IMG/VR virus record: IMGVR_UViG_3300032242_001451
Location: 1-40,686 of that record
Source: a virus
Length of the DNA: 40,686 nucleotides
Reading direction: 5' to 3' (one strand)
Within the stretch, counting starts at the first letter, position 1. Every line of letters begins with the position of its first letter. Below the pieces are notes generated by a model. It was not told the origin of the DNA and made no database searches. It worked only from the letters and a program-made list of their open reading frames with translations. Below, one piece after another: positions 1 through 40,686 of this stretch. A program made the position numbers and the translations under genes.

Positions 1-123
1 AAACTTAGGTCCATACGCCGTATCCTTAACTTCGGCATCTCACGGTAGTCGTCAGTTCACTATTGACACCTCGTTTGAGCCGTACCGCCGTGAGGCTTTC
101 CGTCACAAGACTATTCCTGCACA
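1..123. repeat. Terminal direct repeat, left copy
   Basis: These 123 bases are identical to 40564-40686. The repeat lies inside one open reading frame that stays in phase across the join, which is what an assembly of a circular or circularly permuted molecule produces. It is more likely an assembly overlap than a physical packaging end, because it sits in the middle of a tail gene. Confidence 0.97.
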
Positions 124-2620
124 GCGTCAGTCAATCATGATGACCAACATTTCAGGCCAGGGAACAGTTAACACTGAAGGTCTATGGCGACGTGAGCAAA
201 CCGAGTGGACAATGGGTGCTGGTCAGCAATACCTAGACCGCAAAGCCGATAGTCAAGAGACACGCTTCTACCAATCAAAAGGTGTAGACGTATTCTCTTT
301 CCCACTTCAAGCAACCCTTCTTCCTGATACCTACCGCAAAGATAGCATCTCTAGCGTTAATAACAACCTAATGATGAGCCGTTGTGGTGACTACATAGTG
401 TACGTAAACGGCACAACAGTTTCTTACGTTACTGCTACTCGAACATGGAGTGGTGCTACTACCTGTACGTTTGACACAACTACGTATCAGGCCAACACAC
501 CAACCACTATTACTGCACCATCAAACATTTATTCAATAGACACAAACGACATGTATGCGTTTCTTGCAACTGACACAGGTATTTGGTTCTGTCAGATTGG
601 TGCAAGTTCATCGTTCAAACTCTACGTTTCGCCCGACATTACCAATGACTCGACTGGCAACTTTACTGGTGGTTATGACTTTGTACGCTGGTGCAACAAC
701 CAAATAGTTACATCACGCAAGAACCGTCTGTACGCAATTCAGCCACGTAACGCCACAACTTTTCCGGCTTTCGGTGCTATCCCAAGCATCTCAGATGTAT
801 CTGAAACCATTTCAACAATCACAGTGTCAGGTACTACTGCAACGGTAACCACTACCGTACCGCACAATCTTGCACAAGGTCAACCAATTGGAATTACAGG
901 CAGTACAACTAACGCCACTATATCTTCTTCTACCAGCATTACATCTACTAACGGCGTGGCTACTGTTACTACTACTGGTAACCACGGACTTTCTGTTGGT
1001 GAAACAATTGCTATTAGCGGTAACCCCCACACGTCATTTAACGGCACGGGTTTAACCGTTGCTTCTGTAGTTAGCAATACTGTGTTCACTTACAACTGTT
1101 CTGAATCTGCAACCGTAACGTCTGGTGCTTCAGGCGGAAACATTGCAGGTACTGGTTCTTACGGTTTCAACACCAATTGGTCAGTGCTTGCTGTTACATC
1201 GCCAACTACATTCACAATAACAGTGCCATCATCATACGCACCTAGCGGCACAGGTGGAACTGTTGTTAGTTCTGAAGTTCCTGACATGCTGTACACACAC
1301 CAAAACCCTCACTGGATTTGGTCTGACGCAACAGGTGGAGAGACACAGGTTTACATTGCAGGATACGTTAAATCTGGTACGGGTAAAAAATACTCAGGGT
1401 GCATCTATCGTTCTAACTTAGCCGGTGCTTCCACCACCAGTGCTACAGGATTTACAACGATTACAAGCAACAATCTTGTACAGCCTTTTACCCTAAACGT
1501 TCCAGTACAGGCTTTGCCTATGTCACCGGACGAGTACCCAGTCTGCATCAAATCGTATCTTAACTACATCTTTATTGGAACCAATCGTGGTATCCGTATG
1601 ACACAGACATTAAGCATCTACGACCCAACGGCAACTGCTACGGGTGACCTTAAATCAGGTCCACTTATTCCTAACATTCTTCAGCCTGTCACTTACCCAA
1701 TTACAGCAATCGTTGGTGATGGACGCTACGTATGGTTTGCTTGGAACAACTACGATGACCAGAGTACTGGTCTAGGTAAGTTAGACCTTTCAACATTCAT
1801 TGCTCAAGACCCATTGGCTCCTGCGTACGCATCGGACATCATGGTTAACCAGGTGCCTGGTAAGTCAAACATTATTAACTCACTTGACTGGGACCCATAC
1901 GACAACGTTCCGCTTATGGCTATTGGTGGCTCAGGTATCTACGCACCTTGTGCAACTAACGAGGGTGGTAACCCAGTTGTTTACAAGTACGTACCAAATG
2001 GAAACATTGTTTCAGGTATCTTTGACTACGGTATCCCCGACGCTAAAGTACCAGTTTTCTTTGATTATGGTGTAACTGCACCGGCATCAAAGGGTACGGG
2101 AGTACAGGCTTTTATTGACATTGACCCTAACGATGAAGATGCTGCTGGATACCAGGTTTTGCCTTCGTACCCACAGAACGGCAACACTGCGATTAGCGAG
2201 TTCCCAGTTCCTAATTACCACGCCGAGCAATTTGGTGTGAACTTAGTTCTGTACTCCGATGCTCCTAATCACGGTTACACACCTATCTTGCACCGTTGGA
2301 CACTTAAGGCATGGCCTGCCGCTGTTGCAGGAACGTCAATCATGACCGTGTTCCAGTTGTACTCAGTTAGCGTTGTTGACGGTATGGAAGTGTACACAGA
2401 CCCTTACGACAATTTTATTTGGCTAGAACAACGTCGTCAGAATCAAGAAATTCTTACGTACCAAGAAGGCCCGCTTTCTGTTACATGCATCATTGAAATG
2501 ATTGACTGGTTGCCACACAAGCGTCGTGACAATTACGAAAACGGCTTTGAAGGTGACTGTGTAGTTACGCTCAAAACCATTAGCCCATACACATACACCC
2601 CAGTGGCACAACTTCTGTAA
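1..2620 (+). CDS. Large tail protein (nozzle/hub-like), C-terminal part; continues from 40229-40686
   Basis: This is the 3' part of a gene that starts at 40229 and crosses the circle junction; the joined product is 984 residues. Position 1 is the third base of a codon and the frame is open to the TAA at 2620. An internal ATG at 137 would give 827 residues but has no clear ribosome site. The protein is rich in Thr, Ser, Asn and aromatic beta-strand patterns. At about residues 378-531 of the joined protein there are two related beta-rich modules, each with a pattern like TATVTTTxPHNL followed by G-x-x-I-x-I-x-G, resembling FCCH-type repeats of phage tail proteins. Size and position next to a tail/connector gene suggest a tail nozzle or hub protein. 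No catalytic motif was seen. The structural role is fairly sure; the exact one is inference. Confidence 0.75.
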   Translation, partial: NLGPYAVSLTSASHGSRQFTIDTSFEPYRREAFRHKTIPAQRQSIMMTNISGQGTVNTEGLWRREQTEWTMGAGQQYLDRKADSQETRFYQSKGVDVFSFPLQATLLPDTYRKDSISSVNNNLMMSRCGDYIVYVNGTTVSYVTATRTWSGATTCTFDTTTYQANTPTTITAPSNIYSIDTNDMYAFLATDTGIWFCQIGASSSFKLYVSPDITNDSTGNFTGGYDFVRWCNNQIVTSRKNRLYAIQPRNATTFPAFGAIPSISDVSETISTITVSGTTATVTTTVPHNLAQGQPIGITGSTTNATISSSTSITSTNGVATVTTTGNHGLSVGETIAISGNPHTSFNGTGLTVASVVSNTVFTYNCSESATVTSGASGGNIAGTGSYGFNTNWSVLAVTSPTTFTITVPSSYAPSGTGGTVVSSEVPDMLYTHQNPHWIWSDATGGETQVYIAGYVKSGTGKKYSGCIYRSNLAGASTTSATGFTTITSNNLVQPFTLNVPVQALPMSPDEYPVCIKSYLNYIFIGTNRGIRMTQTLSIYDPTATATGDLKSGPLIPNILQPVTYPITAIVGDGRYVWFAWNNYDDQSTGLGKLDLSTFIAQDPLAPAYASDIMVNQVPGKSNIINSLDWDPYDNVPLMAIGGSGIYAPCATNEGGNPVVYKYVPNGNIVSGIFDYGIPDAKVPVFFDYGVTAPASKGTGVQAFIDIDPNDEDAAGYQVLPSYPQNGNTAISEFPVPNYHAEQFGVNLVLYSDAPNHGYTPILHRWTLKAWPAAVAGTSIMTVFQLYSVSVVDGMEVYTDPYDNFIWLEQRRQNQEILTYQEGPLSVTCIIEMIDWLPHKRRDNYENGFEGDCVVTLKTISPYTYTPVAQLL

Positions 2621-2643
2621 CGCTGGCCCAATTTTAGAAAAGG

Positions 2644-2655
2644 TACAATTATATA
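2644..2655 (+). promoter_or_regulatory. Possible leaderless promoter (-10 TACAAT six bases before ATG)
   Basis: TACAAT at 2644-2649 is followed by six bases and the ATG at 2656. The nearest purine-rich stretch ends about 13 bases before the ATG, too far for a normal Shine-Dalgarno site. The same -10-N6-ATG geometry occurs at 17154 and 17631. No convincing -35 box was seen. Confidence 0.35.
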
Positions 2656-3501
2656 ATGGCACTAAATTACCCAAACCGTTCGTATGTTGCTGATTCAGTA
2701 GCGGGTACACTCTCTACCCCTATCACGTCAGTAAGTACTACCTTCACGTCCAGCACGTCCCTTAGCCCATGGACCGACGTTGTTAACGGCAGTTCTACCA
2801 TTAGCGGTAACATTGTTGTCGCTGTTGAGTACGGTACAATCAACGAAGAAAAGATTCTTTGTACGTACAATGCCGGTACGTTTACCATTCAGCAACGTAA
2901 CTACAATGGCGAGACAGCCTTTAACACCACTACAGCACACCCTGCTTCATCAACATTTGTTGTTGTTTGGTCAGCCACAGAAGCCGCTGAGGCCCAGGCT
3001 GCAGTACAGGCTCTAGTTCCTAACGTACTATCACACACAGGCACAACTGTTGCGGCACAGGACATCATCATTGGTGGTGCATCAAACGCTGGTGCAAGTA
3101 AGTTTGCTGCATCTGCTGACCACGTTCACAACCTTAGCGGTGACACTCTTATTGGTGCATTTGAAGCAGGTGGGATTGTACTTACCGTGCCTGCTGGAAA
3201 CGTTACCTACGGTATCAACACACCTACCACTGGTTACACCATTCAACAGTCAGACGTTAACAACATTGTCTACATGAACAACACTACTGCCGTAAACGTG
3301 ACTCTCCCTGCTTCTTTGGCTTCTAATGGTCAGAACGTGACAGTAGTTCGTGGTAATGCTGGTGTGACATTCTCAGGTAGCAACATTGTTTCTAACGGTG
3401 GAACTGCTGGTGCTCCTGCCCTTCGTGCTCGTTACTCGGCTGCATCTGCTATTTACTTGGGACCTGGAATTGGCTGGCTTGTAAGCGGAGACATTTCTTA
3501 A
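2656..3501 (+). CDS. Tail or baseplate-associated fibre protein
   Basis: The 281-residue product has no catalytic motif and is almost entirely short beta strands rich in Thr, Val, Asn and Gly. The first 100 residues resemble the adaptor domains that open many actinophage tail proteins. An Ala/Glu-rich helix (about 115-125) follows, then a segment with ADHVHNLSGDT, a His-containing loop often seen in trimeric tail fibres, and a C-terminal beta region ending in GIGWLVSGDIS. It follows the large tail gene and is overlapped at TAATG by the next gene. A role as receptor-binding or minor tail protein is inferred from composition and position. The start is the ATG just after the TACAAT element at 2644. 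Confidence 0.6.
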   Translation: MALNYPNRSYVADSVAGTLSTPITSVSTTFTSSTSLSPWTDVVNGSSTISGNIVVAVEYGTINEEKILCTYNAGTFTIQQRNYNGETAFNTTTAHPASSTFVVVWSATEAAEAQAAVQALVPNVLSHTGTTVAAQDIIIGGASNAGASKFAASADHVHNLSGDTLIGAFEAGGIVLTVPAGNVTYGINTPTTGYTIQQSDVNNIVYMNNTTAVNVTLPASLASNGQNVTVVRGNAGVTFSGSNIVSNGGTAGAPALRARYSAASAIYLGPGIGWLVSGDIS

Positions 3502-3938
3502 TGTTAAATTTTGGGGTAATAGCATCTAGCGGACAAAAAAACAACCTTCCTACACCAGGCGGGCAAACTTACACTGGTACGTCTAATTATGTTGCACCAG
3601 TTTTTGATTCCTCAGCACCACAAGCGCCTGTTGTTAGTTATGTCACTTTCCCATCATCGTTTGCTCCTGGTGGTGTAGCAACTACTAATTTAGTTTTTGA
3701 CGTTACAAAAAATTCACCAAACACTGTTTACAATATTACAGTGTATAACGCAGATAAAACTGTTGCTTATACTTATCAACAAATTCCCTCTACTAACCCA
3801 CTAGCGGGCGTTGTTCCTTTGCCGGACGGTGGAACCGCTACCGTACAGGCAGTTGCTAGCGTAAATAATGTTACAACGTATTCAGCACCAACCTCTCCAA
3901 CACTTCAACAACTTGGTGTCGGCGGGACACACCTCTAA
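3501..3938 (+). CDS. Small tail protein with one fibronectin-III-like domain
   Basis: This 145-residue protein starts at a TAATG overlap with the previous gene, suggesting coupled translation. Residues about 45-130 read like a single Ig or fibronectin-III sandwich: SAPQAPVVSYVTFPSSF, then N-x-V-Y-N-I-T-V-Y-N, then G-T-A-T-V-Q-A-V-A-S-V. Such domains decorate phage tails and capsids and bind weakly to carbohydrate. The N-terminal 40 residues are low-complexity and probably flexible. Codon use is more AT-rich than in the preceding tail gene. The domain assignment rests on pattern alone. Confidence 0.5.
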   Translation: MLNFGVIASSGQKNNLPTPGGQTYTGTSNYVAPVFDSSAPQAPVVSYVTFPSSFAPGGVATTNLVFDVTKNSPNTVYNITVYNADKTVAYTYQQIPSTNPLAGVVPLPDGGTATVQAVASVNNVTTYSAPTSPTLQQLGVGGTHL

Positions 3939-3947
3939 AGGAAAAAC

Positions 3948-4430
3948 ATGACAGACGTAAGACAAAACATTGTTGCTTGGGCTAAGTGGGCTGCTGCTAA
4001 CCACACTAAGTTTAACTACACAGAAGGACCACTACGCATGAGTGGCATTGGCAAGCCTGGCGTACTGCCAGTCAACGCTGACTGCTCTGCTTTTGTTACT
4101 CTTTGCTACAACTGGGCTGGAGCCGCTGACCCTAACGGAATGGGCTACAACCACACTGGCTACACCGGAACACTACTTGCACACGGTCAGAAAATTGCAC
4201 TCAAGGACGTACAGCCTGGCGACGTTATCGTGTATGGCCCAGGAACCGGTTGGCACACTGCACTTATCGTTGGTGTTGACGCTAGCAAGAACCCATTGAC
4301 TATCTCACACGGACAACAGGGTGACCCTTCGTACTGCCACGTATCACAAGACGGACGACTTCCACAGACCTACCTACGTTTCAACACTGCTGCCATAAGC
4401 GACAAGAACATACACACTCCGCCCGCATGA
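3948..4430 (+). CDS. Endolysin, NlpC/P60-family peptidase
   Basis: The 160-residue protein has the layout of NlpC/P60 cysteine peptidases, which cut peptide stems of peptidoglycan. The probable nucleophile is Cys46 in NADCSAFVTLCYNWAG, the catalytic His is His103 in GTGWHTALIVG, and His121 in ISHGQQG is the likely third polar residue. There is no signal peptide and no separate wall-binding domain, so it would need a holin or similar protein to reach the wall. AAAGGA lies a short distance before the ATG. The next gene, a one-span membrane protein, overlaps its stop codon at ATGA, as expected in a lysis cassette. Confidence 0.85.
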   Translation: MTDVRQNIVAWAKWAAANHTKFNYTEGPLRMSGIGKPGVLPVNADCSAFVTLCYNWAGAADPNGMGYNHTGYTGTLLAHGQKIALKDVQPGDVIVYGPGTGWHTALIVGVDASKNPLTISHGQQGDPSYCHVSQDGRLPQTYLRFNTAAISDKNIHTPPA

Positions 4431-4696
4431 TTGCCTTAGACGTGAACACAATGGCGAGCATATCGCAATTGCTTGCTGTGTTTGTTTTCCCTATTTTATT
4501 CTTTGTAGGCAGAATTGTTTGGAAGAAAGTTACATCAGAATTGTCACCGAACCACGGAAGTTCGTTGCGTGATGCGATTGACCGCATTGAGCAAGCAGTA
4601 ATAGAAATCAGCAAAGAGCAAAAAAAAAATCGCAAGGCGGTTAAGAAGGTTGCCGCAGAACTAGAGGCACATCTTAATGAACTTGAATACGAATAA
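4427..4696 (+). CDS. One-span membrane protein, holin candidate
   Basis: This 89-residue protein overlaps the endolysin stop by four bases. A hydrophobic span at about residues 13-32 (LLAVFVFPILFFVGRIVW) is followed by a charged, Lys/Glu-rich helix likely to form a coiled coil (about 45-89). That design fits small phage holins or holin regulators. Position directly after the endolysin and before two more membrane proteins supports a lysis role. The function is inferred from topology and neighbours; no family signature was recognised. Confidence 0.6.
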   Translation: MIALDVNTMASISQLLAVFVFPILFFVGRIVWKKVTSELSPNHGSSLRDAIDRIEQAVIEISKEQKKNRKAVKKVAAELEAHLNELEYE

Positions 4697-5030
4697 GAAG
4701 CGAACCTTTGGGGAAAAGTGTGCTGACCTTATGCGTCATGGCATGGGCACCTGGACATTCTTAATTACATTCTGCACCGTTATGGTGTTTTGGATTTTGT
4801 CTAAAGGTTTTGGCATTGACCCTGCTCCGTTCTTCAGACTCAACTTGGTGCTTTCTATGCTGGCTGGATTACAAGGCTCAGTCCTTCTTATCTCGGCCAA
4901 ACGTGCAGACCGTATCTCTGACGAGATGCAGAAGCACGACACCGAACACTCGGTAAAGGATTACCAACTAGACCTAAAGACACACGCTCTAGTTCAAGAA
5001 ATACACAAACTGTTAAAGGACGACAAGTGA
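4677..5030 (+). CDS. DUF1003-like membrane protein with two spans
   Basis: The product is 117 residues. It carries the DUF1003 pattern: GTWTFLITFCTVMVFWIL as the first span (about 24-42), IDPAPFFRLNLVLSMLAGLQ leading into the second (about 55-73), then a basic and polar helical tail with a His/Asp-rich segment. DUF1003 proteins are short bacterial membrane proteins of unknown function that also occur in phage lysis regions. The gene overlaps the previous one by 20 bases and the next by four. A part in lysis or membrane change is inference; the family match is by eye. Confidence 0.6.
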   Translation: MNLNTNKKRTFGEKCADLMRHGMGTWTFLITFCTVMVFWILSKGFGIDPAPFFRLNLVLSMLAGLQGSVLLISAKRADRISDEMQKHDTEHSVKDYQLDLKTHALVQEIHKLLKDDK

Positions 5031-5362
5031 AGATAGCATTACTCGCCGCATTATCTCTTGGTATAGCCAATGTGTTTTCTGTGCTCATGGTGCAGGCAGA
5101 AGCACGAGGCAGGCCACACGTTGCAGGTATCACTGAGGTGGGCTATTGGATAGCCAACATCTTTTGCATTAAGACAGCGGTTAATAACTTCACCTGGCAG
5201 TTGGTTGTGTTCTGCCTTATCTCCGCTTACATCAGCACGTACTTTGCTACACGTCACGGTCACGAAGGTATCGAAGATGTTACTGACCAACGTCAGGACA
5301 ATGAATTAAACTCTTTAGAAGAACGAGTAGAGGTATTGGAGGCAAAAGATGAACCCAGGTGA
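5027..5362 (+). CDS. Small membrane protein with C-terminal coiled coil
   Basis: The gene starts with GTG overlapping the previous stop (GTGA). The 111-residue protein has a hydrophobic N-terminus (ALLAALSLGIANVFSVLMV), one or two further spans around residues 40-73, and a charged C-terminus ending in NSLEERVEVLEAKDE, a short leucine-heptad coiled coil. It resembles small inner-membrane proteins of the DUF5698 type only loosely. Its place among membrane proteins next to the endolysin suggests lysis or envelope modification. No enzymatic motif is visible. Confidence 0.55.
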   Translation: MKIALLAALSLGIANVFSVLMVQAEARGRPHVAGITEVGYWIANIFCIKTAVNNFTWQLVVFCLISAYISTYFATRHGHEGIEDVTDQRQDNELNSLEERVEVLEAKDEPR

Positions 5363-5843
5363 TTTGGTATTCTGTCACACCAAAGGAGTTATCGGTGCAA
5401 GTATCAGGTGGGCGCAGAAGTTCATGCCCTACTCCAAGTACTCAAAGTGGAATCACGTTGCCATTCTGGATAGATACGTGGACGGTAAGTGGTACATCAT
5501 CCAAGCACAGCCGAAAGGTATCACTGACAACTTAACGCTTGATGAATCTGCTTTTGGAGGAACGTATGAAGTACTGGACTTGCCTTCCTCAGCCAACCGT
5601 GAAAGCGTTCTGAAGTTTGCTCGCTCTCAGGTCGGGTTGAAATACAGTTATCTTAGCATACTTTCATGTGCCTTAGATAACATCCTTCCAGACGCTATTT
5701 GTCTACGTAAATCCCGTACTTGGATTTGCTCTGGTTTAGTGGCTGGTGCTTTGTGGTATGGTGGTTTTCCCAAAGCAATGGAGTGGCCTGACCTTTACAG
5801 CATTACCCCCGCTGAAGTAGCAGGAGCAGTTTCAGAGAAATAA
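5349..5843 (+). CDS. YiiX-like permuted papain-fold hydrolase
   Basis: The 164-residue protein shows the circularly permuted NlpC/P60 layout. It starts with MNPGDLVF, then GxxIRW, then His36 in the WNHVAIL strand. Near the C-terminus FARSQVGLKYSYLSIL precedes Cys127 in RTWICSGLVAGAL. In permuted members the His strand precedes the Cys helix, as here. Such enzymes act on amide or ester bonds in peptidoglycan or lipids. The gene overlaps its upstream neighbour by 14 bases. It could be a second lysis enzyme or a virion-associated hydrolase; the sequence does not decide. Confidence 0.7.
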   Translation: MNPGDLVFCHTKGVIGASIRWAQKFMPYSKYSKWNHVAILDRYVDGKWYIIQAQPKGITDNLTLDESAFGGTYEVLDLPSSANRESVLKFARSQVGLKYSYLSILSCALDNILPDAICLRKSRTWICSGLVAGALWYGGFPKAMEWPDLYSITPAEVAGAVSEK

Positions 5844-5918
5844 ATTACATGGTTGTTGTTTGTTTGTAACTTGTGTGGTAGACTCCCTAACGGGCGGAAC
5901 TACACAAGGAGTATTACC

Positions 5919-6758
5919 TTGCAATCACCAACGACACACGTAATTATTCCAGACACTCAGGCTAAGGCTGGGGTGCCTACAGACCACCTTAAATGGATAG
6001 GTCAATACATCGTAGATGAGTTCCACGATAAGCCAGTAAAGATTATTCACCTAGGTGACCACGCAGACATGCCGTCTCTGTCCATGTATGACAAGGGCAA
6101 GAAGGCTATGGAAGGTCGCCGTTACAAGCAAGACATAGAGGCCGCTAATGCCGCATGGGCAATCCTCAACCAAGCACTCACCGACTTCAACAAGAATCGT
6201 CGTAAGACCAGGCACGCTAAATGGAACCCTGAGAGGCACATCCTCCTTGGCAACCACGAAGATAGAATCAACCGTGCTGTCTCGATGGATGCACAACTTG
6301 AAGGAGTTGTTACCACAGACCACCTCGACTACGAACGAAGCGGATGGCAAGTAAGTAATTACTTAGAAATCTTATGGCTAGATGGCGTAGCCTACAGTCA
6401 CTACTTCTATAACCCAATGACAGGCAAGCCACTAGGAGGCACCGTTGAAGCGAGACTTAAATCCATTGGCCATAGTTTCACGATGGGTCACCAGCAGACG
6501 CTCGCCTACGGGCTTAGATTCGTCGCTGGCAAGAGCCAACATGGCCTTGTTGCGGGCGCATGTTACCTCCATGATGAGGACTACAAGGGGCCGCAAGGGA
6601 ACGCACACTGGCGAGGAATAGTAGTTAAGCACGAGGTACGTGATGGTTCATACGACCCGATGTTTGTCAGCCTTGACTACCTATGCCGACGTTACGAGAA
6701 GATGCCACTGGTGCAGTTCATGAAGAAGAAGTACCCAGGCGTGGAGTACTCGTTCTAA
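5919..6758 (+). CDS. Calcineurin-like metallophosphoesterase
   Basis: An AAGGAG at 5906-5911 sits seven bases before a TTG at 5919, so I start here (279 residues) and not at the upstream TTG at 5853. Metallophosphoesterase motifs are in order: HVIIPDTQ (D-x-Q in place of the usual D-x-H), then HLGDHAD, then LLGNHEDR, and near the end GHQQ and other His residues (YSHYFY, SFTMGHQ). The family binds two metal ions and cleaves phosphoester bonds of nucleic acids, nucleotides or proteins. The substrate cannot be read from sequence. The gene lies between the lysis group and the glycosyltransferase fusion and ends in a TAATG overlap with a tiny membrane peptide gene. Confidence 0.75.
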   Translation: MQSPTTHVIIPDTQAKAGVPTDHLKWIGQYIVDEFHDKPVKIIHLGDHADMPSLSMYDKGKKAMEGRRYKQDIEAANAAWAILNQALTDFNKNRRKTRHAKWNPERHILLGNHEDRINRAVSMDAQLEGVVTTDHLDYERSGWQVSNYLEILWLDGVAYSHYFYNPMTGKPLGGTVEARLKSIGHSFTMGHQQTLAYGLRFVAGKSQHGLVAGACYLHDEDYKGPQGNAHWRGIVVKHEVRDGSYDPMFVSLDYLCRRYEKMPLVQFMKKKYPGVEYSF

Positions 6759-6835
6759 TGCGTACCATAGTTGGAGTTTTATTCTGCGTTGCCCTGTTGT
6801 TAGCGGCACTAATCATGGCAATGATTAACGACTAA
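6758..6835 (+). CDS. 25-residue membrane microprotein
   Basis: The frame MRTIVGVLFCVALLLAALIM plus a short tail is one hydrophobic span. It starts at a TAATG overlap with the phosphoesterase stop and ends at a TAATG overlap with the next membrane protein gene. The double coupling argues that it is translated. Function is unknown. Confidence 0.55.
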   Translation: MRTIVGVLFCVALLLAALIMAMIND

Positions 6836-7044
6836 TGTGGTCCTGGATACTTGCCGTAGTCGGCTCATTTGGATTGTTCACTGTCGGTAGCAAGATACGT
6901 TGGGGATGGTTTGTCCTTATCTGTAACGAGTGCCTATGGGTAATCTACGCTTTACAGTCAAAACAATACGGGTTTATTTTGTACAGTTTCCTATACGTGG
7001 CTATGTACATCCGTGCTATCTTTAAGTGGGATGACAATGATTAG
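6835..7044 (+). CDS. Small multi-span membrane protein
   Basis: The 69-residue protein is almost all hydrophobic: WSWILAVVGSFGLFTVG, WGWFVLICNECLWVIYAL, and GFILYSFLYVAMYIRAIF are three likely spans, ending in the acidic tail KWDDND. This looks like a shortened PnuC-type or small-transporter fold found in several phages, but the likeness is weak. It starts at TAATG and its stop overlaps the start of the glycosyltransferase gene, so it may act with that enzyme at the membrane. Confidence 0.55.
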   Translation: MWSWILAVVGSFGLFTVGSKIRWGWFVLICNECLWVIYALQSKQYGFILYSFLYVAMYIRAIFKWDDND

Positions 7045-8260
7045 TGTATTCACGCCAAGCCATGACCCTAAGTACCTCAACGAGTGTTACCGTTCGCTTA
7101 ACGAGCAGACTAACAACAACTGGGAATGGATAGTTCTTCTTAACGGTGATGCCGAATGGGAACCACCAAAGGACGCACGGGTTACCGTGTACTGGTCTGT
7201 ACACACTGGCGTAGGTGCCCTTAAGCGTGAGTGTATGGACTATTGCAAAGGTGACATTCTTCTTGAACTAGACCATGACGACATACTTCTGCCCACCGCC
7301 CTAATGGACGTGGAGTATGTATTTGACAACATGCCAGAGGTAGGCTTTGTTTATTCTGACACCGCCCAGATTCTTGAGGACGGCAAGCCAGACGATTCTG
7401 AGTTTGACCCAGCCCACGGCTGGAAGTACTACGTAGAGGATGGATACAAGGGTGCTTTATCTTTTGAACCGTACCCCCACAACCTTTCCTACATTTGGTA
7501 TGCCCCTAACCACCTAAGAGCCTTCCGCAGGGCCGTATACGACCAGATAGGGGGCTATCAGGCCAATCTAGAGGTACTAGACGACCAAGACCTAATGGCT
7601 CGTATGTACCAGGCAACCAAGTTCTACCATATTCCTGAGATTCTGTACCTGCAACGTGTACATCCTAACAACACTCAAACTGTACGTAACGCCGAGATTC
7701 AGACTGGCACCGTGGAGTTGTATCACCAGACCGTAGAGCGTAACGCCGTGGCCTGGGCTAACCGTGAGGGTCTGCTCGCCCTTGACCTGGGTGCACATCA
7801 CAACAAGGCTGAGGGGTTTCTAGGTGTAGACCTACGCCCTGGCCTCGGTGTTGATTACGTGGGTGACATCTTCGACATGGACATAGCCGACGACAGCGTT
7901 GGTGTTATCCGTGCTCACGACTTTATGGAGCATTTGCCTAACAAGGTAGCGTTTATGGAATGGTGCTACGACAAGTTGGCACACGGTGGCATGTTGCTAT
8001 CTATGACCCCAAGCAGTGATGGACGTGGTGCGTTCCAAGACCCAACACACATTGCGTTCTGGAACGAGAACTCGTTCTGGTATCACACCGACAAGACATA
8101 CTCTGATTTCATTGATGGTCGTGTACGTTTCCAGGTGTCATGCTTACGCAGTTTCTTTCCTAGCAAGTGGCATCACGACAACCACATTCCCTACGTACAG
8201 GCAAACCTTATTGCGGTTAAGAGTACAACTCATGACTTTGGTGGCATTTTAAATATTTGA
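7037..8260 (+). CDS. Fusion of GT-A glycosyltransferase and SAM-dependent methyltransferase
   Basis: The 407-residue protein has two enzyme domains. Residues 1 to about 240 are a family-2-like glycosyltransferase: FTPSHDPKYLNECYRSL, then NWEWIVLLNGD, and the metal/sugar-nucleotide motif in LELDHDDILLP near residue 80, followed later by a D-D-Q-D-L segment. From about residue 245 comes a class I methyltransferase of the type-11 kind: LDLGAH (glycine-rich motif I), GVDLRPG, then AHDFMEHLP. The start ATG lies inside the previous gene (ATGATTAG overlap); an ATG six bases earlier is possible. The enzyme may build and methylate a sugar on a virion protein or host surface. The acceptor is unknown. 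Fusion is certain from the continuous frame. Confidence 0.85.
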   Translation: MISVFTPSHDPKYLNECYRSLNEQTNNNWEWIVLLNGDAEWEPPKDARVTVYWSVHTGVGALKRECMDYCKGDILLELDHDDILLPTALMDVEYVFDNMPEVGFVYSDTAQILEDGKPDDSEFDPAHGWKYYVEDGYKGALSFEPYPHNLSYIWYAPNHLRAFRRAVYDQIGGYQANLEVLDDQDLMARMYQATKFYHIPEILYLQRVHPNNTQTVRNAEIQTGTVELYHQTVERNAVAWANREGLLALDLGAHHNKAEGFLGVDLRPGLGVDYVGDIFDMDIADDSVGVIRAHDFMEHLPNKVAFMEWCYDKLAHGGMLLSMTPSSDGRGAFQDPTHIAFWNENSFWYHTDKTYSDFIDGRVRFQVSCLRSFFPSKWHHDNHIPYVQANLIAVKSTTHDFGGILNI

Positions 8261-8285
8261 CATTGCCTTTCGATGGGTGTACCGT
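8257..8285 (+). promoter_or_regulatory. Probable promoter of the replication operon
   Basis: TTGACA at 8257-8262 is followed by exactly 17 bases and TACCGT at 8280-8285, preceded by TG. It overlaps the stop of the upstream gene. The first gene downstream starts at 8313 with a strong ribosome site. Three other TTGACA-N17-TAnnnT elements in this genome sit at operon starts. Confidence 0.6.
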
Positions 8286-8312
8286 TGGTACAACTCACGG
8301 AAGGAGTTACTA

Positions 8313-9182
8313 ATGATTCAAGTTAACAATCCTGTACTTACCAACGTTCTTGTTGAGGAATTACACATCAAGAGCCAAGTACCTAAACCTACGGCAAAGG
8401 GAACACCGTTGCGCTATTCGTCTGCACACAGTTGTGGACGGCAACAAGGCTATGCAGCCTTCGGGGTGGCACCTACCGAACCAATGGACGAAGCAGGGGC
8501 ATGGGTTACTGGCTTCGGCACTATCGTTCATGAAGCATTACAAGAAGCCATCAGCCGACGTTTCCCGTCAGCACAATTTGAGGTGGCATCAGAGATAGGG
8601 GACATCTCTGGTTCGTGTGACGCACTCATCAGCATCCATGATGTTGGCTCACACTACGGTGGCACTCACGTACTGTACGAGTTAAAGACTATGGGAACCT
8701 ACTCATTTGACAAGCAGGTCGGGTGGAACCGTATGCGTGGCACCATGGGCGCAAGTGAAGGCCCAGCCAAGAAAGCCATAGTTCAGGCTGGCATGAACGC
8801 CTTGGGTATTGAGTCGGAAAATCCTACTTTCCGAATTGAAACCTTAGTCATGGGAAGCATTGGCTTTGAGGCATTGTCAAAGCAGAAGGCCAGCAACATG
8901 GGCATTGAAGGGGTTCACCGATTCTTGGCAGAGTTCGACATACCCCGTGAGGAATGGGAACCTATGGCACGTGAGGAACTAGCCCGTATGGATGGGTTTG
9001 CTTTCAACATAAGTGCTGGCTACTTACCTGATAGGATTGCCGTTGACGATAACGGTGGGTTTCTAGAACTGAACCCCAACGGGCGTGGTTGGCAGTGTGA
9101 GTACTGTGCTTTTCGTTCTTTGTGTAAAGATGATGGTGCAGGTCAGGTTCGATTTATGGAAAGCGTGGCATTTAATGGATGA
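8313..9182 (+). CDS. Cas4-like PD-(D/E)XK nuclease with iron-sulfur cysteines
   Basis: AAGGAG at 8301-8306 fixes the ATG at 8313 (289 residues); the upstream in-frame start is unlikely. The PD-(D/E)XK core is visible: His73 in GTIVHEALQEA, Asp103 in GSCDALI, and Glu123-x-Lys125 in YELKT. Cys41 near the N-terminus pairs with CEYCAFRSLC near the C-terminus (Cys262, Cys265, Cys271), the four-cysteine pattern that holds a 4Fe-4S cluster in Cas4/AddB-like nucleases. Phage members resect DNA ends for recombination. The ERF annealing protein lies two genes downstream, so the pair likely forms an exonuclease-annealase recombination system. No cas1 or cas2 is present. Confidence 0.85.
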   Translation: MIQVNNPVLTNVLVEELHIKSQVPKPTAKGTPLRYSSAHSCGRQQGYAAFGVAPTEPMDEAGAWVTGFGTIVHEALQEAISRRFPSAQFEVASEIGDISGSCDALISIHDVGSHYGGTHVLYELKTMGTYSFDKQVGWNRMRGTMGASEGPAKKAIVQAGMNALGIESENPTFRIETLVMGSIGFEALSKQKASNMGIEGVHRFLAEFDIPREEWEPMAREELARMDGFAFNISAGYLPDRIAVDDNGGFLELNPNGRGWQCEYCAFRSLCKDDGAGQVRFMESVAFNG

Positions 9183-9417
9183 GGAATACGAACTAAGTCT
9201 TACCCCACTAGAGGTGGGTGCGTTGTACTTTGCGTATGTTTCGTTTAGGAACATGGTGGAGTTCCATGAGAAGGAAGCCAAGACTAACGGCGGTGTCTCG
9301 ATGGAAGAAGAAGATATGATGCTCAGTGCAAGTGGGTATCTAGCAACAGCAGGAGTAAAGATTACATCACTAATGATGCAACTACAAGAGAAGGGAATTA
9401 TACCTAATGCAGAGTAA
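9175..9417 (+). CDS. Small acidic protein between nuclease and annealase
   Basis: The best start is the ATG at 9175 overlapping the nuclease stop (ATGGATGA), giving 80 residues beginning MDEEYELSLTPLEVGALYFA. It is mostly helical with a Glu-rich stretch, and its stop lies inside the next gene. Similar short helical proteins are common in actinophage recombination operons, but I do not recognise a family. It may assist the nuclease or the annealase. Confidence 0.55.
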   Translation: MDEEYELSLTPLEVGALYFAYVSFRNMVEFHEKEAKTNGGVSMEEEDMMLSASGYLATAGVKITSLMMQLQEKGIIPNAE

Positions 9418-9988
9418 TGAGATTAACGAGTTAGCAAGTGCGCTGGTAGCGGCTCAGGCCGAGTTCAGTGCAGTACCGAAGGGGTCAACGAACCCATTCT
9501 TTAAGAGTAAGTATGCGGCTCTACCCGACGTGGTAGCAAGTGCCAGCCCAGTGCTAGCCAAGCATGGCCTAGCCATAAGCCAGTTCATTACCCATGATGA
9601 GGCAGGTGGAGATGCGTTGTTGACATACCTACTTCACCAGTCAGGTCAGTTCATGGCTTACTCAATGAAACTACACATGGTTAAGGATGACCCACAAGCA
9701 CAGGGTAGTGCGGTTACATACGCTCGACGTTATGCTTACATGTCCGTACTTGGACTAGTTGCTGACGATGATGACGATGGTAACAGTGCAACCAAGGCGA
9801 AGCAGTCTGCACCAGCCAAACCCAAAGAGAAAACATCTATGGACGTGATGCGAGATTTACTATCAGCCAAGTTTGATGCACCAGCAGACCGCAAAGCATT
9901 TTGTGAGGAGAGAGTTCAGCGTACGTTGAAATCTTTGAGTGACCTTGAAGAAGCCGAGATTGCTGGGATTATTTTAGAGTTGTCATGA
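9407..9988 (+). CDS. ERF-family single-strand annealing protein
   Basis: The 193-residue protein has hallmarks of the ERF superfamily: an N-terminal helix, then NPFFKSKYAALPDVVASASPVLAKHGLAI shortened in core KYAALPDV, and the conserved segment QAQGSAVTYARRYAYMSVLGL followed by acidic DDDDDG. ERF proteins bind single-stranded DNA and anneal complementary strands, supporting recombination or circularisation of phage DNA. A Lys/Pro/Ala linker follows and the C-terminal 60 residues are variable, as usual. The gene overlaps its upstream neighbour by 11 bases. Confidence 0.88.
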   Translation: MQSNEINELASALVAAQAEFSAVPKGSTNPFFKSKYAALPDVVASASPVLAKHGLAISQFITHDEAGGDALLTYLLHQSGQFMAYSMKLHMVKDDPQAQGSAVTYARRYAYMSVLGLVADDDDDGNSATKAKQSAPAKPKEKTSMDVMRDLLSAKFDAPADRKAFCEERVQRTLKSLSDLEEAEIAGIILELS

Positions 9989-10134
9989 AAAACTGTAAGC
10001 ATGACTGGCGCATCAACATAAGTGCACAGGCTCCCGTGGTTTTGTGTCACTTGTGTGGTGTGTCATTCAAGCCACAGCCACAACAGTTGCCTTATAGAGG
10101 CGTAGTACCGGAGAAGTTTAAGGTAGAAGAATGA
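9985..10134 (+). CDS. 49-residue zinc-binding microprotein
   Basis: The frame overlaps both neighbours at ATGA junctions. It contains Cys4-x-His6 (CKHDW) and Cys21-x2-Cys24 (CHLC), enough for one zinc ion. The C-terminal half is polar and Gln/Pro-rich. Function is unknown; the double overlap strongly suggests it is translated. Confidence 0.6.
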   Translation: MKNCKHDWRINISAQAPVVLCHLCGVSFKPQPQQLPYRGVVPEKFKVEE

Positions 10135-10604
10135 CAATCATCATTGGTTACACAGATGGAAAGACGTACGCCATTGGTGGCGACTCAGGTGCCTTCGAAG
10201 ATGGCGGTCTATTCCAGTTGTCGGGTGAGCCAAAGGTGTGGAAGTCAGGCGACTCCTTGATTGGTGGTTCGGGTACGTTTCGTATCATTGAGTTGGCACG
10301 CAAGTCAGGACTCAGTGACCCGTACGCACTACGCAATCACTTAATGGAAGCAAACCCTGGAGGTGAATGGAGTCTGTTAGTGGTAACAAAGAAAGCGTTG
10401 TACGAAATTGATGAGGACTTCTCTGTCATAAAGTTCAAGGAGAACTATGCGTCTATCGGTGCTGGTAATAGTGTTGGCACTGGTGCGATTGCTGTACTTG
10501 CTGAACAAAAGATAGAGCCTGACACAGCAGTTCGTGTAGCGTTGAAGGTAACGGTTAGACATAGCAACATGGCGATGCCACCGTTCAACGTGTTAAAGGT
10601 ATAG
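10131..10604 (+). CDS. Proteasome/HslV-like Ntn-hydrolase fold protein
   Basis: The 157-residue protein begins MTIIIGYTDGKTYAIGGDSGA, which matches the start of proteasome beta and HslV subunits: Thr2, which could be exposed as the N-terminal nucleophile when Met is removed, then a hairpin and a G-G-D-S loop similar to A-A-D-S/T-R. Alternating strands SLIGGSGTFRIIELA and ASIGAGNSVGTGAIAVLAE continue the fold, the latter like the G-S-G segment of the family. Length is close to HslV (about 175). No ATPase partner is seen. It could be a protease or only the fold; its setting in a replication operon is common in phages. Confidence 0.55.
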   Translation: MTIIIGYTDGKTYAIGGDSGAFEDGGLFQLSGEPKVWKSGDSLIGGSGTFRIIELARKSGLSDPYALRNHLMEANPGGEWSLLVVTKKALYEIDEDFSVIKFKENYASIGAGNSVGTGAIAVLAEQKIEPDTAVRVALKVTVRHSNMAMPPFNVLKV

Positions 10605-10610
10605 GTGACG

Positions 10611-10772
10611 ATGAGAAAGTGGGTATGCCCCAAGTGTCTATTGCTGATTGAAGCAAGAGCAGAGGAAGTATTGCATCGTTGTCCTAGTAACAAGAATAAG
10701 TACACCCAGTTTAATGAGAGGGAACATGAACCAGGAACAGATAGAAATAAATTATCTCAGGGAAAGGAATGA
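10611..10772 (+). CDS. 53-residue zinc-ribbon microprotein
   Basis: The frame starts MRKWVCPKCLLLIEA, giving Cys6-x2-Cys9, and later has His22-x-Cys24, a possible second half of a zinc site. The remainder is polar. It begins six bases after the previous stop. Its 3' end overlaps the start of the next gene by about 47 bases in another frame, so its full extent is less certain. Confidence 0.5.
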   Translation: MRKWVCPKCLLLIEARAEEVLHRCPSNKNKYTQFNEREHEPGTDRNKLSQGKE

Positions 10773-10896
10773 ACAACTAACCCTGAGAGTTGAAGAATAC
10801 ATGGACATGGCTAAGTCGTTTCAGATGAAGGCCATAGCGTTGGAGATGGAACTATCCAAACTCCGACATCCTAGTGGTGGGGTTCAGTTTGATTAG
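10726..10896 (+). CDS. 56-residue coiled-coil protein
   Basis: GAGAGGGA just before the ATG at 10726 is a fair ribosome site and favours this start over upstream non-ATG starts. The product MNQEQIEINYLRERNEQLTL continues as a single amphipathic helix with leucine heptads to about residue 46. It probably dimerises. It overlaps the zinc-ribbon gene before it and the secreted protein gene after it. Function is unknown. Confidence 0.5.
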   Translation: MNQEQIEINYLRERNEQLTLRVEEYMDMAKSFQMKAIALEMELSKLRHPSGGVQFD

Positions 10897-11284
10897 ACCC
10901 GTGCTTGCGATGGGGACAGCGTTGCTTTCGTTGTCTTTCTTTCAAGCACCGCCGACAACACTTGCGAAGGCAGATGAAGCACCGATGGTATCGAACGGAA
11001 TCAGAGTGTTCGACCCCATCACCGCATTGCCACCAAGTGTGCAGTTGCAGTTCAAGTGTATTGCGTATGTAGAGAGTAGGAATAAACTTGTTGATACCAA
11101 TGTGGTATCGGGAGCACAGGGAATGTATCAGTTAATGCCTGAGATTTGGCAGTTCGCACGTGCTAACATTGTTGGCCTACCTGCTACACCTAACGAGGCA
11201 ACGCAGATACAGCAAGATGCAGTAGCGTATTTTTATTGGACAAGAAATCACGGGTTGTACCCAGAATGGACAGATGGTTGCTAA
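10874..11284 (+). CDS. Secreted Rpf/lytic-transglycosylase-like protein
   Basis: The product (136 residues from a GTG at 10874; an ATG at 10910 is the alternative) has an N-terminal hydrophobic segment ending in small residues (ALLSLSFFQAPPTTLAKADEA), likely a signal peptide. The mature part has a lysozyme-like core: FKCIAYVESRNKL with the probable catalytic Glu, then SGAQGMYQLMPEIWQFA, matching the G-x-(F/Y)-Q motif of lytic transglycosylases and resuscitation-promoting factors. It would cut glycan strands outside the membrane. Its location in the early operon, far from the lysis genes, is odd and suggests remodelling of the wall early or superinfection effects. Confidence 0.65.
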   Translation: MVGFSLIRPVLAMGTALLSLSFFQAPPTTLAKADEAPMVSNGIRVFDPITALPPSVQLQFKCIAYVESRNKLVDTNVVSGAQGMYQLMPEIWQFARANIVGLPATPNEATQIQQDAVAYFYWTRNHGLYPEWTDGC

Positions 11285-11502
11285 TGAACTTTGATGAGTG
11301 GATTGATTACGGAATTAAGAATGGTTTTTGCAGTGAGCAATACTGCGAACGTCATGGTCGAACACCAATGACGGAACTAGAGGAACGCTTAGCGGACATT
11401 GATGCTGACCTGTGCGTGCACGTTGTACGTCTTGGTAGTGAGAAGTGGTGGGATGCTGATGCTGATGCTTACATGATTGCTCAGTTGCCGGTGTCACGAT
11501 GA
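11284..11502 (+). CDS. 72-residue hypothetical protein
   Basis: I choose the ATG at 11284, which overlaps the previous stop (TAATG). The product MNFDEWIDYGIKNGFCSEQYC continues with HGRTPMTELEERLADID and a W-W-D-A-D-A-D acidic segment. Two cysteines (Cys16, Cys21) followed by His are close but do not make a clear zinc site. Short proteins of this type are common in actinophage early operons with no known function. Confidence 0.6.
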   Translation: MNFDEWIDYGIKNGFCSEQYCERHGRTPMTELEERLADIDADLCVHVVRLGSEKWWDADADAYMIAQLPVSR

Positions 11503-11783
11503 ATCCATCCTTCAATGTAATCTTGCAAGAAGTGCAGGAGATGCACGACAAGAAGTCACGTGACTATGGGCGACCAGAGAACCCGTACTACAACATACGA
11601 CAGAGCATGGCTTTTGGTATTCCATCATGGGTGGGTGCAGTTCTTAGAGCCAACGACAAGATGGGTCGTCTACAACTTGCGGCTCAAGGTTCGACACTTG
11701 CGAACGAGGGTATCGAGGACTCGTTGCTTGACATGATTACATACCTCACCATTGCATTGGATGAGTTCAGGAATGGCAACTGA
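11499..11783 (+). CDS. Nucleotide modification-associated (DUF1599-like) protein
   Basis: The 94-residue protein reads ILQEVQEMHDKKSRDYG, then NPYYNIRQS, GIPSWVGAVLRANDKMGRL and GIEDSLLDMITYLTIALDEF. This order matches the DUF1599/Nmad1 helical family, which is related to MazG-like nucleotide pyrophosphohydrolases and occurs near DNA-modification genes. The EDSLLDM segment sits where metal-binding acidic residues occur in MazG-type folds. It overlaps both neighbours. A role in nucleotide metabolism is plausible, but no base-modification enzyme was recognised nearby. Confidence 0.65.
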   Translation: MNPSFNVILQEVQEMHDKKSRDYGRPENPYYNIRQSMAFGIPSWVGAVLRANDKMGRLQLAAQGSTLANEGIEDSLLDMITYLTIALDEFRNGN

Positions 11784-12288
11784 TTTTAAGAGGGTAGTAT
11801 CTATCCTGGTCAGCGATGGTTTAGTAACTGTCGCACAGGTGAACGATGCGATTAAACGTGACCGACAATGGCGTAAGCCAATGCGTTCAGGTGCAACATG
11901 GGAGTCAGCAAAACGTTTGTCAGGTGAACTGAACGAACGCATAGAACGCAACGGGCTGAAGCCATTTAACAATGACGTGGGTGCAGTGAGTTACATCGAA
12001 TTGCTTATCCGTGTTGATGGTCACACCGAAGATGAAATACGAAACGTAATTAAGTGGGCAATGGATGACTCGTTCTGGTACAGGGTGATACTTAGCCCTG
12101 AGAAACTACGCCAGAAGTTTGACACATTGAAAGCGCAGACACACGAACGCAGTGAACCGAAGGTTGTGTACGACCCTGAGAGAGTGCGTGAGAGTATGCG
12201 TAAGTATGATGCACGATACGAACAGCGCAGGGCAGAGTCAGTTCCAATGCCTGCTAATTTTAAAGACATACTAAAGAGAGGTAAGTAA
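11773..12288 (+). CDS. Replisome-organizer-like replication initiation protein
   Basis: I start at the ATG at 11773 (MATDFKRVV, 171 residues), overlapping the previous gene by 11 bases. The N-terminal 60 residues look like a helical DNA-binding domain. The C-terminal part contains DDSFWYRVILSPEKLRQKFD, which closely resembles the D-x-F-W-x-x-x-I-L-S-P-x-K-L-R-x-x-F motif of phage replisome organizers and DnaT-like domains that recruit host helicase. With no phage helicase or polymerase recognised, this is the best candidate for origin recognition and helicase loading. An upstream in-frame ATG at 11752 is less likely. Confidence 0.65.
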   Translation: MATDFKRVVSILVSDGLVTVAQVNDAIKRDRQWRKPMRSGATWESAKRLSGELNERIERNGLKPFNNDVGAVSYIELLIRVDGHTEDEIRNVIKWAMDDSFWYRVILSPEKLRQKFDTLKAQTHERSEPKVVYDPERVRESMRKYDARYEQRRAESVPMPANFKDILKRGK

Positions 12289-12554
12289 TGGATTGGATTG
12301 ATGAAGCAAAGTGCAGGGGTATGGATGTAAATAAGTTCCACCCAGGCAAGGGCGTGGACTCACAAAAGATTAAGAACGAGATACTAGAGATTTGTAATGT
12401 GTGCCCCGTGATTAATGAGTGCTTAGAAGATGCACTTGGTGACTACTTACAGATTGGTTATCGTGGCGGTAAGAGTGCAAAGGAACGCAGGCAGATTGCC
12501 TCACGGCGTTCTAGAGAAGGCAACGTGTCTTGGAAAGTTAGGGATGTAGCATGA
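12288..12554 (+). CDS. WhiB-family iron-sulfur transcription regulator (first copy)
   Basis: The 88-residue protein has the four WhiB cysteines: Cys9 in DEAKC, then Cys36-x2-Cys39 in ICNVC and Cys45. After these comes GYRGG, in place of the usual G-V-W-G-G turn, and a basic C-terminal end (KSAKERRQIASRRSRE) as in DNA-binding WhiB proteins. WhiB proteins are specific to actinobacteria and their phages. They bind a 4Fe-4S cluster and contact the host primary sigma factor. The altered G-Y-R-G-G turn could change sigma contact. The start overlaps the previous stop (TAATG). Confidence 0.85.
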   Translation: MDWIDEAKCRGMDVNKFHPGKGVDSQKIKNEILEICNVCPVINECLEDALGDYLQIGYRGGKSAKERRQIASRRSREGNVSWKVRDVA

Positions 12555-12889
12555 CCATACCACAGAAGGCTAAGGGTTCACAGTGGGAGCGAGATGTTGC
12601 TCGTTATTTCAACGACAGAGGGCGTGTCACTATTGAACGCAGGTATGGAGCAGGCAACACCATTGACAAGGGTGACCTTAACGGGCTACCTGGCATAGTC
12701 TTTGAGTGCAAGAACGTAGGAAAGATAACGCTTGCGTCTATTGTTGATGAAGCACTACACGAACAAGCCAATGCCCGTGCTGACTTCGGCGTATCAATAA
12801 TCAAACGGCGTAACCGAGGGGCTAAGGAAGCGTACGTAGTCATGACTTTGGAGCAGTGGATAACGTTGCTAGATGAGACTGAACGGTGA
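12551..12889 (+). CDS. PD-(D/E)XK nuclease, Holliday-junction-resolvase-like
   Basis: The 112-residue protein begins KGSQWERDVARYFNDRGR, with Glu13 in the first helix. It then has Asp42 in KGDLNGLPG and Glu52-x-Lys54 in VFECKN. The spacing Glu-Asp-Glu-x-Lys and the small size match archaeal Hjc-like and phage resolvases of the PD-(D/E)XK fold. It would resolve branched DNA made by the recombination proteins of this operon. Other restriction-like nucleases share the motif, so the exact substrate is inferred. It overlaps the WhiB stop by four bases (ATGA). Confidence 0.7.
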   Translation: MTIPQKAKGSQWERDVARYFNDRGRVTIERRYGAGNTIDKGDLNGLPGIVFECKNVGKITLASIVDEALHEQANARADFGVSIIKRRNRGAKEAYVVMTLEQWITLLDETER

Positions 12890-12895
12890 TACAAT
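12866..12895 (+). promoter_or_regulatory. Possible internal promoter before ssb
   Basis: TTGCTA (12866-12871), an 18-base spacer and TACAAT (12890-12895, preceded by TG-A, an extended -10) precede the ssb start at 12923. The only gap of more than 30 bases within this part of the operon is here. Confidence 0.4.
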
Positions 12896-12922
12896 TACCA
12901 TCTACAAACAAAGAGAAAGTAG

Positions 12923-13288
12923 ATGAGAATGGATACCGTGCTACAAGGCAGACTTACAGCAGACCCCGAACTAACCTTTACTAACAAGGGAATGGCACTT
13001 GCTAAGTTCACCGTTGCAGTTAATCGCAAGAAGGGTGACGAAGATTACGCATCATTCTTTGACTGCACTATCTGGAACGAATCAGCCAAGAACCTATGCG
13101 CCTCACTCAAGAAGGGTGACCTAGTTGTAGTTTTAGGTAACCTATCCCAAGAACGTTGGGAAAAAGATGGAACTAAGTTCACTAAGATTGTTGTCAATGC
13201 TACGAAAGTAGCAGCAGACCTCACCTTTAAGACCGCAACATTGTCAGAGCCAGAGTCTACGGGAAAGACGGTTGAAGCCGACTTTTAG
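12923..13288 (+). CDS. ssb: Single-stranded DNA-binding protein
   Basis: The 121-residue protein has the bacterial SSB OB-fold: MDTVLQGRLTADPELTFT, then ALAKFTVAVNRKKG, DCTIWNESAKNLC, KKGDLVVVLGNL and W-E-K-D-G. The C-terminal tail is short and acidic-ended (VEADF), like the D-D-I-P-F type tip that recruits partner proteins, but shorter. It coats single-stranded DNA in replication and recombination. A purine-rich AGAGAAAG precedes the start. ATG at 12929 is an alternative start. It is followed directly by the second WhiB gene (TAGTG overlap). Confidence 0.92.
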   Translation: MRMDTVLQGRLTADPELTFTNKGMALAKFTVAVNRKKGDEDYASFFDCTIWNESAKNLCASLKKGDLVVVLGNLSQERWEKDGTKFTKIVVNATKVAADLTFKTATLSEPESTGKTVEADF

Positions 13289-13701
13289 TGACAGACTGGT
13301 CGCTTGCTAAATGTGTAGGTAAGACAAGAACATTCTTTGATGACCGTACATCTAAAATTGAACGTGCCAAACTAATCTGTACCAGTTGTCCACTCAAGTC
13401 TGATTGCTTGCAGTGGGCACTGGAACACAGAGAGGCATGGGGTGTGTGGGCAGGACTTGACTACCACGAACTGCGTATCGTTGCAGTGTCACTTGGCTAT
13501 GAACCACCCAACAGAAAAGAAATTGAGCACGGTACTGAACGTGCGTGGGCGTGGCACAGGCGACAGAAGATGAAAGACCCTACACACGAAACGTGTCAGC
13601 CTTGCATTGACGCTTACAACTCTGCAACCCGTGTCCGTGTCGCTCGCTATCGCAAACGTAAAGAAGTGACTGGTAGTGGGGAGTCACAGTCAGGGAAATA
13701 A
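13288..13701 (+). CDS. WhiB-family regulator (second copy)
   Basis: This 137-residue protein starts at a GTG overlapping the ssb stop. It has Cys9, Cys31-x2-Cys34 and Cys40, then the standard turn GVWAG (52-56) followed by LDYHELR. The tail is longer than usual and carries Cys103-x2-Cys106 (ETCQPC), which may bind a metal, before a basic end (RVRVARYRKRKE). That tail could add DNA contact. It is clearly a different protein from the first WhiB, so the phage may use them at different times. The convergent terminator lies about 75 bases downstream. Confidence 0.88.
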   Translation: MTDWSLAKCVGKTRTFFDDRTSKIERAKLICTSCPLKSDCLQWALEHREAWGVWAGLDYHELRIVAVSLGYEPPNRKEIEHGTERAWAWHRRQKMKDPTHETCQPCIDAYNSATRVRVARYRKRKEVTGSGESQSGK

Positions 13702-13702
13702 C

Positions 13703-13810
13703 TTGACTCATTACGAGGGCGAGTTAGACCTCACCCACTTCCCAGCCAAGAGAATTGTAACACACAAACAGAAAGACCGCCACCTTATCGGTGACGGCCT
13801 AACTATTTAA
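13703..13810 (+). CDS. Possible 35-residue protein with TTG start
   Basis: A frame starting at TTG two bases after the WhiB stop reads L-T-H-Y-E-G-E-L-D-L-T-H-F-P-A-K and ends at TAA 13810. AGGGA precedes the TTG by about nine bases. The frame spans the predicted terminator hairpin at 13774-13800, which argues against it. It is listed as a possibility only. Confidence 0.25.
   Translation: MTHYEGELDLTHFPAKRIVTHKQKDRHLIGDGLTI
13774..13800. terminator. Hairpin between convergent operons
   Basis: CCGCCACC (13777-13784) and GGTGACGG (13790-13797) form a stem with one mismatch and a five-base loop, extended by flanking A/T pairs. It lies between the last rightward gene and the last leftward gene, where a bidirectional terminator is expected. 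The U-tract is weak on both strands. Confidence 0.5.
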
Positions 13811-13822
13811 TTCTTATTGTGT

Positions 13823-13963
13823 TTAGTAATCCCAACCCTGCTCAAAGAATCGCTTGTGTTCTAGGTACCACGTTTCTTCACAGTCGGGGCACATGTCTGG
13901 CCCTTTCTTATTTACTGCCCAGCCACAGAATCGGCATAATTTAATCAGTGTTTCGGTACTCAT
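13823..13963 (-). CDS. 46-residue zinc-ribbon protein
   Basis: The product begins MSTETLIKLCRFCGWAVNKK and has Cys10-x2-Cys13 and Cys25-x2-Cys28, a complete zinc ribbon, followed by an acidic and aromatic helix ending WDY. GGGAG precedes the ATG. It is the last gene of the leftward operon. Zinc ribbons this small often bind nucleic acid or RNA polymerase; no specific role can be assigned. Confidence 0.65.
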   Translation of the reverse strand: MSTETLIKLCRFCGWAVNKKGPDMCPDCEETWYLEHKRFFEQGWDY

Positions 13964-13990
13964 TTACTTCTCCCTTTTCTCTGTTAGTGA

Positions 13991-14173
13991 CTAGCCCCAA
14001 TGCCAGTCGTTGTTTAATACACTTTCAATGTTTGCTTTCATGATGTGACAGTCTGCACGCAGTTCGCTGTACACCATCTCATCATTCATCTTCTCGATTG
14101 CTACGTCTAATGACGCTTTAAGCATAATTAGAGTGCCAAGCGTTGCGTAACTCATCTTTGTATCTGTACTCAT
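13991..14173 (-). CDS. 60-residue helical protein
   Basis: MSTDTKMSYATLGTLIMLKA continues as a mostly helical chain ending NNDWHWG. It overlaps the next upstream gene at TAATG. It shares the opening MST with the zinc-ribbon gene downstream. No family was recognised. Confidence 0.55.
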   Translation of the reverse strand: MSTDTKMSYATLGTLIMLKASLDVAIEKMNDEMVYSELRADCHIMKANIESVLNNDWHWG

Positions 14174-14403
14174 TATTTCTCCTCTATAAACTCTACGTCA
14201 ATACTATCAACACGCACGATTGGGATTTCGCCACCCAACCAGTCGCTTGGTAACTCTAAAACAATTTCGCCAGTAGTTCCGTCAGAACCCAAGAACTCTG
14301 CGCTCTCAACCTCTTGCGGTGTCAGCCAAAACTTGGCAGTGGCAACGATACAAAGGTCGTCACCTTCCCTCTCAAGTAAATCAGGGCGTATGCGTACCTT
14401 CAT
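14173..14403 (-). CDS. 76-residue acidic beta-rich protein
   Basis: The product MKVRIRPDLLEREGDDLCIV continues with alternating strands (KFWLTPQEVE, GEIVLELPSDWL, IPIVRVDSIDVEF), predicting a small beta fold with strong net negative charge. Both ends overlap neighbours at TAATG. Small acidic phage proteins in such modules can mimic DNA or inhibit host enzymes, but nothing in the sequence shows a target. Confidence 0.55.
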   Translation of the reverse strand: MKVRIRPDLLEREGDDLCIVATAKFWLTPQEVESAEFLGSDGTTGEIVLELPSDWLGGEIPIVRVDSIDVEFIEEK

Positions 14404-14576
14404 TATTCCACCCCATACGTTTCACAGATGCCTGCAACCGCATCATTGAGTTCATCAATCAATTCGGAAACTCGTGCACCCTTAAGTCCTGCAACCATAG
14501 CCTCGGTCAGTTCAGCAAACCAGACAACCTCTGTTGCATCAGCACCGAATAATACTCCTTCATTGCTTACATTCAT
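14403..14576 (-). CDS. 57-residue acidic helical protein
   Basis: The frame MNVSNEGVLFGADATEVVWF to CETYGVE is mostly two helices with strong negative charge. It overlaps both neighbours (TAATG and ATGA), supporting translation. Function is unknown. Confidence 0.5.
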   Translation of the reverse strand: MNVSNEGVLFGADATEVVWFAELTEAMVAGLKGARVSELIDELNDAVAGICETYGVE

Positions 14577-14761
14577 GACAACACCGCCACACGCTCAGCA
14601 CTCACCCACACTTCACCAGCACCAGCAACAGGCTTTACGCTGTAACGTAGGTTACCGTAAGCCTTCTTAGCGTCAGTGATAGTGACGTGAACGATTAAGC
14701 CGTCAGTCTGAGACAGTGCCCCAGTCTTTCCGATTATCTCTTTTATTTCTTGGTAGTTCAT
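14573..14761 (-). CDS. 62-residue hypothetical protein
   Basis: MNYQEIKEIIGKTGALSQTD begins with a helix, then strands GLIVHVTITDAKKAYG and WVSAERVAVLS. It may be a small SH3-like or OB-like fold. It overlaps its neighbours at TAATG and ATGA. Function is unknown. Confidence 0.5.
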   Translation of the reverse strand: MNYQEIKEIIGKTGALSQTDGLIVHVTITDAKKAYGNLRYSVKPVAGAGEVWVSAERVAVLS

Positions 14762-14931
14762 TAATTCCCTTTCTCTAGTGATTGAATAAACTCTCTTACT
14801 TCAGGTATGCCACATTCGTTTAGTGACATTCCTTCACGCTTGGCCAACCACTCACGATTAGCCAGCACACGCCTAGCAGTTGTTAGGTCGCTTTCATTCT
14901 TTTTCTTTTTGTATAACCATACGCTAAACAT
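14761..14931 (-). CDS. 56-residue basic helical protein
   Basis: MFSVWLYKKKKNESDLTTAR continues RVLANREWLAKREGMSLNEC, a Lys/Arg-rich helical protein, unlike its acidic neighbours. AGAAAGGGA precedes the ATG on the minus strand. It is the first gene after the hairpin at 15000. Confidence 0.5.
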   Translation of the reverse strand: MFSVWLYKKKKNESDLTTARRVLANREWLAKREGMSLNECGIPEVREFIQSLEKGN

Positions 14932-14999
14932 TGTTTCCCTTTCTAACTCTTGGCCATTTTGGCCTTAGATAGCCTCACGGGGGAACTGTGAGACTACCT

Positions 15000-15015
15000 A
15001 AGCCCACTAGGGCTT
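15000..15015 (-). other. Repeated intergenic hairpin, copy 1
   Basis: AAGCCC-ACTA-GGGCTT is a perfect six-pair hairpin just after the stop of the gene at 15023-15265 in the leftward sense. It has no U-tract on the leftward transcript. Copies 2-4 are at 15651, 15910 and 16267. The same gap (14932-15022) also has CTCAC/GTGAG at 14974-14992 and two TTGGCC repeats. Confidence 0.6.
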
Positions 15016-15022
15016 TACTGCT

Positions 15023-15265
15023 TTAGTATCCTGAACTCTCGAACACTTTATCACTGACGAACCAACACGCTATGGCAACTAGCAAGCCTGCTAGCAGTGC
15101 TAGACCGTCAGCGTTTCCGTAGTTGTGCTGGTACCAGTGCCAGTCGTCATGGGCATGAACCCAAGCCCACACACCTACACCAACTGCAACGCTATTGAAT
15201 CTGTTGATGACTTTTAGAGTTCCCATAATCTTTAGCGTTCTCATGCGTCTAGTTCTGCGACTCAT
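15023..15265 (-). CDS. 80-residue membrane protein
   Basis: A basic N-terminus (MSRRTRRMRTLKIMGTLKVI) precedes a first weak span (NSVAVGVGVWAWVHA), a Trp/His-rich loop (HDDWHWYQHNYG), and a clear second span (GLALLAGLLVAIACWFVS). By the positive-inside rule the N-terminus is cytoplasmic. It overlaps its upstream neighbour by four bases. It could act at the membrane in superinfection exclusion, but that is inference. Confidence 0.55.
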   Translation of the reverse strand: MSRRTRRMRTLKIMGTLKVINRFNSVAVGVGVWAWVHAHDDWHWYQHNYGNADGLALLAGLLVAIACWFVSDKVFESSGY

Positions 15266-15570
15266 GCTTCTAGCCCCTCTAGTTCTGTAATCCAGTCAAT
15301 AACCCCGCTAGGGTCGCTCGTGTACAACTTTAGAGCGTCTGCGAGGTAGTTCAACTCTAGGTATCCCATGCGGTTATTCTGCCAGTCAAACTGAGTTTCC
15401 CCGTAAGTGTCCTGACTGTATCCGATAAGGTCAAGAAACGCCAGGTATGGGCTTTCCTTGTAGTCAAAGTTCATGGACCAGTTCACCAATTCGGCTAGGT
15501 CCTGTGACTCTGTGTCATTGTGGAACTCTAAAAAATCCCAGATGTTTTGTGGCTTTGTTTCTGTTGTCAT
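15262..15570 (-). CDS. 102-residue acidic protein
   Basis: The product MTTETKPQNIWDFLEFHNDT is rich in Asp, Glu, Trp, Tyr and Leu with few basic residues, and ends DWITELEGLEA. AAGGGAAAGC precedes the ATG. It is the first gene downstream of the promoter at 15618-15646. Charge and size fit small inhibitor or DNA-mimic proteins of phages, though no known family is recognised. Confidence 0.55.
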   Translation of the reverse strand: MTTETKPQNIWDFLEFHNDTESQDLAELVNWSMNFDYKESPYLAFLDLIGYSQDTYGETQFDWQNNRMGYLELNYLADALKLYTSDPSGVIDWITELEGLEA

Positions 15571-15617
15571 GCTTTCCCTTACTCTCTAACTTAGACACTC
15601 GCTAAGTCTTACACCTG

Positions 15618-15646
15618 ACACTATCAGCACTAGCCGACACTGTCAA
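15618..15646 (-). promoter_or_regulatory. Probable leftward promoter P2
   Basis: On the minus strand TTGACA (15646-15641), a 17-base spacer, and TAGTGT (15623-15618, preceded by TG-A as an extended -10). It lies between hairpin copy 2 and the gene starting at 15570. Confidence 0.6.
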
Positions 15647-15650
15647 GCCT

Positions 15651-15666
15651 AAGCCCTAGCGGGCTT
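15651..15666 (-). other. Repeated intergenic hairpin, copy 2
   Basis: AAGCCC-TAGC-GGGCTT sits between the stop of the gene at 15670-15852 and the promoter at 15646. On the plus strand it is followed by TTTTACT. It could separate the two leftward units or block transcription entering from the other side. Confidence 0.6.
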
Positions 15667-15669
15667 TTA

Positions 15670-15852
15670 CTACTTGCTCAATGCTTGTTTTATGGCTTCC
15701 TCTAGCCCCGTGTATTTCTTTAGTCGTAATGCGCCAAGACTAATCCGGTCAATAATTTCTTGAATTTCTATCCATTCTGTTTCTGTTTCTAAGTCCGTAA
15801 GTAGTAGCCTGATTAACTTTATTTCGTGTCTTTTTGAGTGGTGTATTTCCAT
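15670..15852 (-). CDS. 60-residue helical protein
   Basis: MEIHHSKRHEIKLIRLLLTD continues with ETEWIEIQEIIDRISLGALR and ends EEAIKQALSK, predicting two or three amphipathic helices. AAAGGGAAATC precedes the ATG in the leftward sense. No family was recognised. Confidence 0.5.
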   Translation of the reverse strand: MEIHHSKRHEIKLIRLLLTDLETETEWIEIQEIIDRISLGALRLKKYTGLEEAIKQALSK

Positions 15853-15909
15853 GATTTCCCTTTTCTCTCTTTGCCTGTCTCATCAGTACGGGGAGGCAAT
15901 CCCCCGCAG

Positions 15910-15923
15910 AGCCCCTAAGGGCT
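15910..15923 (-). other. Repeated intergenic hairpin, copy 3
   Basis: AGCCC-CTAA-GGGCT-like stem (GCCC 15911-15914, GGGC 15919-15922, flanked by A/T) right after the gene at 15931-16179. A second hairpin (CCCCG/CGGGG) lies in the same gap between here and 15852. Confidence 0.5.
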
Positions 15924-15930
15924 TTCGACA

Positions 15931-16179
15931 TCAAATCTTGCGTAGGCTTGCTTTCATTGCCCTAGTGATTACATCATTTTTGAAGAATTGCCAGCCACAG
16001 CCCTCATCTTCGTCATCATCAGGCTCAAAAGAGGAAAGAAACTCACCAGTGAACAAACTACCGTCCTTGCCTGCTGTTCTGATTTCGTAGTGAATCCGCC
16101 CCGCCTCATCTTCAACAATGTCCACGCTAAACGAACCTGCTTTTGCTGGCTCGCAATCGAACTTGTCTAGTCTAATCAT
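15931..16179 (-). CDS. 82-residue acidic protein, first gene of the leftward operon
   Basis: The product MIRLDKFDCEPAKAGSFSVD has beta-strand patterns (GRIHYEIRTAGKDGSLF), an acidic run (FEPDDDEDEGCGW) and a short helical basic tail (ITRAMKASLRKI). AAGGGAG precedes the ATG. As the first gene after the divergent promoter it is likely among the first proteins made. The target is unknown. Confidence 0.55.
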   Translation of the reverse strand: MIRLDKFDCEPAKAGSFSVDIVEDEAGRIHYEIRTAGKDGSLFTGEFLSSFEPDDDEDEGCGWQFFKNDVITRAMKASLRKI

Positions 16180-16223
16180 CTTGTGTCTCCCTTGTAACTC
16201 TCAGGTGTTTCCCTGATAACTAC

Positions 16224-16252
16224 ACATTACACCCCTACCCTACCCCTGTCAA
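16224..16252 (-). promoter_or_regulatory. Probable leftward promoter P1
   Basis: On the minus strand TTGACA (16252-16247), a 17-base G-rich spacer and TAATGT (16229-16224), preceded by GTG. It would start RNA near 16217, about 40 bases before the gene at 16179. Confidence 0.6.
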
Positions 16253-16266
16253 GTATAGTGACACCT

Positions 16267-16293
16267 GAAAGGCCTAGTGTTTATTGGGCTTTC
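16267..16293 (-). other. Repeated intergenic hairpin, copy 4 (imperfect)
   Basis: GAAAGGCC and GGGCTTTC pair with one mismatch around an 11-base loop. Like copy 2 it lies directly upstream of a TTGACA promoter in the leftward sense. Confidence 0.4.
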
Positions 16294-16320
16294 AAATTGT
16301 AACATAACTGTAACATTGTT

Positions 16321-16338
16321 GTGAATGTGTGCACAAGC
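16321..16338. promoter_or_regulatory. Operator-like site, left copy
   Basis: GTGAATGTGTGCACAAGC matches 17006-17023 at 16 of 18 bases. It has GTG...CAC dyad symmetry. It lies about 70 bases upstream of the leftward -35 box. Confidence 0.45.
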
Positions 16339-16370
16339 GAGGGGCAATAGTTCAGGGCTTGGCAGTCAGG

Positions 16371-16405
16371 CAGTGAGAGTGCTAATCAGTGAGAGAGTGA
16401 GAGTG
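16371..16405 (+). repeat. GA-rich direct repeats (possible iterons)
   Basis: AGTGAGAG occurs three times within 35 bases, with AGTGAGAGTG exact at 16372 and 16396. No frame uses the region. Short spaced direct repeats in a control region are typical of initiator-binding iterons, but three copies are few. Confidence 0.35.
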
Positions 16406-17005
16406 TGTCAGGGCAATGCTCACACTAACCACACCCCCATTACATAGAAAGGAACGCTTTTACTTACATACGGACAGGCTCACGAATGACCGGCTGTCTG
16501 CCGAGGGCACCTCAAATAATTGATTGCATATCTCAACAACGGTAAACTGTCATTCTCATCAGGGTTTTAACCAATTCAACCAGGCTAAAAACGACGCTAT
16601 ACAAATCTTCCTAATAGTAAAAATGTCTACCCTCTACACGCTCTCATTTTCTTTGCAGGATACCTGTTAAAACCACTATCTTTTAACGTCTCACTTAGTT
16701 ACAGGTTGCCCCGCATCACCAACACAAAAAAAGCAGAGAAGTGCTCTATAAATATTTGTGTGACATCCATCCCGTCGTGAACACGAGGCTCGTCTGTGGC
16801 AGAGTTCTCTTGCCTTGACTGTTTACCTAAGAGCATAATGTGCTGCCTCTTACGTACGTGTTCGACCCAATCCTGCTCTAACCAGGTAACTACCGCTAGT
16901 ATCCCAGAGGGACTAACACTCGGCGGGGACTTGCACCCACGAACGCTCTCATCGGCGCTGTTATAAGGATACCATGCATAGAGCACTGTGTGACGTAACT
17001 TGTAT

Positions 17006-17023
17006 GTGAATGTTTTCACAAGC
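17006..17023. promoter_or_regulatory. Operator-like site, right copy
   Basis: GTGAATGTTTTCACAAGC contains the perfect dyad GTGAA-N4-TTCAC and ends seven bases before the -35 box at 17031. The match to the copy at 16321 suggests a common regulator on both promoters. Confidence 0.5.
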
Positions 17024-17030
17024 CAGGTGC

Positions 17031-17059
17031 TTGACAGGTGTATACGAGGTGTGTATAGT
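17031..17059 (+). promoter_or_regulatory. Strong rightward promoter
   Basis: TTGACA (17031-17036), a 17-base spacer and TATAGT (17054-17059) make a near-consensus primary-sigma promoter. It is the best promoter seen in the window and points towards the terminase operon. Its first product is the short unit ending in the terminator at 17110-17144. Confidence 0.8.
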
Positions 17060-17065
17060 TCTGAG

Positions 17066-17144
17066 TGGGCACTGTCCCATTAGTAACTTCCGACACTAAA
17101 AGGTAGAAAGTCCGGCACCGTAGGGATATGGGGTCGGGCTTTTT
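17066..17144 (+). ncRNA. Candidate short leader RNA or small RNA
   Basis: The strong promoter should start near 17066, and a terminator ends at about 17144, giving an RNA of about 80 bases with no reading frame of note. A segment CCGAC (17090-17094) can pair with GTCGG inside the terminator's 3' arm, which would open the terminator. That is the layout of an attenuator or riboswitch, but no known family was recognised. A constitutive small RNA is the alternative. Confidence 0.45.
17110..17144 (+). terminator. Intrinsic terminator in the leader
   Basis: GTCCGGCACC (17110-17119) pairs with GGGGTCGGGC (17130-17139) with one mismatch and two G-U pairs, then TTTTT at 17140-17144. It is the clearest intrinsic terminator in the window. 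Confidence 0.75.
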
Positions 17145-17153
17145 GCTTTGTGC

Positions 17154-17165
17154 TACAATCTAGGT
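17154..17165 (+). promoter_or_regulatory. Leaderless promoter (TGC-TACAAT-N6-ATG)
   Basis: TACAAT at 17154-17159, preceded by TGC (extended -10), lies six bases before the ATG at 17166, so RNA would start at or next to the A of the start codon. No ribosome site precedes the gene. Confidence 0.5.
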
Positions 17166-17291
17166 ATGCCACTAAAAAAAGGTAAATCCAAAAAGACCAT
17201 TAGCCAGAACATTCGCACGGAAATGGCAGCCGGTAAGCCCCAGCGTCAAGCCGTTGCTATCGCCCTTTCTACGGCAAAGAAGAAGAAGTAA
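17166..17291 (+). CDS. 41-residue basic protein, DUF6496-like
   Basis: MPLKKGKSKKTISQNIRTEM continues AAGKPQRQAVAIALSTAKKK. This Lys-rich helix with K-P-x-x-Q-A-V-A-I-A-L is a widespread phage microprotein pattern (DUF6496-like), often next to the terminase. The charge suggests nucleic-acid binding. It ends in a TAATG overlap with the next gene. Confidence 0.7.
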   Translation: MPLKKGKSKKTISQNIRTEMAAGKPQRQAVAIALSTAKKKK

Positions 17292-17407
17292 TGTGCGCTA
17301 CATGTGGCTGTGGTCGTCCCAAGGATAAGCACGGCGAAAAGACTCTGGCTGCTGCTAACAAAAAGTATGCACCCAAGCCAAAGGCTAAGACTCGTAAAAA
17401 GAAGTAA
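17291..17407 (+). CDS. 38-residue Cys-rich basic protein
   Basis: MCATCGCGRPKDKHGEKTLA has Cys2, Cys5, Cys7 and His14, a possible single zinc site, followed by a Lys-rich tail ending in TRKKK. Both ends overlap at TAATG. Such short proteins occur beside the previous one in other phages. Function is unknown. Confidence 0.6.
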   Translation: MCATCGCGRPKDKHGEKTLAAANKKYAPKPKAKTRKKK

Positions 17408-17559
17408 TGAAAATTTGGCGAAAGTCAGTCAAGAGTGCGGACCCCGCTTCTTGGCTTTTTGATTCTAAGTACAGACGTAAGGTACGCCGCAAACGCCGTG
17501 GTATCAAACTCACAGTTAACGGCCAGCCCTACGAAGCATGGTATGAGGACCAGTCGTAG
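17407..17559 (+). CDS. 50-residue highly basic protein
   Basis: MKIWRKSVKSADPASWLFDS is followed by KYRRKVRRKRRGIKLTVNGQ and a short acidic end. The Arg/Lys cluster predicts DNA or RNA binding. It overlaps the previous gene at TAATG and is followed by a terminator-like hairpin. Confidence 0.6.
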   Translation: MKIWRKSVKSADPASWLFDSKYRRKVRRKRRGIKLTVNGQPYEAWYEDQS

Positions 17560-17566
17560 AGCAGGT

Positions 17567-17600
17567 TTTGCACCTTGGTGCGAATTTTAAAATTTTTTTT
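17567..17600 (+). terminator. Terminator-like hairpin with T-run
   Basis: GCACC-TT-GGTGC, extended by T/A pairs, spans 17567-17584, followed by TTTTAAAA and eight T at 17593-17600. It separates the microprotein trio from the structural operon. Confidence 0.55.
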
Positions 17601-17630
17601 GGTCCAACGTTTCAATACGCTATGTAGTGC

Positions 17631-17642
17631 TACACTTATAAC
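17631..17642 (+). promoter_or_regulatory. Leaderless promoter (TGC-TACACT-N6-ATG)
   Basis: TACACT at 17631-17636, preceded by TGC, lies six bases before ATG 17643. The arrangement copies that at 17154. It would start the structural operon just after the terminator. Confidence 0.5.
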
Positions 17643-17909
17643 ATGAAGAAAAACATAGCCCCACACATTACAGCACTACTCGCAGGAGCCGGTGCTGTTC
17701 TATCCGTAGTACACCCAGGCTTTAATATACCTGCAGGTGTTCAAGGAGTTGTTGCATCTATTTGCGTATTGTCGTCTACTATTACTGAAGTGGTTCACTT
17801 TGTAAAGAAGCACAATTTTCAAAGCAACTTAGTCCTTGCTAGCCACCTTGCAACACAAGTTGCTGCTAATGCACAAGCAGATATTGCACCTACACCACCT
17901 GCTGCGTAA
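17643..17909 (+). CDS. 88-residue membrane protein
   Basis: Two hydrophobic segments (ITALLAGAGAVLSVV at about 8-24 and GVQGVVASICVLSSTITEVV at about 32-51) are followed by a charged stretch (HFVKKHNF) and an Ala/Gln/Pro-rich end. It resembles small phage holins, but lies beside the terminase, not in the lysis group. It overlaps the next gene at TAATG. It could be a second holin or a packaging-associated membrane protein. Confidence 0.5.
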   Translation: MKKNIAPHITALLAGAGAVLSVVHPGFNIPAGVQGVVASICVLSSTITEVVHFVKKHNFQSNLVLASHLATQVAANAQADIAPTPPAA

Positions 17910-18160
17910 TGTCGCACGGGGAGGCAATTGAAAAGTCTTTGAAAGACTGGATAGACCATAACCTCCCTAAGTTTCTCAACCGCATAAACGAGGAACTGCC
18001 AAGTGATGCACCATGGGAAATGCCTGTTGTAGAAGATTACGTACTTGTAATTGCGGTTAAAGATTATCAAGACGGTCTAGGCGGCATCTTTACTATTGGT
18101 GATTCAAACGTACCTGGATATAGGGTGCGTGGTTTGATTGCTGACGCACTGAACTCATAA
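17909..18160 (+). CDS. 83-residue protein before terminase
   Basis: MSHGEAIEKSLKDWIDHNLP continues with LNRINEELPSDAPWEMPVVE, then strands DYVLVIAVKDYQDG and a C-terminal YRVRGLIADALNS. It ends one base before the terminase ATG. The position is that of a small terminase subunit, but size and pattern do not match one clearly. The same region appears as a small alpha/beta protein in other actinophages. Confidence 0.5.
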   Translation: MSHGEAIEKSLKDWIDHNLPKFLNRINEELPSDAPWEMPVVEDYVLVIAVKDYQDGLGGIFTIGDSNVPGYRVRGLIADALNS

Positions 18161-20080
18161 ATGGCAGTAACACCAGTACAGCGTAAGAAGTACTTCGAGG
18201 CACGCTCGGCGGGATTCTCTATTGTAGAGAGCGCACGCAAGGCTAAGTTTTCAGAAGCCACTGCGTATCGTGTAGAAAAAGCAGCACAAGCACTACAAGC
18301 CGACGAAGGTCTTGATAGTTCTGCACGAGATTACCGTGAACAAAAAAAGGAAGCCAAACTTTCTGGCCCAATTCCTTTAGATAAACTTAGTCATGAAGCC
18401 AAACTTGCACTAGATGACTTTGCTTATTTCCGCCAACGTTATTTTGGACGTATCTCTACGCCGTGGCAGGAAATGGCTGGTGAAGAACTAGTCAAGTTAC
18501 TAGAATCGCCAGACAAAGAATACGTAGTAATGAACATGCCGCCTGGTTCAGGTAAGACAACATTGCTACATGACATTACGTGTTGGGCAATTTGTCGTAA
18601 TAGAAGCATCCGTCTTTTGACCGGTAGTGCGACTATGAGCCTAGCCAAGAACAACTTGCGCCGTGTTCGCCGTTCACTTGAACGTGTTATTCCTGAGACA
18701 GCAGACGAACTCTTAAAGTCTCGTGGACAAGCAGTAGATGCAGAGTCAACCCTTGCTTTGGACTTTGGCCGCTTTAAGCCGCTGGAAAAAGAACAGTGGA
18801 CTAATGAAGCGTTCATTGTTATGCAGCCAGAGGACCAGGGTGCCATTAGTGAAAAGGAGCCAACCCTAAGTGCCTACGGTATGGATAGTGGTTTCATCGG
18901 AGGACGCTTCGATGGCTGTTTCTGGGACGACCTTGTGGACCCTCGCAAAGTCCGTTCTGCAGAACAACGAGAAGCCATGGAGGACTGGTACCAAGACGTT
19001 GCAGAAACTCGACTTGAACCTGCAGGTATGCTTGCTCTTATTGGTCAGCGTTTGGCTCCTGATGACCTTTATCGCTTTGCTCTAGATATGGTGCAACCTC
19101 TGGAAGATGAGGACGAAGATGCCCAAGATGAATTAAGCGAAGAAGAAATAAAGAACCTACGCCGTGACAAGAAGTATAAGCATTTGCTATACCAGGCTCA
19201 CTACGAGGACAGGTGCTCACCAGAGAATCACAAGCGAGGCTCTATGGCTTTTCCTGACGGCTGCCTGCTTGACCCTCGACGTTTGCCGTGGCGAGAAATC
19301 TCTAACCTTATGTCTAACCGTGGAGAGCGTTTTGCCGTGGTGTACCAACAGCAAGACCTTGCCCTAGACGAAGTACTAGTACGCAATGAATGGGTTTATG
19401 GCCATGGGGGTAGCCCAGGTTGTATTGACAAGGACCGTGACCGCTGGGAAGTGCCTGCAGGCATTAACTTGCGTGACTGCCTAGTAGTTGCCACCGCTGA
19501 CCCTAGTCCAACTATGTACTGGTCTATTCAATGTTGGCTGTATCACCCAGATTCTAATCAACGATTCCTTATGGACCTTATTCGTCAAAAGATGGAAGCC
19601 CCAGAATTTCTAGAATATAACTACAATGATGGGGAATTTACTGGAGTTATGGAAGAATGGCAACGTTTAAGCGAAAGCCTAGGTATGCCTATCCAGGTTT
19701 GGATTGTGGAACAAAATGCAGCCCAGCGATTTATGTTGCAGTACGACCACTTTAAACGGTGGCGACAATTACGTGGGGTAGAGATTATTCCCCACAACAC
19801 CAACAGCAATAAATCAGACGCAGACTATGGCGTTACGACGATTTCCCAACATTGGAAGTTTGGTCGTGTAAGATTGATGGGTAAGGGTGAAGGTAAAGTC
19901 CGTTCAATGAGGTTGATTGATGAAGTTACCAGATACCCCCATGGACGTACCGATGACTGTGTAATGGCGGAATGGTTCTTTGAATGGAACCTTCCTAATT
20001 TACACATGCCACAAACAAAAACTGTGCAAGCATGGCGACCCAAATGGGTGAGAAACACCCAACTAGCGAACTTGAGGTAA
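18161..20080 (+). CDS. terL: Terminase large subunit
   Basis: The 639-residue protein opens with a helix-turn-helix-like region (about 5-45, FSIVESARKAKFSEATAYRV), unusual for a large subunit and possibly replacing the DNA-binding role of a small subunit. The ATPase part has the Walker A motif GSGKTT at 129-134 and Walker B ending in Asp256-Asp257 (FDGCFWDDL). The RNase-H-like nuclease part has Asp447 in VVATADPSPT and Asp598-Asp599 in RTDDCVMAEWF. It drives DNA packaging and cuts concatemers. The portal gene follows after four bases. Confidence 0.92.
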   Translation: MAVTPVQRKKYFEARSAGFSIVESARKAKFSEATAYRVEKAAQALQADEGLDSSARDYREQKKEAKLSGPIPLDKLSHEAKLALDDFAYFRQRYFGRISTPWQEMAGEELVKLLESPDKEYVVMNMPPGSGKTTLLHDITCWAICRNRSIRLLTGSATMSLAKNNLRRVRRSLERVIPETADELLKSRGQAVDAESTLALDFGRFKPLEKEQWTNEAFIVMQPEDQGAISEKEPTLSAYGMDSGFIGGRFDGCFWDDLVDPRKVRSAEQREAMEDWYQDVAETRLEPAGMLALIGQRLAPDDLYRFALDMVQPLEDEDEDAQDELSEEEIKNLRRDKKYKHLLYQAHYEDRCSPENHKRGSMAFPDGCLLDPRRLPWREISNLMSNRGERFAVVYQQQDLALDEVLVRNEWVYGHGGSPGCIDKDRDRWEVPAGINLRDCLVVATADPSPTMYWSIQCWLYHPDSNQRFLMDLIRQKMEAPEFLEYNYNDGEFTGVMEEWQRLSESLGMPIQVWIVEQNAAQRFMLQYDHFKRWRQLRGVEIIPHNTNSNKSDADYGVTTISQHWKFGRVRLMGKGEGKVRSMRLIDEVTRYPHGRTDDCVMAEWFFEWNLPNLHMPQTKTVQAWRPKWVRNTQLANLR

Positions 20081-20083
20081 TAG

Positions 20084-22003
20084 ATGCCCGTTTCTTTCGA
20101 TGACGATAAGGCCGCTGGTCAGATTGTCACCATGTATCAGGAGCGTCGCTCCCAGCGTAGCGGGCAGTTCCGCCGTATGCAGGAAATCCGTGACCACTAT
20201 AATGGTGATGTAATTGTTCCACTGCCTGAGTTAGACGAAGCAGAGAAGCCCGCAATCCCTAACTTAATTGCTCAAGGTATTGATGCTTTTGCTATGCGAG
20301 TTGCATCAGTTCTTCCAGACATTCAGTACCCTTCACTTCGCCCTGGTATTCAAACTGCCGACAACCGTGCCCGTGACCGTCGCCTAGCCAACATTGGTTG
20401 GTGGGACATGAACCGCATGGGAACTAAAGTTCGCCGCCGTGCTCGCCACCTTACTGCTTATGGTATGAGTGCGGTATCACTATCGCCTGTGTCCCTTGAC
20501 CCAAGCGACCAGCGCCAGATTCCTCACTGGCGTGTACGTAACCCATTGGCTACTTTCCCATCGCCAATGATTGACCCAGACAACATGGAGCCACAGGACT
20601 GTATCTTTGCAGACCGTCGCCCACTTGGATGGATGAAACAATACTACCCAGCACAAACTTCTATTCTCTATAGGGGTGACAAGAACGACACTGACATGTT
20701 TGAGATTCTTGAATACCTTGACGCTTACGAAACAGTACTTGTAGCCGTTGGTGCTGAAAAGCCAAGGACTCACGATTTCCGTGACGAAACTGGTAAGGGT
20801 ATTGCTACTCACATTATTCTTGAACGCATCCCTAACCGTTCTGAAATTTGCCCTGTTGTAATTGCTGGACGCATTACACTTGACCGTTTGCAAGGCCAGT
20901 TCGACCAAATGCTTGGCATGTACCAACGTGAAGCCAAGTTGGACGCACTTAACACTATTGCAGTATTCCGCAACGTATTCCCAGACGAATGGGTTGTATC
21001 ACCTGCAAACGCACCAACCTCACCACGTATTGTGCAAGAGGCTGATGGTAAGCAAGGTATTCGAGGAATTCTGGACAAGGGTCAAATTCAGATTGTTCAC
21101 CCACAGCAGACACAAGATGCACAGATGGCCCTTGACCGTCTAGAGCGTTCACAACGTCTTACTGGTGGAATCCCTGCAGAGTTCGGTGGAGAATCCGGTT
21201 CTAACATTCGTACTGCTCGCCGTGGTGCTTCAGTACTTTCTAGTGCTGTAGACATGCCATTGCAGGAATACCAAGAAATTTTCTCACAGTCAATGGAACT
21301 AGAAAACGTTCGTGCTGTCCGTATTATGAAAGCATACTATGGCTCAAAGCCTTCTATGTTCTTTATGGGTGGCGATGGCAAGGTGGTCAGCGAAGATTAC
21401 AAGCCAAACGAAACATTTGACACACACTTTGGATATGTTAAGTACCCAATGCCAGGTTCAGACATTAACGCCATGATTGTTTCAATTGGTCAGCGTGTAG
21501 GTATGGGAATTATGTCTAACGAAACAGCCCGTACTATGGACCCAGCAATTGAGGACCCAGCGTTGGAAGCAGACCGTGTAGAAATCGAAGGACTTCGCAA
21601 AGCACTTCTAACAGGACTTGAACAACAGGCTTCACAAGGCTCGCTTGACCCAAGCATTATTGCTAGAATCGCTAAGATGAAAGCACAACGACACGTAACA
21701 CTTGAAGATGCGGTTGCAAAAATTCACGAAGAAATGCAACAGGAACAAGCCGAGAAAGCACAGGCAATGCAACAGCAACAGCCTGGTGAAACTCCAGGGC
21801 CAGAAGCACAACCAGGAATGGCTGTATCACCAGACAACCCAATGCAAGGTGGAGCACCAGCCGGACCTGCGGGGCAACCAAGTTTGCAAGACCTTATTTC
21901 ACAACTTCACGGCGGAGGAGCACCAGGAGCGGGAGCACCCCCTATGGGTGGCCTAGCACCAGCCGTGGCACAAGCACCAGCACCAGCACCAGCAGGAGTG
22001 TAA
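20084..22003 (+). CDS. Portal protein
   Basis: The 639-residue protein follows terminase, has helical N-terminal parts (RRMQEIRDHYNGDV), a core with AYGMSAVSLSPVSLD and WRVRNPLATFPSPMID, and an alpha-helical stem region, matching the layout of phage portals in the P22/N4-like size class. A segment SGSNIRTARRGASVLSSAVD resembles the conserved portal loop region. The last 90 residues are Gln/Pro/Ala/Gly repeats (PAPAPAG), likely a flexible tail inside the capsid. GAGG is seven bases before the start. The dodecameric ring role follows from position and size. Confidence 0.85.
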   Translation: MPVSFDDDKAAGQIVTMYQERRSQRSGQFRRMQEIRDHYNGDVIVPLPELDEAEKPAIPNLIAQGIDAFAMRVASVLPDIQYPSLRPGIQTADNRARDRRLANIGWWDMNRMGTKVRRRARHLTAYGMSAVSLSPVSLDPSDQRQIPHWRVRNPLATFPSPMIDPDNMEPQDCIFADRRPLGWMKQYYPAQTSILYRGDKNDTDMFEILEYLDAYETVLVAVGAEKPRTHDFRDETGKGIATHIILERIPNRSEICPVVIAGRITLDRLQGQFDQMLGMYQREAKLDALNTIAVFRNVFPDEWVVSPANAPTSPRIVQEADGKQGIRGILDKGQIQIVHPQQTQDAQMALDRLERSQRLTGGIPAEFGGESGSNIRTARRGASVLSSAVDMPLQEYQEIFSQSMELENVRAVRIMKAYYGSKPSMFFMGGDGKVVSEDYKPNETFDTHFGYVKYPMPGSDINAMIVSIGQRVGMGIMSNETARTMDPAIEDPALEADRVEIEGLRKALLTGLEQQASQGSLDPSIIARIAKMKAQRHVTLEDAVAKIHEEMQQEQAEKAQAMQQQQPGETPGPEAQPGMAVSPDNPMQGGAPAGPAGQPSLQDLISQLHGGGAPGAGAPPMGGLAPAVAQAPAPAPAGV

Positions 22004-22006
22004 TAA

Positions 22007-22429
22007 ATGCCAAGAGGTAGAGGCGGAGCACGCCAAGGAACACCAGGCACAGCCTATGGAAATCGTACAGATTTAAATATGCCTATCTCTACTGTACCGA
22101 ATCAAGAGTACGGTAAAGCCACACAACAGCAAGAAGCGCAAAGGGCTGTACCTATGGCAGCATCACCAACGCCTACATCTCAAGCAGCACCTGCTGCGCC
22201 TGCGGGACAACCACTACCAAAGCCAGGTTCTGTAGATGTATTTGGAAAAACACAACGTCCACAAGAACCAGTAACTGCTGGTGTGCCTTTTGGGCCTGGA
22301 CCTGGACCTGAAATAATGTCAGCGCAGCCTATTAAAATGAGCCAAACACTTTCTTCATTATCACAAGGTCAAGCACCTTCAGCAATGATTGACAACATAG
22401 CATCAATGGCACGTTTGATGGGCATTTAA
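22007..22429 (+). CDS. 140-residue Pro/Ala/Gln-rich virion-associated protein
   Basis: The protein starts MPRGRGGARQGTPGTAYGNR with a basic, disordered N-terminus, is rich in Pro, Ala and Gln, and ends in a possible helix (APSAMIDNIASMARLMGI). AGGAG precedes the start. The low complexity continues the style of the portal tail. It may be a packaged or scaffold-like factor; the sequence gives no more. Confidence 0.5.
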   Translation: MPRGRGGARQGTPGTAYGNRTDLNMPISTVPNQEYGKATQQQEAQRAVPMAASPTPTSQAAPAAPAGQPLPKPGSVDVFGKTQRPQEPVTAGVPFGPGPGPEIMSAQPIKMSQTLSSLSQGQAPSAMIDNIASMARLMGI

Positions 22430-25400
22430 TGGAACCAATAGCACCAACACCTAATCCTGTAAATGTAGCAAATGACCCAATTGTCAAAGCCGCAGAAATG
22501 GTTAAGGCTAATCCTTCACTACTTGCCGCACCTAAAGCCATTCTTCCATTAGCGAACACATCTGATATTCCAGGCACAACACTTGGACATGCAACTACTG
22601 CGTTAAGTGTCTTGGGTCAATTAAAACCTACAACACACGTTGTTGATACTAATAGTTCGGTTTCTATTGTTCACCCTGATGGAACAACTTCTTCGCCTGT
22701 AACAAATACAAAACAACAAATAAACGCTGTTACTCCACCTACAACAACCACAACACAGCCAGCACCAAAGGTAGTCAATGGTGTTGTTGTGCTTCCACAA
22801 AAACAACAAGGTGGTTGGTTGCATGGATTTGAACATGATTTTGATGTTGTTCGTCACGGTGTAGCCGGAGCAGCAAATGGTGTTGTTACTGGTGCAACTG
22901 ATTTAGCATGGTCACTTACTGATGCAATAAAGCGTGTTGGTATTACAGCAGCAGAATTAGGAACCCTTGGCCTTGCAGGTGATAAAGGTTTTGGCTTTTC
23001 TCACATGTTTTCAAATTTGGCAGATGCTGAAAATTCAATAACAAACACTGCACTTACTCCAGTTAACCTTGTTAACCCTTGGAGTGATAAAAACATTATT
23101 TATTCTTTAGGACATTTAGGTGCTGCATTTATGACAAATGTAAAACTTAAAGGTTTTGGATACGCTATTGGAAATCTTATACCTTTAGCAGTAGCGGCAG
23201 TAGCATCTGAAGGTGCTCTTGCTGGTGTTGGACTTGTTGGTGAAAGTGCAGCAGCAGCAGACTTGTCTACCGTAGAAACATTAACGGCTAGAGCGGCATC
23301 AGGTAAAACATTGACTACAACGGATTTAACACGATTGGCAAAAGCCACTGAACGTGTATCTCAACGTGCGGCAATGGATTCTCGTGAAGCAACAGTTGAA
23401 GATGGTCTTTCTAAACTTCAATCGTGGGCAAATGACCGACGTGCAACAATGCGTGATGCAATTACTAACGCAGGCATTGGTGACCTTGGTATTGGAACAC
23501 CACTTAAAATTCTATTAAAAGTTGCAGATAAAATTAGTGCACCAGGACGCAGTGTTACAAACAACCTTATGGATGCTCTTGCTAATTACAGCCAACAAAG
23601 GGACCCTTATTCAAAACTAGTTTGGGAATTAACAGCAAATGGTGACGTATGGGACCATAACGGTAACCACACAAGTTTTGGAAAAGGTATTGACGATTTA
23701 ATGGGTATTGACCCTAACGGTTTATGGGGTTCTGTCATTGCAGGTTCTGGAGACTTTTATACAAAATGGCTTGCTGCTGACCCATTTGGAGCGGCTGGAA
23801 AAATAACTGCCCAAGCACGTACCGCTGAAGGTCTTGGCGGTATCTTAGGTAAATGGTTTGATGGAACAAGAATTACAAGTTTTTCAGACCTTTTGGATAA
23901 ATTATCTAAATACCCAAAAATGCGTCGCACCGTTACTTTTTTAGCAAATCACAGTTCTTCTGAAATTGCTGGAAGATTTGGAGATACTTTTAGTAAGGCA
24001 CAAAGAGACATGCTTGGTGCCGCAAAGAGCGAAGATGAAGTAGTTAACCTTCTAGGTCAATGGGCTGATGCTCACCAACTGGCAAAAGAAACTGTTCCTA
24101 CAATGACTGTTGGAAATTTGGTTGGTGCAAAAGTAAAAGACGGTCTTAGCCTGCTTCGTGGTCCTGAAGGATTTATTGCTCAAGGTGTTAAAGCCATTCG
24201 TGAAAATATTGGAACGTTTAGAAGTGCTGGCATTGACCCACTTCCTAAAACTGGCTCAGAAGTTCTTGACCCCAACATTGACCAAATTGTAGAAACAACA
24301 AGACTTAGATGGTTGCGTAGGGCTTTTAATAAAGAACCTCTTTGGACAGACCCTGTTACATACAAACAAGAAACAAAAGAAATTAATCTTCTTCGTCCCG
24401 AAAGCGCAATTAAAGGTATTCTTCAGCGCCTTCAAAACTTTAATGTTTCTAGAGCCTTTAGAAGTCAAATGGGCAATGAACTGTACGATGCAGTTAACAA
24501 TCCAAATGAATTTAAAATTGTTGCCAAAAACGCTTACAGCCTTATTCCACATTCAATTCTTCAATCTGGTCTAGACAACCACGCTTTGTCTACATTCCGT
24601 GAACCAGTTAAAAAGTTTATGAATGACCAACTTGAAAAGATGGTTGCATCAGACCAAGGTTCGGCAACTGCTGCAATTGTTGCAGGAAGAAATTCTAGAA
24701 TTTATGAAAGTGTTATAAATAAGGCTGGGATGGCAAGACACGATGCTATTGGCTTTACTGAAGTTGGTGGGATAACCCTGCCTAATGAATACAACCTACG
24801 CATGCTTGGCACTGAAATAGAAAACATAATTAAGAATCAAATACCAACAAGCCTTATTCGTGAAAACGACATGATTCTTATGAGCAAAGAAGAACTTAGC
24901 AAATTGGCTGAGTTTAGTAATGCATCTCTTGAAGGCGTAACTGATGCCGTAAAAAATTCAAAAACTTTAGAAAATCTAAAAGTTTCTGATTCTCCAGAAT
25001 TTAAAGATGGATATTCTTCTGCTCGACTAGAAGTTCTAAATCTTATAGAAGAAGCATTAAGAAACTCTAAAGAGTTTACCCCAGGAAAATTTGATATTTA
25101 CAGCAAAGACTCAATTGCTTTAGTAGATGCTTTTGATTCTTTAAGAAATAAATACATAAGTTTAAAAAACATTAGTGTTGTTCATGATGCATTTAAACTT
25201 GGTGAAGTTTCTGGTGAAATTGCTGACCCAGCATTTGTTCAGCAACTAGAAACAAAAATTCTTCCTAATGAATTTGTACGTACATTGTCAGACCTTAAAG
25301 ACAATTTGCCCATTCGACTCAAGGGAATGATGATGGCATACCAAGATGGTATTCATGAAATCGCTCTTAAATTAGATACACAGGTATTTTCACACGCAGA

Positions 25401-28400
25401 ACTAGAACGTCAAGCAACAGAGTTTTGGAAAAACCGTAGTGTTGATGGCGGCATAGTTAGCGAATCTTTGTCACAAGAATGGGCAAAACAAATTGAAGAT
25501 TTGCAAAAGCGAAACGGAAACTTTTCATCAGTTCACCACGACATAGCAGACTCACTATCTGTATTCTTAAACCAAACATGGAATCGCCTTTGCCTCTTTA
25601 CAGGTAACTGGGCATTTCACATTTTTGGTGGAGAAGAAATGCTCTCTGTTGCTCGTTATGGTGTAAAACCTTTGGGAGTTGCATCTATTATTAACTCTTA
25701 CGTTAAACACTCATTGGGCTATGGTCGTCTTGGTGATGACATAGAACAACGAATGATTGTTAAAATGCGTCAACGTATTGAACAAATGCGTCTTTTAAAA
25801 ACAGACAAATCAGAAATTACTGTTTTTAACGAAAATGAATTTCAAAAGTCAAACCTTAATGCAATGGGTAAAGCAATTGGTGCGGCTTTGTATGGTATAG
25901 ACAATATTCTAAAAGGTTCACGTGACATTGTTGGTGGAACAATTCTTGGTTTTCAAAACTCATTGCTTGAAAAAATGTATCAAGAAGAAAACTACAGAAA
26001 TCTCATTGACGATACTGTTGCTTTAATGGAAGCAACTGACGCTCACCTACCAAGTGCCATTGAAGGTACTCACGGTGGTATTACTGAAGGTGACGTTATT
26101 GACTATCACAAGAGTAGACTTACTTTAGGTTTTGGTAAAGATGGTTCTCCTGTACTTGGTCATGGTTACCCAGCACATTACTTTGAACCACACAGCATGA
26201 CTACTCACCCTGACAACTTTGGTGGTGCTGTTCACCAATCACTTTTGCGTGTAGGAAAAGACTATTTAAAAAAACCAACAGTTGCAGACCTTGCCGAATT
26301 AGTTCTTGCAAAGGGCAAAGAGATTCTAAAATCAGAAGGCAAAAGCATTTCTGGTCTTACCGATAAAGAAATAATGGCAAAAGCAGCAAACGCTTTTAAA
26401 TTTGATGACTTGGCTAAATCTAGTAGTCCGCTTGTTAGGTCTGCTTACGATAGAGAATTGCCCGAAGAACAAAAATTAATATTTGGCCGTCAACAAGACA
26501 GACTTCCAGATGGCGCTCAAAACAAAGAACCAGGAATGAACAACGCAAAGGGTGACCACGCACTTGCACTTGTTAATGATGTTCTAGGCCACTTTACGGG
26601 TAGCGAACTTTCTGACGTTATTCACACTAATTGGCTTCACGATGTTTGGAAAGAGCAAGTACCTATTGCTCAACAAATTCTTAAAGACCTTGCTGCAATG
26701 CCAGAAAAAGACCGCCCAGTTAATATCCCTAACCGTGTCATGGTTCCTTATCGTGACCTTCAAGGTGTTTTTAAAGGCGGCTCATCACTTGGTTTTGTTG
26801 GACGAATTGCTGACTATGGATTTGAACATGTCCTAGGTCGTCTTGTAAACACATTAAACCGTGAGCCAGCAATGATTCTTTCTAATCACTTTGCAATGAA
26901 CCAGTACCGTGACTTAGTGGCACGTGGCATTATTCCAGAGGACATTGCTCGTGCAAGGTCTATGGAAGAAGCAGCCGTTAGCATGAAAAAGTTTATTCAC
27001 AATCCGCTGGACAAAACTCAATGGGAAAAGAACGCACGTTTAACAATGCCGTTCTGGTTTGCTAAGAACCAAGCATTGCGACGTGTATTCCGTTTGTTCT
27101 CTGACAACCCAGGTGCAGGGTACCGTTATGTTAAAGCAATGATTGGTTTGTCTCAAACAATCTACACAGAAAAAAATAGCATTACAGGAAAACTGTCTGC
27201 TTGGATTCCAGCATCTCAGTATCTTGTTTCTCCAATGATTGACCTCATTGGTTTACCTGCAAATCTATTCCAGATTGGTGCTGACATTACCCTTGGTTCA
27301 ATTGCAACAATGGACCCAATAGGAAACACGCCTACCGTTGGTGGTGTTGTTGGGACCGTAGCACGACCTGAGTTTGGACCGCTTGTTGAACTTCCGCTTG
27401 AAGCACTTTCTGGAATCTTTGGATTGCTTCACATGGGCTGGGGCAAAAACTTAGTCAAGACTGTTGACCCAAATACACAATACGGTATTCTTTCAACACT
27501 TCAACCTAACCCTGCTATTAACGCTTTGTTGACCGGAACTGTTTACAGCATTGCTGGCGGTAGCGGTCTTGAGCCATTGCAGAACTCTATGGTCGCATCA
27601 TTTACTAATAGTGCACTAAAAACAATTCTTGAAAACGAATTAGAAAAAAACATTGTTTACGTAGAAAAGAACTTTGCTGCTGACATTGCGGCACAGGATG
27701 CATCAAACCGAGAAGGTTGGATTTCTGCAAAAGCAAACGCAATGATGGCTGCTGAATGGAGTCAGGTTTCATACTCACAAAAGCAAATTGACAATGCAAT
27801 TGCTATTGGTGGAAGCATGGCCGTTTCCCAGGCTTTAGTTGATGTTTTGTTTCCTGGAAAAGCAACTGTTACAAGTGTCTTAGACAAGTCTGCAGATTAC
27901 AAAAAGTTTGCTGCTTTGTACTCTGACAAGGTAATGCCTGACGGAACTCCTCAGTACAGCAAGATGGAAATACTAAACATGTACCTTCACAAGAACCCAG
28001 CGTTCTTTGTTTGGACACTTCCGTCAACACAGCAATTAGGTTCTCTATACCCTGACAGCAAGCAATTTGTTGATTGGGCAACTAAATACCCAGATGTATT
28101 TAACACCTGGAAAAATGGACCATCGCTTTTGTTTAACCCTACAGGAAAATTTGACTTGGCTTCTATAAGCCTACAAACCACCTTTGGCCTTCGTGAAGCA
28201 AATACCCCACAAGAAGTTGTGGATGCCTACCTGGTTCAATCTGGAAAACTGTACATCAATGACGTAATTAATGCTAAGTACCCAAACTGGAAATTTGGTA
28301 CACCTGGATACAGTTCAAGAGAAGCCAAGGAAAGAAAAGATGAAATATCTTCTTACCTATCTAGCAACCGTGTTTACAGCAATTACCAGAGTTACACAAA

Positions 28401-28728
28401 TGATGACTTCTACACAGGACAATCAATTAAAGAACTTGGTGAAATGGTTAGTTCACCAAAAGTTCCTGATGATATGTTTGGTGGAAAAGCCGCCCGTGCT
28501 GAATGGGTAAACATGTTACAAATGTATAACGATGAGGCCGCTAAAATTAATAGTAGTATTGCGCCTACACGGGTTACCACTGGACAACGTTACAACTGGG
28601 CAGACAAATGTGCAAAGATTGCTGACTCCGAAGTTGACCCTACTAGTGGCGTAAAGTTAACACCTGCTCAGATTAACTTCTGGAAAGTAACCGCTCCTTA
28701 CCTACCAACAATCCCTGTACCCAAATAA
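22429..28728 (+). CDS. 2,099-residue probable internal ejection protein
   Basis: This gene fills 15% of the genome. It begins with a Thr/Pro/Val-rich disordered part (to about residue 130), then a hydrophobic Gly/Ala-rich region (about 155-300, with LGHLGAAFMTNVKLKGFGYA and IGNLIPLAVAAVASEGALAG), and a long helical centre with scattered charged helices. Near 1480-1640 there are segments such as NREPAMILSNHFAMNQYRDL and WEKNARLTMPFWFAKNQALR. The C-terminal part is soluble. It has no tape-measure-style coiled coil along its length. Its place between portal and capsid genes matches giant internal proteins of podoviruses that leave the head with the DNA. No transglycosylase or polymerase motif was found by eye. 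Base use is more AT-rich than in neighbours, mainly in the middle. Confidence 0.6.
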   Translation: MEPIAPTPNPVNVANDPIVKAAEMVKANPSLLAAPKAILPLANTSDIPGTTLGHATTALSVLGQLKPTTHVVDTNSSVSIVHPDGTTSSPVTNTKQQINAVTPPTTTTTQPAPKVVNGVVVLPQKQQGGWLHGFEHDFDVVRHGVAGAANGVVTGATDLAWSLTDAIKRVGITAAELGTLGLAGDKGFGFSHMFSNLADAENSITNTALTPVNLVNPWSDKNIIYSLGHLGAAFMTNVKLKGFGYAIGNLIPLAVAAVASEGALAGVGLVGESAAAADLSTVETLTARAASGKTLTTTDLTRLAKATERVSQRAAMDSREATVEDGLSKLQSWANDRRATMRDAITNAGIGDLGIGTPLKILLKVADKISAPGRSVTNNLMDALANYSQQRDPYSKLVWELTANGDVWDHNGNHTSFGKGIDDLMGIDPNGLWGSVIAGSGDFYTKWLAADPFGAAGKITAQARTAEGLGGILGKWFDGTRITSFSDLLDKLSKYPKMRRTVTFLANHSSSEIAGRFGDTFSKAQRDMLGAAKSEDEVVNLLGQWADAHQLAKETVPTMTVGNLVGAKVKDGLSLLRGPEGFIAQGVKAIRENIGTFRSAGIDPLPKTGSEVLDPNIDQIVETTRLRWLRRAFNKEPLWTDPVTYKQETKEINLLRPESAIKGILQRLQNFNVSRAFRSQMGNELYDAVNNPNEFKIVAKNAYSLIPHSILQSGLDNHALSTFREPVKKFMNDQLEKMVASDQGSATAAIVAGRNSRIYESVINKAGMARHDAIGFTEVGGITLPNEYNLRMLGTEIENIIKNQIPTSLIRENDMILMSKEELSKLAEFSNASLEGVTDAVKNSKTLENLKVSDSPEFKDGYSSARLEVLNLIEEALRNSKEFTPGKFDIYSKDSIALVDAFDSLRNKYISLKNISVVHDAFKLGEVSGEIADPAFVQQLETKILPNEFVRTLSDLKDNLPIRLKGMMMAYQDGIHEIALKLDTQVFSHAELERQATEFWKNRSVDGGIVSESLSQEWAKQIEDLQKRNGNFSSVHHDIADSLSVFLNQTWNRLCLFTGNWAFHIFGGEEMLSVARYGVKPLGVASIINSYVKHSLGYGRLGDDIEQRMIVKMRQRIEQMRLLKTDKSEITVFNENEFQKSNLNAMGKAIGAALYGIDNILKGSRDIVGGTILGFQNSLLEKMYQEENYRNLIDDTVALMEATDAHLPSAIEGTHGGITEGDVIDYHKSRLTLGFGKDGSPVLGHGYPAHYFEPHSMTTHPDNFGGAVHQSLLRVGKDYLKKPTVADLAELVLAKGKEILKSEGKSISGLTDKEIMAKAANAFKFDDLAKSSSPLVRSAYDRELPEEQKLIFGRQQDRLPDGAQNKEPGMNNAKGDHALALVNDVLGHFTGSELSDVIHTNWLHDVWKEQVPIAQQILKDLAAMPEKDRPVNIPNRVMVPYRDLQGVFKGGSSLGFVGRIADYGFEHVLGRLVNTLNREPAMILSNHFAMNQYRDLVARGIIPEDIARARSMEEAAVSMKKFIHNPLDKTQWEKNARLTMPFWFAKNQALRRVFRLFSDNPGAGYRYVKAMIGLSQTIYTEKNSITGKLSAWIPASQYLVSPMIDLIGLPANLFQIGADITLGSIATMDPIGNTPTVGGVVGTVARPEFGPLVELPLEALSGIFGLLHMGWGKNLVKTVDPNTQYGILSTLQPNPAINALLTGTVYSIAGGSGLEPLQNSMVASFTNSALKTILENELEKNIVYVEKNFAADIAAQDASNREGWISAKANAMMAAEWSQVSYSQKQIDNAIAIGGSMAVSQALVDVLFPGKATVTSVLDKSADYKKFAALYSDKVMPDGTPQYSKMEILNMYLHKNPAFFVWTLPSTQQLGSLYPDSKQFVDWATKYPDVFNTWKNGPSLLFNPTGKFDLASISLQTTFGLREANTPQEVVDAYLVQSGKLYINDVINAKYPNWKFGTPGYSSREAKERKDEISSYLSSNRVYSNYQSYTNDDFYTGQSIKELGEMVSSPKVPDDMFGGKAARAEWVNMLQMYNDEAAKINSSIAPTRVTTGQRYNWADKCAKIADSEVDPTSGVKLTPAQINFWKVTAPYLPTIPVPK

Positions 28729-28740
28729 TTAGGATAAACA

Positions 28741-29262
28741 ATGTCAAATACAATGGACCAAATGCCAGCATCAAAGCCATCGGAAAAAGTGGCACCGCTT
28801 GAACAGATGAAACAACTTGCTCATGATTACCAGGTTCCAATTTCAGAAGGAACGCTGCAACAGATTGCTGGGACAAAGGGTGGCGATGTTAAGAACAAAC
28901 TGTCTGCGTTTGAAGAATACATTAAAACAACGGCACAGGGTTTGTATCCAACAATGGCAAAGCAAATTGCTGCTGGTATCCCTACTGCATATTTGTTAGA
29001 GCCCTACCGTCACGTAGGTAAGCAAATACTTGGTGAAGATTTTGAACCAGACTTTATTGGTGACAGTCGCCACGCAAAAGCATTAACAGGAAACATTGAC
29101 CCAGCCACCGGACGACCTGCTCCCATGAGCCTTAGCCAATGGGGAGAACACCTTCGTACTGAACCAACCTTGGGCTGGCACAATACCCCCGATGGCCAAC
29201 GTCGAACCAACGAAGTTCTTGAAAACATTCACAAGGCATTTACGGAAGGACCTGCTCAATAA
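28741..29262 (+). CDS. 173-residue probable virion protein
   Basis: MSNTMDQMPASKPSEKVAPL is a flexible start; then helices with VPISEGTLQQIAGT and IKTTAQGLYPTMAKQIAAGI, and a C-terminal part with EPTLGWHNTPDGQRRTNEVL. It is helix-rich and resembles small structural partners of ejection proteins, including a WHNTPDGQ segment similar to those in phage large tail-associated proteins. AGGA precedes the ATG. The next gene overlaps at TAATG. Confidence 0.55.
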   Translation: MSNTMDQMPASKPSEKVAPLEQMKQLAHDYQVPISEGTLQQIAGTKGGDVKNKLSAFEEYIKTTAQGLYPTMAKQIAAGIPTAYLLEPYRHVGKQILGEDFEPDFIGDSRHAKALTGNIDPATGRPAPMSLSQWGEHLRTEPTLGWHNTPDGQRRTNEVLENIHKAFTEGPAQ

Positions 29263-30923
29263 TGGCAAGCACCCCAACAGGCGATTACCTTTGGTATACG
29301 ATACCAAACAAAGACACCAAAAAGATTCCTGCCCCGCCCCCTGGATACATTGCAATTGCGTCATCTGATAAAAGTGTTTACACCTTTGTACCTTCAACTA
29401 CGACTACATATCCGACTTCACCACCTGCAGGAACAAAAGTTGGCAAATACGGAATTGTTGTTGACTCTAAGGGTTCAACCGTAAGCAACCCAACATCCAC
29501 GGTGACACCGCCTTGGCAACAGGGTTCATCAAGTACAAAGCCCGCTACAACAACTAAAGGTTCAACTACTTTAACACAACCAGATTTATCTAGTGGCGCA
29601 TTGACAATGCCTGCTATAACGGCCTTGCAAAACACGGGTCTTATAACCAGAGCACAAGCAACAGCACTTCAGAATCTTGAAATCCCTACTGCTGCTACAG
29701 CATCCTCTACTGGTGTTTACACCATTAGTGGTACTCAACTTATTGGTGCCATTAACTCTCTTACTCAGGCTGAGATAGATGCTGTTCCTGGCCTAAAAGG
29801 ATTAAAAGCATTAACGGTTCAAAGTGCTATTAAATACGCCATTGGTCTTGATGGACCTAATCTTGCTCCTGGTAACACCCTTTCTCAAAGGGCAAGTAAC
29901 GCTGCTTCTTATTTAGGTGGCACTGGCGACCTGGCAAATATTCCTTCACCATCAACAATGAGTGCGTTTGGAAAAGCCCAGGCAACAATAACCAATTTGA
30001 CTGGTGCCAACTCTCCTATAAACGTTGCTCTTAGTAGCACGACTGCTTCACAAAAGTATAACGTTATTGCTAACGTAGACAGCACCTTAGAGTCATGGGG
30101 CATGAATACACTAGCAATGCGTAACTTGGTTCAAAGTTATGCTTCCAAAGGTATTATTAATCAAAACGAAATGCTTGCTGAAATTAGAGGAACCAAAGCA
30201 TACAATGACGCATTTCCTGGTCTTGCTGATTACAACAAAAGCCCTGGTGCAGTACACATGAGCGAATCTCAATACATGTCGTACAGTCAAAGAATTCAAG
30301 ATTCAGCCACACAATATGGCGCACCAATGCCTACCCAGGCTCAAATTGCAACGCTTTTAAATAACCATGTATCAGCGGCAGAATATCAACAGCGTGTAGT
30401 TGACGTTGCTACGGTTGTACAAAACGCTGACCAAAACACCAGAAACATTCTCCAGCAACAATACGGAATTGGTCAACCTGAACTTATGCATTACATGATT
30501 AACGGAAACCTACCTAGCATGCAACGCCAGGTGGCCGGTGCTGAAATTCAGGACTATGCTACCCGTGTTGGCCTTACTGGTCTAAAGCCACAGGGTGCTG
30601 AACAATTGGCTGAGATGGCCCGTTTAACCTCTACTACTGGCAACCAGGCACTTGGTTACGGAGTTAGCCAGATTGAGCAATCATTGCTTAACGCTAGCCG
30701 TGACGTTGGTCTTACCAAAACAGCACCTGGCGCTGGTACCCCAATGGTAAATACAACGCAACTTATTGGTTCTCAACTTGCAGGGTTTGCTGGAACTAGC
30801 CAGCCAGCCGAGCAAGTTCAGGTAGCCCGTGCCGAGCAAGCAGCCGCCGCCCCGTTTGAAAAGGGTGGTGGATTTGTGGAAACTAGCAAGGGAGTAACCG
30901 GAATAGGTTCCGCAAGAACGTAA
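29262..30923 (+). CDS. 553-residue virion protein (possible second ejection protein)
   Basis: The first 130 residues are Thr/Pro/Ser-rich and flexible (TTTTYPTSPPAGTKVG). From about 130 on, the protein is helical and Gln/Ala-rich with YNVIANVDSTLESWGMNTLA and repeated short helices (IATLLNNHVSAAEYQQRVVD). Such Gln/Ala helices fit an internal virion protein that unfolds for ejection. It lies between the giant gene and the scaffold. It ends in a promoter-containing gap. Function is inferred from composition and position. Confidence 0.5.
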   Translation: MASTPTGDYLWYTIPNKDTKKIPAPPPGYIAIASSDKSVYTFVPSTTTTYPTSPPAGTKVGKYGIVVDSKGSTVSNPTSTVTPPWQQGSSSTKPATTTKGSTTLTQPDLSSGALTMPAITALQNTGLITRAQATALQNLEIPTAATASSTGVYTISGTQLIGAINSLTQAEIDAVPGLKGLKALTVQSAIKYAIGLDGPNLAPGNTLSQRASNAASYLGGTGDLANIPSPSTMSAFGKAQATITNLTGANSPINVALSSTTASQKYNVIANVDSTLESWGMNTLAMRNLVQSYASKGIINQNEMLAEIRGTKAYNDAFPGLADYNKSPGAVHMSESQYMSYSQRIQDSATQYGAPMPTQAQIATLLNNHVSAAEYQQRVVDVATVVQNADQNTRNILQQQYGIGQPELMHYMINGNLPSMQRQVAGAEIQDYATRVGLTGLKPQGAEQLAEMARLTSTTGNQALGYGVSQIEQSLLNASRDVGLTKTAPGAGTPMVNTTQLIGSQLAGFAGTSQPAEQVQVARAEQAAAAPFEKGGGFVETSKGVTGIGSART

Positions 30924-30941
30924 CATTTAAGCCAGTAATGG

Positions 30942-30947
30942 TATAAT
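30942..30947 (+). promoter_or_regulatory. Extended -10 promoter for scaffold-capsid genes
   Basis: TGG-TATAAT (30939-30947) is a consensus extended -10 element with no clear -35. It lies about 150 bases before the scaffold gene and would allow extra capsid expression. Confidence 0.55.
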
Positions 30948-30953
30948 GTTTCT

Positions 30954-31094
30954 AGGTAGTTGGCCCTGTGTGGCCGCAGGTGTGCTAACTATCGAACCCG
31001 CTTAGGAGGGCATGCCCTAGGTGCGTATACAGTGCTGAAAATTAGCCGCTTTATTAACCTCTGGTAAAGTGCGTACCCGCAAGGAGCGATTAGT
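30954..31094 (+). other. Long structured leader before scaffold gene
   Basis: The leader has GGCC repeats (30962-30975), a perfect 12-base palindrome AGGGCATGCCCT at 31007-31018, and AGGAGG at 31004-31009 that leads into no long frame. A tiny Met-Pro-stop frame overlaps it. The real ribosome site AAGGAG at 31081-31086 lies eight bases before the scaffold ATG. Confidence 0.4.
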
Positions 31095-31586
31095 ATGACC
31101 GATTTTGATGAATACGAAGATGAGCAAGAAGTTGTTGAGCGTCAGCCGCTAGACCCGAATATTCGGAAGCAGTTGCGTGAAGCAGAGAAGGCTCGTAAGG
31201 AACTGGAAACAGTCCGAGCAGAACTGGAATCACAGAAACGTGAAGTCCAATTCTCTAAGGCTGGTATCCCAGACACCGGAGTAGGTTCGTTATTCCGCAA
31301 GGCGTATGACGGAGAAACCTCAGCAGAGGCAATTCGTGCAGCGGCTCAGGAATATGGAATTCTTCAGTCTGAACAAGTTCAGGAAGTACCATCAAATGAC
31401 TCAGAACTCGATGCTCTCCGCAGGGCGCAGGGTGCAACTATTGGAAACTCTGGTGCAATGCCAGACCCCCAGCAGATGTACCTAGAAGCACTTGCCTCAG
31501 CGTCAACTCCTGAAGAAGTCATGCGAATCGTAGAAGGAGACTCAGGTAAGAAACTGGGTGTCTATTCTTCTCGTGGGTCGTTCTAA
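31095..31586 (+). CDS. Capsid scaffolding protein
   Basis: The 163-residue protein begins with an acidic part (MTDFDEYEDEQEVVERQPLD), then a Lys/Glu coiled-coil helix (REAEKARKELETVRAELESQ), then a helical C-terminal half ending GKKLGVYSSRGSF. Acidic, coiled-coil proteins directly before the major capsid gene are typical phage scaffolds, which guide capsid assembly and then leave. The C-terminus is basic, as expected for capsid contact. AAGGAG and the extended -10 promoter suggest strong expression. Confidence 0.75.
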   Translation: MTDFDEYEDEQEVVERQPLDPNIRKQLREAEKARKELETVRAELESQKREVQFSKAGIPDTGVGSLFRKAYDGETSAEAIRAAAQEYGILQSEQVQEVPSNDSELDALRRAQGATIGNSGAMPDPQQMYLEALASASTPEEVMRIVEGDSGKKLGVYSSRGSF

Positions 31587-31627
31587 GCCTAAAAACTTAA
31601 ACACCTAAAGAAAAGGAGTTAACCACA

Positions 31628-32683
31628 ATGGTTGACGCATATACGGGGTCTAGTACCCTAGATTTCTCAAAGGCCGCTTATGACCGTATGGCGTACTTCG
31701 CCCTACGTCCAGAGTTGTACTTTGACGCAGCAGCAGATGTACAGCCTACTCACCAGAGCATGCCTGGAGCATCAGTTGCATTTACAATTGTTAACGACCT
31801 AGCAATTCAGGCTTCTGCACTGACTGAGACAAGCGACGTATCTACTGTTGCTCTTTCAGACAGCCAGGTTACCCTGACACTTGCTGAGTACGGTAACGCA
31901 GTACTTACCACAGCCAAGTTGCGTGGTACTTCATTCGTAGACATTGACCCAATCGTTGCCAACGTAGTTGGATACAACGCTGGAGTTTCAATTGACACGA
32001 TTGCTCGTGCTGCACTTGACTCAGGTACAAACGTTCAGTACGCATCAGGACTTGGAGCAACTTCGCTTCAGACTTCTGTTACTACACGTGCCGGAGTAGC
32101 CGCTGCAAACACAATCTCATCACTTGACATTCGTGTTGCTCGTGCTCGTCTCCGTTCACAGAACGTTCCAACATTCGGAGGAATGTACGTTGGTTACATT
32201 CACCCAGACCTCGTAGCAGACCTTCAGGGCGAATCTATTTCAGGTTCAAACGTACAGGGTTGGCGTGCACCACACGTTTACGCTCAGCCAGGTGAAATCT
32301 GGACTGGTGAACTCGGTGCTTACGAAGGTGTTCGTTGGATTGAAACACCACGTGCTCCTGTATTCCAGGGTGCCGGTGCTTCATCAACAAACGTTTACGG
32401 AACTATGATTCTTGGTCGTCAGGCTCTTGCTAAGACGTTCTCAACAATCGATGGTAACGGAGCGTTCCCTCACGTTGTACCAGGTCCAATCACTGACCGC
32501 CTCCGCCGTTTCGTACCACTTGGTTGGTACTGGCTCGGTGCATACGGAGTATTCCGTCAGGCATCATTGATTCGTCTAGAGTCAGCATCACTCCTTGGTG
32601 GAGACATCAGCACCACACCTGGTACTGGAACTGCCTTCGAGCCTGCAATTGACCTAGGTGAGTCCGGCTCACCACTGGCTTAA
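31628..32683 (+). CDS. Major capsid protein, N4-gp56-like
   Basis: The 351-residue protein has a HK97-type outline of the N4-gp56 family: an N-terminal region with AAYDRMAYFALRPELYFDAA, then VTLTLAEYGNAVLTTAKLRG and VVGYNAGVSIDTIARAALDS, then GGMYVGYIHPDLVADLQG and a C-terminal RRFVPLGWYWLGAYGVFRQA segment. AAGGAG at 31613-31618 precedes the ATG by nine bases. Regular codon use and a strong ribosome site fit high expression. It follows the scaffold directly. The capsid role is strong; the family name is by motif resemblance. Confidence 0.85.
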   Translation: MVDAYTGSSTLDFSKAAYDRMAYFALRPELYFDAAADVQPTHQSMPGASVAFTIVNDLAIQASALTETSDVSTVALSDSQVTLTLAEYGNAVLTTAKLRGTSFVDIDPIVANVVGYNAGVSIDTIARAALDSGTNVQYASGLGATSLQTSVTTRAGVAAANTISSLDIRVARARLRSQNVPTFGGMYVGYIHPDLVADLQGESISGSNVQGWRAPHVYAQPGEIWTGELGAYEGVRWIETPRAPVFQGAGASSTNVYGTMILGRQALAKTFSTIDGNGAFPHVVPGPITDRLRRFVPLGWYWLGAYGVFRQASLIRLESASLLGGDISTTPGTGTAFEPAIDLGESGSPLA

Positions 32684-32708
32684 GTCAGTAGTTAGGTAGG
32701 AGACAGGT

Positions 32709-32861
32709 ATGTCGTGGCCTTATGCATGCGCCCATTGTGGTAGTCGTGATGTTCAACCACTTGTGGACGAGATTCAATGTCTCGTCTGCGGGCGGCTGAC
32801 CAATAAGGACGGCGTACCTGTCTCACACCTAGACCAATTTACTTCCGAGGAGAAACTTTAA
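32709..32861 (+). CDS. 50-residue zinc-ribbon protein after capsid
   Basis: MSWPYACAHCGSRDVQPLVD continues to Cys24-x2-Cys27, so four cysteines (Cys7, Cys10, Cys24, Cys27) form a typical zinc ribbon. AGGAGACAGG precedes the ATG. It ends in a TAATG overlap with the next gene. Function is unknown. Confidence 0.6.
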   Translation: MSWPYACAHCGSRDVQPLVDEIQCLVCGRLTNKDGVPVSHLDQFTSEEKL

Positions 32862-33040
32862 TGACAATCCCAACAGGGCATGGACTTCGCATGGGACTTG
32901 AATCTGCTGACCAAGCAGGTACACCACTTCCTAACCGAGTTACCCGTGCAAAGATGAACGATGCTAAAGCCATTAAAGGCGAAACATCAGACCCATGTTA
33001 CTGCGGTTGCTGTGACATGACAGACGCAAGGTGGCAATAA
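32861..33040 (+). CDS. 59-residue Cys-rich protein
   Basis: The protein MTIPTGHGLRMGLESADQAG ends with CYCGCCDMTDARWQ (Cys46, Cys48, Cys50, Cys51). The Cys cluster is tighter than a zinc ribbon and could bind a metal or cross-link. Both ends overlap at TAATG. Confidence 0.55.
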   Translation: MTIPTGHGLRMGLESADQAGTPLPNRVTRAKMNDAKAIKGETSDPCYCGCCDMTDARWQ

Positions 33041-33492
33041 TGGGCTTATTTGATGATGTAAAACAGGTAGGTTCTGGTATAGCCAGTGCTGCCACTGGTG
33101 CAGGACGTGCAGTACAAGATGTTGCTCGTGGTGCCGCTAGCGGTGCTACCGCTGTTGGACGTGGAGTAGAAGATGTTACTCGTGATGCTGTTAGTGGCGC
33201 TGCTAGTGGAATTTCACGTGTTGCCGCTGATGTTGCATCTGCAGCACACAAAGTTTCAACATATGCTCGTGGTTCAGAAAACCACGCTGGTTCAGCACCT
33301 AACACTCCAAATCACCAAGGCGTATCACACGCACCTAATGCTGGTCCTGAAATGCGAAAGCACATGACCGCAACACCACGCCCATACCATTCTGAAATGG
33401 TAACTGGCGGAGATGGAAAACCACAAATTCAAACACGTGACACAAAAACTGGTGGAGTAGTAGGCGGTTACGGATATGGAGTATTGAAATAA
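33040..33492 (+). CDS. 150-residue helical virion-associated protein
   Basis: From ATG 33040, MGLFDDVKQVGSGIASAATG begins a long Ala/Gly/Val helix (SGATAVGRGVEDVTRDAVSG repeating about every 15 residues), like a late-embryogenesis or membrane-interacting amphipathic repeat. The second half is polar, with His and Gly, ending GGYGYGVLK. An ATG earlier is not available in frame; a GTG at 33031 is less likely. Such repeats occur in head proteins that contact DNA or membrane. Confidence 0.5.
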   Translation: MGLFDDVKQVGSGIASAATGAGRAVQDVARGAASGATAVGRGVEDVTRDAVSGAASGISRVAADVASAAHKVSTYARGSENHAGSAPNTPNHQGVSHAPNAGPEMRKHMTATPRPYHSEMVTGGDGKPQIQTRDTKTGGVVGGYGYGVLK

Positions 33493-33725
33493 TGGAATCA
33501 CGTTCATCATTTCCAACGGTTGACATGGAATCATTCCGTGGCACAATGGACACTACCGCTGTAGAGCGTGGTGTTGACTCTAAGAAGGGCATGCGTGGTG
33601 TTGAAACAAATACTGCTCGTGGCGTTAAAGAGGCAGTTGTGCTTGAGGATATTATTAAGTTGGAGCACGCTCCAGCAACAGACGCTCCTCCTGTTGAGGG
33701 CTTTAAAACTTACGGAGAAATCTAA
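33492..33725 (+). CDS. 77-residue hypothetical head-region protein
   Basis: MESRSSFPTVDMESFRGTMD has a polar start, then GVKEAVVLEDIIKLEHAP and an acidic end. It overlaps both neighbours at TAATG. No family was recognised; its position suggests a minor head or neck part. Confidence 0.5.
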   Translation: MESRSSFPTVDMESFRGTMDTTAVERGVDSKKGMRGVETNTARGVKEAVVLEDIIKLEHAPATDAPPVEGFKTYGEI

Positions 33726-33955
33726 TGCCAAGTCGTTTTGACGAAGCCTACAGTGTAGACAAGAAGAAGGACGGGTTTGTCGTTGACATGCGTCCTACCA
33801 CTTTGCTTGAGCAGAGCCTTCACGGTAATGACCGTGTGAACTTGCCTGTTGGAGAAGCAGTTACCGAAGGTGCTGAGTACCAGACAACTGGTGGCGCTCG
33901 TATGGGTGATGCCCTTGACGCTGCTCGCATTGGGGCTAACGGACGCAAGAAGTAG
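33725..33955 (+). CDS. 76-residue hypothetical head-region protein
   Basis: MPSRFDEAYSVDKKKDGFVV is followed by DMRPTTLLEQSLHGNDRVNL and GGARMGDALDAARIGANGRK. It is compact and mixed in charge. It starts at a TAATG overlap. The role is unknown but probably structural. Confidence 0.5.
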   Translation: MPSRFDEAYSVDKKKDGFVVDMRPTTLLEQSLHGNDRVNLPVGEAVTEGAEYQTTGGARMGDALDAARIGANGRKK

Positions 33956-33962
33956 GTTCTGA

Positions 33963-34349
33963 GTGGCTACATTTACGCCACCCAAGGTCTATGACAACCC
34001 GCCTATCTTGCCTGACTCACGAGGTCTAGCAAATAGGTTGTTTCGTTACTACAAGAACCGAGCACGTTATGTGATGGTCTTTGCGTTATCGGACGGGACG
34101 TTTGTACAGGACACGGCTACGCCGGAAAACTCCAACACAAACATTCCTTATCCGTATAACCCATGGGACCCATCGGCACCGTTCTCAACGTCATACTACA
34201 TTAACTATGAAGTATCACCGCCGGTTCCAACAGTAACTACAGTTGCTCAGAATCCTTGGATTGCTAAAGTGTATCAAGAAGTTTGCTACATTACAGACGC
34301 AGAAGCAGCGGCTCTTAGGGCTGCTGGATACGGAGATTTGATTTCATGA
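33963..34349 (+). CDS. 128-residue head-tail connector candidate
   Basis: The gene starts with GTG (33963). The product MATFTPPKVYDNPPILPDSR has a Pro-rich opening, then FRYYKNRARYVMVFALSDGT, and a Pro/Ser/Tyr-rich central loop (NIPYPYNPWDPSAPFSTSYY) before two helices (TDAEAAALRAAGYGDLIS). Actinophages often have a protein like this in the head-completion block. Its exact place in the connector is inferred. Confidence 0.5.
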   Translation: MATFTPPKVYDNPPILPDSRGLANRLFRYYKNRARYVMVFALSDGTFVQDTATPENSNTNIPYPYNPWDPSAPFSTSYYINYEVSPPVPTVTTVAQNPWIAKVYQEVCYITDAEAAALRAAGYGDLIS

Positions 34350-34684
34350 CCGCAACACCACACAACGTTGGACTACACCCAGAGGATTGCTTTGGGTGCA
34401 AGGCTGCGTCTATCAGCATGTCACCATCTGCCATGCCTACACGCTCCAACGCTGGTGTTATTAACATGGACACGAAAGCAATGCACGCAGACGTGGCCGC
34501 TTACAAGCGACTACGCAAAGATGGAACACAGCCCAAGTCGGTAAAGGGTGCGGCGGCTTTAGAGTCCCGTGCTGTATCGAAGTGGGAGATTGAAACAGGA
34601 ACAACGCTCAAGGGTGACACCAAGTTGGGCAAACGATTAGACGAAACTCAAGGCGCTATCAATAGGGGCGAATCAGTACTATGA
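34346..34684 (+). CDS. 112-residue head-region protein with Cys pair
   Basis: MTATPHNVGLHPEDCFGCKA has Cys15-x2-Cys18 preceded by His, a possible metal site, then a polar helical second half (KRLRKDGTQPKSVKGAAALE). It overlaps neighbours at ATGA on both ends. Similar proteins occur next to head-completion genes in actinophages. Function is unknown. Confidence 0.5.
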   Translation: MTATPHNVGLHPEDCFGCKAASISMSPSAMPTRSNAGVINMDTKAMHADVAAYKRLRKDGTQPKSVKGAAALESRAVSKWEIETGTTLKGDTKLGKRLDETQGAINRGESVL

Positions 34685-37359
34685 CAACTTACTTACTTTC
34701 TGGAGTCGTTTCAGGACCTTCTGGGTTTCTTAACGGTGCTTCTGTCACAGCGTACGATGAGTCACTATTTACCAACGCACCAGCCGCAGGTGACGCACCA
34801 CCAGCCGCAGCTGTTCTAGGCACTAACGCATTTAACACTGACGCTAACGGTCAGGTTGTTCTATCAGGTACCGAGTACGGTGGTAACGGTCAGTGGCAGA
34901 TTCAAGTAGGTAGCAACCACGGTTACTACATTGGAGTTCTTTACCCAGTAGGTTCTACAACTGCTCAGTACTACTGGTCATACGACGACTCACTTATTCA
35001 AAGCCGTGGTCTACAGGGATACCAGGGTTTTCAAGGTAGTCAGGGTTTCCAAGGATTTAACGGTGTACAAGGTACGACTGGCGTTCAAGGTCCCCAGGGA
35101 TACCAAGGTCTTACTGGGCCACAGGGCACACAAGGCCGTCAAGGTTTTCAGGGTGTACAAGGTGGAGCAGGAGTACAAGGTTCAACAGGTGCTACTGGAC
35201 CTCAAGGAGTTCAGGGTGTCACTGGCGCACAAGGCGTACAGGGAACTCAGGGCGTTCAAGGTGTTCAGGGATACCAGGGCACACAGGGTGTACAGGGAAT
35301 TACAGGCTCTACAGGTTCGCAGGGATACCAGGGTAACACTGGTAATACTGGTGTACAGGGTGCACAGGGTGTACAGGGCAACACTGGTGTACAGGGTGCA
35401 CAGGGATATCAAGGTCTAACTGGAGCACAAGGTGTTCAGGGGACTCAGGGTAACCAAGGCTTTCAGGGTGTCGGAGTTCAAGGCGCAACCGGAGCACAGG
35501 GTGTACAAGGTGCACAAGGCAATCAAGGTTTTCAAGGTAGTACAGGAACTACCGGCTCGCAGGGTTCTACCGGTTCACAAGGTGTTCAGGGTAATCAAGG
35601 ATTTCAGGGCTTTCAGGGGAATCAGGGATACCAGGGTTCAACAGGTTCACAAGGTATTCAAGGTACACAAGGCAACCAGGGATACCAAGGGTATCAGGGT
35701 TACCAGGGTAACGTCGGTGCTCAAGGCCCTGGTGGTACTAACGCCATTTACGGTTCGTTCTATGACACAACAACACAGAGCAACGGTGGTGCTACTACAG
35801 CCAACGTCGTTGCATGCAACACACTTGAAACTGAGTTTGGTGTAAACGTTGCTTACGGCAACCAGTTTGTTGTTTCATACGCAGGTACATACCTTATTGA
35901 GTTCTTGGGTCAGTTCACACGCTCAGGCGGTGGTTCAAGTACTGTAAACCTTTGGCTTTCAAAGAACGGTTCCGCATTAACACAGACAAACATTGTCTTT
36001 ACATTCAGCGGTACAGGTACTCAAGCACAACAAGACACATACCTATTCCCACTTGCCGCTAATGACTACGTTCAGTTCTACTGGTCATCATCTGACACAA
36101 GCGTAGCGTTATCTCCAGTTGCCGCTGGTTCTTCACCAACACGCCCAGCCACACCATCGGTCAACGTCAACATCTCAATGGTTGCCTCATCTGGTGCTAC
36201 CGGAGCCCAGGGTTCTACTGGACCACAGGGTGTCCAGGGATACCAAGGCGTACAAGGCTTCCAGGGTTTCCAAGGCGTTACTGGTGCTCAAGGAGTACAA
36301 GGTTTCCAGGGCACACAGGGCACACAAGGTAATCAAGGATTCCAAGGTGTAACTGGCGCACAGGGTGTTCAAGGTTCTACAGGTACCACTGGTGCTCAGG
36401 GTTACCAAGGTAATCAAGGATTCCAAGGGTACCAAGGACCAACAGGTTCTACGGGTTCTCAAGGTGTGCAGGGTACACAGGGCAACCAAGGATTCCAGGG
36501 CTCACAGGGCGCTACAGGTGCCACAGGAAGCCAAGGAGCAACAGGTTCTCAGGGTGTACAGGGTGCACAGGGAGCAGCCGGAACTAACGGTGCTCAGGGT
36601 TCACAAGGTTCAACTGGAACGACTGGTGCTCAGGGAGCGACTGGTTCACAGGGCTCACAGGGTTTCCAGGGTTACCAAGGTACTGCCGGTACTAACGGAA
36701 CTAACGGAGCGCAAGGTTCTACCGGTGCTCAGGGTTCTACCGGAGCCACTGGTTCACAAGGGGCACAAGGCTTCCAGGGTGTAACAGGTAGCCAGGGTTC
36801 ACAAGGAACTCAGGGTACAACAGGTAGCCAGGGTGCCACAGGTACGCAGGGTAACCAGGGTTATCAAGGATACCAGGGATACCAGGGTAATGCCGGTTCT
36901 CAAGGTTCACAGGGTTACTCAGCCGCTACTACCAACGTAGTTCTTACTGCGCCATTTGAAACAGTAAGCAGTTCTGCAACGGCACTTAGTGGTTCTACTG
37001 CTGCGGCACTCAATGCTGCAACGTCGTCGTTCTTTAACTACACGGCTAACCCGACTGCTAACTGGGCTACTAACATCACCAATGCCCCAACCACAACTGG
37101 TCAATCAGTGACGTTTGCCATGTTGGTCAACAGTGGTTCTACAGCGTACATTCCAGCCAGCATTTCTATTAACGGTACGGCTGCTGCTGCATCAGGACTT
37201 CCTGCTAACGGCTCAACGTACAACAGCATTACGACATGGTGGCAGGGTGGTACAGCACCAACATCGGGTGACGCTTCAACTATTGACGCTTACACCTTTA
37301 CGGTTATCTGCACCGGCTCAAGCACCTGGACACTTCTAGTAGCACAAACGAAGTACTAA
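34681..37359 (+). CDS. Collagen-like fibre with a central TNF/C1q-like domain
   Basis: The 892-residue protein has five parts. Residues 1-108 form a beta-rich attachment domain (STTAQYYWSYDDSLIQSRG). Residues about 110-351 and 505-745 are two Gly-x-y collagen-like rods, with Gln dominant in the third position (GVQG, GFQG, GYQG, GNQG), few prolines, and one irregularity (GVGVQG). Between them (about 352-503) is a jelly-roll-like domain with VVSYAGTYLIEFLGQFTRSG and YLFPLAANDYVQFYWSSSD, like TNF/C1q trimers. The last 147 residues are a beta domain. The rods must trimerise. It is probably a capsid or tail fibre for host binding. The attachment site is unknown. Confidence 0.85.
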   Translation: MTTYLLSGVVSGPSGFLNGASVTAYDESLFTNAPAAGDAPPAAAVLGTNAFNTDANGQVVLSGTEYGGNGQWQIQVGSNHGYYIGVLYPVGSTTAQYYWSYDDSLIQSRGLQGYQGFQGSQGFQGFNGVQGTTGVQGPQGYQGLTGPQGTQGRQGFQGVQGGAGVQGSTGATGPQGVQGVTGAQGVQGTQGVQGVQGYQGTQGVQGITGSTGSQGYQGNTGNTGVQGAQGVQGNTGVQGAQGYQGLTGAQGVQGTQGNQGFQGVGVQGATGAQGVQGAQGNQGFQGSTGTTGSQGSTGSQGVQGNQGFQGFQGNQGYQGSTGSQGIQGTQGNQGYQGYQGYQGNVGAQGPGGTNAIYGSFYDTTTQSNGGATTANVVACNTLETEFGVNVAYGNQFVVSYAGTYLIEFLGQFTRSGGGSSTVNLWLSKNGSALTQTNIVFTFSGTGTQAQQDTYLFPLAANDYVQFYWSSSDTSVALSPVAAGSSPTRPATPSVNVNISMVASSGATGAQGSTGPQGVQGYQGVQGFQGFQGVTGAQGVQGFQGTQGTQGNQGFQGVTGAQGVQGSTGTTGAQGYQGNQGFQGYQGPTGSTGSQGVQGTQGNQGFQGSQGATGATGSQGATGSQGVQGAQGAAGTNGAQGSQGSTGTTGAQGATGSQGSQGFQGYQGTAGTNGTNGAQGSTGAQGSTGATGSQGAQGFQGVTGSQGSQGTQGTTGSQGATGTQGNQGYQGYQGYQGNAGSQGSQGYSAATTNVVLTAPFETVSSSATALSGSTAAALNAATSSFFNYTANPTANWATNITNAPTTTGQSVTFAMLVNSGSTAYIPASISINGTAAAASGLPANGSTYNSITTWWQGGTAPTSGDASTIDAYTFTVICTGSSTWTLLVAQTKY

Positions 37360-37360
37360 C

Positions 37361-38728
37361 ATGCCGTTGCCTACGACGTTTGCAGGAGTTTCCGCCAGAG
37401 GCGAAGGACAATTTAGGCAACTTTCTATTCCAAATGTCTATTGGATTAACGGTACTAAAGTTGGTAGTTATACATACAATGTTGCAAGTGGTGGAGCAGA
37501 TTCATTAGGAAATACTTATTTTGTAATGTATTACAATACAGGCACAAATATAATTGTTAAATATAACAGTTCTGGTATTTTACAATGGCAGGTTTCAATA
37601 CCCGACTCCAGTCTTGGATACTTTGGTGCTTTTTCAGACAGTTCTTTGGTTAATATGAGAGTTACTTCATCAGGAAATGTTTATGTAAGTTTGTACCGAG
37701 GTGGTTCAGGTAATTATGGAATATTCAAAATAAATTCTTCCGGAGTTGGTCAATGGTGGAGAGAACACACTGCTGGTTTCATTTTTGATATTGCAGTAGA
37801 TTCAAGTGAAAATGTTTATACAAGTTATTCAGATAATAGTAATGGTAGTCCAACTGTTTCTTCTTTAACATCTACACTTTCTCCTTATTGGAATACACAA
37901 ACACCGCTTCCGGCTTCTCCAACTGGTTCTGGAAATGGGGGTATGCTTTCCAATGTTGCTGGGAATACTATTGTCCGTGCAGGTGATGGCAATACATTTA
38001 ACACTTCTGCTTACCGTAGAGTTACTCATAATTTTACTCCTTTTTTACAAAGTTTTAACGCAACAACTGGTGCTTTGAATTGGAATGTTTACGAAGCATC
38101 ACTTGCTGGTGAAAATGCTGCTTATTTATCTCCAATAATAGATTCTTCTGGAAACGTTACTTTTGTTAAATTAGACCCAACAGCAGGTTCTTTAGCACTA
38201 ATTCAATTAAACAGTAGTGGTGCTCTAAATTGGAATTCCGTTTATGAATCTGGTGGACTACCTGTAAATGGTAGAAACCTTCAAAAATGTCTTACAAACG
38301 ATTCTTTAGGAAATTTTTATTGCATTGGATTTGGTAATTCGGCGTCAGGCGTTGCAAAATTTAATTCAAGCGGAACTTTGTTGTGGACTTACACACTTGG
38401 GTCAAATTGGCAGCCTAATGGTTTATTTTGTGACTCACAAGATAATTTGTACATATATGGTGCTACCAGTGGTTATTCCAGCAATATAGGTTTTATTTAC
38501 AAAGTACCTACTGATGGAAGTCACACATTTTCAGGAGTAACTTTAAATGGAAATGCGGCATCTTGGTCTAGTACAAGCGTTTCTACATATGGAAATGTAG
38601 TAAGTATGGCTATTTTTATTTCATCTGTTACAACAGGTACTAATTCTTGGGGCACCACCGTTATGTCGCCCACTTTTCCTAGTGCAACAACTTCCGAACA
38701 AGTTACTAACTATTACCAGACCGTCTAA
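37361..38728 (+). CDS. Beta-propeller-like protein, probable receptor-binding
   Basis: The 455-residue protein has at least five copies of a blade-like repeat: a strand plus S-S-G-x-L-x-W (KYNSSGILQW, KINSSGVGQW, QLNSSGALNW, KFNSSGTLLW, ATTGALNW) alternating with D-S-x-x-N-x-Y (DSSENVYTSY, DSLGNFYCIG, DSQDNLYIYG). This is the layout of SBBP/NHL/PQQ-like propellers. Base and codon use is clearly more AT-rich than in the genes on both sides, suggesting recent acquisition. It sits right after the collagen fibre and could be its tip or a spike. No enzyme motif is visible. Confidence 0.65.
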   Translation: MPLPTTFAGVSARGEGQFRQLSIPNVYWINGTKVGSYTYNVASGGADSLGNTYFVMYYNTGTNIIVKYNSSGILQWQVSIPDSSLGYFGAFSDSSLVNMRVTSSGNVYVSLYRGGSGNYGIFKINSSGVGQWWREHTAGFIFDIAVDSSENVYTSYSDNSNGSPTVSSLTSTLSPYWNTQTPLPASPTGSGNGGMLSNVAGNTIVRAGDGNTFNTSAYRRVTHNFTPFLQSFNATTGALNWNVYEASLAGENAAYLSPIIDSSGNVTFVKLDPTAGSLALIQLNSSGALNWNSVYESGGLPVNGRNLQKCLTNDSLGNFYCIGFGNSASGVAKFNSSGTLLWTYTLGSNWQPNGLFCDSQDNLYIYGATSGYSSNIGFIYKVPTDGSHTFSGVTLNGNAASWSSTSVSTYGNVVSMAIFISSVTTGTNSWGTTVMSPTFPSATTSEQVTNYYQTV

Positions 38729-39186
38729 TGAAGAAACTATGGAGCAAAGAAACTCAAAACGATACGGGTCTACCAAGGCCTATTACTTCGTTTAGTGACA
38801 AGTTTAAAGAAAAGAACAACAAACTGTACGTTTACAAAGAGTCTCCTATTCCATTTCAAACTAGCGCAACGCCTGACGAAGATTTTCCAATTGACCTAAT
38901 TCAAGAAAACGAGGACCGTGTATTTTCTGAAGGTCTTTGCGGTTATTGTGGTGTTGCTTTTGAAGCAAACGACATTGTTATCCGCTGGACTACAGGCGAA
39001 GAAACATTGAAAGACCGCATGCCCATAAAGGTACTTTCTGACCACCACCCATTTCACTTTGAGTGCATGCGTGAAACACGTATCTACTGCCCTCACATGC
39101 GTGAAACATTAGACACAGAATTTGAAACCGGACCCTATGCAGAACTACGCAGTAACGCTGAACGTATTTTTGCGATGGTAAAATAG
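38728..39186 (+). CDS. 152-residue zinc-finger protein in tail region
   Basis: After 65 polar residues comes a Cys/His domain: Cys71-x2-Cys74 (CGYCGVAF), then HHPFHFEC (His106, His107, His110, Cys113), and Cys121-x-His123. The order is close to RING or LIM-like zinc fingers that bind two metal ions. Phage proteins like this occur in tail operons without known role. It overlaps the previous gene at TAATG and ends with a polar helix (AELRSNAERIFAMVK). A zinc-stabilised structural role or a host-interaction role are both possible. Confidence 0.6.
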   Translation: MKKLWSKETQNDTGLPRPITSFSDKFKEKNNKLYVYKESPIPFQTSATPDEDFPIDLIQENEDRVFSEGLCGYCGVAFEANDIVIRWTTGEETLKDRMPIKVLSDHHPFHFECMRETRIYCPHMRETLDTEFETGPYAELRSNAERIFAMVK

Positions 39187-39206
39187 TAAGAAACTAAAGG
39201 ACTTTC

Positions 39207-40229
39207 ATGGCTAATAACATTACCACAGTAGGCGGCACAGTTGTAACAGTAGGTGGCTCCAGTAGTGTCGGTAACGGCACGACGTTTGGTGACCTTATTG
39301 AAAAGGTATACCGCCGTGTCATGGGCGGTATACGTGAGCGTGCTGTGCAGTTGTTTGGTGACCTCGATGCAGACGACCAGACTGTAATCCTTGTTGGTGC
39401 TCAGACCAGTGGCATTACCCCTGGCGTTATCCTTGCCGTAGAGATGGAATTGCTGTACGTAACTGGCTGGAACGCTGCTACCAACACTGCCACTGTTGTT
39501 CGTGGCTACTACGGCTCAAGCCCAGCCAACCACAACGTAAATACAGTTGTCTACATTAACCCACGCTACTCACGCTACGACATTGGCGTGGCTATTAACG
39601 ACGACTTGCGCTCAATGAGTTCACCTACTAACGGCCTATTCCGTGTTGGTGTTGCCACCCTTACGTACAACCCAGTGTTTGCTGGTTATGACCTAGGTGC
39701 CCTACCTGACGACTTCATTGACATTCTTGAAGTGCGTTACCGTATTGCCCCGCCATACCGTACATTCCCTGCCATTAAAAAGTGGAAGGTACTACGTGGT
39801 ATCCCAGACCCAGTATTCCCATCGGGCAAGGGTTTAGTGCTTTACGAGTCGGGTTGGCCTGGACTTCCTATTTACGTTATGTACTCAGCACCATTCCTTA
39901 AGTTGGTAGACACTGGTGACTCTGTACTGCAGACACCTGGTACTAACGATGAAGCGGCACCACACAACGGTTACACCACACAGACTGTAGCCAACCTTAC
40001 GCCTACCATGATTGACATTCCGGTTCTTGGTGCAGAAATTGACCTAACACTTCCACGTGAAATCTCACGTAACTTTATGGAGTCACAGCCTGACCCACGT
40101 AAGGCTCAGGAAGTTCCTGCTGGTTCTGTTTCTGGTTCTGTCAATGCACTTATCATGCGCCGTGCTCAGAGAATCAATGAGGAAGCAGACCGTCTGACTC
40201 GTCAGTACACACGCATTAGAGGCTGGTAA
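39207..40229 (+). CDS. 340-residue tail adaptor protein
   Basis: The protein starts with a Gly/Thr/Val-rich part (MANNITTVGGTVVTVGGSSS), then helices with LIEKVYRRVMGGIRERAVQL. Then comes VILAVEMELLYVTGWN and TATVVRGYYGSSPANHNV, a pattern (E-x-E-L-x-x-V-x-x-x-x-x-x-x-T-V-x-R-G) seen in many phage tail and adaptor proteins. A mixed part with helical NDDLRSMSSPTNGLF follows and it ends EEADRLTRQYTRIRGW. AAAGGAC precedes the start. It overlaps the large tail gene at TAATG and probably forms the ring between head and tail tip. Confidence 0.65.
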   Translation: MANNITTVGGTVVTVGGSSSVGNGTTFGDLIEKVYRRVMGGIRERAVQLFGDLDADDQTVILVGAQTSGITPGVILAVEMELLYVTGWNAATNTATVVRGYYGSSPANHNVNTVVYINPRYSRYDIGVAINDDLRSMSSPTNGLFRVGVATLTYNPVFAGYDLGALPDDFIDILEVRYRIAPPYRTFPAIKKWKVLRGIPDPVFPSGKGLVLYESGWPGLPIYVMYSAPFLKLVDTGDSVLQTPGTNDEAAPHNGYTTQTVANLTPTMIDIPVLGAEIDLTLPREISRNFMESQPDPRKAQEVPAGSVSGSVNALIMRRAQRINEEADRLTRQYTRIRGW

Positions 40230-40686
40230 TGTCTAACTATTTTCCAACTACCTTTGGTAACTCGGATTACAACAGTGGTGCCGTACAGTCAACCTCGTTT
40301 ACTGGTGACCTAACTACTGGCTCTAACGTAATTACTAACGTTAGTAGTACTGCTGGTATTACCGTTGGTATGACCATCAATGGTCCGTTTGGTTCACCTA
40401 ACCTTACCGAAGCCAAGGTTCTTGTAGTTGGTAGCGGTGCCCTTACCGTCAGTGAGTACGCAGCAGGAACTGTTACCACTGCTCCATTTACATTCTTCAA
40501 CCAGCAGGACGCTCTCCTCGCCTACACCACACCAAGCAAGATTCCTTCAAGTGCAGGAAATGGAAACTTAGGTCCATACGCCGTATCCTTAACTTCGGCA
40601 TCTCACGGTAGTCGTCAGTTCACTATTGACACCTCGTTTGAGCCGTACCGCCGTGAGGCTTTCCGTCACAAGACTATTCCTGCACA
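40229..40686 (+). CDS. Large tail protein, N-terminal part (continues at position 1)
   Basis: This frame starts at a TAATG overlap with the adaptor gene and is open to the window end. It reads MSNYFPTTFGNSDYNSGAVQ, then a beta-rich adaptor domain with VGMTINGPFGSP and AKVLVVGSGALTVSEYAAGT, and enters the repeat in a phase that matches the frame ending at 2620. The full product is 984 residues. Confidence 0.85.
   Translation, partial: MSNYFPTTFGNSDYNSGAVQSTSFTGDLTTGSNVITNVSSTAGITVGMTINGPFGSPNLTEAKVLVVGSGALTVSEYAAGTVTTAPFTFFNQQDALLAYTTPSKIPSSAGNGNLGPYAVSLTSASHGSRQFTIDTSFEPYRREAFRHKTIPA
40564..40686. repeat. Terminal direct repeat, right copy
   Basis: Identical over 123 bases to positions 1-123. 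Removing one copy gives a circle of 40,563 nt and restores one uninterrupted gene. Confidence 0.97.

Follow-up and report, generated by a model that had tools for sequence, protein, structure and literature searches.

A predicted small RNA gene and a conserved structured RNA in the divergent region before the late operon of an uncultured actinophage

In phage lambda the late promoter pR', the terminator tR' and the 6S RNA form an arrangement to which the locus analyzed here is alike, since both pair a strong promoter with a short RNA stopped by an intrinsic terminator ahead of the late operon. They differ in that here the late operon has a promoter-like leaderless start of its own, the cassette is an optional one and a search of part of the proteins gave no Q-like factor. 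Phage-encoded small RNAs act on host or phage mRNAs, and the RNA predicted here shares with them a promoter of its own, hairpins, a loop-presented or single-stranded seed and a terminator serving as 3' end. In contrast to them, it has no match to a known family in Rfam, and action on a target is only proposed for it. Little is known of small RNAs in actinobacterial phages; the present one has a clear anatomy and an invariant 8-base loop.

On the opposite strand the same region carries a larger structured element. Few large structured RNAs have been described from phages, with functions that are mostly unsettled, and the minus-strand RNA fits no Rfam family. GOLLD and ROOL, which are large ornate structured non-coding RNAs, offer a possible parallel; Rfam matches to either, or to any family of that sort, were absent from 13 relatives and from the window (the whole stretch of DNA analyzed, 40,686 nucleotides). 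By analogy, the nearest functional parallel that we found for the minus-strand RNA is an abundant non-coding transcript of about 500 nt that mycobacteriophages L5, D29 and StarStuff make from their early promoter Pleft (PMC5712189). According to the same text, the Pleft RNA of L5 and D29 is toxic and comes from a region without conserved open frames (PMC5712189). In its actinophage origin, its strong leftward early promoter and its lack of conserved open frames the Pleft RNA is comparable with the minus-strand RNA. The Pleft RNA differs in lying at the genome end and in that the accessible text reports no conserved structure for it (PMC5712189); the two are likened by description and no homology is claimed. 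The Pleft RNA is no parallel to the 80-nt plus-strand RNA.

The window is a 40.7-kb virus record, and its source virus is an uncultured freshwater actinophage that occurs, as far as the collections show, in metagenomes only. The region is flanked on its left side by WhiB-like, ERF, SSB and RusA genes and on its right side by terminase, capsid and further structural genes. Late genes run rightward from 17166 and leftward genes from 16179, with about 1 kb between them free of long conserved frames. Related DNA among 50,697 phage records was limited to short chance matches, the terminase showed only distant likeness to those of Streptomyces and Microbacterium phages, and a host sought in genome contigs by pattern scan and terminase scan gave no match. 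We collected 80 relatives via the large terminase and further ones via the RNA patterns, all from one phage group; the 46 distinct sequences that show the region served as the denominator for cassette counts.

The plus-strand RNA is predicted to start from a sigma-70-type promoter (17031-17059, plus strand) with TTGACA at 17031-17036, a spacer of 17 nt and TATAGT at 17054-17059. The initial annotation had called this the best promoter of the genome, and with an 11/12 match it is indeed the top sigma-70 match of the window. Taken alone the match is weak evidence and proves little, since about half of dinucleotide-shuffled windows (48%) contain at least one match of 11/12. The observation was lifted above chance by the relatives, where the order promoter-hairpin-ACTTCCGA-terminator is repeated in 20 of the 46 distinct sequences. 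TTGACA and TATAGT are retained in most relatives with the cassette; L041-L043, L049 and L070 have the -10 only. Between the divergent promoters lies the palindrome TGTGAATGTTTTCACA (17005-17020), which is retained in L001, L004, L009, L012, L015 and L021 and is a possible operator of a phage regulator.

The predicted transcript spans 17065-17144 on the plus strand, its start being placed from the -10 and its end from the U-run, in agreement with the length of about 80 bases first proposed. Its predicted fold scored z = -4.3 against shuffles. On the plus strand it comprises an optional 5' hairpin H1 (GUGGG-CACUGU-CCCAU, 17065-17080), a hairpin H2 with the short stem UUAG/CUAA (17080-17099) whose loop is ACUUCCGA (17086-17093), and an intrinsic terminator (17107-17144). 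The loop reads A[C/U]UUCCGA in 17 of 17 aligned sequences and is mostly unpaired in the fold, as expected of a conserved accessible seed. In the terminator a G+C-rich hairpin (17107-17141, -19.0 kcal/mol) has a U-run directly behind it (TTTTTG, with the U-run at 17140-17144). The terminator is strong, ranking second of 175 candidates by hairpin energy behind one at 13774 on the minus strand. That most stable terminator of the window (13774-13800, minus strand) sits between converging operons. No open reading frame of at least 60 aa was found on the plus strand across 17031-17144, and the segment has, like a small RNA gene, a promoter and a terminator of its own and no coding frame. An Rfam 15 search with the small RNA gave no family at the gathering threshold, in line with the initial annotation; a chance match to mir-2058 reached 18.7 bits against 90. 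The initial observation of a promoter leading into a strong intrinsic terminator was confirmed as a whole, and the suggestion of a possible new regulatory RNA was strengthened, as the RNA recurs, its hairpins survive sequence change and the 8-base loop is nearly invariant.

The cassette consists of the promoter, usually the 5' hairpin, the short hairpin with the invariant loop and a terminator of varying sequence. Of the 46 distinct relatives, 20 have A[C/T]TTCCGA in the interval from the divergent promoter to the first late gene, a count made on the octamer and the late-gene start, and in the 17 aligned sequences the octamer is nearly invariant against variable surroundings. H1 reads GUGGG/CCCAU in the window and GUAGG/CCUAC in relatives (G-C to A-U and G.U to G-C), and is missing from L054, L095 and L127. 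The H2 stem UUAG/CUAA is replaced by CUAG/CUAG in L127 (first pair U-A to C-G) and by UGGA/UCCA in type B, and is weak in type C (L015, L049 and L050). Terminators of two unrelated sequences occur among the relatives, with CCCCCC/GGGGGG in types B and C, which differ from each other by a C-G to U-A pair change. In the covariation check that had been proposed for the small RNA, the hairpins are kept through changed pairs, but independent compensatory (double) changes are few. Because of this, and because the helices were aligned by hand after MAFFT had misaligned H1, hairpin retention across these relatives is good but modest evidence.

The close relatives L012 and L018 have flanks that are 86% and 91% identical, and the site between them measures about 110 bp in L018 and about 33 bp in L012. 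This length difference between alike flanks marks the cassette, on sequence comparison, as an optional unit that comes and goes and can be missing. In L028 and L051 the slot holds another promoter-hairpin-terminator cassette of different sequence, and L062 carries a similar one after the first gene. This second cassette, which likewise resembles a small RNA gene, reads ACTAGGGA..CCC.AA..ATC, followed by CCTC.AC and a terminator. It lies within or beside the slot, approximately at 854-990 in L028, 3422-3550 in L051 and 850-1010 in L062.

The first late gene (17166-17291, plus strand) encodes a 41-aa basic protein (phrog_2423), and its start codon comes directly after an extended -10 (TGC TACAAT, 17151-17159, plus strand). 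In the window the layout is TGC-TACAAT-CTAGGT-ATG, the -10 being six bases upstream of the ATG, and TANNNT-N6-ATG is the arrangement that a leaderless promoter of actinobacteria would be expected to have. It stands behind 20 of 20 cassettes; of the 26 sequences that lack the octamer, up to 18 show a similar layout, and close relatives without the cassette retain this start. The spacing kept in relatives is consistent with a late mRNA that is leaderless and starts from its own promoter just past the terminator.

We consider it fairly probable that 17031-17144 is the gene of a small RNA that acts in trans, and that its terminator serves as an insulator. The sigma-70 promoter would produce a transcript about 80 nt long whose 5' hairpin is optional and whose short hairpin would display ACUUCCGA in its loop. 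The terminator would double as the stable 3' end of the small RNA and would shield the late operon from small-RNA transcription, the operon firing from its own leaderless promoter. Most likely the RNA would act in trans, through a loop that base-pairs with an mRNA or is bound by a protein. UCGGAA[G/A]U is the sequence with which the loop could pair. Neither the window nor the relatives showed an enrichment of TCGGAA sites, and none lay at an obvious phage gene start; the few sites of this type that the window contains run antisense to genes or fall within frames. A host mRNA or a protein is more likely as the partner of the loop than a phage site. Complementarity between the ACUUCCGA loop and the minus-strand RNA was attributed to chance, as it amounts, read off the sequences, to at most 8 bp in L010, fewer elsewhere and none in the window or in type C. 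The natural pairs of phages with and without the cassette, together with the invariant loop, make an effect of the small RNA testable.

The main rival to the small RNA gene, which we regard as unlikely, is antitermination of the lambda pR'-tR' kind, where transcripts from a strong late promoter would stop early at the terminator for as long as no phage protein, which might recognize the ACUUCCGA hairpin of the growing transcript, permits read-through into the structural operon. The geometry fits, with a strong promoter, a small hairpin with an invariant loop and a terminator followed by terminase and structural genes, and a conserved hairpin loop just upstream of the terminator would suit a nut-like site. 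However, the first late gene should need no read-through, as it has a promoter-like leaderless start of its own, and a ribosome site that would serve a read-through mRNA is not evident. Moreover, the operon is kept in close relatives without the cassette, and no Q- or N-like protein was found among the subset of proteins searched. The direct abutment of the terminator on the leaderless promoter would also agree with insulation only, the terminator blocking stray transcripts that run rightward out of the divergent control region and the RNA being a by-product; we hold this to be improbable, as it leaves the dedicated upstream promoter and the invariant ACUUCCGA loop unexplained. The position about 1 kb upstream of the large terminase gene could point to a DNA element, for example a packaging or recombination site, rather than an RNA, a reading made very improbable by the promoter and U-run being fixed in strand and order, by changed pairs that preserve the hairpins and by close relatives without the element.

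Scarcely credible is the riboregulated late-gene attenuator of the initial annotation, in which CCGAC (17090-17094) was to pair with GTCGG (17133-17137) of the terminator 3' arm: the five bases are complementary, but opening of the terminator is practically refuted by energy, the alternative fold being 10 kcal/mol worse (-16.1 vs -26.2 kcal/mol), and by the terminators of relatives, since types B and C keep the loop and have a CCCCCC/GGGGGG terminator without GTCGG, which makes the pairing impossible there. The late operon has a promoter-like start of its own after the terminator and close relatives lack the cassette; one would not expect a late-gene attenuator to be this easily dispensed with, and a small RNA gene is therefore favored.

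The divergent minus-strand RNA is predicted to run leftwards from about 16961, for about 480 nt in the window and 373-607 nt in relatives. Its -10-like element (TATCCT, 16967-16972, minus strand) corresponds to a TANNNT equally spaced from the first hairpin in relatives, 6-7 bases upstream of P1 in nearly all of them, and TTGACA is found 16 nt further upstream in L027 and L028. The 5' domain (16862-16963, minus strand), defined by covariation and the covariance model R1, contains four helices: P1 has 5 bp and the loop CRAUGNGA, P2 has the loop UGNNAGU, P3 is built of two stacked parts and ends in a tip that varies, and P4 has the loop GUUAGAG. Across 38 distinct sequences of this domain 95.7% of cells are paired and 13 of 24 pairs show double changes; doubly changed cells number 119, compared with 42.7 in shuffles and at most 17 in slid controls. 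G.U cells outnumber A.C cells (63 vs 13), which establishes the minus strand as the RNA strand. The covariance model found one copy in the window and matched divergent copies in L052, L055, L060, L062 and L071, which are outside its training set, with E values of 2e-7 or better. Further blocks of the element (16487-16861, minus strand) are conserved in relatives, and they include a hairpin that has a U-rich tip and, as judged by eye, a stem with changes on both sides. RNAalifold applied to the whole element of about 480 nt on a MAFFT alignment performed poorly outside the 5' domain.

Rfam 15 gave no family for the minus-strand RNA in the window and 13 relatives, and the minus strand of 16150-17650 was empty at E<=10. 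A likeness of parts of this RNA to RNase P, a group II intron or a permuted tRNA was unsupported by Rfam, and ARAGORN detected no tRNA or tmRNA despite T-loop-like and D-loop-like pieces. Judged from sequence, the minus-strand RNA has stronger support than the small RNA; expression of both is predicted.

Tentatively, and with more doubt than confidence, we propose that the divergent region may be an RNA control hub, in which a new family of large structured minus-strand RNAs from an early leftward promoter is combined with an exchangeable plus-strand slot for small RNA genes, each with promoter and terminator, before a leaderless late operon. If this were true, the large RNA would add a class to the ornate RNAs, and the slot would be a site at which cassettes for host-acting small RNAs are placed.

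Elsewhere in the window, an 892-aa protein (34681-37359) with long GxQG collagen-like repeats is probably a fibre. A type II hammerhead ribozyme (15869-15930, minus strand), which at 40.8 bits exceeds the Rfam threshold, adjoins the stop of the leftward gene 15931-16179, and a second copy lies at 2873-2934 in L009.
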